From Dryococelus australis (taxonomy: Eukaryota; Arthropoda; Insecta; Phasmatodea; Phasmatidae): 64,000 bases of DNA. The translations under genes and the position numbers were made by a program. Within the stretch, counting starts at the first letter, position 1; each line of letters starts with the position of its first letter. A model generated the notes under the pieces. The model was not told where the DNA came from, searched no databases, and saw nothing but the letters and a program-made list of their open reading frames with translations. The stretch lies in the NCBI GenBank assembly GCA_029891345.1, contig CM057005.1, positions 61,025,760-61,089,759 on the forward strand, given 5' to 3'. Below are positions 1-64,000 of the stretch, in pieces.

Positions 1-2319
1 TATTTCAATTTAATCCTCTCTGAGCCGTGCCTTCTGTATGAACTGAAAGAAGTCATGGAAAAAACTGAAATCAAGTATTTGGGATAACAACTTCAACTGC
101 TTCTTAAATAGACTAATATTTTCCCCTCAATTTAGCGTATCAATTAACTAAGATGTAGTCGAACATGATTTATCCACATTTTCTACAAAGAAGTATCATA
201 GTTATATAATGCAGTTCTGGTTTTACACGCAGTTAGCAATTTAGGCGATGTTGAAGGAAAAAAAGTGTTACTTTCTACCGAACTTATTGCAAGTTAATTT
301 TGAATTACAATTTCTAATAAGTTTAGGTTAGAGGATTTAATTTTATAGTCGCTAAATATGCCACTACTTAAAACAAAGAATTTTTTTCTCTTTGTATAAT
401 TGAAGGATATACTTCTTCTGTATGAAACACTGTGAAAACTTCAGTACTGCAAATAATAAATATTTACAGAACTTTTTTCATGTTCATGTTCTTTTTGTAT
501 TTCTTTTTTTACTGTAGGAAAGCTATGTTATTTCAATAAACATTAAACGCCTATTTTATCTACCAGAGTCTTATCATTTTATTTTAGAAAACTGATTAAC
601 AGATCTTTAATTTGAGGAGAGATTGTTGCGTGTGTTAGAATGCATTTGCAAAACGCGTCATCCCTATTTAGAACAAACTCATAGTGTTAGACACACATTG
701 CCAGCTAAAATAGAATTATGTTTTTGTACAAAATCTATGTTAATTTTGAAAGAAGGGGGAGGATATTTCGCTGTAGTCCATTTTTTTGCTTAGCCAAACA
801 CTTAGTCACTAACACTGTTTACTTTACATGTTCGCCACCATTCAAATTCTGCGCTCTGTGTTCAGAAATAATTTTCGTTAATATTCGGTACATACACTTT
901 CAGAATAATAAAATCATATACATGATGCAGTATATCGTGGCAAAGGCACACTGGACCAATTTTAAGGTCAAATTATTTGCCTTAAATATTAACGAATACA
1001 CGCAATTGAAATGATGATCATGCTTCGATACAAAATAAAAAATATAATAGCCTGGAAATTGTATACGAAATATGTCTTTCTTAAATGATAAATTAAATAC
1101 ACAATTCTATGTGTATTAAATCAATTTTAATCGTGGGGATAACCATACAGTTTAATAACTGTAGACATAGACATTAAAAGAGGTTTATTGTCAGCTCCTT
1201 TGAGATTTGGCGAAATACTGGGCAGACAAAACTGATTGATGAATTGAATTAGTGGGCTGGAATTATATCATAGTCAAATAAGCGGTTCATCACGTGCTTA
1301 CAAAAAAATATCGTCCTCAGTTAGCTAAATGTCTTCCAGCTTGGGTATCAGTGCTGTACCGACCTTGTATAAAACAAATAAATAAATAAATTTATAAAGT
1401 GATATTATTTTGCTATCCTACTTGGGCGTATATTTACGGAGCTAATTTTTATTCAACTCAGCTTCTGTAACGATAAACTAATCCATGGGTAATGTTAGCA
1501 TGATTATAATCGCCACTGAACCAATGTTTAAATTGTTAACTGTACTAAATTTACAGTCACGTGAAAACTTTCAATCGCCCTGGTTAATTTCTTTATTCCT
1601 CCAAAGCATATCTTCCCGTGCATATAAAAAAAATGTTGTCTTTTACCTGAGTCTTTTTAACATTTCTTCAGTCACGTGATTTTCTATAATTTTTAGGAAC
1701 AGAAATATTTTTTCTTGCGTGATTTTTAAGGTTATTATCAAAAGTATCCAGATCAGTGTGAATGCGATGGGGCTAAAAATAATTGTTTTCGGTAAGTTGT
1801 AAGATTTTGCAATCAAATAAGTAAATACATACTTCCGAACCTGAAATTAAGTTTCAATTTAAACACTGTATTAATACCGTCTGCCATCTACTTCAAAGTG
1901 TAAATATAGGGATATTGTCAATGTAATTTTTATACTAATACCAAGTAGTGACAAAATGGAGAAATGATGCATGTGTAAATTGATGAATTCGTGTTCAAAA
2001 TGCTACCTGAGTAATTAACTGTGAATTAATTAACTCAATTCTACAGCTGAACACATAAACCTTATTTGAGCTTGTACTCCGATCCATAACGTTCATGTTG
2101 ATAGACAGACGCTCTATCTATGTTGCAATCTATCGGAGATATCACACACTGTAAGATATAGTATCACCGAGGCTAGGGTAAGAACAGAAGCGTCTATAAC
2201 ACTGAGCGTCTATGTTCCAACTGTACATTCGAAGTGCTTGCAATTTTTCTCATAAATTTCTAGATCACAGCTCTCTCTAATGACGTTAAGTTTTCTTGAG
2301 AATTAAATTATTTCGGAGA
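1..2319. other. AT-rich intergenic or intronic DNA, no gene seen
   Basis: No open frame here reads like protein, and no terminal repeat pair was found. A TAAA-type simple tail at about 1375-1392 could be the end of an old SINE or LINE, but no body is recognisable upstream of it. The segment lies downstream, on the minus strand, of the exon ending at 2320, so it may hold that gene's 3' UTR. Confidence 0.5.
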
Positions 2320-2612
2320 TCAGCCGTGTATACAGTATACCAACCAAATACTAATGTCCCCGACGTGAGAAGACTTTTCCTTCTTTAAGTAGGCAGGGCA
2401 GATGATCATCAAGTTTGGCGTGGAAAGTTGTTTCGGAAAGAGAAATATTGACTCTCGCACGAGTGCCACCAGATGTTTACCTGCATCATTCACTCGCCCA
2501 TCTTCAAGAAGCTGGAGGTTTCGAGGGTAGCCTTGAAGTAAGGTACCCAGAATAACTCCATGGCCTTGATTGTCAAAAGCCTCCTTCCGAACTTCGTTTA
2601 CAACGGCTGGAT
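2320..2612 (-). CDS. Terminal coding exon of an unrecognised host gene
   Basis: Read on the minus strand, a pyrimidine-rich run ending in TTGCAG gives a good splice acceptor at 2613. It opens a frame of 96 complete codons that ends in TGA at 2322-2320. The translation is protein-like throughout: PAVVNEVRKEAF, then GTLLQGYPRNLQLLEDG, then LVALVRESIFLFPKQL and PNLMIICPAYLKKEK. It has a normal mix of charged and hydrophobic residues and no low complexity. There is no Met at its start, as expected for a 3' exon. A GTAAAC inside the exon could act as an alternative donor, but the frame stays convincing beyond it, so I prefer read-through to the stop. I do not recognise the family. The GYPR stretch faintly recalls a nucleotide-kinase loop, but the context does not support that. 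Upstream exons were not found and may lie outside the window. Confidence 0.6.
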
Positions 2613-3654
2613 CTGCAATTACAAAAAGTACATTTGGTTACTTAAGCTCATATATCTAATATAAACAACAATTATTTACAGGCAAGGCAATTCACAGTGC
2701 CAGTAAATAAAGGGAATTTTATGGAAATCTATTTTGTGAACGTAAAGTAGAGCGTACAGTAAATATACGTTCATTCTTTTTGTATGATGATTATGGCTTC
2801 AGGTAGGGTTTTGGATGTTCTTAAAACATTATTAGTTTTACGTTAACATACCACCACAAGAATGTTTAAACAAATAAAAACCATTGTTAATAACAACAAT
2901 AATCAATTACTAAATAGTGGTTTATTCGTGACACTTATTAAAAGTTTTATAAATAGTTTTGAAAGTAATGTTTTATTCCAACCAGTGCGGCCATTATCGT
3001 ATGAGAGACATGATAAAGAATTCCATGTCGTTATGTTCGTACTTTTATGACAATGTTTATGGGATAGCGTACTAATAAAAGTATACAAACCTGAAAGTAA
3101 AGTTTCAAAAATTGACGCAAAGTTCTTAAATATTATCTTCCCATTACAGTAACTTTGAATACGAATAGAAATGTCCGTAATGATACTTAATGGCAGCATA
3201 AGAGAGAGAAGTCTATCAACCTCTAATATTCTGGGTTTCGACCATAGCTAAACCACTTATTCATGTGTATTTCATATTTATTTCAGGTTGATTTAGTAAC
3301 TTAGCCTGTAAGGTATTCCCCGCTGTGATTGGAATACCATAACGCTAGGAGATGTAACAATTTTATTTAAAATAAAAATTAATAAACTTCGATTGTTCTG
3401 CAGAACCGGCAGGTAAATAGAAAAAAAAATGAATTCAATGATGTAACAATTATTACCTATTTCCGGTTGTCATAAAAATCACTCATATCAGTGATTATGA
3501 CCTGGTACACAATGACGCTAGTTTTAAAATGTACCGTATTACTAAGTGAGTTCAGGGAGATGAGAGTGACACAAATGCGAAAACTGGAGGCCCTCGAAAC
3601 AAAAAAAAAAAATTATTAGTAGATTTCATGTTTTGTTACCAGACATTTTAATGA
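2613..3654. other. Intron or intergenic DNA, no feature seen
   Basis: This lies upstream, on the minus strand, of the exon at 2320-2612 and probably belongs to the preceding intron. Overlapping short open frames on both strands at 2862-3199 are AT-rich (runs of N, L, S) and look like chance. Confidence 0.4.
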
Positions 3655-3656
3655 TA

Positions 3657-3976
3657 TAGGCTGTTCACAGTAAACTGAGCACTTTTGAAAACTCTGCTTA
3701 TGTTCTACTGTGAAATTATTAAAAGAAATAAATATTTTACACTTCGGTGCGTAAAAAAAGTAGGAAGCGAAATAAATGACTTAAGCTATCAGAAATGGTT
3801 AACTAACACTTTTTATTCGACGTTAAGATATGGCAATTCTTTCCCTCCATCGTTACCAACTTTACTGGGCGTATGTCACTCAGCGCGCCCGTTAAAATAT
3901 ATGCAGGCAGGGGCAGTGACTTTTTCCTGAGGTTGGTCTCAAAAGTGCTCTTTTTTTTTATATCGTGAACAGCCTT
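3657..3976 (+). mobile_element. TAGGCTGTTCACGG MITE, long-core type, internally shortened (copy A)
   Basis: Termini TAGGCTGTTCACAG on the left and the inverted ATCGTGAACAGCCTT on the right lie between TA dinucleotides at 3655-3656 and 3977-3978. The core shares the CGACGTTAAGATATGG and TTACTGGGCG-type segments with copies B, C, D, I and J. At 320 bp it is about 100 bp shorter than they are. The 81-codon open frame inside it is a by-product of the MITE and not a gene. A TA target duplication points to the Tc1/mariner/pogo group. No transposase is present. Confidence 0.85.
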
Positions 3977-3978
3977 TA

Positions 3979-6900
3979 CCTTGCAGGAAAAGTCAGCTCA
4001 TTTTATTTATTTAAAAAAATTCTTTATAGGTCAGTACCTACCTTCGCTATGAACTCCTCCCAAACAGCCTATCAACGTAAGGATGAGGATATGCAGGAAC
4101 GTGCTGGGATGTGCCATCGTGGCCTGGTGGATGCTTACTGCGTGGCACGTCGCGGGAACCCCCGTTTTATATACCATACCCACGCTGCGTTCTTCAAGTT
4201 TGCCGGAACTGCCACCTCAAACTGCCTCGGTGGAAGAAAGCGTCAACAACCACGACTGCACTGTACTTACCGAGTCGAGCTGTCTGATTCGCACGCACCG
4301 TCGATAATGATAGTAAATAGCACAGGCTGGTGAGGGGAAGCATTACGGCCGCTGCCGTTCGTGTGAGATGGAGTTTGTTGTTTACGCAACGGATAAATTG
4401 AGCACTAACCATTGGAGCTTAGAAAGTTTCCCATCACCTTGACTCAGATATGAGAATACGCAATGAAGTTGCAACTGTCTACTGCTTACACACTCTAAAA
4501 ATTGTTTGTACTTTTACAAGTAAATACTTGGTGCCCCAGTTGCCAAGAAAATAATTTGTTAAAAGTACGAAGAGTTTTCTTGTCAAACCTGCAAAACATT
4601 TATTTGTGATATTACAAATTATTTATATAACAACTTACTTTATTTGGAAGTCTACATAAAATTACTTCTTTTTTTTTTTCTTCTAGAAAACAAATGTGAT
4701 AAATTAATAACAGAGAACAACAGAAAAAGTATTTTAAATATATTTTACGAAAAAAAAAATAAAAATTAACTTCTCCAGCACGAGGACAATAACGTACACT
4801 CCTTGTGTTATTATTAGTCGGCATCCTTAACCACAAGACCAACTTGACTTAAATGATCGGAGTTTATTTTTTACAGTCAATATAACTGCAAGTATCTACA
4901 AAATAATATTGAAGTTAATCGGTTAAGAAGAATAGGTGCATTTATTTCACTTTAAGAGTTCAGTTGTTGAATTAAGAGATTTGGATGGCTCTTAAAAACG
5001 AGGTACTGAGAGCTGATTGAAGAGTTATGTCTAGCTAGGAAACATGAATAATACGTTCACGTTTTACTGAAAATGTCGTTTTATTATTATTATTTGAGTT
5101 GTTTTACGTGTATTACGTTACTAAAACTTGCAATAGCTACATTTGTTTTTGCACGTAGATACACTATCCTTAGTCCATAGTTTCTGCACAAACAACTATA
5201 TATGGTTTACGTCGTTGAGTGTCCGCCATTTTTCTGAAGATCGCAGAAACGTACCAGTATAGTACAAACATTTCTTGGCGTTTATTACAAACACGGCCAT
5301 TGTAGTTTTACAAGAAAAATCTGTGTACGGTTACAAGTATTTGTAAAATTGCAAAGAATTTCTCAGTTAAAATTAAATTTTTTTTTTACTGTTTAATAGA
5401 AAAAATAGGAAACTAGAAAAACCAGTTCTCAAGTTCTGAGTTTAACTAATCACCGAGATGTATAATACCCTAATTTCTAATTATAATTCAAATAACGAAC
5501 ATTCAACAGTTATCTCTCTTGGCCTGCTACTAAAAACCACCGTCAACTGCAAATATTATTAAATAAAAATCTAATCATATTTTTTATTCAAATAACGCGT
5601 TGTGAAATTCTTTTATTCTGGTCGAACTTAGGCAGTAGGATCGTTATTGCGTTAATTATTATTCTGGAGTGTACTGTGTAAACGGCATTAGTCCCCGAGA
5701 GCAGAAGGGAATTATATATATATAGGAATGGCTTAAAGAGAAATATGCTTTTCTAAAGCTGAGAGGCACGAAGATTTTTAAAATGTTTAAATATATGGAG
5801 CCAATGACATTTATTTCTGCTGCACTGAAATTATGCACGATCATCTTGAGGTCGAATTTAGATTAGCATTTGCCAGTATTTTGAAACCAACAGTCACCCA
5901 TTCATATGGTTAGGCTCTCGACTTTCTCACATTCGTGTGTTAAGTTCTTGGGGGATAAAGAGTATTTTTTTATAATTTGTACTAGGCGTTATTTTTAATA
6001 GGAACTTTTTGCGAATTTGCATGTCAGAGTAACAATTTTTTTCTTGTTTTGTTTTAAAGTACTGAACTTAAGTATTCCGTGTCATTTGCGAAAAGAAAAA
6101 AAATAGGGAGGCGAATGACTATCTTCATTCACCTGAAAATCTAGATTTTTCGTAGTTTTAATTAATGTCTAAAATTCCAAGTATAAGCAAATTTTCTCAA
6201 ATGTAAGATTTTAAAAAGGGCGTAGGAGCATTTCGGCATAATATTCAATAGAAGTCTTGCGATTTTGCGACAACTATGGGATTAAACATCTCTTATTCAC
6301 TTGACGAGACATTGAAATGTATGATTCGTAATTGTCAGCATTAGAGGGGCTTTGTGTAGCCCACGGGATAAGAAAAGTTTAATGAATAACAGTTTTGTAA
6401 ACCGCTGTGTTATTAGAGGATAAGGAAATATCCCAAAAATGCTAGTCACGTCTTGACTTGGATAGTGTAAAACTGTTTGTTCACATATTTTAGAAGTTCC
6501 ACCACTGCATTCACGGCACAATTAATATATTCATGTTTCAATTCACATTTCAAATTTCTTTCGGCAATACTGTTATGGGCATCTTCATTTTGTTGTTAGA
6601 AATGAACAAATTAAGGTTTATGCTCTTATACGCAGATTCTCTTAATGTTTCAGTCAACAGAACTGGTCGATGGGGCGTTTGAACACTTCACACTTTGTAG
6701 GGATGGTTTGATGAGAGGCAGCATATTAATGTGTAATAATTTTGCATTTATTGAACACGTAGACTGCTTCATGAACGGAACCAATTAAAGTGATATATTT
6801 TCTGTGTAATAATTTACAGAATTCACACAATTCAGAACTTCCAACAGTTCAATAAAACCCTTCAAAGAACCACGCGGACACCTAACACTAGTATTAAAAC

Positions 6901-7320
6901 ATGCAAAATTCCTGAAATCTTATCCGTAATCAGTCAGAAGTATGTGTCAGTTTCAGAACTTAATTTTTGCTGTCGTTTTTTGTCACCATTGATATCAGCC
7001 GCAATAAACGCACAGGTGAAGGTAATTTTCATATTTCCATGTAGAACAACACATTCGATTGTTATTTGTACGACAATGCACTTCATGAATCTCATGCGAG
7101 TTTCAGATGAGCCAAGCTCTTTGAAGCGAGTTCTGTAAGTAACGGATATATGGGACCTTCTCAGTTACAGCATAAAATATTTACGTTTATATATGTGCAT
7201 GCGTTTCATCCCACCAAGCAGTAGCCGATATACCGACACGCTAAGTGTTTCAAATTTATTAACTTTCGGGTGATTTTTACGTGACTTTAAACAACCTCCA
7301 GCATTTTTAATTAATCAAAA
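3979..7320. other. Long stretch without a supportable feature
   Basis: The 4080-4410 part is somewhat GC-richer and has overlapping open frames on both strands (3965-4333 plus, 4194-4412 minus), none with a domain I recognise. At about 4790-4850, read on minus, TTGTGGTTAAGGATGCCGAC resembles the head of a tRNA-derived SINE, but no B box follows. The rest is AT-rich and unremarkable. Confidence 0.4.
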
Positions 7321-7328
7321 AATGAATG

Positions 7329-7660
7329 GGCGTATAGAGAATTAAATGCTGAATTCGGACAAGGATTTCACAGTCATTTTTTTGTTGTAGTATTTTAAAC
7401 TAAAGTTCTTTTTTGTTAGAGATTTAACGCATCTAGATCTGAAAACCGCTTAAATTTTAAATTTTAATTTTAAAATCACTTCATTATTTATATAATGTAA
7501 CAATTTTATAAACAAATGAAAAATGGATTTAAAATTAAAAAATTAAAATTTGGAAGGTTAAAAAATATAGATGCATTCATTCAGTTACGTTGAAAATACT
7601 ACAACAAAAATACGACTGAAAGATCTTTGCCCGAATTTAGCATTTAATTACCTATATGCC
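7329..7660. mobile_element. MITE with about 68 bp terminal inverted repeats
   Basis: The left end GGCGTATAGAGAATTAAATG and the right end inverted (GGCATATAGGTAATTAAATG) match over about 68 bp, including TTGTTGTAGTATTTT near the inner edge. The 332 bp element has an AT-only core that is itself partly palindromic (TTAAATTTTAA runs). Flanking 8-mers aatgaatg and tatgcatg match at 6 of 8 positions, which would fit a hAT-type 8 bp duplication, though the class is unsure. It has no coding capacity. Confidence 0.8.
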
Positions 7661-7662
7661 TA

Positions 7663-8255
7663 TGCATGGTGAAGCATGGCCTTAAATGATATGTTATCAT
7701 TACTGCACAGCTTTGTCACACAGTATAATTGAATAGGAATTGATAAAAAAAATGATTAAAATCGGAGAGAACGATATGACAAGTATAGAGATAGGAAGAC
7801 GAAGAGCAAGAATTTTTGTGGCGCATTGAGAGTCCACAGCTTGGCTGCACTGCTGTTACCGTTTGGAAACACAACTTCCCAAATAACAATGGGAAACTGT
7901 TGAAAGAAACGAGCTTGTTCTGTAGAGGAAGCGGAAATTGCCAACATTGGAAATGTAACTTTAAATCTAAGTAACATCTTCGTGGTGGCACTTCCCGCCG
8001 ACTCTTTTCTTTGCTGGTATTTTGCGGTGCTTGGAAAACTAACAGTCCTTTAGAAAAAAAAGTTATTTATTTTAACCATAAAACAAAGTCGGCGAATTTC
8101 TTCTTTTGTGCTGATAGTTTCCCAAGTCGGTAGCTAAAGGAACTATAAAACCACTAAAACCAAAGAAATAACCAACCAGTTTCTCGATTAGGAGATGTAA
8201 CTCTTCCCTTCCTCTCTCTTACTCGAGCTTGGGTGTCGATGGAACAATCTGTTAA
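7663..8255. other. No supportable gene
   Basis: Two overlapping minus-strand open frames (7716-7991 and 7756-7977) cover the same bases in different frames. Neither contains a recognised motif or clear splice signals. I left them uncalled. Confidence 0.3.
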
Positions 8256-8259
8256 TTAA

Positions 8260-9268
8260 TGCCGATATTACACGATACCTGCAGCCGTACTTGGTTCTTG
8301 CACAAGCTTCTACAAGGCATGGGGCACGAGCCGGTATACCAGCGACTATATGAGCCGCCATGAAGATTCATATTACACGACAGCAGTTCACGCACTAGTA
8401 TTTGGCACCCTCGGCGGGTGCGCAGTATGTGGTTTGTAGTAAATATGAACCCCATTCGTAGAACTGCTACCAGTCAGTAACTTGCGTAGGCCTATAAAAA
8501 ATTATAAGCAAATTTTAATACCGCTATATTAAAGTTCGTATTTTATATAAATGTATTGCTTACTTGTATAGTTTCATCCATTTTCTTGAAAATGACTTGC
8601 TATTACTAAAGTAGGCGTGTTATTATTAATTTTGACGAAAATTACTGACCGGTTGCAAAATATAGTTTTTTTTTTTTTACGTACCGGGATATTTTCAGCA
8701 CGTAAAATTTAATGATAGAAAGAACTTAGGAGTTTCGAACTCACACCCAGAATTTCCAGCGTTTTAGCTGACGTCGCGACTATACCACTATACTATCAAC
8801 TCACACAACGTACGTTGGATTTATACGTAGAATATAGCTAACAATTTTAATTAATTTTTCATTCAGTAGGTAATGTTTAAGTATTCAGAACGGTTTTAAA
8901 CAGTAATTAAAAGTTGTGATAGTCGATATTATTCGTCGTCGTTATGTTTTAATTCTATTTGAAAGATTTTCAACCTCGCGGGGGTAAAAGCAAGATGGAG
9001 GCGTCCTTTTCAGTTTCATCATCAACTAGTTTCAAGTAGTAACCACGGGGAGCGCCCTACGCTTTGAAACTGCAATGTGATTGGCCAGGTACGAGAGCCG
9101 GTGTGGAACCTGCTACGAAAAATAGGACGTGTCCAATTACCAAACCTGGTACGAAATCTGGCCGTGCAAGGCGTGAAATGCCATGACGGGCCACATTAGC
9201 CTGTATACCGGCCTCTATGGTGGACCTTGCACAAGCTTTTACGGAATCTGGTATCGTCTAATATCGCC
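8260..9268. mobile_element. TTAA-flanked element with degenerate inverted ends
   Basis: The left end GCCGATATTACACGATACC follows TTAAT. The right end inverted is GGCGATATTAGACGATACC and abuts TTAA at 9269-9272. The inverted similarity goes on inward with gaps (CTTGTGCAAGG or CTTGCACAAGC, then GCCGGTATAC), so the arms are about 100 bp or more. The 1 kb length and TTAA target suggest a piggyBac-like non-autonomous element; a Harbinger-type TWA target cannot be excluded because the bases overlap. A short SINE (8665-8797) sits inside. The element has diverged and lacks a transposase. Confidence 0.6.
8665..8797 (-). mobile_element. Short tRNA-derived SINE with A-tail
   Basis: Read on minus, an A box TAGTATAGTGG is followed by a consensus B box GTTCGAAAC about 45 bases later, then a 50-60 bp tail ending in a run of 12 A (T run at about 8668-8680 on plus). 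Spacing and boxes fit an RNA polymerase III promoter taken from a tRNA. The anticodon arm does not fold well, so I call it a SINE and not a tRNA gene. No target duplication is obvious. It lies inside the TTAA element 8260-9268 and is therefore probably younger than it. Confidence 0.6.
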
Positions 9269-9272
9269 TTAA

Positions 9273-10500
9273 GGAATATTAGTATTGATTGGTTTGGTAT
9301 TAGGGAGTCTTGCGCCAGTTGTATAGACTATACGCAATCACCAACTGTCTTGATTTTCTCTCAATCAGTATCTAATAATGTAGCTTTTAAGACCTTCTCT
9401 TAGTAATTTATAATTTTATCCGATACCGTACAACTCATACGATATTCAACAATTCCAATTCACATTTTGTTACACGAATCACAATAACTAGAAATATTTG
9501 GTAATGTCACAAATTATATAATGGATGTCGGGATTCTGAAGTATTAAAACTCACCATTTTATATATCGCTTAATGGTAATGATTTCAATTTAATTTGATT
9601 TTTCACCTATCCAGTGTGTGTCTGTGTGTGTGTGGGTGTGCGCTCGCGTGCGCATGCACGTGCTCTGAAATATCTGTTTTATTACTGATGAATAATGAAT
9701 AGCGACTTTTCAAATACATATAAGTCCTTGACAATAACTTTAGTGTTGTGAGGTGGTTATTTCGTTACTTATTTAATTGTCATTATCGGTAGCTTCATTT
9801 ACACGTCTTTCACAATATAATAGTACAGACATTTAGTTATAGGTATTTTGTTTACTTTGTTTTGCATTTCATACATAATAGTTGCGAAATTCGATGCAGA
9901 AAAGAAAGAAAAAAAATTACAAACCCATTTCTTGACTGAAATAACCATTCTACAACTAGTTTACTTCCAAAAATGCAATGTAGTGGCAATGAATTTCCCG
10001 ACGAAAGTCGACACTAGTTTTGATGCGACGATTAGGGTGGTGCTGCCACGTCCGGGAGTAAATGTATTTAGGCGTTAAAATAATCTCACCTAGTTATAGC
10101 AAATAATATTTTTCAGTTATTTTCAGTGACATACTCACGGGATATTTTGTCAGGTTGTTGAACGGCATACATCTACTCCAATGTACTGCTACATTTCTCA
10201 AAATTAGATATTCGTGAATGCATAATTCCGCGATACGAAGATGATTAACATAATTACTCCCAAAAGAACAAACCTGTGTTTCTTTTTCTTTATCATTACT
10301 AAAATCTCTTATCATTTATAACTCCGTGTTGGATAGCAACTTCATTTGCTGATTAAATAGTTTAAATTTATTTGTTTCTAATCACGGGATATTTTAATGA
10401 CCACAGTAGGACGATGTGTTAAAAAAAACCAAATGTTATGGCTGTTCGAAGTCTAATTGAACTTTTTTTGAAAACTCTACTTGCATACGTCTCAATCACA
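9273..10500. other. No gene; GT/GC alternating tract at 9614-9662
   Basis: A roughly 49 bp alternating purine-pyrimidine tract (GTGTGTGTCTGTGTG, then GCGCTCGCGTGCGCATGC) is the only distinct feature. Open frames at 9848-10078 and 10094-10315 show no recognisable protein. Confidence 0.45.
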
Positions 10501-10508
10501 TTCTGTAC

Positions 10509-10730
10509 TCTTCCGCTCGAAGTGAAGATCTTCATTGCCTTGATCATAACGATGTTTAATTGTTCTTCCGCTCGAAGTGAAGATCTTCATTGCCTTGATC
10601 ATAACGATGTTTAACCGTTCTTCCGCTCGAAGTGAAGATCTTCATTGCCTTGATCATAACGATGTTTAACCGTTCTTCCGCTCGAAGTGAAGATCTTCAT
10701 TGCCTTGATCATAACGATGTTTAACCGTTC
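10509..10730. repeat. 55 bp minisatellite, four copies
   Basis: The unit TTCCGCTCGAAGTGAAGATC... starts at 10511, 10566, 10621 and 10676, an exact 55 bp period, with only one or two changes among the units (TTTAATTG against TTTAACCG). The unit contains the palindrome GAAGATCTTC. Near-identity means recent expansion or conversion. A 62-codon minus-strand open frame runs through it but has no other support. Confidence 0.95.
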
Positions 10731-10739
10731 GTCGATCGT

Positions 10740-13036
10740 ATTAGACAGTGAAATTACTATAAAAACAAAATAGTTTGCTCTACGACAATTCTTACTCAAA
10801 TAATCTTTAAAAGTAAACAGGTTCTGTAACTAGAATTTCTGAACATACCACATTTAAAATACATAAACTTGAAGTGCTATTCATGTTTCCCTGTTGACAT
10901 GCCTCTGCCTAATACAATCAGCTATTACATCTAACTTTATGCAGTAAAGGCAGATAACTTTTTTTTTTAGATTTTGGCACGAACAATTTTTAATTAACCG
11001 TCAAAGAGCTTGATAGACATGTCAGATGTAATACATTTAAAATATATTACTTTTTTAAAGGTTTGAGCATTAGACCAATATGTGGTTGAAATCGACATGT
11101 TTATTCCAACTAAAAACTATTATCCCAAACTATCACGCATCCTCTATTTAATCTCATGCACAAATCTTCAGAAATTTTTGTAATACAGAATATGTGTGAA
11201 CGTACGTTTGTTTGCGGTGTTAGACTCTTAAGGAAATAATATAACTGTATTTCACTTTAATTCTGCGATATAAAATTTCAATATTTGGCACTATAGTTCA
11301 TTGCATACTCAGATTTATGATTTTTCAAATTTACGTATATTGCCACCTTGTTTGACTGCGTTGTGGCACATATTCAAAATCTAATTGAACGCTTCGTGTA
11401 CAGTAGTTTTATATTACAGTTTGTTATAATTTCAGGACTTATATCCGATTCCAAAAATTACGTGAAGTAAGCCATATTACAGGCTTTTCCCTAGTAGGTA
11501 GTGTTAAGTATAAGAATTATTTGCTAGTAGCAGGCTAGCTGGTAAATAATCATTGTACTTAACACTATCTGCTAGGGAAAAGCCAGTAGCAGGCTACGTT
11601 AAGTATGTCCCAAGTATTATCTGTGGTAAAATAATGGTACACTTACATATTAACATCAGATGAAACGAAAATGTCTCAAAATTTCGTCTCACCAAAACCC
11701 CCTTAAAAATAGTTTGTAGCACCACATTTAGTAACAAAAGTTATTGAACATAGAGTTTTCCAGATCTTTAGCCTCCATTACCATGGTATATAGGGGTTAC
11801 ATAAAATACACATAAACGGAATGTGAATATTTAAATCCATATTCCCATACTTGCAACGTATTTCTCTCTGCTTCTAATTGTTTACTTTTTACAAACATTT
11901 TATTTCACTCTGAGATATTACTCTTAAGTAATTATGATATATTATATTATTACAGAATTCCATATCAATCATATTAAATATTGTTACATAAATTTTGATG
12001 ACTGCAAGAGAGGAGAGTTCTTCAAGGTGATGCAACCTTAGCCCAAACATTAATAACTAAATTTGTTAAGCTGAGAATTAAATGTGTTTGTTATTGGTTT
12101 AGAGTGTGCGTATGCACAACACGCGTGGAATTATTTTTATGCCCCATCTGAAACGTCTTTCTCGTGTATCATTTTGATACTCCCAGAAAGTTTTCTCCTT
12201 TAGCGTTAATGGCGTAGGCTGCATTGAGCCAGATATCAGTGTCATGGGCTTCGGTGCATTATAAAAATTCAAATAAATTTTTTAAAATCTAAATATAACA
12301 GTTAAAATTGATTTATACGCTTATTTAGGAGGCTGTCAAAGCCACCTGGTACTTTCAAAAGCTTCGGCAGGGAAATATTCGCCCTTAACCTGTTCGAAAG
12401 CTCCAGCTGCTTGCGCATGGTACTTCAGAAATTTAACAGTAAAATGGGATAATAGGCTTGGTCCATGAGAAATTTTTATTTGTGTTAATACAAGACGGTA
12501 GTTCCTCAAGATTCCCCTAGAAGTTCATTGCGGACAAAAAGACTGGACGCCAACATAGTGCTTCGCGTATATGCGATGAGGCATGTGATTATTGTGCTTA
12601 TGTCACGTTTTGCTCATCCAGATACTGATCTCGCGAAATTCCTCCAGTCATGCAGCCACGCTAATTCACGCTCTGAACGCACAAGTAAATATTTCATTTG
12701 GTAATTCGTCTGCTGGTTTCGATGAGATTTGCTAAACAAAATCAATCACGTAGAAACGCAAACACAAAAAAAAAAAAATATCTGAAACGCCAACACGGTA
12801 TATAAACTGACAGTTAGCTATTTGCAAATTGAACGGGCGTAAAAAAAATTCTCAAACGACACAAGTTGAAATACCTGAACCATAGGACTGAATCAAATGT
12901 TAAGACCATGAAGTTTTCTATGAAATTTCGTGTATTTTTCTTTGCCATTTCCGATTTCCTGCGTAGAATAAGTAGCGAAAAAATTCAAAATTGGAAATTT
13001 AATTTTACAGATCCTTAAGTTTAATTTTGTAAAAAA
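10740..13036. other. No gene; contains one strong hairpin listed separately
   Basis: Apart from the hairpin at 11482-11584, I see only AT-rich sequence without convincing open frames or terminal repeats. Confidence 0.4.
11482..11584. ncRNA. Foldback hairpin, 41 bp arms and 21 nt loop (pre-miRNA-like or mini-foldback element)
   Basis: The arm GGCTTTTCCCTAGTAGGTAG... (11482-11522) is inverted at 11544-11584 with about five mismatches in 41, separated by 21 nt that are themselves partly palindromic (GCTAGTAGCAGGCTAGC). The geometry matches a microRNA precursor. It also fits a tiny foldback transposon or an inverted duplication: GTAGCAGGCTA occurs in the loop and again just 3' of the right arm, and GTTAAGTA recurs at about 11598. 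No TA, TTAA or 8 bp duplication marks its edges. Expression data would decide. Confidence 0.4.
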
Positions 13037-13038
13037 TA

Positions 13039-13390
13039 CGAGGGCTGATTAAGAAATAATGGCAACTATTGTTTATCACCCGAAAATGACTAAACACAGG
13101 AAATGTACTATTTTCAGTTGAAAGTGCACGACAAGTACGTTTTAAAGATGGCATCACATGGGGTATTAATGCAGGAATGTCCGGCAAGGAACAAATACAA
13201 ACATGAATGCTTGAAATCACCGTTTAATTGTTTTATTACCATACACTTTGTATACAATCATTTAAACGAGTACATATCGTACGCGTACAAGCTGTGTAAC
13301 ATCCTTTAAAGTAGCCTCTCAGGTTGTCCACTGTTAGTCGATGTGTGCTACCCAGCGTCGAAAGGTGTTGCTGTCAGATGGGATATGAGC
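13039..13390 (-). pseudogene. Mariner 3' fragment, left arm
   Basis: On the minus strand the piece encodes a short, decayed transposase C-terminus (residues FRRWVAHID align with FRRDVAHID of the right arm), then non-coding sequence and the 3' terminal repeat ending CCCTCG. Compared with the right arm it lacks about 60 bp near the coding end, and similarity stops near 13390. No 5' half or catalytic domain is present. Confidence 0.65.
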
Positions 13391-13915
13391 AGACAGACAT
13401 GGCCGGTTCTGGCGCAACTGTTGATGGCTGTGGAGCCATCGGCCATGACGTCAAAGGCGCGGCCGGTGGCCTCGTTCACATAACCCCTCGCCACTTCAAA
13501 ACCCATGGGCCGGCCATTCCATCGACACTTAACCCTAGAAATTATTGTAATAAAATATATTTCAATATGAAATTATGAAAAATCAAAAAGTATTGGCTTG
13601 TCAACTTGGGTTTGTAATAATTACATCGGTTAGGAGTGTTGCTGCAAATCACAATTCCATTAAATACGAAATTATTTTATAAAATTTTTAAATCGATCGG
13701 CTTTTGATCCCCCCTCACAAAACCCCGTAAACAAAAAAAATAATTTTAAAAAGGTGTGAAAATTAAATAATTTCGAACCACTACTTCGTATATTTATTGA
13801 TATTCATAGAAAAACACGCCCAATTACATAGAAACCTCTGCTCGCTCGACTACCACGATCCCTGCTGAAGTGCTGATCGCCAGTGAGTATATTTATATAC
13901 GAATTCAAAGAACGT
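13391..13915. other. Cargo, left part, no recognised feature
   Basis: This holds a short GC-rich patch (13400-13520, with GGCCGGTTCTGG and GGCGCGGCCGGTGGCC) and then AT-rich sequence. Nothing is recognised. Confidence 0.35.
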
Positions 13916-14160
13916 GATTCCCTCACCACACACCACCACCCTCACCACCCTTCACCAACCGTAAACAACTCTTGTCCCCCTCACCACCTCATCACCCCAC
14001 ACCTACCCCTTATCAACCCTCAAAACCCCTCATACACCTTCACCTCCCCTCACCAACCGCTTCGCCACTCACCAACCATCACCATCGCCCTCTTCCCCGT
14101 CACCCTCCCTCCCCGACCACACTACTCCATGACCCCTTCACCATTCCCATCACCAACACT
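13916..14160. repeat. C-rich low-complexity tract
   Basis: The plus strand is an irregular run of CCCTCACCACC-type units with very few G. Every plus frame translates to Pro/His/Thr/Ser-rich sequence, which explains the 124- and 68-codon open frames at 13883-14257. I treat it as low complexity, possibly a degraded pyrimidine-rich regulatory or satellite tract. Confidence 0.7.
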
Positions 14161-14706
14161 TGGCCAACAAAATTCTAAAGATCGAGTATCATGTAATGTC
14201 ATAAACCTGCTCACCCCGCCACTCAGTCTTAGCACATTTCCTCATACCAATATATAATAATGGTTTTATCTATTATTGGTTTAGTGCATACCCTCAATCA
14301 CAATAACCTCAACAACTACTCCAAATAGCCGCCGAAGGAGGCCGCAAGAAATCTCTGTTGCAGAGGCATCGATGAGGCCTGCAGTTTAACTTTGCACGAC
14401 CTTACATGTTTACAATAAGTATTGTTGCGGTAGAAAAGCGACCCACACCATAAGCACAAATCAAATATTTAATGTGGTTGGGATTGTTTATACAACCACG
14501 AAATTCATGGTGCCATGTGGTGTGTTGATGCGAAAATACCTTGTCGCAACTAGCTGCAAGAAATAAGTTTTTTCCTTTGGTGGTGGCTATACAGCCGACG
14601 TCCCGAACCCTACAGGAGACAGGTCTGCCAAATAAATGGATGGTACAGCCAAATAAACAGATGTTGCAGTAAGAAATGGTGCTGTCAGTTCACCCGAAGT
14701 TGCAGT

Positions 14707-15045
14707 CTACCTCACTGAAGACGTCTCAACCAATGAAGTCGACATCATGCCTGAAGATGGCGATGGGGGTTCTGTTGATGCACGTGTCCCATCTGAAGAA
14801 TTCGATGGACCTTTTGCTGGACCCACAATCGACGTCTGAATAATATTTTTACCAGGTACCATCACCTGCTGCGACGATCGGCCACTCACCAATACCTCTT
14901 TCAAACTAAGCTCAATAAAATGAACCCAGCTACCTATATTTCTGTCCAACAAATCATGGAAATATTGGAATGTATCGTGGGAAGCGAAGGCACATTCACT
15001 GTTGCACCTGGCGACGATTGAAGCTTTCGTTTTCATCGTAGGCAT
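14707..15045 (-). CDS. Unrecognised 112-codon open frame in the mariner-bounded cargo
   Basis: It runs from ATG at 15045 to the stop at 14707. The first two thirds look protein-like (FQYFHDLLDRNIGSWVHFIE, LKEVLVSG). The last third is Pro/Ser/Thr-rich (STEPPSPSSGMMSTS). The opposite strand is also open over 14670-14840 with an acidic, equally plausible translation (VDIMPEDGDGGSVDARVPSE), so the coding strand is uncertain. No domain is recognised and there is no clear splice context. It may be real cargo or chance. Confidence 0.25.
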   Translation of the reverse strand: MPTMKTKASIVARCNSECAFASHDTFQYFHDLLDRNIGSWVHFIELSLKEVLVSGRSSQQVMVPGKNIIQTSIVGPAKGPSNSSDGTRASTEPPSPSSGMMSTSLVETSSVR

Positions 15046-15322
15046 TGACTATGTGGAGAAGTATAGGTACGAAACGATGTTACTGTTGTAATTCGCACCG
15101 ACGACGGAGGTTGTATCTAAACCCAGATATAAACTTCTTCCCAACACTGTGGGTGCATTAAAGGCAAAATACCGCCGATACATATGCTTCTCACATGTCT
15201 AGGGCCCTTTGCGTATAAACGCTTTGTGAAAACTGAAGGTAAATTTGTGATAATGCGAATCGTGGATAATATTTAATGCATGTAATCAACATCGACGATG
15301 GGTGGACTGATCCCATTCGTTC

Positions 15323-15532
15323 TCAATCGCAGATGATCAATGAAATCGAGTGTCCAGCCAGAGCCATCAATATAATTTCCTCCTCCTTGCAGCACACCTT
15401 CTTTATTCTTTTTTCAACACCAGCTTCGATATCATACGCATTACACTCAAGTAAGTTCGAGGTCTTGATAGCTTTCCTTTTGTGTACATCTGGTTGGCTG
15501 TAGCTACATTCCAACCATATATTATACTTCAC
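15323..15532 (-). CDS. Unrecognised 69-codon open frame in the cargo
   Basis: The minus-strand frame is lysine- and cysteine-containing (VEKRIKKVCCKEEE) with balanced composition. It lies in the same orientation as the exon-like stretch at 16220-16448 but 3' of that stretch's poly(A) signal, so the two are probably not one transcript. Function unknown. Confidence 0.25.
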   Translation of the reverse strand: MKYNIWLECSYSQPDVHKRKAIKTSNLLECNAYDIEAGVEKRIKKVCCKEEEIILMALAGHSISLIICD

Positions 15533-15872
15533 GGCTCAGTATTCCCTCACCTCCTCTGTAAGTTGGTTTATTAAATTTTGTTTTATACATGTCAGAAATG
15601 AATAAACAGCTTTAGTCGAAGTAATCGGATTCGGTGCTACATACATTTTCAAAAGACCCCTGAATGCTGATTCCTTCAGGAAAAGTCAATTAATATTGAG
15701 CTTACTCTTTTAGATTGCGATGCATGATCAGGTGAATTTATAGATGCAGCTTCTAATTCGCAGGTCGGAGTTGCATTGGGACTAGCATTTGCTGTGAACT
15801 ACAAATGGGAAGGACGAACTGCTAGATCTATATAATAGGATGGTTCATTCCGTTCACACTGTTTCAGATAAC

Positions 15873-15878
15873 TTTATT
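15873..15878 (-). terminator. Poly(A) signal AATAAA (minus strand)
   Basis: TTTATT on plus reads AATAAA on minus, about 345 nt downstream of the stop of the frame at 16220-16448. It gives that frame a plausible 3' UTR. A lone hexamer is common in AT-rich DNA, so the support is modest. Confidence 0.35.
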
Positions 15879-16219
15879 TAATGTTCGGTGCTAGTATACT
15901 GTTTTATAGTACTTCTCACATTGATATAGCATGCATATGGAACCCTTTACACTCGCGTTCTTCTCATTCCCTCGGGCTTCAGTAGCAATTGCGAAAGTCC
16001 TGTTGTAGTAGCTGCGTGGAAGGAATTAACGATTCACCCACAACATTCACAGCTGAAGTTTTCTGTCTCCAGTGTGTGTAGTGCCAGTTGCCATCCTAGC
16101 ACATCTCCGAAGCAATGTCGGGAGATAACACTTAGCAGGCAATGAAGGTAGACCAGTATACGTTTTGAGATAACTTTCAGGTTACCACTTCTTCGACCAA
16201 ACAGCTATTTGTATAATTC

Positions 16220-16448
16220 CTATGCGAAAATAACACACTCCACATCCCGATTACAATTGACCCAGTGTCGCAGATCATTGTTGCTTTCAGAAAAATCCTT
16301 CTCATAGTAATAACACAATATCCTGGAATACTTTCCATCTTGAGTCGAGATGATGGTCACCTCTTCACAGTCCCATACATAATCCAATCCATCAAGACCT
16401 GATGTAGCTCTGCATACAAGCCATTGAAATGTAGCTCCTCATTCAAAT
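16220..16448 (-). CDS. Exon-like coding stretch with splice acceptor, unrecognised product
   Basis: On minus, a strong acceptor (TTTTTTACTGTTTTATTTTTAG) lies at 16450-16449. A 72-codon frame then ends in TAG at 16220. Its translation is highly protein-like: FQWLVCRATSGLDGLDYVWD, EEVTIISTQDGKYSRILCYY, NDLRHWVNCNRDVECVIFA. It has four cysteines and many aromatics. The frame opens only from about 16438, so a second AG at 16436-16435 may be the acceptor in use. I do not recognise the family. It is the best-supported coding piece of the mariner-bounded cargo. Confidence 0.45.
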
Positions 16449-16449
16449 C

Positions 16450-18270
16450 TAAAAATAAAACAGTAAAAAAGAGCATTCCATGTAATATAAAGTGAGAGGC
16501 TTAAAATACCATAGCAGACAAGATTTCGAGAAGAATGCGAACAGTAAATATAGCCCACAGCAACCTAAAGAATTAACATTAAAAATACCGATATAAAAGT
16601 CACACATTAAAACAAAAAGTGTTGCGGAGAAGATCTAATGCACCTTTGACATTAAATTATACAATATTATGAAAAAAATTCCAAATTTTCCATCCATTGG
16701 AAGTTCAGCATTAATAAAAATTCAGTAAAATATAAATATTTATAACCACCCCAAGCGAAACAAAAAAGAATCAGAAACTAACCAGTGGGCAATAAACAGA
16801 AACTATGAAATAAATATTATATAGCCAAGACCGTAATATCGACCCATCCTAATCCTGAATCATACCCTGTTTGGGAAGAAAATCACGGCATGTAAAAATA
16901 AAATCATCCTGAATATTTTTATAAAAAAAAAAAAAAATACACGCACTGCTAAATACAAAGACTCACATCATGAGTTCCCCAAATTTTTTCAAGCAGCCTG
17001 AGGATTGTTTTCACATTCCACTCATATACATACCTGTATTTTATCAGTGAGAATTAAGCTTATAGATAGCTACAGTAAATATTCAGGCCTTTACATTGTT
17101 TGCACCTGCAACTTCGTGCAGTACCCTAATATAATGCGACGCACTGTATGTGGATAAAGACAACATGGTGTGGGAAAGATAATAGTTATTTCTGTAAAGC
17201 AGGTACCCACTTCCTTTCGGAAAAATATCGTGGATGCCTGGAAACAATATACCTCCATTAAAATCTATTAAGGCAGCAGCATGGAAAAGAATACAAGTCC
17301 CCTCCCTTTAAAATCGAATGAATATTTTTGAGTCGACATGACCGATCGATCTTCGGTGATATTTCCAAGCGAAAAAAGCTACAACAAGGTAAGTTTCCGA
17401 CAAACTTTCAGTTTGTGGGAAACAAATTTTTCACCCCGTCAGCCATTTATTGCATCATTGACACACGTACATCGGTATCAGTAGAAAAATAATTGTTGAT
17501 GCGGGTATCCAAAATGAGCTCGCATATTCCTTCCATATTATTACACGCGCGAGCAAATAAAACTGTGTTTACTAACCAATTGTGTTGTGTTTCCCACCTT
17601 CAAATGCAAATCATCATGTCTACGACACTTATACATGTACATAGGTCAGAAATGCGAACGCCCCAGTGCCTGATACGTACACAAGAAACTGTATTATGTA
17701 AAATGGGCTGCGAAACACGCCGGGAATGCCACGAGGCTCCATCCCACAAAAATGTGTAAGCACCCCAAACCGCGAATGAAAATAAAATTTGCCGTTTATC
17801 ACCACCAGAAAAATGTCTCACCGAGCATGCGAGAAAATTTTTGAAAATATACATAGCTTGATGCATATATGGTGGTTTGAATTCATTGTGATATTTGGAA
17901 TACCGGAAAGAAAATATTCTCAGCTCATATATCACGGATCCCTCTTTCCTCAAAGATAAATAAATGTTGGTGAGGCTTCAGACAAGAACATTTCCATTTC
18001 CATAACCTTATGTGCTGTTAATTTATCGAATAGCTGCCCCACTCCACCAATTACTCGTCGTAGTTCGACCAATCAATTGCTTGTGCGGCACCCTCCTTTA
18101 TATGCAGATCCCCCCAACCTCCTCATCAATCCTCCATCATCGATAGTGCCCCATGCAGTCCACTGGTAACTCATGTTTCCAGCATCTACCACCAGAGCTC
18201 ACCCATGTCACCCACTTCCCAACCCCTCCCATGCTTTATTCTTCTCTTCCCAATACCTTGCTCACATATA
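16450..18270. other. Cargo, central part, only weak open frames
   Basis: Open frames at 17493-17759 (plus; Cys-rich end CKMGCETRRECHEAP) and 17600-17953 (minus) overlap in antisense and neither can be preferred. 18060-18260 is C-rich with CCAAT-like and TATA-like words just before the TATA box at 18277. Confidence 0.3.
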
Positions 18271-18276
18271 CAAGCA

Positions 18277-18285
18277 TATAAAAGG
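18277..18285 (+). promoter_or_regulatory. TATA box (TATAAAAGG)
   Basis: An exact TATAAAAGG sits 54 bp before one ATG (18339) and 79 bp before a second (18364), in a pyrimidine-rich context with CCAAT-like words upstream. This is the usual spacing for a polymerase II core promoter. Confidence 0.45.
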
Positions 18286-18363
18286 CCACATTACCCAACT
18301 ATTTCTTGTTCACGCCTTAGAGAATAAATGTTTATTTTTTGTATGGAGTTTTAGAAGAAGTTT

Positions 18364-18603
18364 ATGTGTTGCACCACCGTTCAGAAAATAATTTCGGCGA
18401 TCATCACATGCAGGAGGCTATGCTCGCCCGTGGCCCTCGATACGGAAAAAGAACTAGCCCCTCTATCGAAAGAGTTCCTGCTGATGTATGCCCACGACGA
18501 AGATCGGTACGTGTACAAGAGACTTCCAGGCTACCTGCAGCACGACGAAGATATTCGCGACTGCCTGAGTGTTACTGTCAATCACATACAACTGCCAAAA
18601 TAG
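18364..18603 (+). CDS. Unrecognised 79-codon open frame downstream of a TATA box
   Basis: The second half is protein-like and acidic (ELAPLSKEFLLMYAHDEDR, VYKRLPGYLQHDEDIRDC). An overlapping frame from 18339 is basic and Arg-rich and looks like a shadow. The frame ends in TAG at 18603, about 350 bp before the mariner right arm. No family is recognised. Confidence 0.35.
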   Translation: MCCTTVQKIISAIITCRRLCSPVALDTEKELAPLSKEFLLMYAHDEDRYVYKRLPGYLQHDEDIRDCLSVTVNHIQLPK

Positions 18604-18954
18604 ATGGACCCAAAATTAAGTTAAGATGACCTCAATGTGAGCCGGCAGACATCCTAGCTAACTCAACTCGGAGTCGAAGTTTCCGACTTCATTCGCTCTA
18701 AACCTAGAGCCTTGCTTTTGCGCTGTGACCAGAGAGCTGGCCCCCATCTCGGTGGACCAGTCTCGATTCCCGATAGAACGCACCAAATTCCCATACGCGT
18801 TAAACGCAGACCCTGAAAACACACACATACAGAGTAAGTATGGCTTTTAGCATTTGCCAGCTATACTACCAATGCACATTGTAATCTAAACATGGCTTTC
18901 ACACAAATCTGCTAGCGGCCATTGAAGGCTTTTACTCTTCCACATTATGATGGG

Positions 18955-19493
18955 CAGCGCTGGAATCGCTGGATCTCAAACAGCAGGTAGAATTACACAT
19001 TTTTTGACGGCATTGGGAATCGGAGGTGTTGCTACATCCTCCCTGTTCTCCGATCTTAGTTCATGTGACTACGATTTTATTCCCAAATTTAAGAGGCCAT
19101 TGCGGGGCAAACGCTTTGCAACAAACAAGATATCCTCACAGCATTTCGACGAGATGTAGCGCACATTGACGGATTTCACGCAGCAGATGGTATTTCCCGC
19201 CTTCCTCGTCGCAGGCAACAAACCGTGGACAACCCCGGAGACTATTTTGAAGGATGTTAAACATCTTGTACCCGTACGGCACGTACTCGTTCACATGAGT
19301 GTATACAGTTTGTGCGAGAATAAATCAATTAAAAGGTGATTTAAAGCAGCCACGTTTGTCTTTGTTCCTTGCCGAACATTTCTGCATCCATATGCAATGT
19401 GATGTCACCTTTCTACTGTACATAGTACATTTCCTATTTGGATCGTTTTCGCGAGATAAACAATAGTTGCCATGACTTCTGAATCAGCCCTCG
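18955..19493 (+). pseudogene. Mariner 3' fragment, right arm
   Basis: The plus strand encodes the end of a DD34D transposase: QTAGRITHFLTALG, then SLFSDLSSCDYDFIPKFKRP, whose CDYD holds the third catalytic Asp, then LRGKRFATN. A single-base slip near 19125 moves the continuation DILTAFRRDVAHIDGFH to another frame, followed by RLPRR and GDYFEGC. About 230 bp of 3' non-coding sequence and the terminal repeat follow. The N-terminal DNA-binding half and the first two catalytic residues are absent, so it cannot be autonomous. Confidence 0.85.
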
Positions 19494-19495
19494 TA

Positions 19496-21598
19496 TATAC
19501 ATCAATATAGAAACTAAACTCTGGAAATCAGATACGCAAAGCTTCTAGAATATTAAGAAGCAAACATTACTACATGGGGAAATTTGGGACAGAGGAACAG
19601 TGAGTTCTGCGAAGCATGACGTAAGGTACTTACAAACCTATTCCGGCTCTCAATAGCCTTCAAAGAGTCCTGTGTTTGCACAGAAATATTTTTGGTGACA
19701 CTGTTCACGACGCCTCAGCCACTTAAGAGCACTGCAAATGATGTCACGAAAATTAAGAAAGGAAAGTTTTATTTTACCTCGCAAGGTTATGCGTACATAG
19801 ACACCATATCGTGGCTCAGGAATTTCAGATAATGTCGAGAATCCGGCTTAATCCCTCAGATCACTTTCTTCCGGATTTCATGTCACGTGAGCGAGACATT
19901 TAGTTAGCACAGCCACTTTTCTTCCTTTGAAATTTATTTCAATTTTTCGATCACCAGTACTTTGCCTGAGATTAACGAAGCACATTTGAAAGCACTGCTT
20001 GGGGTATATTTTTCAGCCAATTTCGTATCCTTCCGACATATGTAAAATTAACAGTGTCATAAACTCTATCACGTTGTTTATGCGTCGAGCAAGTAAAGGT
20101 ACGAAATTCTTAGAAACGTGAATATTCTTATAATATGCCAGTTGTCAATCATATGAAAATAAAATAATCAGAAGTGTAACGAAACAAATTCCGAGTTCGC
20201 AAATCGAAACATGTCACATGAATACTACATGAAGACATGGGACTACATTTCCTGTCCTTGCTGCCAACATTACCTGGAGCACACATGTTTGTCTGTCTGC
20301 TAAAATGTATGCAGTTATGAACATGGATTATTTTTTTCAAAGGTTGAGGTTGAAAGTACTGAACCGCGAAAAGCGTTAACATCCATTGCCAGTGACCAAT
20401 CAATTCCAACGTTCCTCAAACTCTACAGATAACCCACGATACATGCAGCCACAACATATTTATACCCACATTTTTTTGGGGGGGGGGTGGGGGGGCTGAA
20501 CTCTGGACCTCTCGCAGCGCAGGCCGGCGTTTGAGCCAGTGATGCAACGGAAGTTGCCATCCTCATTGAGCGACCCAGCTGCTGTCACAACATGAGAGCT
20601 CGCGGTCTATTGTCTAAGGCACACATATGTGCAGTCACCTATGCTCTGCGATGCTGAAATGACCTCGCAGAACGTACCATGAAAGAGGTAAAAAAAAAAA
20701 CCAGCACATGTAAAAGTGGAACCCCTATTTTAAACTTTTCAAGGGACTGGAAAAAAATGTTGCAAAATGCAGGAAAGAGTAAAAAGAGGGAAACTTATGC
20801 TGTAAAAAGAGACATTAGAACAAAAAAATGTGTGTGTAAAATGCAGGAAAGTGTAAAATCAGGGGTTGTAATACAGGGATTCCGCTGTCTATATCAGCAC
20901 ATGTATATACAAATATATGATAAGAATCACTTTAAATTTGTTCAACTTCTCGTTTTTTTTTTTTTTTCGGCATATACTATGAATGTAGAAGCCAGCAATA
21001 CGTCTCGCCGGAGGACCCGAGTAACCTGGATTGGCCGCTCAGTAAAATGGAATTCTTGTGAAGATTGATTAAACTTTAATTTCATATTTCTTGAAGTATC
21101 CGTTTCTTTCATCACAACTGCCTTTAGGTATCGTAATTTACCAAAATATTATTTTTTTGTTTAGCAGCTACTATTTTTAAAACCGTGTATCCAACCATCA
21201 CACGCAAGAAACCAATATAGTTTATGTGTGAATGTCACAAGAAGGGACCAATTACAGTGAACACAAATGAAAATAATAAACTTTTTTTTTCAGAGGCCGA
21301 TTTCATACATGTTCAAACACACCTCAGCTACACATCAGTTTAAATGAGTGCTTTCGAAAGTGGGCGGCGCGACATCTAAGGTTTTCGTTTTAATGTGCTT
21401 TGGGTGTCGCGAAATAAGCGATGAATGAATCAAATATCTTTTATTTTATGAGTGGCATATTTATAAGTAAAACCTTTCAGTTCGAAAACGAGCGAATTTT
21501 TACTACATACGTCCCAACGTGTCAAAATGGTAAAACTCGCCAAATAGATGTAAGCCACACAATAAAAATTTCAAAGAAAAATATGAAAATGTCTTTTT
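19496..21598. other. No gene supported; poly-G tract at 20477-20496
   Basis: Contains a T6-G10 homopolymer tract with a further GGGGGGG run and a Lys-rich open frame (20679-21068), which is really an A-rich stretch repeating TGCAGGAAAGWGTAAAA twice. Nothing is recognised as a gene or bounded element. Confidence 0.4.
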
Positions 21599-21600
21599 TA

Positions 21601-22028
21601 TAGGCTATTCACGATAAAATGAACACTTTTGAAAAAATCCCTGCTTATTATATACTTGCATTCACGTTGTGTATTGTTCTCATGTAAGATTAACATTGCC
21701 ATGGATATTCGCCACTTTATTATAATGGCGGTCAAGTGAAACTGTGGAATTATTATAAAAGTAAATAATTTACAAATCTGCTCATTTTAAAACTTCGACG
21801 CATAAAAAAAAAAAAAACAACCCGAAAGTAATAATTTGAGTTCACAGAAATGGTTACCTAACACTTTTCGTTTGACGTTAAGATACGGAGCTACTTTCCC
21901 ATCCATCATTACCAACAAAACTGGGCGCTTGTCACTGAGGACGCCTGTTACAAAATATGCATGTAGGAGCTGCGATTTTTTTTTTCTAAGGTTGATTTCG
22001 AAAGTGCTCATTTATCATGAAACCCCTT
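21601..22028 (+). mobile_element. TAGGCTGTTCACGG MITE, long core (copy B)
   Basis: TAGGCTATTCACGATAAAAT at the left and an eroded inverted end at the right lie between TA dinucleotides (21599-21600 and 22029-22030). The 428 bp body is collinear with copies C, D and J, including TTCACGTTGTGTATTG, GTCAAGTGAAACTGTGGAAT and GACGTTAAGATACGG. Open frames inside are MITE sequence. Confidence 0.85.
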
Positions 22029-22413
22029 TAAGCTCATATCATGTGTAAATGACAATGGAAATATGCATTTCTCTCGCAAGTCATTTTAAAATTACAGAAA
22101 TACATTTGGTCAAATTGATTATTTTAATTTCTGCTACGGCACGAAGGGGCGCAGTAGCATATCTTCGCATTTGCGTTCAGGACGCGAGTCGCGGTACCGG
22201 ACCAGCCATCTTGGTTTCTGTGATTTACCAACATCACACACGAGAATGCTTGCTAGATTCTTGATTCTCAGAGTAAGTTGCCGAGGCTCCAATTACCCTC
22301 ACCAACCTACCATTTCTTGGATGGTGTATCGAGAAACAAATTTTTAGAACCCGGCAAGTTATCGCCGCGGGGAAACTTTGCAAAGCACCGGTCTACATGC
22401 TGTAGGATGTTGA

Positions 22414-23200
22414 GGTTGAAGTAAAGCAACTGCCTATGGAGCACTGCGCCTGACTATACGATGTGAAGAACTCATAGAAAAAGTAGTACAGACACATTAA
22501 AAATGGCCAAAAAGGTACGATCTATGTCGTGTATGAAAGAAGTATGTATATATTTTGCAAAATTATAAAATATTTTGCGAAAATATACTTTTTTAATGTA
22601 AAAAAATAGTCGATCGATAGAGTCCGTATTGTTAACAAAATGTAAGCGCATTTCTGTTCTGGACGCTTTGGAAAGCATAATTTACAAGAAAATCTTCCTC
22701 AAGAAAGATCGTAAATATATTTACTGTGATAATATGTAATAAAATCATACTAATAATGTATCACATCAAATTGTAATTAACTTTATTTACGTCAGGTTCA
22801 GCCATAAATGTTTGTTGCAAATAGACGCATTAAAAATAAATTATAAAAGTTATTTCCTTCATTATTATTACAATTTTCTTACAGGCAATAGTAGTAAAAA
22901 TTATGACGAAATTCCACGACGAAGATTTTCTTGCAAATTCTGCTTTCTGAAGCATCTAGAATGGAATTATGCTCAAATTTGGTTTAAAAATACAGACAAT
23001 ATTATTTGAATGTTTATTTACATTTAAAAAATATATTTTCGTAAAATATTTTATAACGTTGCAAAATACATATATTCTTCTTTCATATACAGCATAAATC
23101 GCACTTTTCTGACAATTTTTATGGTGTCTGTACCCCTTTATTATGAGTTCTTCACGTATAGTCGGGTGAAGTGCTCCATAGGCAGTTTCTTTATTCAACC
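22414..23200. mobile_element. Foldback element with about 300 bp arms, TTAA-type flanks
   Basis: The left arm starts GGTTGAAGTAAAGCAACTGC and the right arm inverted starts GGTTGAATAAAGAAACTGCC. The arms stay alignable with gaps through ACTATACG, GAAGAACTCAT and down to AAGAAAATCTTC, leaving a unique centre of about 150-200 bp. Flanks are TTGA (22410-22413) and TTAA (23201-23204), one change from a TTAA duplication. There is no transposase; minus-strand frames inside are shadows. It is probably an old piggyBac-like foldback. Confidence 0.75.
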
Positions 23201-23646
23201 TTAAGGGTTCCGCCTGCCTAGCTCTTGAACTGCGTCACAGAGTGTTTGAAATTCTGTTTTTTTTTTTTTTTTTTCGACGAAACTATTAAACGTGCACCCA
23301 GCGTGCTTTCCCACGAGAATACGTCATACCCCAGACGAGGACGGAATGGAATATTTAAGCTACCACGCGTGTTGTCAATATTATTTTGGAACCCTGTAAC
23401 ATATCTAAAGCCGGCTTTTCCAGACTGCCGTATCTAAAAACATACTAGTCGGGCACGAGCCAAACTAGGATAGAAGTCTGTATTGAACTTCGCTGCAGAC
23501 TTTTCATCAATAAAATGATAGGGTCGCCGCTGAAAGTTTCATAGGTACACGCAGCACTACGAGAACACTGCACGTCAGTTCAAAGCCTGCGCGCAGCGGC
23601 GATGGCTCTCTTGTAGCACGTGCCAATTAGCCCTTATAGATCCTAC

Positions 23647-24045
23647 TAGAGATGGGATAATCGCATCATTTTGTAACTCGAATGAATTGAGTACGATTAT
23701 TTTTTAATCGAATAAAAAATATGTAAAATAATCGATTGTTATGCTCTTATCCATACATAAAAATTGACCTAGAATACTGTATATTTCTATAAATTTGTTT
23801 AAAACTATTCTCGCCAATTTTTGTTCCTCTTTTCATTTAATAATTTCTGCTAATTCGAAAATTTGATGTTTAAAAATTATATTTTATGTTCTTAATAAAT
23901 CAGAAACATGTAGGTAACTGCAATGTTTTGTTTTGTTTAAGTATAAACACCTTGAAATCGTGATTAATCGAATTGTTTTAAAACAATCGATAAATCGATA
24001 ATAACTAAATAATCGATTATTTTACGAACGATTATCCCATCATTA
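23647..24045. mobile_element. hAT-like MITE (TAGAGATGGGATAATCG ends)
   Basis: Ends TAGAGATGGGATAATCG and inverted TAATGATGGGATAATCG bound 399 bp of very AT-rich sequence with inner ATCGATTA-type subrepeats (AATCGATTGTT, AATCGATAAATCGATAA). TAGRGATGGG ends with ATCG-rich interiors are typical of arthropod hAT MITEs. Flanking 8-mers gatcctac and gctcccgc agree at 5 of 8, as expected for an old 8 bp duplication. Confidence 0.75.
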
Positions 24046-24600
24046 GCTCCCGCGATTCGCGACAAAAAAAAAACGATGCAGGCAGGCGGGAACCTAAACA
24101 GAGCTACATATGGCATTGTTGCACGTGAGAAGTACAGCAGACTCCGTCTTCGCACCGGCTAGTGGAAGCTAGCGCAAACATCCTCTACCGAGGGGGTTTC
24201 CCCGCTTAGTTCATGAGCGAGTGAGTCCCGTTGTTGACAAGACAGCGGTCAAGGACACCTCCAGCGACAAGCCAACCACTCGTCGTACTGATCGCAGGGG
24301 ATATGGGTTTTCCTGCGGACAGCGTCACGAAACGGCATTGTCCGAAAGGTCAACGATTCGCCGATAAAGAAGTCGCCCGTCTCATAAATACTATTAAGGC
24401 GCGTGTCCTGCAGGCTATTCACAGCGAAGCGATCACTTTTCAAGGCCCTCTCAATCTATAGACCAAAGATGAGGTAGACAGCTTATTCGTCTTATGTGCG
24501 TGTACTGAACATTGATCAACCCCAAAAAACACAACTGTCAAAGTCACATGGTCAACAGTGATGAAACTGTCTGTATCTTAATATTTTAAATGACAATCAC
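24046..24600. other. No gene supported
   Basis: A moderately GC-rich stretch (24160-24460) has antisense-overlapping open frames (24231-24461 plus, 24249-24443 minus). Neither has a motif I recognise. Confidence 0.35.
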
Positions 24601-24775
24601 CAGAGACCTGCGAAATTCGCGTTATTATTTGGAGACTCGTTGAACTTTAAACACGTGTAACTTTGCAATAAGTTTTTCATTGGACTATACTTTATATATA
24701 TATATATATATATGTATATATTACTGTGAAGTTCAGCCAGATGCCAAATAATAACGCGAATTTCGCATGTCTCTA
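24601..24775. mobile_element. hAT-like MITE (CAGAGACCTGCGAAATTCGC ends), small
   Basis: Terminal repeats of about 31 bp are nearly perfect: CAGAGACCTGCGAAATTCGC against inverted TAGAGACATGCGAAATTCGC, both going on GTTATTATTTGG. They flank a centre with a (TA)n tract at about 24692-24712. Left flank acaatcac and right flank agaatcac match 7 of 8, a clear 8 bp duplication. The element is 175 bp. A relative lies at 43193-43481. Confidence 0.85.
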
Positions 24776-25059
24776 AGAATCACTAACATATGAATAAAAT
24801 ACTTTTACTAATATGAATTAATTCAAACTGTATTGCAAATTGGTTAGATGAAGTCTAAAAAAATTCTCAAAACATTTTTTTTACAAATAAGTTTTCTAAC
24901 CTAACATCCGAACGACGCCGTTTCGACAAGACGTGTTGGCAGAAAAGTAGTTCATTGCTGGGACACGGAGATTGGTTGTGCGCAGCCAGTGAGATCGGTG
25001 TACCGCAACTTTAGTCTGCGCTCCCAACAGGCATTATTAACCACTGTAGTCAATTCGCT

Positions 25060-25395
25060 GTTACTTCCAACTTCCCTGAAGCCTTGCTAAAGTTCTGCTG
25101 CCAGTATATTACTCCATCTCATGCAAACAAAGCATAAACAAATCTAGAAAATGACACCAAAGGGACTATTAATATTCTTTATAAGAACTATTTCTTATCA
25201 GGCATTACCAACAAACCTGTTTTCTTACTGTTTTAATTCAATGTTATAATTTATAATTATTTTATAAGTTACAAAATGTAATTCAATTAAAAATAAGGTA
25301 CTCTCGTCCTAACAGAAGAATAAACCGCTTGTGATAAAAGGCGTATTTAGAAAATAACCAGACACGTTATACATGGGGTGATTTTTCAAAGTTAG
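25060..25395 (+). repeat. Unclassified interspersed repeat, copy 1 of 3
   Basis: Shares ordered blocks with 29115-29940 and 37150-37515: CTGAAGCC..TGCT, then TCTAGAAAATGACACCAAAG, AGAACTATTTCTTATCAGGC and CGTATTTAGAAAATAACCAG, ending GGTGATTTTTCAAAG. No terminal inverted repeat or coding sequence was seen. Its left limit is vague. It abuts the truncated MITE K. Confidence 0.6.
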
Positions 25396-25595
25396 ATTGA
25401 ATAATAGACTATAACAAATATATATGTTACTGTAGCCTCAGACGTTAGATATCAGAGTTGTGAATTGTATACACTGTGTTTATTAGTCAGATGTCAATGT
25501 TTGTATTAAAAAAAGTGGCGGAAAAATAGAAATTAGCTGAAAGGAAAAATTTTGCTGGGCCTCAAAAAGTGCTAACATTTACCGTGAGTTGCCTA
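25396..25595 (+). mobile_element. TAGGCTGTTCACGG MITE, short core, 5' truncated (copy K)
   Basis: The interior (TGTAGCCTCAGACGTTAG, GTATACACTGTGTTTATTAG) aligns with copy H. The right end GTGCTAACATTTACCGTGAG, then TTGCCTA, is an eroded terminal repeat. The left 40-45 bp with the other terminal repeat is gone or replaced by the preceding repeat. Confidence 0.65.
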
Positions 25596-26275
25596 TGCCT
25601 GACTGCAGTTTGTCTGTAAAACACGTAAAAAACTATTCCACGTAAGCAATATATGTTTGCACTTGAAAACGAGATAAGACTTAAAACTAGGGCGGAATAC
25701 AACTTTCAACATATCACGCTTACAGCAAACACTATTTCGAAGCTCTTTGACGTGGCCAAAAATACACTTTCAGAGTGTTACAATGTAAAATATCCTCGCC
25801 GAATTCCTGCGGAACATTTAGCATTGAACATTGATAGAGACTTTCCACCAATAAAATCACAGGGTTGGCCGAGAAAGGGTGACGACGGTAAAAAAAAAAA
25901 AAAAAAAAGCAATCCTGGAAACCCGTGCCATTCTTCGACAGGCATCATCATGTTGTCAAATTGTACGCTGAATCCACACCAGTGAGGGAAACGCACCAGG
26001 CCTCAGAATATCCCGGACTTATCACTCTGCAGTCTGTGTACTCCCGATCACTGCCATGGAAGATCAAGCATCAGAGGAGGTTTCTCGCCGCACCATGAAG
26101 CCAGCAGTTCCGGCGGCGTGTCGCTCAGCAATCAAGTCCGAAATTGTGCGCTATCCGGTGATCCATCATAGTCTAGTATAGTGCGCGCCAGATTAGTGCT
26201 TCCGCGTAGCAATGGAAATATTCCCATTCCCAGGTATAATGACTGTTGAGCTGGGGACTGATCTTAAGGGTATAC
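25596..26275. other. No gene supported
   Basis: A 110-codon plus frame at 25653-25985 ends in an A18 run translated as poly-Lys. No domain is recognised and the splice context is poor. Confidence 0.35.
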
Positions 26276-26440
26276 TTACTGTTTGTGCCATAGCTGGAAT
26301 TCTTGGGATGTCACTCTCTCCCTCAAAAGTCGCTTCCCGCCAAATAAGTTGGAGTTATAAGTCCACACAAGCCTGAATTCGTCACTTAAGATACTGCGTT
26401 GCCATTCCTCAGCTGTCCGTGCCAACCGGTTTGGACGAAA
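26276..26440 (-). pseudogene. Tc1-like transposase fragment
   Basis: On minus the frame reads FRPNRLARTAEEWQRSILSD and then EFRLVWTYNSN. The AEEWQRSILSDE block fits the W..V.FSDE motif around the first catalytic Asp of DD34E transposases. Upstream at about 26450-26530 another frame gives RRLTEEYLHSRLPYYAR, which resembles the preceding helix-turn-helix linker, so a larger relic may reach to about 26830. The residues after the motif (FGGKRLLRERVT) fit less well. No terminal repeats were found. Confidence 0.5.
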
Positions 26441-27064
26441 CTACAAACGAAGACGCTATTCTGGGGCGTCAGTAGAAGCGGGCGTAGTAAGGAAGTCGAG
26501 AATGCAAATACTCTTCTGTAAGTCGCCTAGCAATAGTGCCGGAGGGAAAAGTAATCAGTAGTGATGCTCTCGTGTGTGTCTGGACGGTAGAGAGACTCTT
26601 GTTTGTTGTGTTCGTCTCTTCTCGTTGTCATTCTGGGACGCACAGAGACCTCTCGGGGCGCGTGTGTTCACACATATCCATACTGTCCCAAATATCGCCG
26701 CAGGATTCTACCGTAACGGTTCAGGGCCGAGCAATTCGACGGGATTTCCACCCTTCCTGCCATAGTTCAGCTGACAATACCTGTGTAGAATACGTCGCCA
26801 AGGCATGATGGCTACTCTCTCCATACACACACTGATTACAGTGCACACAGCTTCTTCCCGCGACCGTTTACGCTACTAGCGTTTCAGCGGAGTAAGCAGT
26901 TCTACGCGACAAATAACAGCCAAACGTAGATCAATTGAAATTGATAATTTTTGGGGGTGCGACTATTTTTATAGCAATTAGTGTATTAAGTTTGACGTTA
27001 TATATGTCGTCCAACAACACAAGGTCAATTACAGGATAACACATGATTTGTAGGAAGGAAATAG

Positions 27065-27225
27065 GGAAAGTAAGCTGAAAAAAAGATTCCTCAGCTTCGC
27101 TTGGAATGGGGATAAAAAACCTCGCGATAAAAACCATTCGCCCCATTACATTCGGCCTGGATCGAATGCACGACCTCCGAAATATGTCATACTAGTTGCC
27201 ACATTATCGAATGCGCCCAGGTTGA
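27065..27225 (-). mobile_element. tRNA-derived SINE fragment
   Basis: On minus, TGGCAACTAGTATGACAT resembles an A box region and GTGCATTCGATCCAGGCCG a B box (ATTCGATCC), about 28 bp apart. SINE-like body text follows (GGTTTTTATCGCGAGG, GAAGCTGAGGAATC). The arrangement is common in arthropod SINEs. Neither end is sharp. Confidence 0.5.
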
Positions 27226-29110
27226 CAAAAACCCTTGGTTGGCATAATACAGAGATATGTGACATTTTACTGTAGTAAATTTGTGCATTCGTATATAAAA
27301 ACGCGCCTATCGAATTTATCATAAACAATATTTCAAACTAGTTTCAAAGCCCGATTTTTTAAATGTTATTAGACCAATATTTGGGTCTCTTTCCATGTAT
27401 AATATCTCCTCTATAGAGCTTTCTAAATTCAATCACAATAGCATTTTGAGTCCTTGTTTAGGCAACACCTCGAAGCTCTCATTCGTCATTTGGCAAACAA
27501 TTTGTCAAAAGTTATTTCACCCAGTTATCTTCCTCATCGCATCTATATTCCTCTCCACTCTCACCTGTCTTCGTGGCGCGTCACGGGAACGACAAGCAAC
27601 ATCTGGCGGAGCTTTATTTTCACTCTCGGACCCAGGTGCCTGGAAGCGATGCACTTATGGAAATCGTCTTCGGGTCGGACATTCTCCCAGTCTCCTTCAC
27701 ATTTATATCCATCCCCGTCTTCGGAAGGAAAAAAAATATGACCTGAAAAGTAGCTGTCCATCGAAATTCCTTTTCGCACCGCGAGTACGAAAGTACAAGA
27801 ATATTACTCCTGCGAGTATATTGGACTGGGAAGTAATACAGCTGCACTATATATGAAACATCGCTGAAAAATGCACATGCACTGCGTACTAACATTAAAT
27901 TTCGTACGCTACAAGAAATTGCCCCGTAGTGTTTGGAGTTAGCATATTACATGTATTTCGCAAATTACTGTGTACAAACATGCACGAATTGTAAATGCAG
28001 TAGCATCAATGCTTGTTAATTTCATCCTAAAAATATATGGTTGTAAATTTTTTAAGGGACATTGGAAATAATAAAATATCATTGATCGAATGGACAGCGT
28101 AGTTCAATTGCTGTATCAAGTATGACCAATGGAAACCAATTATGTACGTGTGTATACAGACGCCTATAATTTGATCAAACTTCTCTTTGATTATAATTCA
28201 GATGTATTCAAAATATTGTTTTCAAGACACCAATAATGTATTTGTTTATTTTGGTTGACACTATAATTTCCGTCGAAGTAGCTTAGTTTTTAGGAATCAC
28301 AGCTATAAACCAAATATTTGTTCTTTTTTTAATAATAATTTTTCTTGATTAGATTTCGCATTTCCTGGCTGGTTCTGGTCGGCTCATAACAGAGAATTAT
28401 GGAGCGCGGGTAAGGGTGAAATGAAGCGAAGATCGAGAAATGGCGGAATATAGTTTAGCCTCGCCTACCAGAAACATGTTCTGATCCTAAGATTCTGAAC
28501 ATAAGAAACTAACGTCTCGCAGATAACCTAGTGCAGATGTAGACTTCTTGAAGCACGTAGTTAACATCGGGGAAAGCAGGTGAACTGTAATTTGTATTAC
28601 GCATTGCGGAACATCGCAACTTTTGCTGACAACGACATGATGTTACTGGAAGAAATTAAACCGTTAGGGATGAAAAATTTTTCACCTCACATCGTACTGG
28701 TGTATACGTGTAACTGGTGTGATTTGCTGCAACGAAAGACAGAGGGTTTTTAACTCTTTCCGTCAAGCGGACGTATGTTAAATATTATAAAATACCTGAT
28801 GTATGGTACCAAGCGAAGGTTCAAAATTCTTTTTCCCAATGGAAAATAAATTTTTTTTCCTGGTGAAAATTGACCACGTATTTAATACCTTCTGGTTCAC
28901 ATCCTGCAACGTTACATTGGCCAAATGATGCAGAGTAGTTAGCCTAAGTGATACGACTCTTTTACGCAGCACGGAAAGGTGCGTTCTCATATGACCATTA
29001 TTATAAGATCAAGTGTCTGCAAGAGCCAAATCTGCATTCCTTCTCTCGCAAGTTAGTGGAGAGAACTACAAGCGTGCGCAGGATGTGTGAAAGGTGTTTG
29101 TTTGGTGGAC
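27226..29110. other. No gene supported
   Basis: Includes a 153-codon plus frame (27395-27856) overlapped by 95-codon plus and 91- and 72-codon minus frames, so it is a locally stop-poor patch and not a gene with a preferred frame. The rest is AT-rich without bounded repeats. Confidence 0.35.
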
Positions 29111-29114
29111 ACTG

Positions 29115-29940
29115 GACAAAAACAACTATAATCCATTCACGGTTACTTCACACTTTTCTGAAGCCCTGCTTATGCTCTGCTTTCGGGATATTCCTCTGCC
29201 TCTTGCAAACTAACCTTAACTAAGTCTAGAAAATCACAGCAGAGGACACAGCACAATATTCGTGAGCACTCAGTTGTAATATTATCCTGCATGAGAACTA
29301 TTTCTTAATAGGTGCTAAAGGCTGTTCACGATAAAGTGAGCACTTTAGAAATGAACCTTAGAAAAAAGTCACTGCTCCTGCATGCATATATTTTAATGGG
29401 CGCACCGAGTGACATTCGCCCAGTAAAGTTGGTAACGATGGATGAGAAGTAGTTCAATATTCTAACGTCGAATAAAAAGTGTTAGGTAACCATTTACCAT
29501 AACTTAAACTTATTTCTTTCGCTTTCTGTTTTTTAATGCATCGAAGTGTAAAAATTAGCGGATTTATAAAGTACTTCCTTTGTAAATAATTTCAGTGTTT
29601 CATTTGATCAACGCGTGAATAAAGTGACGAGGCCCATGGAACTGTTAATTTTACATAAGGCGGGGATTACCCAACGTGTACACAAGTAGATCTTAAGCAG
29701 GTCTTTCAAAAGTGCTCAGTTTATCGTGAACAGCCTATACCAACACATATTTTTCCTCACCGATTTATTCAGTTTTTTCTTATGAATACAATAACGTATA
29801 AATAAAATATAGGCAAAACTTCCATTTAACGAAAAATTAGATACACCTGTGTTTACATAGGTATAAAACGCTTGACACATGGCATATTTAGGAAATAATC
29901 AAATACGTAATACATGGTGTGATTTTTCAAAGGTTTGTGT
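29115..29940 (+). repeat. Unclassified interspersed repeat, copy 2 of 3, split by MITE C
   Basis: The left part 29115-29317 and right part 29738-29940 together match copy 1. The break is at GGTGCTA...TACCAACACA, where copy 1 reads GCATTACCAACAAA without interruption. This is the empty-site proof that MITE C inserted at a TA and duplicated it. Confidence 0.65.
29318..29737 (-). mobile_element. TAGGCTGTTCACGG MITE, long core, reverse orientation (copy C)
   Basis: AAGGCTGTTCACGATAAAGT at the left and inverted TAGGCTGTTCACGATAAACT at the right are flanked by TA (29316-29317, 29738-29739). It is 420 bp and collinear with copies A, B, D and I when reversed. It sits inside the interspersed repeat of the surrounding interval and is therefore younger than that repeat. 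Confidence 0.9.
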
Positions 29941-30495
29941 TAAAACGTCCGAAGTAACCGTAAATGGAATTCTGTGCTGAAATTACTTGCTGATACTTGA
30001 CGTATTCGAAATGTCCAGAATCTTCTGCTTTGACATGTACAAACTTGAAGGTTTTTTTGTGTCAATGTTTCTGTGACCTTTTTAAGATTCAGTTTGAGAG
30101 TATTGATAGTAAAAGATTATGATGATGTGTACTGAAGCCCGAATTTTGACTTGGCTAGCGCAAGGTCACGTTGATTTTGGAGCTCTCTATTAGACATTGA
30201 ATGTCAAGGTTACGTTAATGGATGGGAAATATGTCAGTGTATTTCTTTGAGGTTCAAAAATTTCGTTCCCAAATTTTCAAACTTTGTACAAAACCATTTT
30301 CTGTGTAGAAAAATCTGAGAGAGGATTGCAGCTACTAGTTTATTTAGTCATAATAATGCCGTTCTATATCCTATATCAATTCGTCTAAATTTATATGAAT
30401 GATGTTCCATACCCACCAACCGCTTAAAAATTTAAGGATCTGTGCCGAAAATAAAATACGAGTAACCCAGTAACCAGTGTGAAAGGAGAAACTGT
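29941..30495. other. No feature seen
   Basis: AT-rich sequence without a credible open frame or repeat boundary. Confidence 0.4.
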
Positions 30496-30497
30496 TA

Positions 30498-30915
30498 TAT
30501 GCTGTTCACGATATGATCACATTTGAGAGCCCTGATTTATATATACTTATATGTACGCCGTGTCTTCTTCCGCCTTGTGTGAAATTAACATCACCCCGGG
30601 CCTCAGCACTTTATTGGTGCGTCGCTCAAGTGAAACTGTAAAATTATTAGAAAAGTAAATATTTTATAAATCTGCTCATTTCTACACTTCCAAGCATTAA
30701 AAAAGCAGCAAAGGAAAGAAATAATTTAAGCTAACACAAATGGTTGCCTAACCCCTTTTATTCGACGTTTAGATATGGAACTACTTTCCATCCTTCGTTA
30801 CCAACTTCACTGGGCGAATGTCCCCCAGAGCGCCCGTAAAAATCCATGCAATGCGGGGAAATTTACTTTTTCTAAGGTTGATTTCGAAAGTGCTCATTTT
30901 ATAGTGAACAGGCTT
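30498..30915 (+). mobile_element. TAGGCTGTTCACGG MITE, long core (copy D)
   Basis: The left end TATGCTGTTCACGATATGAT and right end TTTTATAGTGAACAGGCTT are flanked by TA (30496-30497, 30916-30917). It is 418 bp and its core matches copies B and I (CGTCGCTCAAGTGAAACTGT, GACGTTTAGATATGGAACTA). Confidence 0.85.
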
Positions 30916-31437
30916 TACTCAGACACACGGAGGTGTAAACATAAACAAATAAACTTGTATGCAGTAAATATTTAGTAAATAACATATTTAGTAAATAAGC
31001 TATCTGCCCCAAACAAACCGGCCACAAACAAGGACTAACTAAACTAAAATTTACGTTGATATCATACCTAAATACCGCCTTAATTGACGCCTGCAACATT
31101 TTATAAGAATTAATACGTAATAATATAGAACGCTACTAAATTTCTTTTATAAATTAGTATTTTGTTTTACATATTGCTGTTTCTTGTAAAGTTTCACGTC
31201 ATGTTTCTTATATCATTAAACAGAATTAAGTCATTATAAATGTGCTGAAATAAATGCACGTAATGAATTCACTAAGTAATATCACCAATTTGCCGCTATT
31301 CAGGAAGTAAGTGGAGTTAAAGTATTAATATTAAGGCTTACGTATCTCGTGTTTTACTAGAGCGATTTTCGTCAATTATGGAGACAAAGTCCTTCTACTG
31401 AGTCACTTTGATTATTTCATGACAATTTTTTGTGTGT

Positions 31438-31978
31438 GTCATCATCATCATCATCAGCCAGTTAAATCATGAAATTATGGGGCGTGTTAGAGTTAGGAAT
31501 TAATGTAGAATTTCAATAGTATTCTCCAGGTAGAACGGTCTTGGGCGATTCTCTGCCAGTTAAATCCAGCAACCCTGCTGCGTATGTCTTTGTCCCAACT
31601 GTCTGGTTGTCTTCCTATTTGTCTCCGATTATTTCTTGGACTCCATTCCAACACCATCATGGTCAATCTTTTATCTTTCGTCCGAGCAGCATGCCCGGCC
31701 CATTGCCCCTTCGAGGTGGCTGAATTCTTCAAGGCGTCTTTAACTTTAGTAACTGATCTGATGTCTGTTGCTTTTTTTTATTGTATTTTATAGTAAAACC
31801 CCAGCATTAACCTTTCCATAGCTCTTTGGGATGTTCTAAGTTTTCCTTTTGTAAATTCACTGTGTGTCCAGGTCTCACAGCTGTAAGTCAGCACTGGAAG
31901 AATGCACTGGTCGTAAAATGTTTTCTTTAGATTTATGGGCGTATATATATATATATAATGTTTAGTAGCAATGTTCAA
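31438..31978 (-). pseudogene. RTE-type LINE, 3' end fragment
   Basis: The minus strand encodes the tail of an insect RTE polyprotein: QCILPVLTYSCETWTHSEFT, RTSQRAMERLMLGF, then KNSATSKGQWAGHAARTKDK, LEWSPRNNRRQIGRQP and AGFNWQRIAQDRSTWRILL. These are the conserved blocks after the reverse transcriptase fingers and palm (LPVLTYG.ETWT, QRAMER.MLG, WAGH.AR). One in-frame stop at about 31776 separates the first two blocks from the rest, which stay in the same frame. The 3' end is a short (GAT)n tail (CATCATCATCATC on plus at about 31440), typical of RTE. The 5' side is cut off near a (TA)n tract at about 31945. It is dead on arrival, with no endonuclease or polymerase core. Confidence 0.85.
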
Positions 31979-31979
31979 A

Positions 31980-32890
31980 AATTGCTTAGTCTTATTGCTA
32001 AATAGGTCCGAAGTCCGAGGTCCTAGTTTCCCTGCATGACGCTAACCGCCAAGTCAGAGCCAAAAATACAAAACTGTGAGAGTCCTTGGCTTAAGGAGAC
32101 CGTCACAAACTAAACACTCGACTTGAAGTGGCTGGCAGTCCAGTCTGAAGAGCTCTCAAGCAAATTTTCCCTCTCATGGGATTTCCTTTCGATGTTTTTC
32201 ATTAGTCGAAACAATATTTTTCACTTACTTGTACCTTACTACAACCTACGTTTGATTCGCATGGAAGAATTTTAAAGGGTTCTACATTCAATCATTATTA
32301 TGAGCTCAAAAATGGTGCCCAATGAAGTTGGAATAATTAATCGTCTGAAATTTTTGAGCCGACGTCAGTTGATCTACTTCACTACTTCTTTCACATGGTA
32401 GGCAATGTTTACCGTGGTGATTACAAATTTAATTTCTAAACGTAACCTATTTTCTTACGTTTTGCACAATCTCAAATACTTAAAAAGCAAAAATTACAAA
32501 TATACAACCTGACTATGAACAATAGTTTCTGATTGAGAAATGTACGTAGTGACGACTTTAAACATACGTATACACGGATCATATTATTATAATTTCGTTG
32601 ATTATTTGCAGAACACTATATTCGTATATATATATATAAGAGAGAGCATAATTTAATTCTTTGTATTTTCGTAATGATTTTGAAGTTGATTATGTTTTAC
32701 ATTCTTCTACTTACAGCAACAATATACATATTTACAATATCAATGAATATAACTTCTTTGTGGAGAACGTGTTAATAATTTTGAGCGGAAAAATTTGCAC
32801 ACAGTTTTTCTTGCGAGGTGTAAACCATGAAATGTTTCAATTCCCCTTCATGTCTTTTAGCATACAAGTCTTTTAATTTTTTAAAAGTAA
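31980..32890. other. No feature seen
   Basis: AT-rich; a 71-codon plus frame at 32661-32876 is Asn/Phe/Ile-rich and looks random. Confidence 0.4.
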
Positions 32891-32892
32891 TT

Positions 32893-33230
32893 TAGCGGCC
32901 GTTGTGGTGTAGCAGCTAAAGTACTTGCCTATATAGGCTGCTCACGGTAAAGAGCACTTTTGAGCTCCTGGTTACTTTTTCATTTCAGCCATTTTGTTTC
33001 CTGCAATCACATTTTTACAAAAATATTGCCACGTAAGTAATAAACACCTTGTGTAGATACCACCCCATTGGGAAATTAACGTCTTAGGCTAGAATGAAAT
33101 ATATTTATCGACTATTTTTCAAAACGAGAAGGCTTTAAATAGTGCTCACTTTACCGTGAATGGCCTATACCAAGGAGATCCTGGTTCGACCTCTGGCGGG
33201 ATGACTGGGCGCACTGGGCCGCGAATGCAT
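32893..33230 (+). mobile_element. tRNA-derived SINE split by MITE E
   Basis: The left part GCGGCCGTTGTGGTGTAGCA carries a consensus A box (TGGTGTAGCAG). The right part (from 33168) continues CCAAGGAGATCCTGGTTCGA with the B box GGTTCGACCTC, then GGCGGGATGACTGG. Removing MITE E and one TA restores normal A-B spacing (about 32 bp). The head matches the SINEs at 59150-59368 and 62160-62422. Confidence 0.75.
32934..33167 (+). mobile_element. TAGGCTGTTCACGG MITE, short core (copy E)
   Basis: TAGGCTGCTCACGGTAAAG at the left, inverted TAGGCCATTCACGGTAAAGT at the right, TA at 32932-32933 and 33168-33169, 234 bp. The core (GCCATTTTGTTTCCTGCAAT, TTGCCACGTAAGTAATAAAC) matches copies F, G and H. It lies between the A and B boxes of a SINE. 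Confidence 0.9.
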
Positions 33231-34490
33231 ATAATGGAGCACCGCCGTGCTTCATTTTAACGCAAAAGGACAAGCGTGTACGCGGTAGTTAATTGTGTGA
33301 GTAGTTTAGTGTAATGTTTCTTAAAATTGTTCGGTCAGACGTTTTAAAAATTGCAAAGTTCCCGGTGGACCACGAAGATCAAACAACATATTTGGCATTT
33401 TCTTTGCGGGGGTTAAAGGAAAGGTTAGAAAGTAGCGCTCTAGGTATGACCTTTTAATAAGTATCGGCCAACTAGAGAACTTTGTGGGAGACATGCTGGA
33501 GAAGCTTTACGTCGTGTTTGTTCGCAACCTCTGCTAGTATTACCCGTGTTTTGAACAGTGAGTTCGAAATTACATTAATGGCAATAACTTGAACAGTTTA
33601 TTGCAGAAGTGAATGGTAATCTAAAATCAGTTTACACTTGTATAGTGCTACATAAGTATATGTAGCATCGTTCTCTATTGTGTTAGAAGTGATTTCTTCC
33701 CTGTGGAGTCTGCCAGACGGATAAATGCTTAAAACTGAAAAGACGAGGTCATAGAAACGATATGCCGAAGAGTGTCCAAAACGGCATACTCTACAGGAAA
33801 ACACTTAACTGTACAGTTTCCTATTTTCATGAATTCGCCACAAGTCCGTACGTCAATTTCAGAATACTAGACTGTATCACCTACAATGGCGCTGCTCTTA
33901 GATGGTTCATGACTGTTTAAACTCTTTAGTAAGTCTTGCATGTGTAAAACTTTATTCCCACAGTGTATTCTTCCGCCGCGTGTAAAATAAACAATTCCTA
34001 TGTATATGTTGACTTCTCTGTGCTCTCTTTTTGTAATCAAAACAAAAATATGACGATTTCAGTCAAAATCGAATCGTGCAGTTTTATGAAAGAACTAATT
34101 GCATTTCCTAATACTATGTCAGCAACATTGAAAAGTATAACACTTATAATGACTTGACCAGAACTGCGTTTAACCCGGCGTTTGGCTTCGTTGAAACCTA
34201 TGCCCAGTTGACATCGCGCAAGAAACATCTTGCGACAAGTGCGGCACAATTTACACAATTGTCTTAAATACTAAATCAGTACTCTAAGCATTTGGTGCTA
34301 TAGAGTAAACACATTAAGTGACATACATGACCGAGTTACGTACAATTGCAACGGACCTCTTTCACGTTTACTTTAATAGTGCACGAACTTTTACAGTTCG
34401 TATCACACGAAACCAAATGAGGATTGCTGCTTAATAAAAAAGTCGCAGTGGGAATCACGCCTGCACTCTCCAAACACAGTAAAATCGAAA
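33231..34490. other. No gene supported
   Basis: Several 60-75 codon frames on both strands (33598-33804, 33963-34157, 34037-34258) lack motifs or splice context. Confidence 0.35.
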
Positions 34491-34492
34491 TA

Positions 34493-34729
34493 TAGGCCGT
34501 TCACGGTAAAGTGAGCACTTTTTGAGACAGTCTCATCAAACATAATAGTAAAAAAATTCATCTCATTGTGGTCTGGGACTTTTGATTATGGGTAGGGTGA
34601 AGTGTATTCACCGTGTTTATTACTCACATGGTAGTGTTTACATTTATAATATGATGGAAGAATATTAATTTGCCGAAAGAAAAAAGTAACGAGGGCTTCA
34701 AAAGTACTCACTTTACTGTGAACGGCATA
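34493..34729 (+). mobile_element. TAGGCTGTTCACGG MITE, short core (copy F)
   Basis: TAGGCCGTTCACGGTAAAGT at the left, inverted TATGCCGTTCACAGTAAAGT at the right, TA at 34491-34492 and 34730-34731, 237 bp. The core has CACCGTGTTTATTACTCACA as in copies E and G. Its right flank TACCTG is the splice-donor triplet GTA (minus strand) of the candidate exon at 34733-34988. Confidence 0.9.
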
Positions 34730-34732
34730 TAC

Positions 34733-34988
34733 CTGTAATATTTATCCAGAAGCGCAGATTTATCGACATCAAGATTTAAAAACAATGTGTACTGCCTGTT
34801 AAATACGATAGGCCGTACTGGACTTTTGAGCGAAAATCCTCTTTGAAATAGTATAAATTGGATTAGCCCAACATTATCCAGGCTCGTTAATGTAGACTGT
34901 CGCCCTCCATACATTAGCGTTTCGCAAAAGAGGGACAAAGTAGGAGACATCGGTGGTTTAGGGAGAATGAGATATTCGCATGCTGATG
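34733..34988 (-). CDS. Candidate internal exon, unrecognised product
   Basis: On minus an acceptor (CATATGCCTAG) at 34990-34989 opens 85 codons without a stop, ending at a good donor ATTACAG|GTATAT. The translation is protein-like: SACEYLILPKPPMSPTLSLF, CETLMYGGRQSTLTSLDNVG, LIQFILFQRGFSLKSPVRP, NRQYTLFLNLDVDKSALLDK. I do not recognise the family. The polypyrimidine tract before the acceptor is weak, which lowers confidence. MITE F starts immediately downstream. It could also be part of an unrecognised old element. Confidence 0.4.
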
Positions 34989-34989
34989 C

Positions 34990-35932
34990 TAGGCATATGA
35001 AGTAAAGCATTCTTTGATGTTTAATAAGTTACGTGTAATGCCATATAGTTCAGCGACGTGCGGTATTCGCGTGGGGTACCCATCATTTTATATGGTGGGA
35101 CAATGCCGCATTTTTTTACTACTTTAAAGTAATAATTGTAATACATGCATGTGTGAAGGAATAGAATGTCAAGTGAGGACTCTAAAATTGAAAAGAAGAT
35201 ATTTATTTTACGGAAGTAAATAAATAAATGCATGTCATGTATGGGTGCCTCGTAGAACATAAATTATGTTGAATCTGCTAGATGTGAGATTTAGCTTAAA
35301 ATACGTTGTGATATTATCTTTGCCATGAGAGAGTAAGCGATAACGCTGATTTTCTCCGTGTGCTGGAAGGTGACAAAACAGAGTACCTTTCTGTCAATAA
35401 TAAGCATAATTTTGTGGTGAGTTTTGTAATCAATCAACTTGTCATAGAACACAAGAAGCATTTTTTTACAACACTACATAAATTATATCACATGCAACTA
35501 CGTTTCCAAAATGATTAGTATTTTAATACAATATCAACATACTCAACATTACATAACAGTTCAAGCAATACGAAATTAAAAAAAAAAAAAAAACAAGAAA
35601 AATGTTCTGCTGTCAACCTATCATTGCAAAAATGACGGGATCTGCTAAAAATACCCAATGAATTACCACTGTACAAGGAGAGGACGCAACAAACATTTAC
35701 GAAAACCTCTAGATTGATTCCAATAAAGTTCACCTTTTCTCCTCAAGCAATATTGCGGCTAGCAATATAAATCACACCAGAGATTCTTTTAATTTTATGT
35801 TTCGGACCACTGGTTGTATTTTCATGCACGTTATATCTTATCTAGCAGATTAATTGCAGGGTTCAATATTCATGTGTTTCAACTTCTCTTCGTACTTTGA
35901 TTCCAAGACTTTCAAATCAAATAATTTTGCAG
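34990..35932. other. No gene supported
   Basis: AT-rich, with an A15 run at about 35580-35594. Upstream of the plus-strand candidate exon at 35933. Confidence 0.35.
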
Positions 35933-36120
35933 ATGACTCGACAGGAACGATGAAAGAACTACTGCATCTTAAATTGGAACTGGCCTACATTAGGATGTAT
36001 TGCGATGCCGAGGTCTCCACTCGAACTGGTGCCTTTCCAAAACCCGGACATCAGTCGCGTGCTTCGGGAATATTTGACGTCTCAATAGAATGGAACAGCT
36101 GGGCCTCCAGCTGATATAAT
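35933..36120 (+). pseudogene. Coding-like stretch with splice acceptor, possibly a decayed exon
   Basis: A splice-acceptor-like TAATTTTGCAG ends at 35932, followed by GC-richer sequence. One frame reads KELLHLKLELAYIRMYCDAE and stays open to 36113. A second frame over the same bases reads LNWNWPTLGCIAMPRSPLEL, VPFQNPDISRVLREYLTSQ and, past a TAG, GPPADIILRRWSISLRPTPA, which looks more like real protein. The mixture suggests a host or retroposed exon with stops, or chance in a GC-rich patch. No family recognised. Confidence 0.3.
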
Positions 36121-37149
36121 ACTGCGCCGCTGGTCCATCTCCTTAAGGCCGACACCAGCGTAGCCGTTCCTCGCTCAGTTTCTTTCACGTCTACTCACGG
36201 ACATGTTACAAGCAAGAAGAACAATTTTCTCCACACTTTCCTTCATGTTCTCTTAACAATTACCGTGACAACATGTCTTCCTTGTGTCGATTATCCGAGA
36301 TAACAGTATCACTGTAGGAATATTTGTGCAGAGAAACAAACTAGCCCAATGTAGGTTGCCATGCCCTAAGAGGAAACTTTTTTAAGCAGTCCAGAACTAA
36401 AATAAATACTTTTGCTATAGTAACTTCGCATATTAATCAAAACAGATTATACGTACTCTTCTCAAAAATGTAAATAACATTGTCACGATGCATAATGTAA
36501 ATATTAACAAATATTAAAATAATGTTAAACTTCTGGAGGATGAACAAGGAAATAAATAAATAAATTTAAAAGGACAAACACTGGGCTTAACACATCAAAA
36601 CATTATCTCAGAAAATAATCATTTAGAATCAAACAATAACAACAATACACTTTACCACACTACGTACGCAGTAAAAATTTTCTGTACTTTTTGCGAACAT
36701 TGTTTAGAAACTAGAGGCAAAAGTTTTTCTTGTAACACTACAGCTAAAATTGTTTATATATATAACACTTTAATTTAGAAAATCTAAAAAAATGATTTTT
36801 GCAGCTGAACGTTTATAATAAACTTGATGTCTACAACCTTTCCTTGTTAAAGGTCAACATTAGTTTTACACATTCCAAACTGAGGTTTTGTGAAATTTAT
36901 TGTAATTTATTTGCAGTGATACAAAAATTTCTTTGGCAATCATAGTATACTTCACATTTATTACAAATGTGGAGGCACATAAATCAATTTAGTCTCCTAG
37001 GAATTCCTTGAAGAAATGGAGATATTTTTTTTTTTTTTTACAATTAGCTCGCTGTCATCGCAGAAGATACTCCACTGACACGCCTGTATGTTTGAAAACA
37101 ATTTATTCACGTAATCTAACCTAACTTAAAGTAACTTCGGTGAGGTAAC

Positions 37150-37515
37150 CAATCTCCTATTTATTTTATGTAATTCTTTCAAGCTATTCCTGCACCCCAT
37201 GCAATGGGAGCTTAACTAAGCCCAGAAAATTACACCAAAGGAACAACGTACCGCATTCGTGCGCACTTAGTTTAATAATAGTTTGCATGAGAACTATTTA
37301 CTACTAGGCATGAACAACACGCCCATTATCTTAATGTTGTTTTCCGTAGTAATTAGTAAATGAAGCATTGTAATTTATAGATAAAAACAATTAAAAGTTC
37401 AGTTCAACCTAAAATGAGATAATTTCATGTTAACAGAAGGTAAAAATTCTTATGACGCATGGCGTATTTGAGAAAACAACCAAATGCGTCATACATGGGT
37501 ATGTTTTGGAAAAGT
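37150..37515 (+). repeat. Unclassified interspersed repeat, copy 3 of 3
   Basis: Ordered blocks match copies 1 and 2: GAAAATTACACCAAAGGAAC, TTTGCATGAGAACTATTTAC, CATGGCGTATTTGAGAAAAC and CGTCATACATGGGT. Confidence 0.6.
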
Positions 37516-37519
37516 GTGA

Positions 37520-39560
37520 AGATACGGTGCATGGAATATACCAATGCGACTTTCAGTATATCGTTCTGTTGGTACAAAGTCTGCGTCAAGGTTCAAAACA
37601 GGCACTTGAGAATTTTTGTATATATCTGACGCGTGTATTTCGGGATATAGCGCTGTGAAAAAAAAAAAAAAAAACAGTTTTCAACTATGCGGGAGTGCTG
37701 TGAAATGGCATTTTTAATGAGCATGACATCTTGAAAGCACTCAACAGGTCTCGTCGAAAATGTGTAATCATTTCGTAGATCAACACGCTGGACGCACGTT
37801 AAATTTTTTCTGGGGGGAGGGGGGGGGGGGAGTGAATTTCAAGTACTAGGCAACGCAGTTCAAATGCCAGGTAGGCCGGTGCCTTAAGAGTGGGATGGTC
37901 CCCCGCGCGTTTTTTTTTTTTTTGTGAAATAGTTGTTTCCGCGAATACGCGTATCTCGGTAAATAAATGTTCTGCAAATGCGAATTTTTGTCACTGTGAT
38001 GCTCGAGCAGTCTAGGGCTGAGCACAAACACTCAATAAGAAATAATCCAAGTCAGTTTAACCCATTTTATAAAATCAAGCACTGAAGCATCTACATTTAC
38101 AGTAACACAGCTATTTACTTGGCGATGTGGCGAAAGTTGACATGGCGCATGTCAATATAAAACAAACTACATTTACGACTGGAAGCAAAATCATGTTGGA
38201 GCCACGGTGATGAAGGAGGGTGGAGTCAGCGCAGCTCAGGCGAGTCGTCCCAGGCGGTGATGTGCAGTCCCTGGGGTCTTCTGTTGGGGGAGGTCTCCCT
38301 CCGCCGAGAAGTCAGTGCACGAGCAGTTTCCCACCAACGAGAAGCCAGGGCGTGGAAAGTCGCCTACCATTAAGAGAACACGATTGGGGCGTCAGCCAAT
38401 GTACTGGAACTTTGCGCACGGCCCCAAAGTGTGGTATCGATATCGTGTGACGAGAAAGTAACGCGTGATACAGCGCGTGATTCCAGGAGCCATGGGACTA
38501 AAATATCGTGAAAAAACAGGACGTGTTTCCCGTCGAAAGTGGTTAGCAATCGCAGTCACTCGGTGCTGAAATCACCACAGGCTGTATTAGAGCGGATACA
38601 GCTTCCTGTTGCAGGCACCGCAGAATTTGATAAGTTGCGGAAATACTTCGTTAAAATCTTCTCTCTCTCTGAACTGGAAAACTGGCGGAGTGCCCGCGGC
38701 ACTACATCACAAAAAAGAAAAAAGCAAATATCTATGTCCCTATTTTCTCTTACCTTTGTCTTATGTAGTGTAATTTGGGAGAGAAAAAAATCGTGCTACG
38801 ATCGACCTGGAGACGGTTTTAAGCCAGCGCATCGTGAAAGGAATGTTTGGAGCGCTGCTATGTACAGTGTGGTCGGTGTGCGAGCTACTATCCACTCTGC
38901 CTCCACAATCGCTGAGCGCTCAGAGCACAAACTCCGTATACTAGGTGTGTTCGCGTGGTTTGTTATTCCGCCAGTTTATTACTATTTCTGCTAGTTGCCG
39001 TTCGTGTTACCGGAAGAACTTCTTTTTTTGTATGCTGTTCGGTTGGCGGTAGTAAGTGCTATTTATGCTATAAAAAGCAGCTATTTCTGCTCTTGCTCGC
39101 CGAAGCGCATCAGAAATATCAAAACGAGAAAGGTGGAAATAAAAAGCGGAAATAAAATTTAAAACGTTGAAGTGTCTTGAGAGTGACGATTGCAAATAGT
39201 AATTTACTTTTACGTAGGTTGACGAAGAGAATATGTTTGGGTATGCTTTAAGACGTGCAGAGGGAAATAAAAACATCAAAGACACATTTGTCCTCGAAAG
39301 TAAGTTATCTTGAGTGGTCAAAATTTTTAATATACGTAAATCACACAGAGGCAATAATGATTATAAACTTTTTTAAAATAAAATTTCGTTTATTTATTTT
39401 TGATGTTTATTTACTGCTATTAGTCGTTAGTGTCGTCCTGCTAAGAGTAACTGCTGTTTTTTCTACTTTTCGGCGGGTGAAAAATATCACCTGCTCTCTG
39501 ATAGTAGAAAAAGCATACCACGTGAACAAACCTACAGTACCAGTTGAGAAGGTACAGTAG
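37520..39560. other. No gene supported; GC-rich patch at 38200-38460
   Basis: Homopolymer runs at 37661-37674 (A) and 37812-37831 (G). Open frames at 38220-38450 and 38539-38994 (151 codons) have no recognisable domain; the second is low in conserved-looking residues. The patch might be the 5' region of the Harbinger element downstream, but no terminal repeat proves that. Confidence 0.35.
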
Positions 39561-39576
39561 TATGACCACCATGGCT

Positions 39577-40046
39577 GATTGGAGATGGCGCAAACGATGT
39601 TCTGCAGTTCATCGAGTATTAACGAGAGAAAAGCTTTTTTGTGGGACCCAACAAACCAGGGCCATTCCAATAAATTAATGAGAAAACAACGCGTGGGAGG
39701 ACATAGCCATAAAAAAAAAACTGAAAAATCTGTTGATGTGTGCAAAAAGAATATGACGTCTTTATTGGCAGAAATGCGGAGGGAGAAAGCAAAAATTAAC
39801 AAGAGAATGTGAACTGGCAAGGGTGAGATACAGTTTTGTTAATCTTGTTATGTTAACTCAGGAGAAGTAATTATTAAACTGGAAGACATGGAATATTTGT
39901 TTTGCCTTAGATGGTTTACCTTTTTAAACTGAAATAATGGAACTATTTTTTCAGGGGCCGATGATGTTTACAAAACGTCTTGCTATGAATCTGAAAGTCT
40001 TCGGTTCCTCTGGGATAAGAACAAGCCTCGAGAAACAGCCAGCGTT
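39577..40046 (+). pseudogene. PIF/Harbinger accessory gene, MADF-domain exons 1 and 2
   Basis: Exon 1 (to 39822) carries the MADF core: a frame with NDVLQFIEY, then FLWDPTNQGHSNKLMRK and CKKNMTSLLAEMRREKAKIN. Donor AAGG|GTGAGA and acceptor TTTTTTCAG|G remove 132 bp (39823-39954). The join gives TGKGADDVYKTSCYESESL, then RFLWDKNKPRETASV in exon 2 (39955-40046), an excellent match to MADF proteins encoded by Harbinger transposons, followed by donor GTAAGT. Exon 1 contains at least one stop and one frame change, so the gene is decayed. A likely last exon lies at 41928-42293. In intact elements this protein helps nuclear import and DNA binding of the transposase. Confidence 0.8.
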
Positions 40047-40340
40047 GTAAGTCAAAATTATACGCTGTTCTTGTAGTAAAATTAATGATACCCTTAAACT
40101 ACTACGACCTCACATTCCCTATTTCTGAATAGTTAGGGGAAAGGCACCAAATAAAGAGTGTGCACCTAACAAATCGATCCCCCCCCCCCCTTTTTACTGC
40201 TACAGTTTATAGTGAAAAAATATGGCTCATGCACATGGCGTTTTATTGATCGATTATAATTTCGTGCTTACAGGCGCAATCACATAGACATGTTCTAATT
40301 TTCACAAAATGCAAAAAACTTAGCAGCCGTAGCTCCTAAG

Positions 40341-40462
40341 AGTGCGCAGTATGTACCCGAAGAGTGCGCAGTACGTACCCGAAGAGTGCGCAGTACGTAC
40401 CCGAAGAGTGCGCAGTACGTACCCGAAGAGTGCGCAGTATGTACCCGAAGAGTGCACATTCA
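40341..40462. repeat. 22 bp tandem repeat, five copies plus a partial
   Basis: The unit AGTGCGCAGTAYGTACCCGAAG starts at 40341, 40363, 40385, 40407 and 40429, and a diverged sixth begins at 40451. Related words (AAGAGTGCGCGCGTACTC) recur at about 41300-41345, so the array may derive from an element end. Confidence 0.9.
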
Positions 40463-40599
40463 ACAATGGCCACATGTAAATATTGAACCTCCTTCAAATG
40501 TCGAACATTGCTCGTGCCATCTTTTTTGGCATTTGGTACACTGTATCTAGTCTTCAAAAATGAGCTCAGCGTGTATCTCATCGCATCCTGGCCAGAATA

Positions 40600-41232
40600 T
40601 ATCACTTTCTGTCTTTCACGATGTAATCTTCTTTGCTGGACATGAAGATATTCTCCTTTATATTTTGCACCCGTGAATCTTGTGTCTTTTTCTTGTTATT
40701 CGCAAAGCAAAAGAGCATTTTTAAATGCAGAGCCTGTCATTACCTCTGATTTCCTTCCTTTTATTTTTCTCTTGCCGGTAGTGTCTGCTTTGGGAACAGT
40801 AATTATGTCGGCTGGAGAGATTGCTGTTGCTTCATTATTTTCTGCTATAGTAGGCCTATTATTCTTAGTGCCATTGGGAGAGATACTTTCTTAGTCGCCA
40901 TCCTTACTTGATTCACAAGCACGCACTTCAGCCTCGAGAGTTATTTCACCAGCCGATCTACTAACCTCAGTGACCCTAGGCGAAACATTTTCACTACGGC
41001 CAGGAAAAAACGAATACAACGTCATGACTTACGTCGCTAGTCGAGGGTATTTGGTCCGTATTTGTACTGACAGAGTTACAACGTTTTCTTAGTGTCGATT
41101 TCTTTGTGCCCAGATCCACTGTGGAATTTATTTGACTTTCCCCATTTTGCATTCTTCGTCTTGATTCATTTAACAATTCGTTGTAAATATCAACTTCCTG
41201 TCTGACTTTCTCTTGTACGACGATGGAATTCT
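40600..41232 (-). pseudogene. Pogo/Tigger-like transposase C-terminal exon
   Basis: On minus a strong acceptor (TTTATATTTGTTTCAG) at 41234-41233 leads into NSIVVQEKVRQEVDIYNEL and a Ser/Thr-rich linker. After a frame change come AISPADIITVPKADTTGKRK and IKGRKSEVMTGSAFKNALL. The block SPADI..VPKA....GRK.....TGSAFKNAL is the typical tail of pogo-type transposases (SPEEI.P.PKA...RGRK......TPEKN). At least two stops or shifts are present. The catalytic DDE domain is not here. It lies directly 3' of Harbinger transposase exons on the same strand, so transcripts may join the two. Confidence 0.6.
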
Positions 41233-41331
41233 GAAACAAATATAAACCAGTTCATGAATGCAAAAACTATAACTGTTTCCGAACAGTGTGCACGTTGCCT
41301 CAAAGAGTGCGCGCGTACTCTTGTGGACAAT

Positions 41332-41625
41332 CTATATGCGCACTCTTTGGGGACGAACACGAGATTTCTGAAATAACCGATATATGGCAGTAAATGTTGG
41401 AAAAGCACAACGTGATAAATCTCCATGAATGCTTGGAACCATGGCTGTTACATAATGTACGCACATTATGAAGAAACCTTTATAATTGTAGAACTCGGAA
41501 CACGTATTCATTGGAGCTTGCAACGCCACATGCTTTCCATCCTTAGCTCCGAGAAGATGAGGATAGTTCCACATGTCTTCAAATCCTTCAGCAATAGCCA
41601 AACAAGCAACCTCAGATTTCGGGAT
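41332..41625 (-). pseudogene. PIF/Harbinger transposase exon 2 (DDE nuclease start)
   Basis: Acceptor TATTTGTTTTCCAG|ATC at 41627-41626 opens IPKSEVACLAIAEGFEDMWN, YPHLLGAKDGKHVALQAPMN, then SEFYNYKGFF, the HARBI1-type nuclease block holding the first catalytic Asp (GAKDGKHV). Beyond KGFF the family pattern is lost and the frame ends at 41332, so the second Asp and the Glu are missing. The splice to exon 1 across 41626-42806 gives NIQ-IPKSE, exactly the expected junction. Confidence 0.85.
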
Positions 41626-41927
41626 CTGGAAAACAAATAATACAGTGTAATATTAAACACGCTATTCTTACGTTTATATGTACGCACAGTTTGTCACATA
41701 GGGGTATATGTACATTGAATTAATCTAAGATTGTCATACATGTTATGCAATATATCGGTTCGGTTGTATGTCTTTATGATTGTGTACTGTCATTAGACAC
41801 GACTTGCTGGTTCATATATATATACTTTTGTATTAAGGATTCTTTTCTTCAATTTGTTTTTCTGATCCAGAGTAAGCAACTACCTGGAACCGTAGAATAG
41901 GCGGCCGGTGTTGAAGGGATAAAGTAG

Positions 41928-42293
41928 TTGACGTACCAGGAATTACAAGTGCAAAACCAAACATGCAGTTCTCGATTTGAATTACCAAAGTCTAAAGCAA
42001 ACAAAAACACAATGTTAGAAGACAAACGTTTGAACAAAGCATTCGATTTGTTCACTTCAGCTGCCCAAAACTCGTCCAATGACGAGTCGATGGAGTTCAG
42101 GAGGTTTGTGGGTAAAAATTTAAGTACTTATGACGTTATGACACGCACGATCACGTGTTATGGCACGATCACGTGTTATGGCACGATCACGTGTTATGAC
42201 ACGATCACGTGTTATGCATACCATAACGGGAATACTGCTAGAAGCGGATACGGCAATCCATCGACAGCAGTCCGCTCACATTCAGCTGCATGA
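41928..42293 (+). pseudogene. PIF/Harbinger accessory gene, probable last exon
   Basis: The frame reads LEDKRLNKAFDLFTSAAQNS, then NDESMEFRRFVGKNLSTYD, matching the conserved C-terminal block of Harbinger MADF proteins (D.RL.EAF..L..AA.....DE...F......L..YD). The usual tail is replaced by a 6-residue repeat (TITCYG and variants) from the 18 bp tandem repeat at 42147-42218, so the native C-terminus is lost. It lies antisense inside the intron of the transposase gene. Confidence 0.65.
42147..42218. repeat. 18 bp tandem repeat, four copies, each with CACGTG
   Basis: ACGATCACGTGTTATGGC starts at 42147, 42165, 42183 and 42201 with one or two changes. The period is a multiple of three, so the frame of the accessory-gene exon is kept. 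Each unit holds the E-box/G-box palindrome CACGTG. Confidence 0.9.
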
Positions 42294-42806
42294 TCAGTCC
42301 AAAGGAGCAAGGAATCTATTTGAAATCACTACCACATCCGGACCAACACACGTTACCAACCCATATATTGTAAACTGCAGTGCCACTTCGCCAGTTTGTA
42401 TCATTTCAAATTCATCACAACATAGTACACTCTCTGGTGCCACATCTGATTCCTTCGTATAGGAATCTTATTTCTTAAACCTCATTTAGTGTGTTAAAAG
42501 TGTTGTATTTCAAGGTCTCTGTTTATTCTTGAAGATCAATATTATTTGTGTTTTTGTTATTTCTCATACATCTGTATGACATTATTTTATTAATTACTAA
42601 ATTAAATAAACTAGAGTATTATTTTATTTCCTTGTCCCTGTCCTCCGTATTGAATAAGCTCAAGTATTTTGACAAAAAAATAACTAGTCTCATGTGATAT
42701 TCATGTGTCTAAAATTGGACACTAAAGGATGTTCAAGTTAAAAAAATTATCAATATACATACCATTTTAATATTACTTATTTACGCTTAAATACGTGTTT
42801 ATTTAC

Positions 42807-43130
42807 TTGAATGTTATCTCGAAGTCCCTGAATGATTGCTTTGCAAAATTCTGGTATAATTTTACTGATGGCTTGTTTGGAAATATTTAAGAGATACTGT
42901 ATTCTTATGTACGAGTTTCCTGAAGCTGCAAGTCTGAGCGTAACTGCAACTCTTTCCACAACAGTAATAGCACTTCTCATCTTAGTGTCCACATTCGTAA
43001 ATTTTTGCACCCTCAACGTTTACTATTTTTTCAAAATCCGCTGCAGACATTCGCGTAAAGTTTTTATACTGACCAGATATTTCTTGGAATTTTAAGTCGG
43101 CAAGCAATGAAACGCCGCTGTAGCTTTATT
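42807..43130 (-). pseudogene. PIF/Harbinger transposase exon 1
   Basis: The minus strand reads FIACRLK, then in another frame SGQYKNFTRMSAADFEKIV, then TKMRSAITVVERVAVTLRLA, SGNSYIRIQYLLNISKQAIS and KIIPEFCKAIIQGLRDNIQ, the N-terminal helix-turn-helix region of PIF/Harbinger transposases (M.EAI...ERLAVTLR.LA.G.SY..L....IS..AIS.I). Donor CAA|GTAAAT at 42806 joins exon 2. The start is decayed and the hAT-like MITE at 43193 sits just upstream. Confidence 0.85.
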
Positions 43131-43192
43131 GCATTGCGCAGCCGTGTGAAAGGAAACCTGCCAGGCAGAGATAGCTTATCTCTAGAGACCTG

Positions 43193-43481
43193 CAAAATTC
43201 GCGTTGTCACCGCACTTGAAGACAGAATATACTTCAAAACGTTATACATTTCTATTGGTTTTATTTCTGTGTTACAGCTTTCCTGGCATCTCCCTGGCGT
43301 ATTTGAACCAATAAGATACAGTTAACGACATCATGGGCCAATCACGTCCAAATAAGTCGAAAGGGAAAATGGCTCCTGACTTCTGCGGAAGCCAATAAAC
43401 AAATGACCCTCACTCGAGTATACATAAGACGGTGACTTTCATCGTGCAGTCAGAAAATAACGAGAATTTTGCACGTCTCTA
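43193..43481. mobile_element. hAT-like MITE (TAGAGACCTGCAAAATTCG ends), larger relative
   Basis: Ends TAGAGACCTGCAAAATTCGC and inverted TAGAGACGTGCAAAATTCTC share their terminal 20 bp with the 175 bp element at 24601 but have a different interior (289 bp in total, with TCTATTGGTTTTATTTCTG and AACCAATAAG). Flanking 8-mers cttatctc and ctaatcga match 5 of 8. Confidence 0.75.
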
Positions 43482-45858
43482 CTAATCGACATTTAGGGAG
43501 TTAGATTGGCCACGAAGTTGAATGAGATTTCCCAGCAAACCTTGTGCATCGTTCTTCGATTTCTCCGTGACTGGGGTAAGAAAATTTGAAAACCGGACAT
43601 AACGAACTAATGTGACGAAAGTGTAGTTCTGAAGATACTGTCTCCTGCAGTATTTTAAGTTGGATATTGGTGGGTATCTCTGCTAAATTTTATTTAGATC
43701 CATCACACGGTATAAGATTTTATAGAGAGCAAACATACAGGCACATGTACAAACAGGATCTTTTACAAACACAACTTACGTTGAAACTATAACATATAAC
43801 AACTTACCCTCGTGTTTTTACTATGGAATAATATATTTTAAAACAAATACAGCTGATATTAACAAAAAAAAAATTAACACATTGACCATCAAAAATCAAG
43901 CAATTAATCCACATATTTAAATTATTTTCTCAGATTGTTTTAAATTGGTGAAATAATATCTTTATTTTGCTGGCATACATGCTAACTTATCCCTTTTAGA
44001 GTAATATAAACTACTTTTGCTATAAAATTGATTAATAAGACGTAAAAATACCAGGTTAAGTTGTAAAACGTTATAGTTTCTATTTATTTATTCATGTTTA
44101 TGTTTTGTTTAATAATTAATACCAAGAATTTTACAATTTTTACGGTTGTATTTAAATGAGTCTGATTTTTTTGTACAGAATGTTTGTAATTCAGATTTTT
44201 TCCCCAAGCCACTTTAATATATTTATTTAGCAGTGCTGAATGGATGGTGTATATAGCACATGGCGTTATGAACCATTTAGCCTATTTTATAATAGTGTCA
44301 CTTTGACACTTGTAATTAAAACAAATCCCATAAAAGAGACGGCTACTAAGGCAAATTTTCGATTCAACGCTAAGCACTTCAACTGGTTCCACCCTTCTCC
44401 TTGATTTCGAGATATTTATTCATGCTTTGTTTAAGTTTACGGTACTGTGTTTTATCATGCACTAACTGGAACTCTGTGGTGGTTATCTATAACTGCGGTA
44501 ATGAGCAAAAAGTTTCTTCGATAGGCCGAGGGAGAAGATTCTGTGAATTTTGTTCCTCCCTCTTTCGCCCTCTTGAGAGTTATGCCAAGAGAGGAGGGTG
44601 AATAATGCAGGATGAAATGGAGGTCAACAAGTAATACTGCTGGACAGAAGGCAACCTGAGATTTCAACCCCCGAGATTGTGCCCGCAGCTGCTTACTTGT
44701 CGGAATCCTGGTAAATGTAAATATGAAAAATAACGTGTTTTTTTTTCGCGTCCAGGCAGACAACACTCATGAGGGGATTAGACTCAGAATTTCCATTACT
44801 GGAGGTGATTACGAGGGAAGCATCATAAATTAAATAAAACACACAAAATAAGAATAAAAATATATACACAGGAAATAAAAATTTTCCCAAAAATTGTGGA
44901 AAATATCACATTTAAAAATTGCAACGCTCACAAAAAATAAAACCAAAAAATTTAAAATTAAACATATACAACTTAATAAATATGACAAGAAACTTCAACA
45001 ACTGATAAAACATACACAATACATAATGTATAAACCATTTTTCATAACAAGAACTTTCAACAAATGATAGAAAAACGTCATATATATGTATAAACCAGTT
45101 GTCAAACTTTCAAATAAAGTGCACCAAAACAGGTAGTACTTAAAATAAAACAAAAATGATAAAATAGAAATCAAAAAAATTATGTAACATAATTATTAAT
45201 TAATAAAATAATGATCCGGTCGAAAGAACAGGCCATGTAACCAGTTTCGGCAATGGAAATAGACAAACAAATTTCTTAACTTTATTATATCACACCAATT
45301 TCACGATACTTAAAAAATATTAACAGGTGACAGGATTATAAACCTAATTGAATCCGACCAGCTCGAAGACTGGATGATATTAGATAAGGTAGATGCGGAC
45401 AGCGACAGGGAAAATACTTTATTATGAGTAAACGGTCATACTGAGGCAAAAACATCAAGCAAAGTCGGGTCCGCTATACCTCCATATGAGGATGTACATA
45501 CATCCGGAAAATTCACGCACGTCATAGCCTGAGATCGAAAAGAAGTGTGAAAGTCTAGCTGCTAACCATTGTATATATGTTCACAGCATTTGCACTTAGT
45601 GCCTATAAGGCTTTAAGAGGATCGCTTCACCATGCCAAACTGCTCTTTGCACTACATCGGAAACTCATTAGATACGTGGTAACTGAACAAACAAGTACTT
45701 TAGCATCCGAAGACATCTAGCTTATGTTAAAGCTAGTAAGACATCTAAATATTAGCCTCTACGAAGAGAGTAAAAATGCATAATAATAACTACCATTATT
45801 TTGTCAAAAATTGAAAGAAACCATTAGAATATTTCAATTTTAGTGAAGGAAATCTCTT
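43482..45858. other. No gene supported
   Basis: Strongly AT-rich. A loose ~60 bp duplication (TGTATAAACCA...AACTTTCAACAA) lies at about 44995-45115. A 103-codon minus frame at 44455-44766 has no motif. Confidence 0.35.
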
Positions 45859-45861
45859 TAA

Positions 45862-46226
45862 GGGGAAAGGTGCACAAAATCGCTACATGTACCTAAATTT
45901 TCGTCACAGGTTGTTTTACAGAGGATTCTATCAAATGTTTGGGACGACAACCCTTTAATAATAATTTCGTAAATCTTCTTACTTTATTAGATATTCACTG
46001 GATTTATTATTATCTAGCACTGATGGAGGATAACAATGAATATATTATTATTCCGTATCTTCCGTCAGTGCCCTGAGAATAATAAAGGCATTGAATATCT
46101 AACAAAGTAAGGAGGTGCTCAAAACAGTTATTTGTGTCTTGCCCAGCCGAAAATTTAGTTAAACCCTCTCCAAAACAACTTATGACAAAAATCGGGCAAA
46201 TGTGATGCTTTCGTGCACCATTCTCC
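45862..46226. mobile_element. TTAA-flanked foldback MITE, ~150 bp arms
   Basis: TTAA at 45858-45861 and 46227-46230 flank GGGGAAAGGTGCACAAAATC and its inverted counterpart GGAGAATGGTGCACGAAAGC. Inverted similarity continues through TTGTTTTACAGAGG, CTTACTTTATTAGATATTCA and meets near the centre. Length 365 bp, no coding capacity. Confidence 0.85.
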
Positions 46227-46984
46227 TTAAATCCCTATTACAAAGTCGTATTTCCACGTGTGGGCACGGATCACGAGTACTGTCATATTTGCCTGAAGAA
46301 TTTTGTTTACATCAGTTTCCATCACACATCGTGTATATACGAGCAGTAATGAGTTTCTTGAAGGATTGACGGGCTCAGCCAATTATGAATCACGCACAAC
46401 AGTAACAGTCAGTCCGGTTCCATGGCGAATAACATTCGGAAACGAGATAAAGTTCAGGAGCTACATTGCATAAAAACTACCCAGACATGTTAGGTGTCTG
46501 GAACAGCATAATACACATGGAAGTGCACTTAATCAGTCAGTAGATATGTCAAACAAGTATTTTTATTTTTAAGAGCAATAAAATCACAACATTCTTAAAC
46601 AGTTTTTCCTCTGCAATGATGCTTTGTAACAGTAGCGCATATCTAACTATGATAATGAAGTCGAATTAAAATACCTTTAAAAAACATACGAAAAAATCAT
46701 CTTCAACATCATGGCAGAACCTGCACTTTGCTTGATGGAAATTTTTATATGTGTGTTTCGCCAAATACTCCTGTCCAAACTTTCCTAACAAATATATTTC
46801 AAGGCGAAAAGTCGACAGTGTAGAGAAAGGGGTTTACTGCTTAGTTGATTCCACAGGTTTTCATATTTTCTGTAAGCAATATTTTTTCTGTATTTTCCCC
46901 CCTTTTACGTTAGCAGTTATCCTTCTCTCTCATTCCACACACGTGCGTTACAGTCGAGTGTGACCAGCTGGGCGTTGCCCTTAA

Positions 46985-47250
46985 CCCTCTCAGACCCACT
47001 TTAATTTTACGATTTAAGGTGTTGCGCAAACAAACAATTTTATGGTGCGTGCTGTACTCGAGTCGACTGTAAGTTGTAAGTTAGGTTGCAGTTATAAGAG
47101 CCAATTATGACCCAGACCAGTACGACCGTTTGCGAATCATTTGCCAACAGATAAGTTAATTGGTCGTTAAGCTTTACAGTGTGCAGCACAGACCAAAAAT
47201 TACCTTCACGTGCGTAATGTACACAACTGTGTACAGTGAGTCTAAATGGG
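46985..47250. mobile_element. piggyBac-like MITE
   Basis: Perfect TTAA at 46981-46984 and 47251-47254 with CCCTCTCAGACCCACT at one end and inverted CCCATTTAGACTCACTG at the other. CCC ends on TTAA are diagnostic of piggyBac-type elements. It is 266 bp, non-autonomous, with subterminal similarity (GGTGCGTGCTGTAC and GGTCTGTGCTGCAC). Confidence 0.85.
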
Positions 47251-47456
47251 TTAAGTATCCAAGTAGATATTCAAAACGATTAATCATGCCCTCGCAGATT
47301 AGTGTTCAACATCGCTCCTGTTGAACACAGCTAGTGTAAGCAATATATTAGACTACTAATGCTTCAAATTTTGGCAGTGAATATAAACAACACATGCAAA
47401 TGCCTGACGGGGTGAAGAAATTTTTCTGGTAGGAAAATATAATTATATTATTTTTG

Positions 47457-47460
<4 letters not shown>

Positions 47461-47493
<33 letters not shown>
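47461..47493. repeat. (AT)n microsatellite
   Basis: An uninterrupted AT run of about 33 bp. Other AT microsatellites lie at 48670-48704, 53863-53896 and 57700-57716. Confidence 0.9.
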
Positions 47494-47495
<2 letters not shown>

Positions 47496-48471
47496 GCCAG
47501 GACCATATTATACTCCTCCTATGTGTATACAGTATTAGGCCAGATCTGACGCACAACCTTCGTTGAGGTTATTACTTGTGGGACGCTTTCTACCTGAACT
47601 GAATAACAAGGAAGACATGGGCCCATGAAAATCCAATTTTTTATGCTATATGTTTTTCGAAATATCGGGAAGAAGTGACATTAAGTTACAATTCTCCGAA
47701 CATTGTTTTATGTTACTTGGATCTTCAACCTAAGAGCAAACTCTCGGTTGCGTAAGTCATGCCTTGAAATATATTTTCCGTAGATCATGTCAGAGCAGAC
47801 ATGAAATCATTCTAAACCAGTGAATAAGCATTTAAAAACAATTTGAAATATTGATGTGTAGAAATTTTTTGTGATTAATAACTTCTCCGCGATTTTTTGT
47901 GGTTCACTTACATCGATTACTTTGATCAGACGTAGTGAACCCAAGACCTGTCTCACGTACTCAGTAATTACCGTACAATTAGAAAACGCGTAAAAATACA
48001 CACAGGTAATTATAAAAAAGCGTATTTTGAAGTTAGCTCATCAACAGGTTTGAAAAATTAGATACTGAGACGCCAATTTACTTTTTTAATACTCCTTATG
48101 TTTCCATTTCATTCTGTTCGTCATATCAGAATATTTTTGCTAATATTAACACATAACACCGAAGCCAACGCCTACAGGAAACTTCATTCCTTTGGAGTAA
48201 ATTAGTATCCTGAGCTGTTCGTCTGTTGCTACAATAAATGCATCTACACCAAAAGTAAGACTTCAAGATGAAAACATAATGTCCATCACTGAGGCTTCAT
48301 ATCTTAACATACATGTTTGATCCTCAAGAAATCACATAATTTGCACTGTACGTTGTAGTTTAGACTGCAGGATTTGTGGTAAGTTAATTCCAAAAACTTA
48401 TTAAATGTTAAAATTGCCTTTCAACCCTTGTTGAGAATGAGAATGTTCCAAGAACCCTAACATAAAATGCA

Positions 48472-48665
48472 TAGGAGTAGTATAAAATAGTAGATTGACG
48501 CAAAGGGTATCGGGGATAGGATTAGGATTCGGGGGAGCTGCCATCTTGTTACGTCACCCTCCACCATATTGGATATAATTGACCTTTACCGTTACCTTTG
48601 ACCCGTGACCTTGACCTTGACCCCAGTAACCTCAGACCCCAAAAACCGAAAAAAATGCGAAAAAT

Positions 48666-48670
<5 letters not shown>
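48472..48670 (+). repeat. Left terminal inverted repeat of the 6.66 kb element
   Basis: It pairs with 54930-55128. It contains CCATCTTGTTACGTCACC (a CRE-like word TTACGTCA next to CCATCTTG) and tandem GACCTTKGACC nuclear-receptor-like half sites, both kept in the right copy (CCAAGATGGCGGACGGTGAC and GGTCAAAGGTCA). An AT microsatellite separates it from the AT-rich inner arm. Confidence 0.8.
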
Positions 48671-48705
<35 letters not shown>

Positions 48706-49029
48706 CGAAAAATTTAATTTAAAATCTAAAAAAAAAAATTAAAAACAGTCTTGAAATAAAAAAAACCGGTTATTAAAATTTTAATTACAAAATCGTTTAA
48801 CAATAAAAAAAATTGTTTGAAAATTTACTTTAATAAAAACGTCGTTAGCCCAGGCGGCCATTTCTCCTTTCTTTCCCTCGAAATTTCCCTTTAAAAATTT
48901 TATTGAAAAATTCTTTAAAAATTTTTATTTAAAAAACACATATGTATGTTACTGCCTCTCTCACGTCTGTTCGACCACCTTCGTTCGACTAACCCTAGCC
49001 ATTGAAACTGGCTAATTAGTCGGCTCCCC

Positions 49030-49625
49030 TTCACCCCCACCACTCCAGCTTTGCAATATATTTAAGTGCACAAGTACCCCGCCAATCTATCCGATTGGCT
49101 AATTAGTCACATCTGCACCACCCCGCCAATGATTTTTTCTCATTGACTAATTAGTCGCTTTGCTCCATCCCTTCCATCATCCACCAATGCTTCCCATTGG
49201 CTATTTACTCTGCCAATGCTTCCTATTGGCTAATTAGTCGCTTTGTTCCAACCCCTTCACCACCATCAATGTTTCTCATTGGCTAATTAGTATGCCAGTG
49301 CTTCCCATTGGCTGTTTACTCACTCTACTCGACCCCCTCCACCACGTGACAACCCTTCCGATTGGATGATTAACTCGGGTATCTTCGGAAAACTTCGTTC
49401 TACCAATCAGAGTTTAGTCGGCTTCCCTCCACCACATCTGGTCGAACAATTAGTTACTTCCGTTCACCCCCACCAATCTATCCGATTGGCTAATTACTCC
49501 CTTCACTCGATTCAATGTTTCTCATTGTTCACATCTGTTCCACCTGTCCAATCAGAGTTTAGTCGGCTACCCTCCACCACCTCTGTTCGACCCCCTCCAA
49601 TCTCTTCGATTGGCTTTATAGGGCG
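49030..49625 (+). promoter_or_regulatory. Array of paired CCAAT boxes, putative promoter
   Basis: About ten irregular units of roughly 45-60 bp repeat the pattern CCAATnnTTCCnATTGG followed by CTAATTAGTCG or CTATTTACTC and a C-rich spacer. Most units therefore hold two CCAAT boxes facing each other. The last unit runs into CGATTGGCTTTATAGGGCGC, a TATA-like site at about 49614, 114 bp before the ATG at 49728. NF-Y-type binding and promoter function are inferred. Confidence 0.6.
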
Positions 49626-49727
49626 CATCCTGAGGGCCTCTGGGAAAACGTTGCACCTCGCTATTTCGAGAGGAGACCCAGTGATCATTTCTGAACATGT
49701 AAGTGACAAACGTCTTTTACGGTAGCC

Positions 49728-50039
49728 ATGTCATCAAGTACAGAAGAAAACGTCAGCAACACAGAAGACACCAGAGACAATATACTTCAGCTCATCCGCA
49801 CGATATTGGCACGAGGAGCAACGTCGTCTACGGATAGGAAAACACGACCATCAGGCAACCTGATACCGCCAGTCAACCCGCATCCATCAGTCAACTCGTA
49901 TCAGCCCCCGAGATACAATGTATTCTCAGCCAGTTTCGCAGTGTGTCCCATCAGCTCCGACTTCGATGACAGCGACATCGAAGAAGTGACCTTCGCTGAA
50001 ATTTTCTCAGTTCAGGTCAGAAGACACGAGCAAGTATAG
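49728..50039 (+). CDS. Unrecognised 103-codon frame, first after the CCAAT array
   Basis: ATG in a fair context (GTAGCCATGTC) opens MSSSTEENVSNTEDTRDNIL with an amphipathic helix (NILQLIRTILARG), a basic Pro-rich middle (TRPSGNLIPPVNPHPS) and an acidic segment (SSDFDDSDIEEVTFAEIF) that resembles an activation or SUMO-interacting patch. No domain is recognised. Codon use is GC-richer than its surroundings. A CAG|GTCAGA word near the end could be a donor to later exons. Confidence 0.45.
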   Translation: MSSSTEENVSNTEDTRDNILQLIRTILARGATSSTDRKTRPSGNLIPPVNPHPSVNSYQPPRYNVFSASFAVCPISSDFDDSDIEEVTFAEIFSVQVRRHEQV

Positions 50040-50358
50040 TGAACTGAATTGGGGGTACCGACGCGCATGTTTTTGAGACACTAGAGGCGTTCTACAAATT
50101 AAATGGCTATGCTGCTATGATGAGTTCGAAGGCTGCTACATGCTGAACACGCTAACGTGCGATTACAGAAACTGCTTAATGTACAATTTTTGTCCCGACT
50201 CTACGCTCCCCTGTTCGCCGGAGGAGTTGGTAAAACAACATTGTCATGATCACATAAGTAAGGAAAGAACGTACGAAAGTCTATTGTATGAACAGTTCCA
50301 ATAAAATATAAATAATATATGTAAATGGCTCGAGAAATACGATGGTCGTAACCACGTC

Positions 50359-50724
50359 GTGAAAAGGCATGGATTTCCGAACTGGACCTCCCACTGCACG
50401 CCGTATGAATATGAAGTGCACCTAGGCTCAAGGCCGAGACCTCTCACCAAGTCTTCTCGGAACGACGGAGTGCATCCTGACAAGTTTAATCCAGAGAAAC
50501 AATACGCAAGTATATCGCCTGTACTGCACGGCGTAACTTACACGGACCAGCCGTCAGCTACCGTGACCGCGGAGAGATGTGACGAAAATGTTAATTTCCT
50601 CTTCCTCGAAAGAAGAATAATCTATGGTAAGGTGTTTGAATTAACTTTGCAAGATTGCGAAAGTGACGATTGCGCGGTTCATATGTGCCGTCCACAAAGT
50701 TCCCCACAAACGTTGGAAATATGA
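50359..50724 (+). CDS. Unrecognised 121-codon frame, second in the element
   Basis: Protein-like through its length: MKRHGFPNWTSHCTPYEYEV, SRNDGVHPDKFNPEKQYASI, RCDENVNFLFLERRIIYGKV, LQDCESDDCAVHMCRPQS. The stretch just before it (50130-50290) is also coding-like and Cys-rich (CDYRNCLMYNFCPDSTLPCS), which suggests a Cys-rich, possibly metal-binding or disulfide-rich, product. A further helical piece (EIADERHTTKYERENCEIIH) follows at about 50722. No family recognised; function unknown. Confidence 0.45.
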   Translation: MKRHGFPNWTSHCTPYEYEVHLGSRPRPLTKSSRNDGVHPDKFNPEKQYASISPVLHGVTYTDQPSATVTAERCDENVNFLFLERRIIYGKVFELTLQDCESDDCAVHMCRPQSSPQTLEI

Positions 50725-51315
50725 AAAAAGAAATTGCGGACGAACGACATACAACCAAGTACGAAAGGGAAAATTGCGAAATTATTCACGAAATTAAAAA
50801 AATGACAAACTATTTAATGTATGTTCGGAACAGTATGATGGTGCTTGGCACGGTTTGGAGGTTACAACACCTTTGAACCCATGGCCAGAGGTGCTTGTGT
50901 GTACTTGCGCATACGAGCTTTGGTCTATCTATAGAAGAACCCAGGTGATGAAAACTTCCCATTCCCCTTGCAATTTTTTTGTGTTCAACTGAAACATACT
51001 GTGTAAATAACATAATGCTGTACGTGATTAGTAGTATGGAGTGGAAAGGAAAGTATCTTATGCATAAGGAAGATCATTATTATCTAATAATATTTTTCTT
51101 TGCTTCAGTAAAATGTTCGGAAAATATATTTTCATCTTGTAATATTCATGTTTACCAAGTTTGTCAGTAAATGTGTTAATTCTGTTAAAAATATTTTTTT
51201 TCAAGTGGTTTGTGTGTAAATACAATGTATATATAATTTTCTTTCAATTTTTTGCAAGTATGATGTATGTATGTATTTATATTATTTTCTTTCAATTCTT
51301 TTTTGTGTGAAAGTA

Positions 51316-51520
51316 TGAAGTATCTATAAATTGGGTGACGCATTTAAAACAGGCCACCTTAATAAATCGGCCACTTGTAACAATAGAGGGAAATGTTTCA
51401 GACAAACATTTGGGGGAAAGGGGCCATAATGTTATGTTAATTAAGAGGTGTGTTGTATACCGAAATATGAGTGTCAACTGCGGTATAAATGGGACTATGT
51501 GGTATTTCAATCTGTGATTA
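51316..51520 (+). CDS. Unrecognised exon-like frame, third in the element
   Basis: A pyrimidine-rich tract (TTTTCTTTCAATTCTTTTTT) and AAG form an acceptor at about 51313. The frame then reads YEVSINWVTHLKQATLINRP, LVTIEGNVSDKHLGERGHNV, IKRCVVYRNMSVNCGINGTM and ends WYFNL at 51517. Strongly protein-like; no family recognised. The upstream tract is duplicated about 45 bp earlier (51232-51262). Confidence 0.4.
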
Positions 51521-52030
51521 TGTGTTACATATCTTTTATTTTGTAAATCAATTTTCTGTAGATAGGAAATGTGCTGTGGCGTTTTTCCGTATTTGTTATA
51601 TTCCCTCCTTTTACATTTAAAAGGATGGTGTATTGAGGGGGAAAATTTGAAAATTTATTTTATGCTATTGAATATATGGACTGATATAAATATACTTTAA
51701 GGATATCACACTAGATACTAAATAAGTGCACCCTTAAAAAATCCTATTATTAAAATGAATAGCGACATTTATGGAGTTTCTTTAGGGAAACATCTAATAT
51801 GGTATACAGAAATATAAATAAATAACATCAGGTTGATAAAAGACATGAAAGAAGAGTTGAATTAATTCCCCCTTCTTGACCACTCGATGTGATCCTTTTA
51901 ACATGCCCAAAAGGAGTAATTATGTTGGTTAAGTTGGTGGATCAAAAGTTTATGTTGGCCAACATGTTTGCACTTGTGTGTGTAGCATGTAACAGGATGT
52001 TGTTATCAGTTGTGATAGTGCATTGTGCTT
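51521..52030. other. AT-rich middle of the 6.66 kb element
   Basis: No frame stands out. Probably UTR or spacer between the plus-strand and minus-strand gene sets. Confidence 0.35.
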
Positions 52031-52037
52031 GAATGTA

Positions 52038-52106
52038 CCCGGAACTTGTTTATCGCCCGGAAGTTGTTTATCACCCGGAAGTGGTGGCTTGGTGGGGCCC
52101 GGAAGT
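52038..52106. repeat. 18 bp repeats with CCCGGAAGT, promoter-like
   Basis: CCCGGAASTTGTTTATCR occurs at 52038, 52056 and 52074, with a further CCCGGAAGT at 52098. CCGGAAGT is an ETS-family core, so the cluster may be regulatory. It also produces short Pro/Gly-rich open frames on both strands, which I do not call. Confidence 0.5.
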
Positions 52107-52740
52107 ACAGCCGGTGATAAGGTCCCAGCACATAGCAGTATAATGAAAGATACGGTTCGCTGCCACGGGGTTGGCACTCATATGTTAAATGCCGAGCGAG
52201 TAGGTTGAAGTAGTAGGTGCAGGCTGATCCTGAACTTTTCTGTTTTTTTTTTTTTGTGTTCTTACTTTGTTTTGAGGTATGAATCTGTGTTGTATTAATA
52301 GTTTAATTCCTTTTGCATATTATATTAATTTTTACACATTTACATGTGCTAGTTAATATAGGTCAGTTTCATTGTGCAGTGTGCAATTTTATTTTAAGTG
52401 AATGCCGCTTCTTTAGATAACTATTTGTTGTAATAAGAAAAAAGAACTAAAAAAAAGTGTGACAAATTTAAGTTTGGTTAATATTGCTGGTAATAGAAAC
52501 TGTTAAAAAAAAAAACACTATTGCACGTACTTGTCCCATTCTCCAAGTGAATAGCAAGCACAATATATACATATTATTTACTAAAAAACTTACTTACATT
52601 TCTGTTTACACAGGCAAAAAACAATAAATTCTAAACACACACACAGTTATAAGATAAATAACATGCAGTTGTATTGAACTTTACAAACACATACAAATAA
52701 CAGACTAAATAAAAATTTATAAATGTGTGTCGCTTTGTAT

Positions 52741-53040
52741 TTAAAATCGCATATGTTTTATATACGTACAAATGTCTCGATTGGAATGGAGATTCTCGCT
52801 CGGTAGAAATAGTTTCACAAGTTGTTCCAGGTTACATTTCACCTCTCTAAGAACACACTTACAGTTAGACATTTCTAGGTGCACATTGGCAACATCGATA
52901 TGTAACGCAAGTAATCTTGTTTCAAAGTTATTTAAACAATGACCGATCTCATCACCATCGGTTTGAAGGGAGGGTGTGATAGCATCGAGAGACAGCGAAG
53001 ACCACATGTCCTCCCATATTTCTGTCATTGATAGGATCAA
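52741..53040 (-). CDS. Unrecognised 99-codon frame on the opposite strand of the element
   Basis: ATG at 53040 to stop at 52741. Helix-rich and acidic at the start (MTEIWEDMWSSLSLDAITPS), then a likely coiled coil (NNFETRLLALHIDVANVHLE) with Cys (CKCVLREVKCNLEQLVKLFL). An overlapping frame at 52952-53134 (VLHVYATLPTETHRVTESPV) lies just upstream. It runs toward the plus-strand genes, giving a convergent layout. No family recognised. Confidence 0.4.
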   Translation of the reverse strand: MILSMTEIWEDMWSSLSLDAITPSLQTDGDEIGHCLNNFETRLLALHIDVANVHLEMSNCKCVLREVKCNLEQLVKLFLPSENLHSNRDICTYIKHMRF

Positions 53041-53449
53041 TATCAGAGACTGGCGAGTATTGTATCTGCACAGGCGACTCCGTCACCCTGTGAGTCTCTG
53101 TTGGTAGTGTTGCATACACATGTAAAACAGTCATTTCGGTCGATCTACGTTCTTGCTGCGGTATGTTGGCACCTTCTAGTAGCAGTGAACCTCAGTAATG
53201 GTGTTGTCACACGTAGCCAACTCACCTGTCTCGAAGCCATGAAAGGGCGGCTACTGGGGATGTAAGTGTGTGTGTGTGTGTTCCTCCTGTCGCGTGTCCG
53301 GTGCTGTGTGTCTAGTTCTGGGTATCAACACCTATCATATATAGTCCAAACTTAGTGCTGTAGAGTGTAGAGGAATATGGGAGAACAGCATGGATAGTTT
53401 TCCGGAAATACAAACACCAGTTAATTTAAATCTCTTGATGACTTATGCT

Positions 53450-53665
53450 GCCACGTCGTAGAGTTGCCTAGCGACGGCCAACTTTGTTGAAGGGGAAGGG
53501 GGGGGGGGTGGTCACCCAGCGAGGGGGTGCGGGGAGGGGGAAAGTCAGCTGGCTGCGGCACACAGTGCAGAAACAGAAGTCGTGCAGAGCAGACACACTG
53601 CCCGTCAGCTCATCGGTCGCCGTCGAAGGGGGCAGCATACTGGTAAGTCTTCATAACCCTTGTAG
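53450..53665. promoter_or_regulatory. GC-rich promoter-like patch with splice donor
   Basis: A CpG-containing, G-rich patch (GGGGAAGGGGGGGGGGTGG, GCCGTCGAAGGGGGCAGC) ends at a consensus donor ATACTG|GTAAGT on plus. It may be a first exon and promoter on plus, or the upstream control region of the minus-strand frames ending at 52741. Confidence 0.3.
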
Positions 53666-53860
53666 CTGAACATTCTCAGGTGGCGGATGGCTGGTTCGGT
53701 GGAATAAAATACTGAAGTCGGTACGGTGATATTTCCCAGCACTGTTACAAGTTTCGTTCGTAAAAAAACTTAGTATGTATTTGTTTGTTGCGGCTCGCGT
53801 CCGTCTCTCTTTTCCGTTAAATTGTACTAATATGCAGTATACCTTTACGATGCATCAAAT

Positions 53861-53897
<37 letters not shown>

Positions 53898-54499
53898 CAG
53901 CTGTGTATTCCCCCCCCCCCCTCCATCCTTCTCGGAGTTTACAATGAAACTCGTCCTGTGCCGTCATGAAGTTTGCAAGTCTACAAATTGCTTGGTTCCG
54001 CATATACTCGGGGACAAGTTGGTGCGAATGTAGACTTCACACTGACAAATATATATGTTTTAAACGTGCTAGTGAGTTTGATCTACTTATAGTTTGTCGT
54101 GCAGATAAAAAGCACATTATTTAGAAATAAAAATATTTTATAAGGTAGCTTGATATTAATAAATCATCCCTCTTTCGTAAGTAATGCTTGTATGTAGGTA
54201 GAAACTGATGTGGACTAAGAATGACAAAATATTACACGAATATATTTTTTTAAGTCGATAAATATGAGTGTCGCTCTGCCGACATCCATATGGGCGCTAA
54301 GCGGGAGGGAGACAGCGCGTGTCCCTACCCCCACCCCGACAAAGTTTTTTTAAAAATGAAATCTTTTAATAGAAAATGTTTTAATAAAGTGGGAGGGTAC
54401 GGAGCGGTTGCGACTAAACCCACTACACTTGCGCTACCTAGGTGATGTAAACATATAGATTTTTTAAATAAATATTTTTTAAGGGAAATTCTTATGGAA

Positions 54500-54850
54500 A
54501 AAGATAAGTTTCGAGAGAACAAAGGGAAAAATGGCTGCCGGGATTAAAGACTTTTTAATAAACAAATTTTTTAAACGATTTTTAAAATTAAAAATTTCTC
54601 GAGGGAACTTTTTAGGGAAAAAGGGAAATTTTGAGGGAAAAAGGAAAAATGGCCACCGGGGTTAACGATTTTTTGACTAAGAAATTTTAAAATAAAATTG
54701 GATAAAAAATAAATTTTAAAACTATTGTTTTAATAAAAATTTTTACAGGAAATTTTGACTGGAAATAGTCAAATACAAGAGAAATTTCTAAGGGGAAAGG
54801 GGAAAAATCGCTGCCGGGGTTAACGAATTTATAATTAAGAGCTTTTTAAA
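54500..54850. repeat. Degenerate subterminal repeats in the right arm
   Basis: Three units of GGGAAAAATGGCYGCCGGGRTTAACG type lie at about 54521, 54640 and 54798 (spacing about 119 and 158 bp), each followed by TTTTTAATAA-like text. One inverted unit is visible in the left arm (GGCGGCCATTTCTCC at 48855). The right arm has evidently expanded. Confidence 0.6.
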
Positions 54851-54929
54851 ATAAAATTTTATAAAAATAAATTTTTAAAGCGATTTTTAAATTTTTTAAG
54901 CTATTTTTAGTAAGGGTTTTTTGTTATAA

Positions 54930-55128
54930 ATGTTTTATAATTTTTTTCGCAAATGTTTCTGTTGTGGGGTTAGAGGTCACCGGGGTCAAGGCAAGGTTTC
55001 GGGTCAAAGGTCAATGTCCATGACATCCAAGATGGCGGACGGTGACGTGACAAAATTGCGGCTCCCCCGAATCCCAATCCTATCCCCGATCCCCTTGTGC
55101 GCCAACCTACTCTTTTATACTACTTATA
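54930..55128 (-). repeat. Right terminal inverted repeat of the 6.66 kb element
   Basis: Inverted partner of 48472-48670, roughly 80-85% similar by eye over 190 bp, with small indels. Confidence 0.8.
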
Positions 55129-56290
55129 GGTGTATTCTATACAGCAAGATATGTTATCAGCTATTAAATTGTCAGAAACAAAACAATCAGGACTGCCTTA
55201 GCAGAAATTGTTGGAAATGCTTACATGGTAGATTTATAGCGATTATATGAATTTATCATTTGAAGAAGAGTAGACAAGAAATTTCGTAATCGAAATTCTA
55301 CAAAACTTCAATCTTTCTGTGTTTTAAAATTAACCACTGTAAACTCAATAGAAGACTTTATGTGTCATTACTGCGACTTTTACAAAACATAACTGCATTA
55401 AGGTAAATGATTCCAACAAAAGCCAAATAATGTTTTTAATTTTTTTTTAAATTTTATATTCCTGCAGGGGCCATAATTTTTGGACAGATCAGATGTAAGC
55501 ATGAGTTTAATTATCACTAAACACTTGTAAGCACATTTAGAAAATGAATGCAAACAACCGTACTCAAAATGTCACAGGGTCTTTGTTTAGCCTTGAAGGT
55601 TGCTGTGAGTTTCTCCAGTCTTATAATCCTTTCACAGTTATGGTTTCATGACATCGTTTACTACGACCATGTTGTCTTAAATATTGCGTTAACTTATAAG
55701 TAAGAGTGTAGAAATAAGACTTTCAAAAATAATTCGCTTAATTCGCTGCAAATAATCAAATAAAATGATCTCATTTCGCAGGTTTGCTTATGCAATATTT
55801 GTCATGTTTATGTGTCAAGAGGATTTTGTAATCTGGACACTTTGAACATTTTCTTGTATACAACCAAGTAGGTTATTCCTTTATCTTTGTTACAATTACA
55901 CTGTATTTCTAGTCTTCGTTTAACATTAAGGGTTACCTCTTTGTTTGGAGTATTGAATAACTAATGTTTGCGTATGGCAAACACATTTTCCGAAGCAGTC
56001 CGTTTTTGAATTTACACTGCAATGCTCTTCGCAGCGACAATTTTCATACACTATCTGAAAAACATAAACATTAAAAAACATTGTCAAGCAAAATTGTGAT
56101 ACTACTCAACACCAATATAGAATTTCTATTCTGAACGTGTACCTGTCCGTAAATATGCGATACAACTAGAACCATGCTACAATACAATCGAAATGCGGAT
56201 TTCATTAATTTGCATTCAACAATTCCATAAAGGAAAAGAAACAAATAACTTTGGGGTTTGTATGGAAAAAAAACATGAAAGTTTTAAAAA
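55129..56290. other. No feature seen
   Basis: AT-rich sequence between the large element and the poly(A) signal of the downstream minus-strand exon; no credible frame or repeat boundary. Confidence 0.4.
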
Positions 56291-56292
56291 TG

Positions 56293-56553
56293 TTTATTTT
56301 ATACAGCGAAGTAATGAAAAAAAAATCTACATTAGTATAATATGTTAGGGCTTACTGATTGCGTGGATACGGCATTCGGCGATCCGGTTTTTGAATTCTT
56401 GTGGTCTCACGCCTTGATTTTCATACTTGGGGAAACGGGGCGGACGTTGCCATAGCTCGATAGGTGTTCCCAGGGCTTTCCCGTTTCCTTCAATCTTGTA
56501 TTCCCTCGCCACTCCACCTCCGGGTTCCGTTATACGCCTCATTTCAGGGATGG
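56293..56553 (-). CDS. Terminal exon of an unrecognised host gene, with poly(A) signal
   Basis: On minus an acceptor (GGCTTTCTTAATTGCTGCCAG) at 56555-56554 opens AIPEMRRITEPGGGVAREYK, IEGNGKALGTPIELWQRPPR, FPKYENQGVRPQEFKNRIAE and CRIHAISKP, ending in TAA at 56347-56345. AATAAA on minus lies at 56298-56293, 47 nt past the stop. The composition (basic, Pro-rich, few large hydrophobics, no low complexity) looks like a conserved small cytoskeletal or matrix-type protein tail, but that is only an impression; I do not recognise the family. MITE G begins 128 bp upstream in the presumed intron. Earlier exons were not securely found; 60366-60441 is one weak candidate on the same strand. Confidence 0.65.
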
Positions 56554-56681
56554 CTGGCAGCAATTAAGAAAGCCGCCCACAAACGCCCTGCGCAGAAGGC
56601 GAGGCCTCGTTTAGCCACAAACTCTCGTGGTCGAAAGGTCCTACATCGCAAGCTTGTTAGGGTGAGATTTGCCCGGCTTTA

Positions 56682-57524
56682 TAGGCTGTTCACGGTAATG
56701 TGAGCACTTTTGAGGCCCTAGTTATTTTTTCCTTCCAGCCATATTTTATCCTTTAACCACGTTTTTAAATAGATGTTGCCATGCAAGTAATAAACACAGT
56801 GTGTTTATCCCATCGCACTTGGAAGTTAACGTCTAAGGCTAAAATAAAATACGCTATATACCAAAAAGTAACTGGGCACCTGTCCACAATGTTTGCTCGG
56901 TGGTTGTCACCCCGTTAGAATCTCGTAGGGCCACCTCTTGCGGCTATAACAGCAGCCATCCTGCCTGGTATGCTCTCTACGAGTGTTTGCAGAACATCCA
57001 CGTGGATTCGTCGCCATTCCTCTTGCAACCATTCCATGAGTTAAGCAATGGATTTTGGCCTCGCCTGACGAGCCCTCACCCGGCGATCCAAATCGTCCCA
57101 AAGATGTTCTATAGGGTTGAGGTCGGGGCTCTGGGCGGGCCAGTCCAATCAGAGAACATTGTTGTCGGCGTACCACTGCATAGGAGCCCTTGAAAAATGG
57201 CACCTGGCATTGTCATCCTCGAAGTAACACGGGCCCATTTCGTAAAAAACACCTCAATGTTGGGAGCATTTGATTATCCAGAATGTTACAGTAGGCCTCT
57301 GTGTTCATGCTACCACGGACAAACACCAGCGGTCCTACGCCAAAGGCCGTGAAACACAAGTCAACTGACGTACTGAATTACCTATCTTCATGGGTGCCCA
57401 ATTACTTTTTGGTAGATAACCTATCTTCATGGGTGTCCAATTACTTTTTGGTAGATAGTGTATATTCACTTTTATTCCAAGCGAAAGGGCTTTAAAAAGG
57501 ACTCACTTTACAGTGAATAGCCTA
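56682..57524 (+). mobile_element. TAGGCTGTTCACGG MITE, short core, split by a Tc1 fragment (copy G)
   Basis: TAGGCTGTTCACGGTAATGT at the left, inverted TAGGCTATTCACTGTAAAGT at the right, TA at 56680-56681 and 57525-57526. Without the roughly 0.6 kb insert the body is about 240 bp and matches copies E, F and H. Confidence 0.85.
56855..57458 (-). mobile_element. Tc1-like element, internally deleted, inside MITE G
   Basis: Ends TATATACCAAAAAGTAACTG and inverted TATCTACCAAAAAGTAATTG. On minus the 3' half of a DD34E transposase is readable in pieces: [39 protein letters not shown] (with the catalytic Glu in NPIEHLW), EWLQEEWRRIHVDVLQTLV and ESIPGRMAAVIAARGG. The N-terminal DNA-binding region and first catalytic Asp are deleted, and there are stops and at least one frame change. 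A 39 bp unit carrying the transposase-5'-side terminal repeat is tandemly doubled at 57381-57458. Confidence 0.85.
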
Positions 57525-57582
57525 TAGTTGCCTTTCTCCTTAAGGGCATTTGCGAAAACGTTAATAGGAAATCCCATGTTAA

Positions 57583-58100
57583 GGACATTTCGCGTCAATG
57601 CGTTATTTCAAAAGATAGGCGTTTCAAACAAAATGTATTCTTCGCGAATTTTTCGAGGGGAAGATTGCTACGAGCGTATATTTTCAATATAGATAGAAAG
57701 TATATATATATATATTTTAAATATATATCTTAAAAATTCCTTGCTATAAGCCATTCACGATAAAGTGAGCACTTTTGAAAGCCCTCTCAATCGTAATAAC
57801 AGACAATAACTATATTTTATTGTAGCCATAGACGTTAAGCCATAGCCGTGGAGTATACAATTTGTGTTTTTTGCTTATATAGCCATCTTTATTTAAAAAG
57901 GTTTTTACAGGGATAAAATACGACTGAAATATAAAAGTAACTAAGGCCTCAAAAGTGCTTACTTTACCGTGAATAGACTATAACAGGCTGTACATGTTAT
58001 GAAAACATCTCCGCCGTAGGAAACACCTAAAAAATTCGTAAAGAATTCATTTGGTTTGAAACTGCTATCTTTGGAATTCACGCATTAAGGCGAAATTTCC
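57583..58100. mobile_element. TTAA-flanked MITE containing MITE H
   Basis: TTAA at 57579-57582 and 58101-58104 flank GGACATTTCGCGTCAATGCG and inverted GGAAATTTCGCCTTAATGCG. The inverted match goes on through AAAGATAG, GTTTCAAACAAAATG and CGAATTTTT for about 95 bp. Without MITE H it is about 280 bp. Confidence 0.8.
57747..57980 (+). mobile_element. TAGGCTGTTCACGG MITE, short core (copy H)
   Basis: TAAGCCATTCACGATAAAGT at the left, inverted TAGTCTATTCACGGTAAAGT at the right, TA at 57745-57746 and 57981-57982, 234 bp. Nested in the TTAA-flanked MITE and thus younger than it. Confidence 0.9.
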
Positions 58101-58754
58101 TTAAAGGCCCTTACACAATTGGAAACTTCCACATTTGACTTTATCAATTAGAGCTTACGTTTGCCTTCCGACATGTTGTTTCTTATGGAGCTTGGCCTAA
58201 TGGAACTGCCAAAGGTAAAGTCAAGCACTCTTGTCTTTACGATTTTGAAAAGTTGAGATTTAAATTCAAAGTCAATCAGCCATTTTGCAAAGAATCTAAC
58301 TTAGGTCATGTGGAAAGTGAGTTATTTTATTGCAGGGGCGATTCTAATCTCGGTACATTAAACTAAGTTCGTCTTAAATTAAATAAATGGCAAACAAATA
58401 TAATGTGAAGAGGAAATAAATTAATTGCTATAATTGAATAAAGTTAATAAATGAGTTTTTTGTTTCGAAATAAACTTTTAATTTAAATCGTAAGCCTATT
58501 TTAAGAAAGGTACATAAAAAGTATTCCTGGATAATATCAAAATTATTTACATAATAAGATATACATTTTGACGAAGCTCGCAGAACCTATGTTCACTTGT
58601 CTAAAATTTGACTTTACAATTGTTTTGTGTATTGGTGGTTTCGTCAGAGGAAAGGGAACGTAAAGTCAAGCGCTAAAGTTTTATATTGTGTAAGAAGCTT
58701 TACGCAGGGATTTCCTGTTTACATTTCACAGCTGTCAGCCGGTAGGCAGTGGCC

Positions 58755-58980
58755 TTAAACTGTGGTTTTTCCTGCTTGTTTTGAACGTTTCATCGTCATC
58801 GGGGGCCACTGGAGGAAGAACTCGTAGTTTGGACTGCCAGAAGCGAGCGAAGAACAGGACAAGGCCCGTAGCAAGGAATTCCATGGGAAATATAATTCAG
58901 GGTGGCCGGCGAAGGAAAGGAATCCGACCCTCGTGAAAAACGATTCAGTGTATATTACCACTGCGCCACCTCCCTCGGTA
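58755..58980 (-). mobile_element. Probable tRNA-derived SINE, diverged
   Basis: On minus, CCGAGGGAGGTGGCGCAGTGG has the head and A-box-like text of a SINE. CACGAGGGTCGGATTCC may be a decayed B box. The body GGCCGGCCACCCTGAATTA is SINE-like. The overlapping open frames are by-products. Confidence 0.5.
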
Positions 58981-59149
58981 ATTTTTCGTACATAATTTTA
59001 CTATCGTTGCTATACAATACCTATACAAACATGCTTCATCTGAAAGGGTTGCAAAATGAATTTCGAAAAATAAAACACACCGTTAATATCCGTTACTACA
59101 GAATAATTTCCGTTTGTTGAGAGTTTGGCGGCTCTTTTCAACGAGATCT

Positions 59150-59368
59150 TAAGAGCCGACGGGGGTGAAATAAGTTGTGAATGGAGCAGCGCCGGAATGC
59201 AAGAGCGCCCGGGGGCGGCGGAAGATCCCCGAGAAAACCCGCCGATCAGCGGCATCGTCTGCCACGATTGCCACTTGCGAAAATCCGGAGTGGTCCGGCC
59301 GAGGATTGAACCCGGTTCGACTTGGTGGGAGGCGAGCAGGCTAATCGCTCAGTCACCGCAGCCCCGTA
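59150..59368 (-). mobile_element. tRNA-derived SINE, GGGGCTGCGGTGACTGAG family
   Basis: On minus: GGGGCTGCGGTGACTGAGCG, B-box region GAACCGGGTTCAATCCTCGG, then CTCCGGATTTTCGCAAGTGG, GGGCGCTCTTGCATTCCGGC and CACCCCCGTCG. It is collinear with 62160-62422. The 130-codon plus frame (59125-59517) across it is a shadow. Confidence 0.75.
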
Positions 59369-60180
59369 ATTCCAATGAGTTGCATAATAGCGCTACGTTC
59401 TTGGTGCAAATTCCATGTCGGCTATGTGAACCATGTAAACCATGGACTCATGTGACGACTTTTATATTTAACCGTAAGTTAGTAGTAACCGTGAAGCATT
59501 GTTACATAGTAGCTTAACTAAAGGAACAAGTTACTTTACAGTAGCTTTTTAGGACAACTACTTGTGTTTTCTCGTAACGTAACTTGTAAAGTAACGAAGG
59601 TATTGACTAATTTGTAACGGACTGGAAAAACTTACTTTAAGTTACTTTTCACTTTACAAGAGTTTTATCATGTCACAGTGGCGGCAGCTGAACTAAGGGA
59701 AACTTCGCTTAATCACGGGTAAAAGAGTTGCTTGGTTAATATTTGAAGTACTCACCTTATCGTATAAATTATCATATTTTAAAACACGAAGCTTTACGAT
59801 TTTTACTTCTAAATATACTTAACAGCGTGTTACCGTGATTTATATAAACAAATATTATTTCCAAACTTAACGTTTCAAAATATAATTCGTTCAATAATTC
59901 TTGCAATTGCCGTTTGATTTTTACGTACTCTAAACATGTGACGGTTGACAGAATAAATATTTTACGCTTTACCTCTTTCTTTAGATACAATTGTGTTCGA
60001 AGCTAAAGTTTGCATATAGCAGCTTAGGCACTGAGTAACGAATTAAACTTCTAAAGGAAAACGAAAAAAAAAAATCTACTTTAAGTTAATATAGTCACAT
60101 TAGTAACTTAACGTACCTCAAGATAAGTTTAAAGTGTGCTTACCCACTACTGAAGTGGTGGAAGTAGCGTTAATAAACGA
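59369..60180. other. No gene; possible hAT remnant
   Basis: Repeated GTAACTT/AAGTTACTTT words and the sequence CCCACTACTG at 60143-60152 (inverted CAGTAGTGGG, a common hAT end) suggest a hAT fragment, but no matching left end was found. Confidence 0.3.
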
Positions 60181-60365
60181 TTTATTAATAGTAGAACATT
60201 TTTAAAGTTCCATAGCACGGTGTTGCAGGCGGAAGACGGCAGGCCATAATTGACAGATTAAAGCAGTAGTTGACTGATTGCCCACCTCATCGCCCATCAG
60301 TTTGAGCCCTTTCATTTCTTTGATGGCGACGCTTACAAACCTGGCAGCCGGATCCGTCGACTTAC

Positions 60366-60441
60366 TAATACATGAAGTTGATTGGGAACGGATTACGCGC
60401 CGCTCTATCGCCAGCCGTATCCACACCGAGGCTAATCATTA
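60366..60441 (-). CDS. Candidate small internal exon
   Basis: On minus, acceptor GTTTTTTTTGTAG|TA and donor ATTA|GTAAGT bound 76 nt that read MISLGVDTAGDRAARNPFPI, then NFMY, with a stop directly after the donor. Both splice words are good, but a competing 74-codon frame (60202-60426, SVAIKEMKGLKLMGDEVGNQ) covers the region and extends past the donor. Either may be the real coding part, or neither. Confidence 0.3.
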
Positions 60442-60849
60442 CTACAAAAAAAACATATCTAACGTTCTTTATGTTATAGTCTTAATGTTCAATACATTGA
60501 CAAATTTTTAAGAAAGCTCTTGGATGAGCATATCTTCTTTAAATTACGATATCAAGAATATATTCAAATAAACGAACGCCGTCATTTGGCAAATATCGAT
60601 CAGAAAAGTTTAAATTTGAATACTCTTTTTAAGTCACAAAAATTAAATTTGCTGCCGTGTTAATACAGAAAACATCCTAAAATCTTATTTAAATATAAAA
60701 TATTGTGCGTGACTAAACCGCATCAGACTCTGCGTCGACAAACTCTAAGAAATTAATTTTTTTATCGCTTTCAAGATTGGTTTTTCTCTTTTAATAATTT
60801 TACAATACGCCATGGGGATGATTCGAGTTCGTGTGGGGTGAAGTTATTA

Positions 60850-61310
60850 ATAAAAATAAAATAACTAAATTTGAATTTTATTTATTCACACAGCTATTAT
60901 TTACAACATTAAATCACCTATCCCCACTATTCTTCTTCCTGTTAATCTCAACGAGCGCAATGTTTAATGTCCATTTTAATTATAATTAAAGTCCTTATCG
61001 ATGACTCTATACTGGTTACCGTCACTTAATTTACACTCATTATTTACACATATTCGATCTGTATACTGTCATAATTTCAAATGCCTTAAACTCACGCATC
61101 CAGTTCAATCAGTCCCGCCCCCACAGTCTCACTCTTCTCTTTGCCGATGCTCGCAGTCCGCAGATTCCACTCCCGCTTATCACAGCCGTCGCCACTCGTC
61201 GCTTCGCTGTCTTCGCACACCTCATGCTTAAGGTAGCACAATACTCCAAACTATGAGCTGTCAGTACGCATGTCTGTCGCGGCTGAAACAGTCTCACTGA
61301 CACGATCTAT
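60850..61310 (-). repeat. Unclassified ~0.45 kb repeat, reverse copy
   Basis: On minus it is collinear with 63117 onward: GTTTGGAGTATTG, GAAGCGACGAG, GCGGACTGCGAGCATCG, GGCGGGACT..TGAACTGGATGC, GTGTAAATAATGAG and GAGATTAAC, ending at GTGAATAAATAAAATTC with a poly(A)-like signal. It could be an LTR or 3' end of a retroelement, or one arm of a longer inverted element. It has no open frame of note. Confidence 0.7.
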
Positions 61311-61323
61311 AAGGTTCTCCATA

Positions 61324-61615
61324 TAGGCTGTTCACGGTAAAATGAGCACTTCTGAAAGCTCTGCTCAAGATCTACTTGTACACACATTGTATATTTTTCT
61401 CCCTTGTGTAAAATTAACGTTGCCATGGGCCTCATCACTTTATTCATGCGTCGGTCAAGTGAAACTGTGCAATTGTTATTAGAAAAGTAAATATGTTATA
61501 ATCTGCTCATTTTTGCACTTCGTAGCATTAAATAAAACAGAAAGCAAAATAATTAATTTAAGTTGTCAAAAACGGCTACCTAAAACTTTTAATTCGATGT
61601 TAATACATGGAACCA
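61324..61615 (+). mobile_element. TAGGCTGTTCACGG MITE, long core, 3' truncated (copy I)
   Basis: TAGGCTGTTCACGGTAAAAT after TA (61322-61323). The body matches copies B and D up to GATGTTAATACATGGAACC and then stops; the right terminal repeat is missing. Confidence 0.85.
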
Positions 61616-62155
61616 AAAATAGTTTTTTTTTTTCTCGATATTTTTGCTACTACTTGTAAGAGGATTATAATAATACTACTCGTAAATAATATAAGAGTGG
61701 TAGAACGTGCAGACTTTGGTCGAATTCATATATATCGAAATATTTCATGAAATAACGAATTAACTGAGGGAGTATTATTAAAGTAAATAACTTTGTTTTA
61801 TGACAATGGTAATTATTTTATTTTGTATGTTCTGGTGGGGTACTTCAATAAAACTGCGAAAAGAAGTTTATTCCTGTTACACGTGATATAGAGATTACGG
61901 TTGCACATAATCTGTACCAGACCACACCATCAAATCTGTCAAAATATAACGAAGTACACAATTCACAAGATTACATCGGCTCATTGGTTTACTTATCAGT
62001 AACAATACCCACAACTGAATCGAAAAACGATTCTGCAAAAATTGCTATCGATTCGCACAAAAATCGGCAGCATAAATATAAATCTAAAAATAGATTTTTT
62101 TCGTAAGCCGATTTTTTTCATATTTTGAAAAATCGATTTTTAATCGGCATCCTTA
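61616..62155. other. No feature seen
   Basis: AT-rich; ATCGATTTTT words at 62040-62145 hint at a hAT-like interior, but no ends were found. Confidence 0.35.
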
Positions 62156-62159
62156 TTGC

Positions 62160-62422
62160 TTAGAAGGAAGTGAATAGAGTGGTTTCGGTAGACGCTTAAC
62201 AGCCAGGCCTTGAACGTCAGTAAGGGCGAAATGAAACCAGGATAGAGCAGCGAAGGAATGCAAGGACAGGTGGGAAACGAGAGTGCTCCTAAAAACCCCA
62301 CCGACCGACGGCAGCGTCCGCCATGTTTTCCGTACGCGAGAATCCAGGTGGCATTGAAGAGAATCAAGCCCGGTTCACATTTGTGGGGGCGAGTACACTG
62401 ACTGCTACACCACCGCGGCCCC
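62160..62422 (-). mobile_element. tRNA-derived SINE, GGGGCCGCGGTGGTGTAGCA family
   Basis: On minus: GGGGCCGCGGTGGTGTAGCA with A box TGGTGTAGCAG, B-box region GTGAACCGGGCTTGATTCTC, then GGATTCTCGCGTACGGAAAA, CTTGCATTCCTTCGCTGCTC and CATTTCGCCC. Collinear with 59150-59368 and with the head of the split SINE at 32893. The 132-codon minus frame across it is a by-product. Confidence 0.8.
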
Positions 62423-62555
62423 ATTGTACTCAGAACGAAATCACTTGACAAAAATAACGCCAAAATATTTTTATATGTTGCTGGTCTCCGTTTCTCGAGT
62501 GAGCGAAGGAATGTGTCAAGGCCAAAGTGGTAACCCAAGGATTTACACAGGAGTA

Positions 62556-62969
62556 AAGTCTTTTCACCATAAAGTGAGCACTTTAGAATCAGCCTTAGAA
62601 AAAGTCACTTCCTTTTCTGCATATATTTCAACGTGCTCACTGAGTGGCATGCGCCCGATAAAGCTGGTAACGATGGATGGAAAGTAGTTCCATTTGTTAA
62701 CGTCGAATAAGAAGTTTTAGGTGGCCATTTGTAATAGTTTAAATTATTTCTTACGCTTTTTTTCTAATGGCTCATTGTGTAAAAATGAGCAGATTTATAA
62801 CATGTTTACTATTTTAATAATTTCCCAGTGTCACTTGACCGACGCATGAATAAAGTGATGAGGCCCATTGCAATGTTAATTTTATATGAGGTTGAAGAAT
62901 ACGCAACGTGCATACAAGGACATCTTAAGCAGGGCTTTCAAAAATGCTCATTTTACCGTGAACAGCCTG
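62556..62969 (-). mobile_element. TAGGCTGTTCACGG MITE, long core, reverse orientation (copy J)
   Basis: The left end AAGTCTTTTCACCATAAAGT and inverted right end CAGGCTGTTCACGGTAAAAT are flanked by TA (62554-62555 and 62970-62971). It is 414 bp and collinear with copy C. The 87-codon frame at 62424-62687 is MITE and SINE sequence. Confidence 0.85.
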
Positions 62970-63116
62970 TAGCACTACCACGATAAGCTTATCGGCACTT
63001 GTGCCGCCTTCTGTCATTGATAGGATTAAATGGCTGGTTTTATCGGTTCAAGAATGTTCTGGTTATCGCCCCCGTCTATGTCAGCGTGATTCCAGGGGCG
63101 GAGAACCTTCTAGAGC

Positions 63117-63998
63117 CGGCCAGCGAGATTACGTGAGCCGCGACGGAACTCCGAGCAGACAGTCTAGGGTTTGGAGTATTGCACGGCCTTGAGGGCCAAG
63201 TGCGTGAAGAAAAGGAAGCGACGAGAGGCACTGAGAGTGAGCAGCGGGAGTGCAGTCTACGGACTGCGAGCATCGATACAGTGAAGAGTGAGACTGACGG
63301 GCGGGACTACTGAACTGGATGCTTGAGTGAAAGACATTTGAAATGATGGCGGCAGACACACTGAATACGTGTAAATAATGAGCGTGAATTAAATGACCGT
63401 AAATAACATGTAGAGAGTGATAAGGGATTTAATTAAAATTTAGATAGACATTAACACTTTGAGGTCTCCACAATTTTACTGGCACTTAAGAAAAATTAGA
63501 AGTGAGTAACTTTTATCCTCTACTGCAAGAACAACGGTTATGTTGGTGCCTGTGTTATAACTCACCATTGTCCTATTGGTCCAATACCTCACCGGAAACT
63601 AGTCTGTACTTTACAACGATCATTATTGGCCGGTCATCAACCAATGGAGAGCCGAGCTGATATTGACCCAATCAAATGCCCTTTATTGTATAAATTACTT
63701 TCAGTTAATCATGTCCCTTTGAGAAGTTACAAAATAAGAAATTCTATCATTAGCAACATCATTGTTACTTCGCTGTTGTGTTGTTGTGAGGTCGTGTTAA
63801 ACTCTAGCCGAACAACGACTGTACATCCGTGCAAGTTTTGTTCTGAACTATAAAGAGATATTCAAATTAGCTTTCCTCGAGCTACATTCGAGCATAATCT
63901 ACAAAGTGTTAAAATATTGTGCTCACTGAGATTAACATAAATAATAGGTGAGATAAATTATACTGTCAATTATAGCTGTGTAAATATTTATAGCAGTA
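63117..63998 (+). repeat. Unclassified ~0.45 kb repeat, forward copy, split by a TTAA element
   Basis: 63117-63454 and 63909 to the window end match the reverse copy at 60850-61310. The break falls at GACATTAA, where the other copy is uninterrupted. Confidence 0.7.
63455..63908. mobile_element. TTAA-flanked element with CACTTTG ends
   Basis: TTAA at 63451-63454 and 63909-63912. Ends CACTTTGAGGTCTCC and inverted CACTTTGTAGATTATGC (7 bp perfect). The paralogous repeat at 60850-61310 shows the empty site (GACATTAAACATTGCGC against GACATTAA...TTAAAATATTGTGC). It is 454 bp and contains TCCTATTGGTCCAATACC, an opposed CCAAT pair, and a TATA-like TGTATAAATTA. No transposase. Confidence 0.75.
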
Positions 63999-64000
63999 TT

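Follow-up and report, generated by a model that had tools for sequence, protein, structure and literature searches.

The window analysed here is a stretch of 64,000 nucleotides from contig CM057005.1 of Dryococelus australis (assembly GCA_029891345.1, positions 61,025,760 to 61,089,759). Alignment of its terminal repeats delimited an element of 6,649 bp at positions 48476–55124 of the window (Table 1). The original prediction of this element, at 48472–55128, was confirmed, with its span drawn 4 bp too wide at each side. The terminal inverted arms are 80.5% identical across 190 bp and weaker matches (70% and 78%) extend inward to ~460 bp, in agreement with the predicted inverted ends of ~190 bp with weaker similarity to ~480 bp. 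The element starts with AGTAGT at 48476 and closes with ACTACT at 55124. The adjoining hexamers, CATAGG on the left and TATAGG on the right, form a 6-bp target-site duplication in which 5/6 bases agree, whereas a 4-bp comparison gave agreement at 0–2/4 bases, i.e., no duplication of the Ginger type.

Table 1. Features of the element, in window coordinates.
Feature	Position	Strand	Evidence
Left target-site duplicate, CATAGG	48470–48475		5/6 bases shared with right flank TATAGG
Left terminal inverted repeat, strong part, starts AGTAGT	48476–48664	+	80.5% over 190 bp against right arm; weaker to ~48936
CCAAT-N7-ATTGG palindrome array	49082–49613	+	7 units at ≤1 mismatch, 9 at ≤2
Broken left gene, open pieces 49707–50036, 50077–50301 and 50305–50721	49707–50721	+	Frames and coding signal; no known family
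Nested unrelated repeat	51502–52334		At least 39 other places, 79–85%; no match in L009, L012, L014, L020
Left-arm segment common to longer copies	52335–53260		79–86% in L009, L012, L014, L020; at least 39 other places
Second gene remnant	52744–53191	-	Frames; first 95 residues of L009 counterpart missing, cut at 53259
Nested unrelated repeat, ~489 bp, at internal-deletion junction	53262–53750		At least 39 other places, both boundaries recurring almost unchanged at most of them
Right-arm segment of Maverick family	53751–54450		69–80% at at least 39 other places; L015, partly L028
Right terminal inverted repeat, strong part, finishes ACTACT	54943–55124	-	Arm alignment; weaker inward to ~54725
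Right target-site duplicate, TATAGG	55125–55130		Compared with left flank CATAGG

The region 48940–49650 contains 16 CCAAT/ATTGG boxes, whereas 1000 dinucleotide shuffles of it gave 2.1 on average and never more than 7, which bears out the CCAAT array that had been proposed. Its units, CCAAT-N7-ATTGG palindromes, are a detail that we had not met before, and among the papers listed by a literature search for CCAAT, NF-Y or palindromes together with Polinton, none dealt, judged by title, with Polinton CCAAT arrays. Most likely, the array would serve as the promoter or control region of the left gene.

The open frames in the window were rejected as whole genes, as they are broken pieces. In other copies, the left gene is a single open frame of 313 aa (L031) or 320 aa (L030). 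Across 12 copies, its frames had dN/dS values of 0.50 and 0.59 and stop codons at 8/1193 and 19/2371 positions. In the same copy comparison, control region 50900–51300 had dN/dS values of 0.71–0.92 with 44–75 stops per ~1190 codons, and control region 52400–52735 had values of 0.68–0.96 with 37–93 stops per ~1090 codons. The left gene is thus coding across copies, though its family is unrecognised. The codon signal of the minus-strand gene was weak: its value of 0.63 was matched by a second frame. The prediction also had frames running inward from both sides. The plus-strand left gene and the minus-strand gene do converge, but the minus-strand frame begins in the middle of the element and no coding frame beginning at the right end was shown.

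The original prediction had recognised no transposase, polymerase, integrase, helicase or capsid motif in these frames. No known domain was found in the window frame tested, and the genes for the double-jelly-roll major capsid protein (no tblastn match at 1e-4), the retroviral-type integrase and the A32-type packaging ATPase are absent from the window copy. Searches with the left, minus-strand and right genes of the relatives gave no Pfam match even with E values of up to 1 and no significant match in PHROGs, and the left gene had no match in the PDB. Structure prediction for one window fragment was uninformative (mean pLDDT 29.6). As the segments 51502–52334 and 53262–53750 are separate repeats, the element proper amounts to only ~5.3 kb. 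The right boundary given for the former, 52334, is the point where the query ended.

Next, we focused on related copies across the genome. The core of the terminal inverted repeat had 219 matches genome-wide, versus 0 for a reversed control pattern. Among the 100 matches listed, 10 pairs within 30 kb were convergent and 0 had another orientation, with distances of 1.85–17.15 kb. Eight elements have both ends, including the window copy: in five of these the 6-bp duplication agrees at 5–6/6 bases, in one at 4, and two have none, whereas 0/56 control cross-pairs reached 5 bases. The ends of some copies were set by eye, as their first hexamer is mutated. Short forms of 1.85–8.5 kb recur in the family, and longer relatives span 13.8, 17.2 and 18.0 kb from one terminus to the other. 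The expectation that the two ends occur as a pair therefore holds among the matches listed, but copies range from 1.85 to ~18 kb and do not share a length of 6.65 kb. This species also has a nuclear copy of mitochondrial COX1, which reads with the invertebrate code table.

The relatives encode a double-jelly-roll capsid protein (PF21738, E 2e-56; 9/108 frames), a retroviral-type integrase (rve, 8.5e-8), an A32-type ATPase (Pox_A32, 2.6e-5) and domains resembling Adeno_PX (3.5e-6) and PLA2 (3e-7). Both window arms occur together with such core genes in the 13.8-kb copy L014/L015, one of five loci at which matches to the two arms share an orientation and are at most 25 kb apart. Among the matches listed, wherever a capsid match lay within 20 kb of a left-gene or minus-strand-gene place, it was on the opposite strand and 3.0–6.7 kb downstream (9/9 pairs, 8 loci). 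At two places of the terminal repeat core near a listed capsid match, the capsid is on the same strand, which means that the layout varies within the family. As to an adenovirus-type protease, a weak Peptidase_C5 match (L010:2-448, 0.091) fell below the cut-off; similar frames occur in five further copies and none in the window.

These observations indicate, with little room for doubt, that the window element belongs to a Maverick/Polinton family, as an old, now broken and non-autonomous copy with an internal deletion. As no core gene remains in it, membership rests on the ends and on homology. AGTAGT//ACTACT agrees with the (AGT)2//(ACT)2 or (AG)3//(CT)3 criterion for Maverick termini, the former being a published Maverick end motif (PMC8097293). 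The same source gives further likenesses in vertebrate Mavericks, namely 6-bp target duplications, long inverted repeats (46–1447 bp) and gene sets on opposite strands, and a length of 12.7–24.6 kb for intact elements. As the window copy falls below this range, it is a deletion derivative rather than a complete Maverick. Its relatives of 13.8–18 kb resemble Mavericks in their integrase, ATPase and capsid genes; unlike Mavericks, the window copy has no core gene, its left arm contains the palindrome array and two genes of no recognised family, and no polymerase B was recognised in the fetched left-gene copies. A phrase search found no published work on non-autonomous Polintons. The capsid, integrase, PX-like and PLA2-like domains of the relatives are presumably shared with adintoviruses. 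Unlike these, the present family is repetitive, mostly broken and known from genomic sequence, and two scans of viral_contigs, one with the left gene and one with the capsid protein, yielded 0 confirmed relatives. Ginger transposons have a Gypsy-type integrase and terminal inverted repeats as well, but they have TGTNR ends and 4-bp duplications (PMC2836005). We rejected Ginger membership: the ends here are AGTAGT, the duplications are 6 bp and the relatives carry capsid genes.

The original prediction of a large DNA transposon or an old virus-like insertion, treated as a fossil and not claimed to be whole, was right in kind, as Mavericks/Polintons are both. It also suggested that the element might be undescribed, which fails on the end motif (PMC8097293), the 6-bp duplication and the capsid, integrase and ATPase genes of the relatives. 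An unrelated, undescribed transposon superfamily or virus family would fit the frame without known domains and the relatives' genes without matches in the searched databases. The end motif, the 6-bp duplications and the relatives' capsid, integrase and ATPase genes, together with the core-gene copy that has both window arms, refute this reading at the level of kind and make it highly improbable.

How the short form arose can be outlined conditionally. A longer copy with integrase, ATPase and capsid genes would have lost its centre, from 53260 (inside the minus-strand gene) to 53751 (in the right arm), and retained both long terminal inverted repeats. The window copy lacks recognisable proteins because this internal deletion removed the core genes. 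The 489-bp repeat on the junction may have had a part in the deletion. Other Mavericks of the genome may have supplied the integrase for movement in trans and the protein-primed polymerase for copying, and integration would have produced the 6-bp duplication. The element also took up two unrelated repeats and decayed; the order of deletion and insertions is our inference. The deletion could also be later than the insertion. Among 39 other scored places that match all or part of 52600–53260, none continues into 53751–54350, and thus none has the junction of the window copy. This particular short form may therefore never have transposed once the deletion had occurred. The lack of a second such junction among these places and the host repeat on the junction speak for a deletion in place after full-length insertion, with the short form itself never mobile, a reading to which we give an even chance. 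However, short forms recur in the family, so short elements may well move. Alternatively, the left arm (array, left gene and minus-strand gene) and the right arm may stem from two Maverick families that recombined, with no plain deletion. In the copies L009/L010 and L011/L012, the left arm matches that of the window copy and the right end for the most part does not (in L011, one match of 121 bp remains, to 53765–53882). In addition, 3 of 39 right-arm places lie near polymerase B in an arrangement seen at none of the left-gene and minus-strand-gene places scored. The five loci with both arms, L014/L015 among them, argue against such a composite, which we regard as unlikely.

No protein-primed DNA polymerase B was recognisable in 3/3 fetched left-gene copies that have both ends, a detail we had not encountered before: Pfam (345 frame pieces) and tblastn of two pieces found none in the fetched copies, and tblastn of one 200-residue piece found none in the window. 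Many matches exist elsewhere in the genome. Three of 39 scored right-arm places lie 8–16 kb from polymerase B in one consistent orientation (chance expectation 0.087), and we thus rejected a clean statement that the family lacks it. A polymerase match lay within 20 kb of 1/39 left-gene and 1/39 minus-strand-gene places, neither in the right-arm orientation and distance (C7, just outside the 18-kb copy; C5, 17.6 kb, same strand). A link between capsid and polymerase places, used as a control, appeared at only 1/126 capsid places among the matches listed, so such position lists can hardly demonstrate that a gene is missing. It is conceivable, though doubtful, that the family is a Maverick branch that gave up its own polymerase B. 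In its place it would have a left module, made of the iteron-like CCAAT-N7-ATTGG array and two ambisense genes that match no known family, and it would live as a satellite of other Mavericks of this genome that do have the polymerase, while its integrase, ATPase and capsid genes were retained.

As a non-autonomous Maverick, the apparent orphan element becomes a readable case of Maverick decay into short forms, within a size series of ~1.9 to 18 kb in one genome. If the left-gene branch truly has no polymerase of its own, it would provide a natural test of Maverick copying in trans by relatives.

Over 190 bp, the inverted arms of the element in the window (C13:61025760-61089759 of a 3.415-Gb eukaryotic assembly) match at 80.5%; weaker similarity extends out to ~460 bp, and the hexamers CATAGG and TATAGG flank the element. 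Ends across the family were placed by eye, by homology to the AGTAGT hexamer of the published Maverick motif (AGT)2//(ACT)2 (PMC8097293), which is mutated in some copies. In the eight family elements with both ends read (the window copy and seven more, roughly 17.2, 18.0, 8.5, 13.8, 2.1, 8.0 and 5.1 kb long), the flanking hexamers agreed at 6/6 positions twice, at 5/6 three times (including the window) and at 4/6, 2/6 and 1/6 once each, against a mean of 1.73 matching bases and none with five or more in 56 control cross-pairs. When the flanks of these eight elements were compared at 4, 5, 7 or 8 bp, no signal like the 6-bp one was found.

Coordinates of the features of the window element
Feature	Position in window	Description
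Window element	48476 (AGTAGTATAAAA...) to 55124 (...TTTTATACTACT)	6,649 bp
Left gene	49707-50721	plus strand, broken
Second foreign repeat	51502-52334	
Minus gene	52744-53191	minus strand, remnant
Right arm of window element	from about 53751	after 489-bp repeat

The 501-bp left end had at least 63 matches in the assembly (40 of 2365 candidates scored). A 32-base end core from the terminal inverted repeat, allowing two mismatches, matched 219 times genome-wide, whereas the reversed pattern, used as control, never did. Among the 100 of these 219 matches that were listed, ten pairs less than 30 kb apart were convergent and none had another orientation, which shows that the two ends belong together. 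The core-to-core distances of the ten pairs were 1.85, 2.4, 4.1, 5.0, 6.1, 6.6 (window), 7.9, 8.1, 10.3 and 17.2 kb. This means that the original prediction was right to treat the ends as a pair, whereas the consistent size it had looked for dissolves, 6.65 kb being just one length of many. Very short family members at C2:64360479-64362332 (1.85 kb between cores) and in the fetched locus L016 (7388-9457, 2.07 kb) may be ends-only Mavericks; a 6-bp duplication was not found at the L016 member.

Window positions 49120-51323 and 52336-53260 are 79-81% similar to L009, which holds part of a longer copy in the same genome, and also similar in L012, L014 and L020 (76-86%). Positions 53750-55124 show piecewise similarity (70-74%) to L015, which together with L014 makes up one 13.8-kb element. 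The left-gene search found at least 39 other places similar to all or part of 49650-50800 (80-86%), and 53751-54450 has at least 39 among the matches scored; at five loci a left-arm and a right-arm place are no more than 25 kb apart, three via the left gene and two via the minus-gene segment. The left arm stops at 53260, inside the minus gene, and residues 1-95 of the L009 open frame have no counterpart in the window copy. The 489-bp repeat that follows occurs by itself at at least 39 other places among the matches scored. At other places the second foreign repeat often forms closely spaced inverted pairs, as might the arm of some other long-inverted-repeat or fold-back element. About 5.3 kb of the window copy is element-derived, and all sequence between the arms, core genes included, is missing. 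Elsewhere in the window, 18433-18567 resembles, at the protein level, the right-end gene of longer Maverick copies (58% over 45 residues, 8.5e-8) and may be a second Maverick scrap, and a short interspersed repeat lies at 25399-25596, 32932-33167, 34493-34743, 56680-56851, 57463-57524 and 57747-57982, in common with L011 2483-2720.

The longer relatives encode Maverick proteins. A first Pfam scan (E up to 0.01) of 108 open-frame pieces, 93 from L009-L013 and 15 from L014, L015, L018, L020 and L022, found the double-jelly-roll capsid domain in nine pieces (best 2e-56), the integrase core rve (8.5e-8), a phospholipase A2-like domain (3e-7), adenovirus protein X (3.5e-6), the poxvirus A32 ATPase (2.6e-5), a chromo domain (0.001) and C2H2 zinc fingers; the others of its 17 families were weak and unrelated. 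The 87 remaining frames of a 179-frame set gave three weak, unrelated families. A further 150 frames from L014, L015, L020 and L021 gave the capsid domain (2.3e-9), rve (0.00026) and a C2H2 zinc finger (0.0076), together with seven weak families that we took as chance. A protease-like frame (0.091) fell below the cut-off. With tblastn, the capsid, ATPase, integrase and protease-like frames and a minor capsid candidate, tentatively so named from its position, recurred across the fetched copies and had no counterpart in the window. In the 8.0-kb element, a BRO-N / DUF3627 protein, of a type known in large DNA viruses, lies beside Maverick genes (L018 6106-6828).

The genes that the window copy retains match no Pfam family at E up to 1. 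At that threshold the left gene also lacks a PDB hit, and the sole PHROG match of the minus gene is at 0.074. Over 12 copies, the two parts of the left gene have dN/dS of 0.50 and 0.59, with stops at 8/1193 and 19/2371 codons; one reverse frame of the first part reaches 0.55, but with 26/1171 stops. Two control regions had dN/dS of 0.71-0.92 (50900-51300, 10 copies; 44-75 stops in roughly 1190 codons) and of 0.68-0.96 (52400-52735, 11 copies; 37-93 stops in roughly 1090). Open frames of 313 (L031) and 320 (L030) residues span most of the left gene. The codon signal of the minus gene is weaker (0.63, matched by another frame), and its protein is conserved in many copies.

A CCAAT array directly precedes the left gene, and we therefore read it as a putative control region of this gene. 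It has 16 boxes, where 2.1 would be expected and 1000 shuffles gave at most 7. Its boxes pair up as CCAAT-N7-ATTGG; in L009-L028 and L030-L036, with up to one mismatch, the 7-base spacer occurred 77 times, the next (15 bases) 33 times and others 3 to 16 times. This dyad-symmetric unit could also be a binding site for a protein of the element. Sixteen of 47 loci contain stretches with at least nine boxes per 711 bp; excluding the window itself (L001, L029), overlaps with L014, L010 and L020 (L002, L003, L006) and a mitochondrial copy (L047), ten separate fetched family stretches remain. The array is thinner in L011/L012, and by this measure absent from L013, L018 and L022. As to mitochondrial copies, COX1 fragments are very numerous in nuclear contigs (at least 102 matches, 96 of 381 candidates scored), and one nuclear COX1 copy can be read through without interruption under the invertebrate mitochondrial code (AGA = Ser, TGA = Trp), which makes an invertebrate host most likely.

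The ambisense layout sensed in the original prediction is borne out by capsid positions. With a list of 126 scored of 18149 capsid candidates, 4/39 left-gene and 5/39 minus-gene places had a capsid match within 20 kb, and each of these nine pairs (eight loci) had it 3.0-6.7 kb downstream and on the other strand. This ties the window left arm to Maverick capsid genes independently of the fetched copies. With the same 126 of 18149, 2/98 end-core places had a same-strand capsid match within 20 kb, so layouts vary, and none of 39 right-arm places had any.

Polymerase B has at least 54 matches in the genome, and at least 153 with a 200-residue query. It was not recognised in L009/L010, L011/L012 or L014/L015, the left-gene copies that have both ends, nor in L020/L021, whose right end was not located, either by Pfam on 345 frame pieces or by tblastn using polymerase queries of 80 and 200 residues. 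The Pfam scan covered frames of at least 62 residues that are not of low complexity, so a badly broken polymerase gene could escape it, and L014/L015 is not a clean full-length copy because its capsid region is locally rearranged. These copies might represent a polymerase-less branch of Mavericks, which we consider rather unlikely. A general absence is opposed by 3/39 right-arm places at which a polymerase match lies at a distance of 8-16 kb and in one consistent orientation, against 0.087 expected. The list-based test is itself weak, as its capsid-polymerase control link appeared in 1/126. One polymerase match lies just beyond the 18.0-kb C7 copy; both flanks read by eye as polymerase, and the insertion of this copy thus seems to have hit the polymerase gene of another Maverick. 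The locus is C7:43.70-43.72 Mb (L011 1-206 and L012 8932-9200), with flanks ATTGTG/ATTATG.

Left-gene copies differ by 13-18% at silent positions within its frames, and the two window arms by 19.5%. On the assumption that both arms started out alike when the element inserted, each copy would since have changed by several to about ten percent. The virus-like transposon suspected in the original prediction is real, a fossil and of a known kind, namely an internally deleted Maverick/Polinton. Deletion, rather than membership of a new kind, best explains why it has no recognisable genes.
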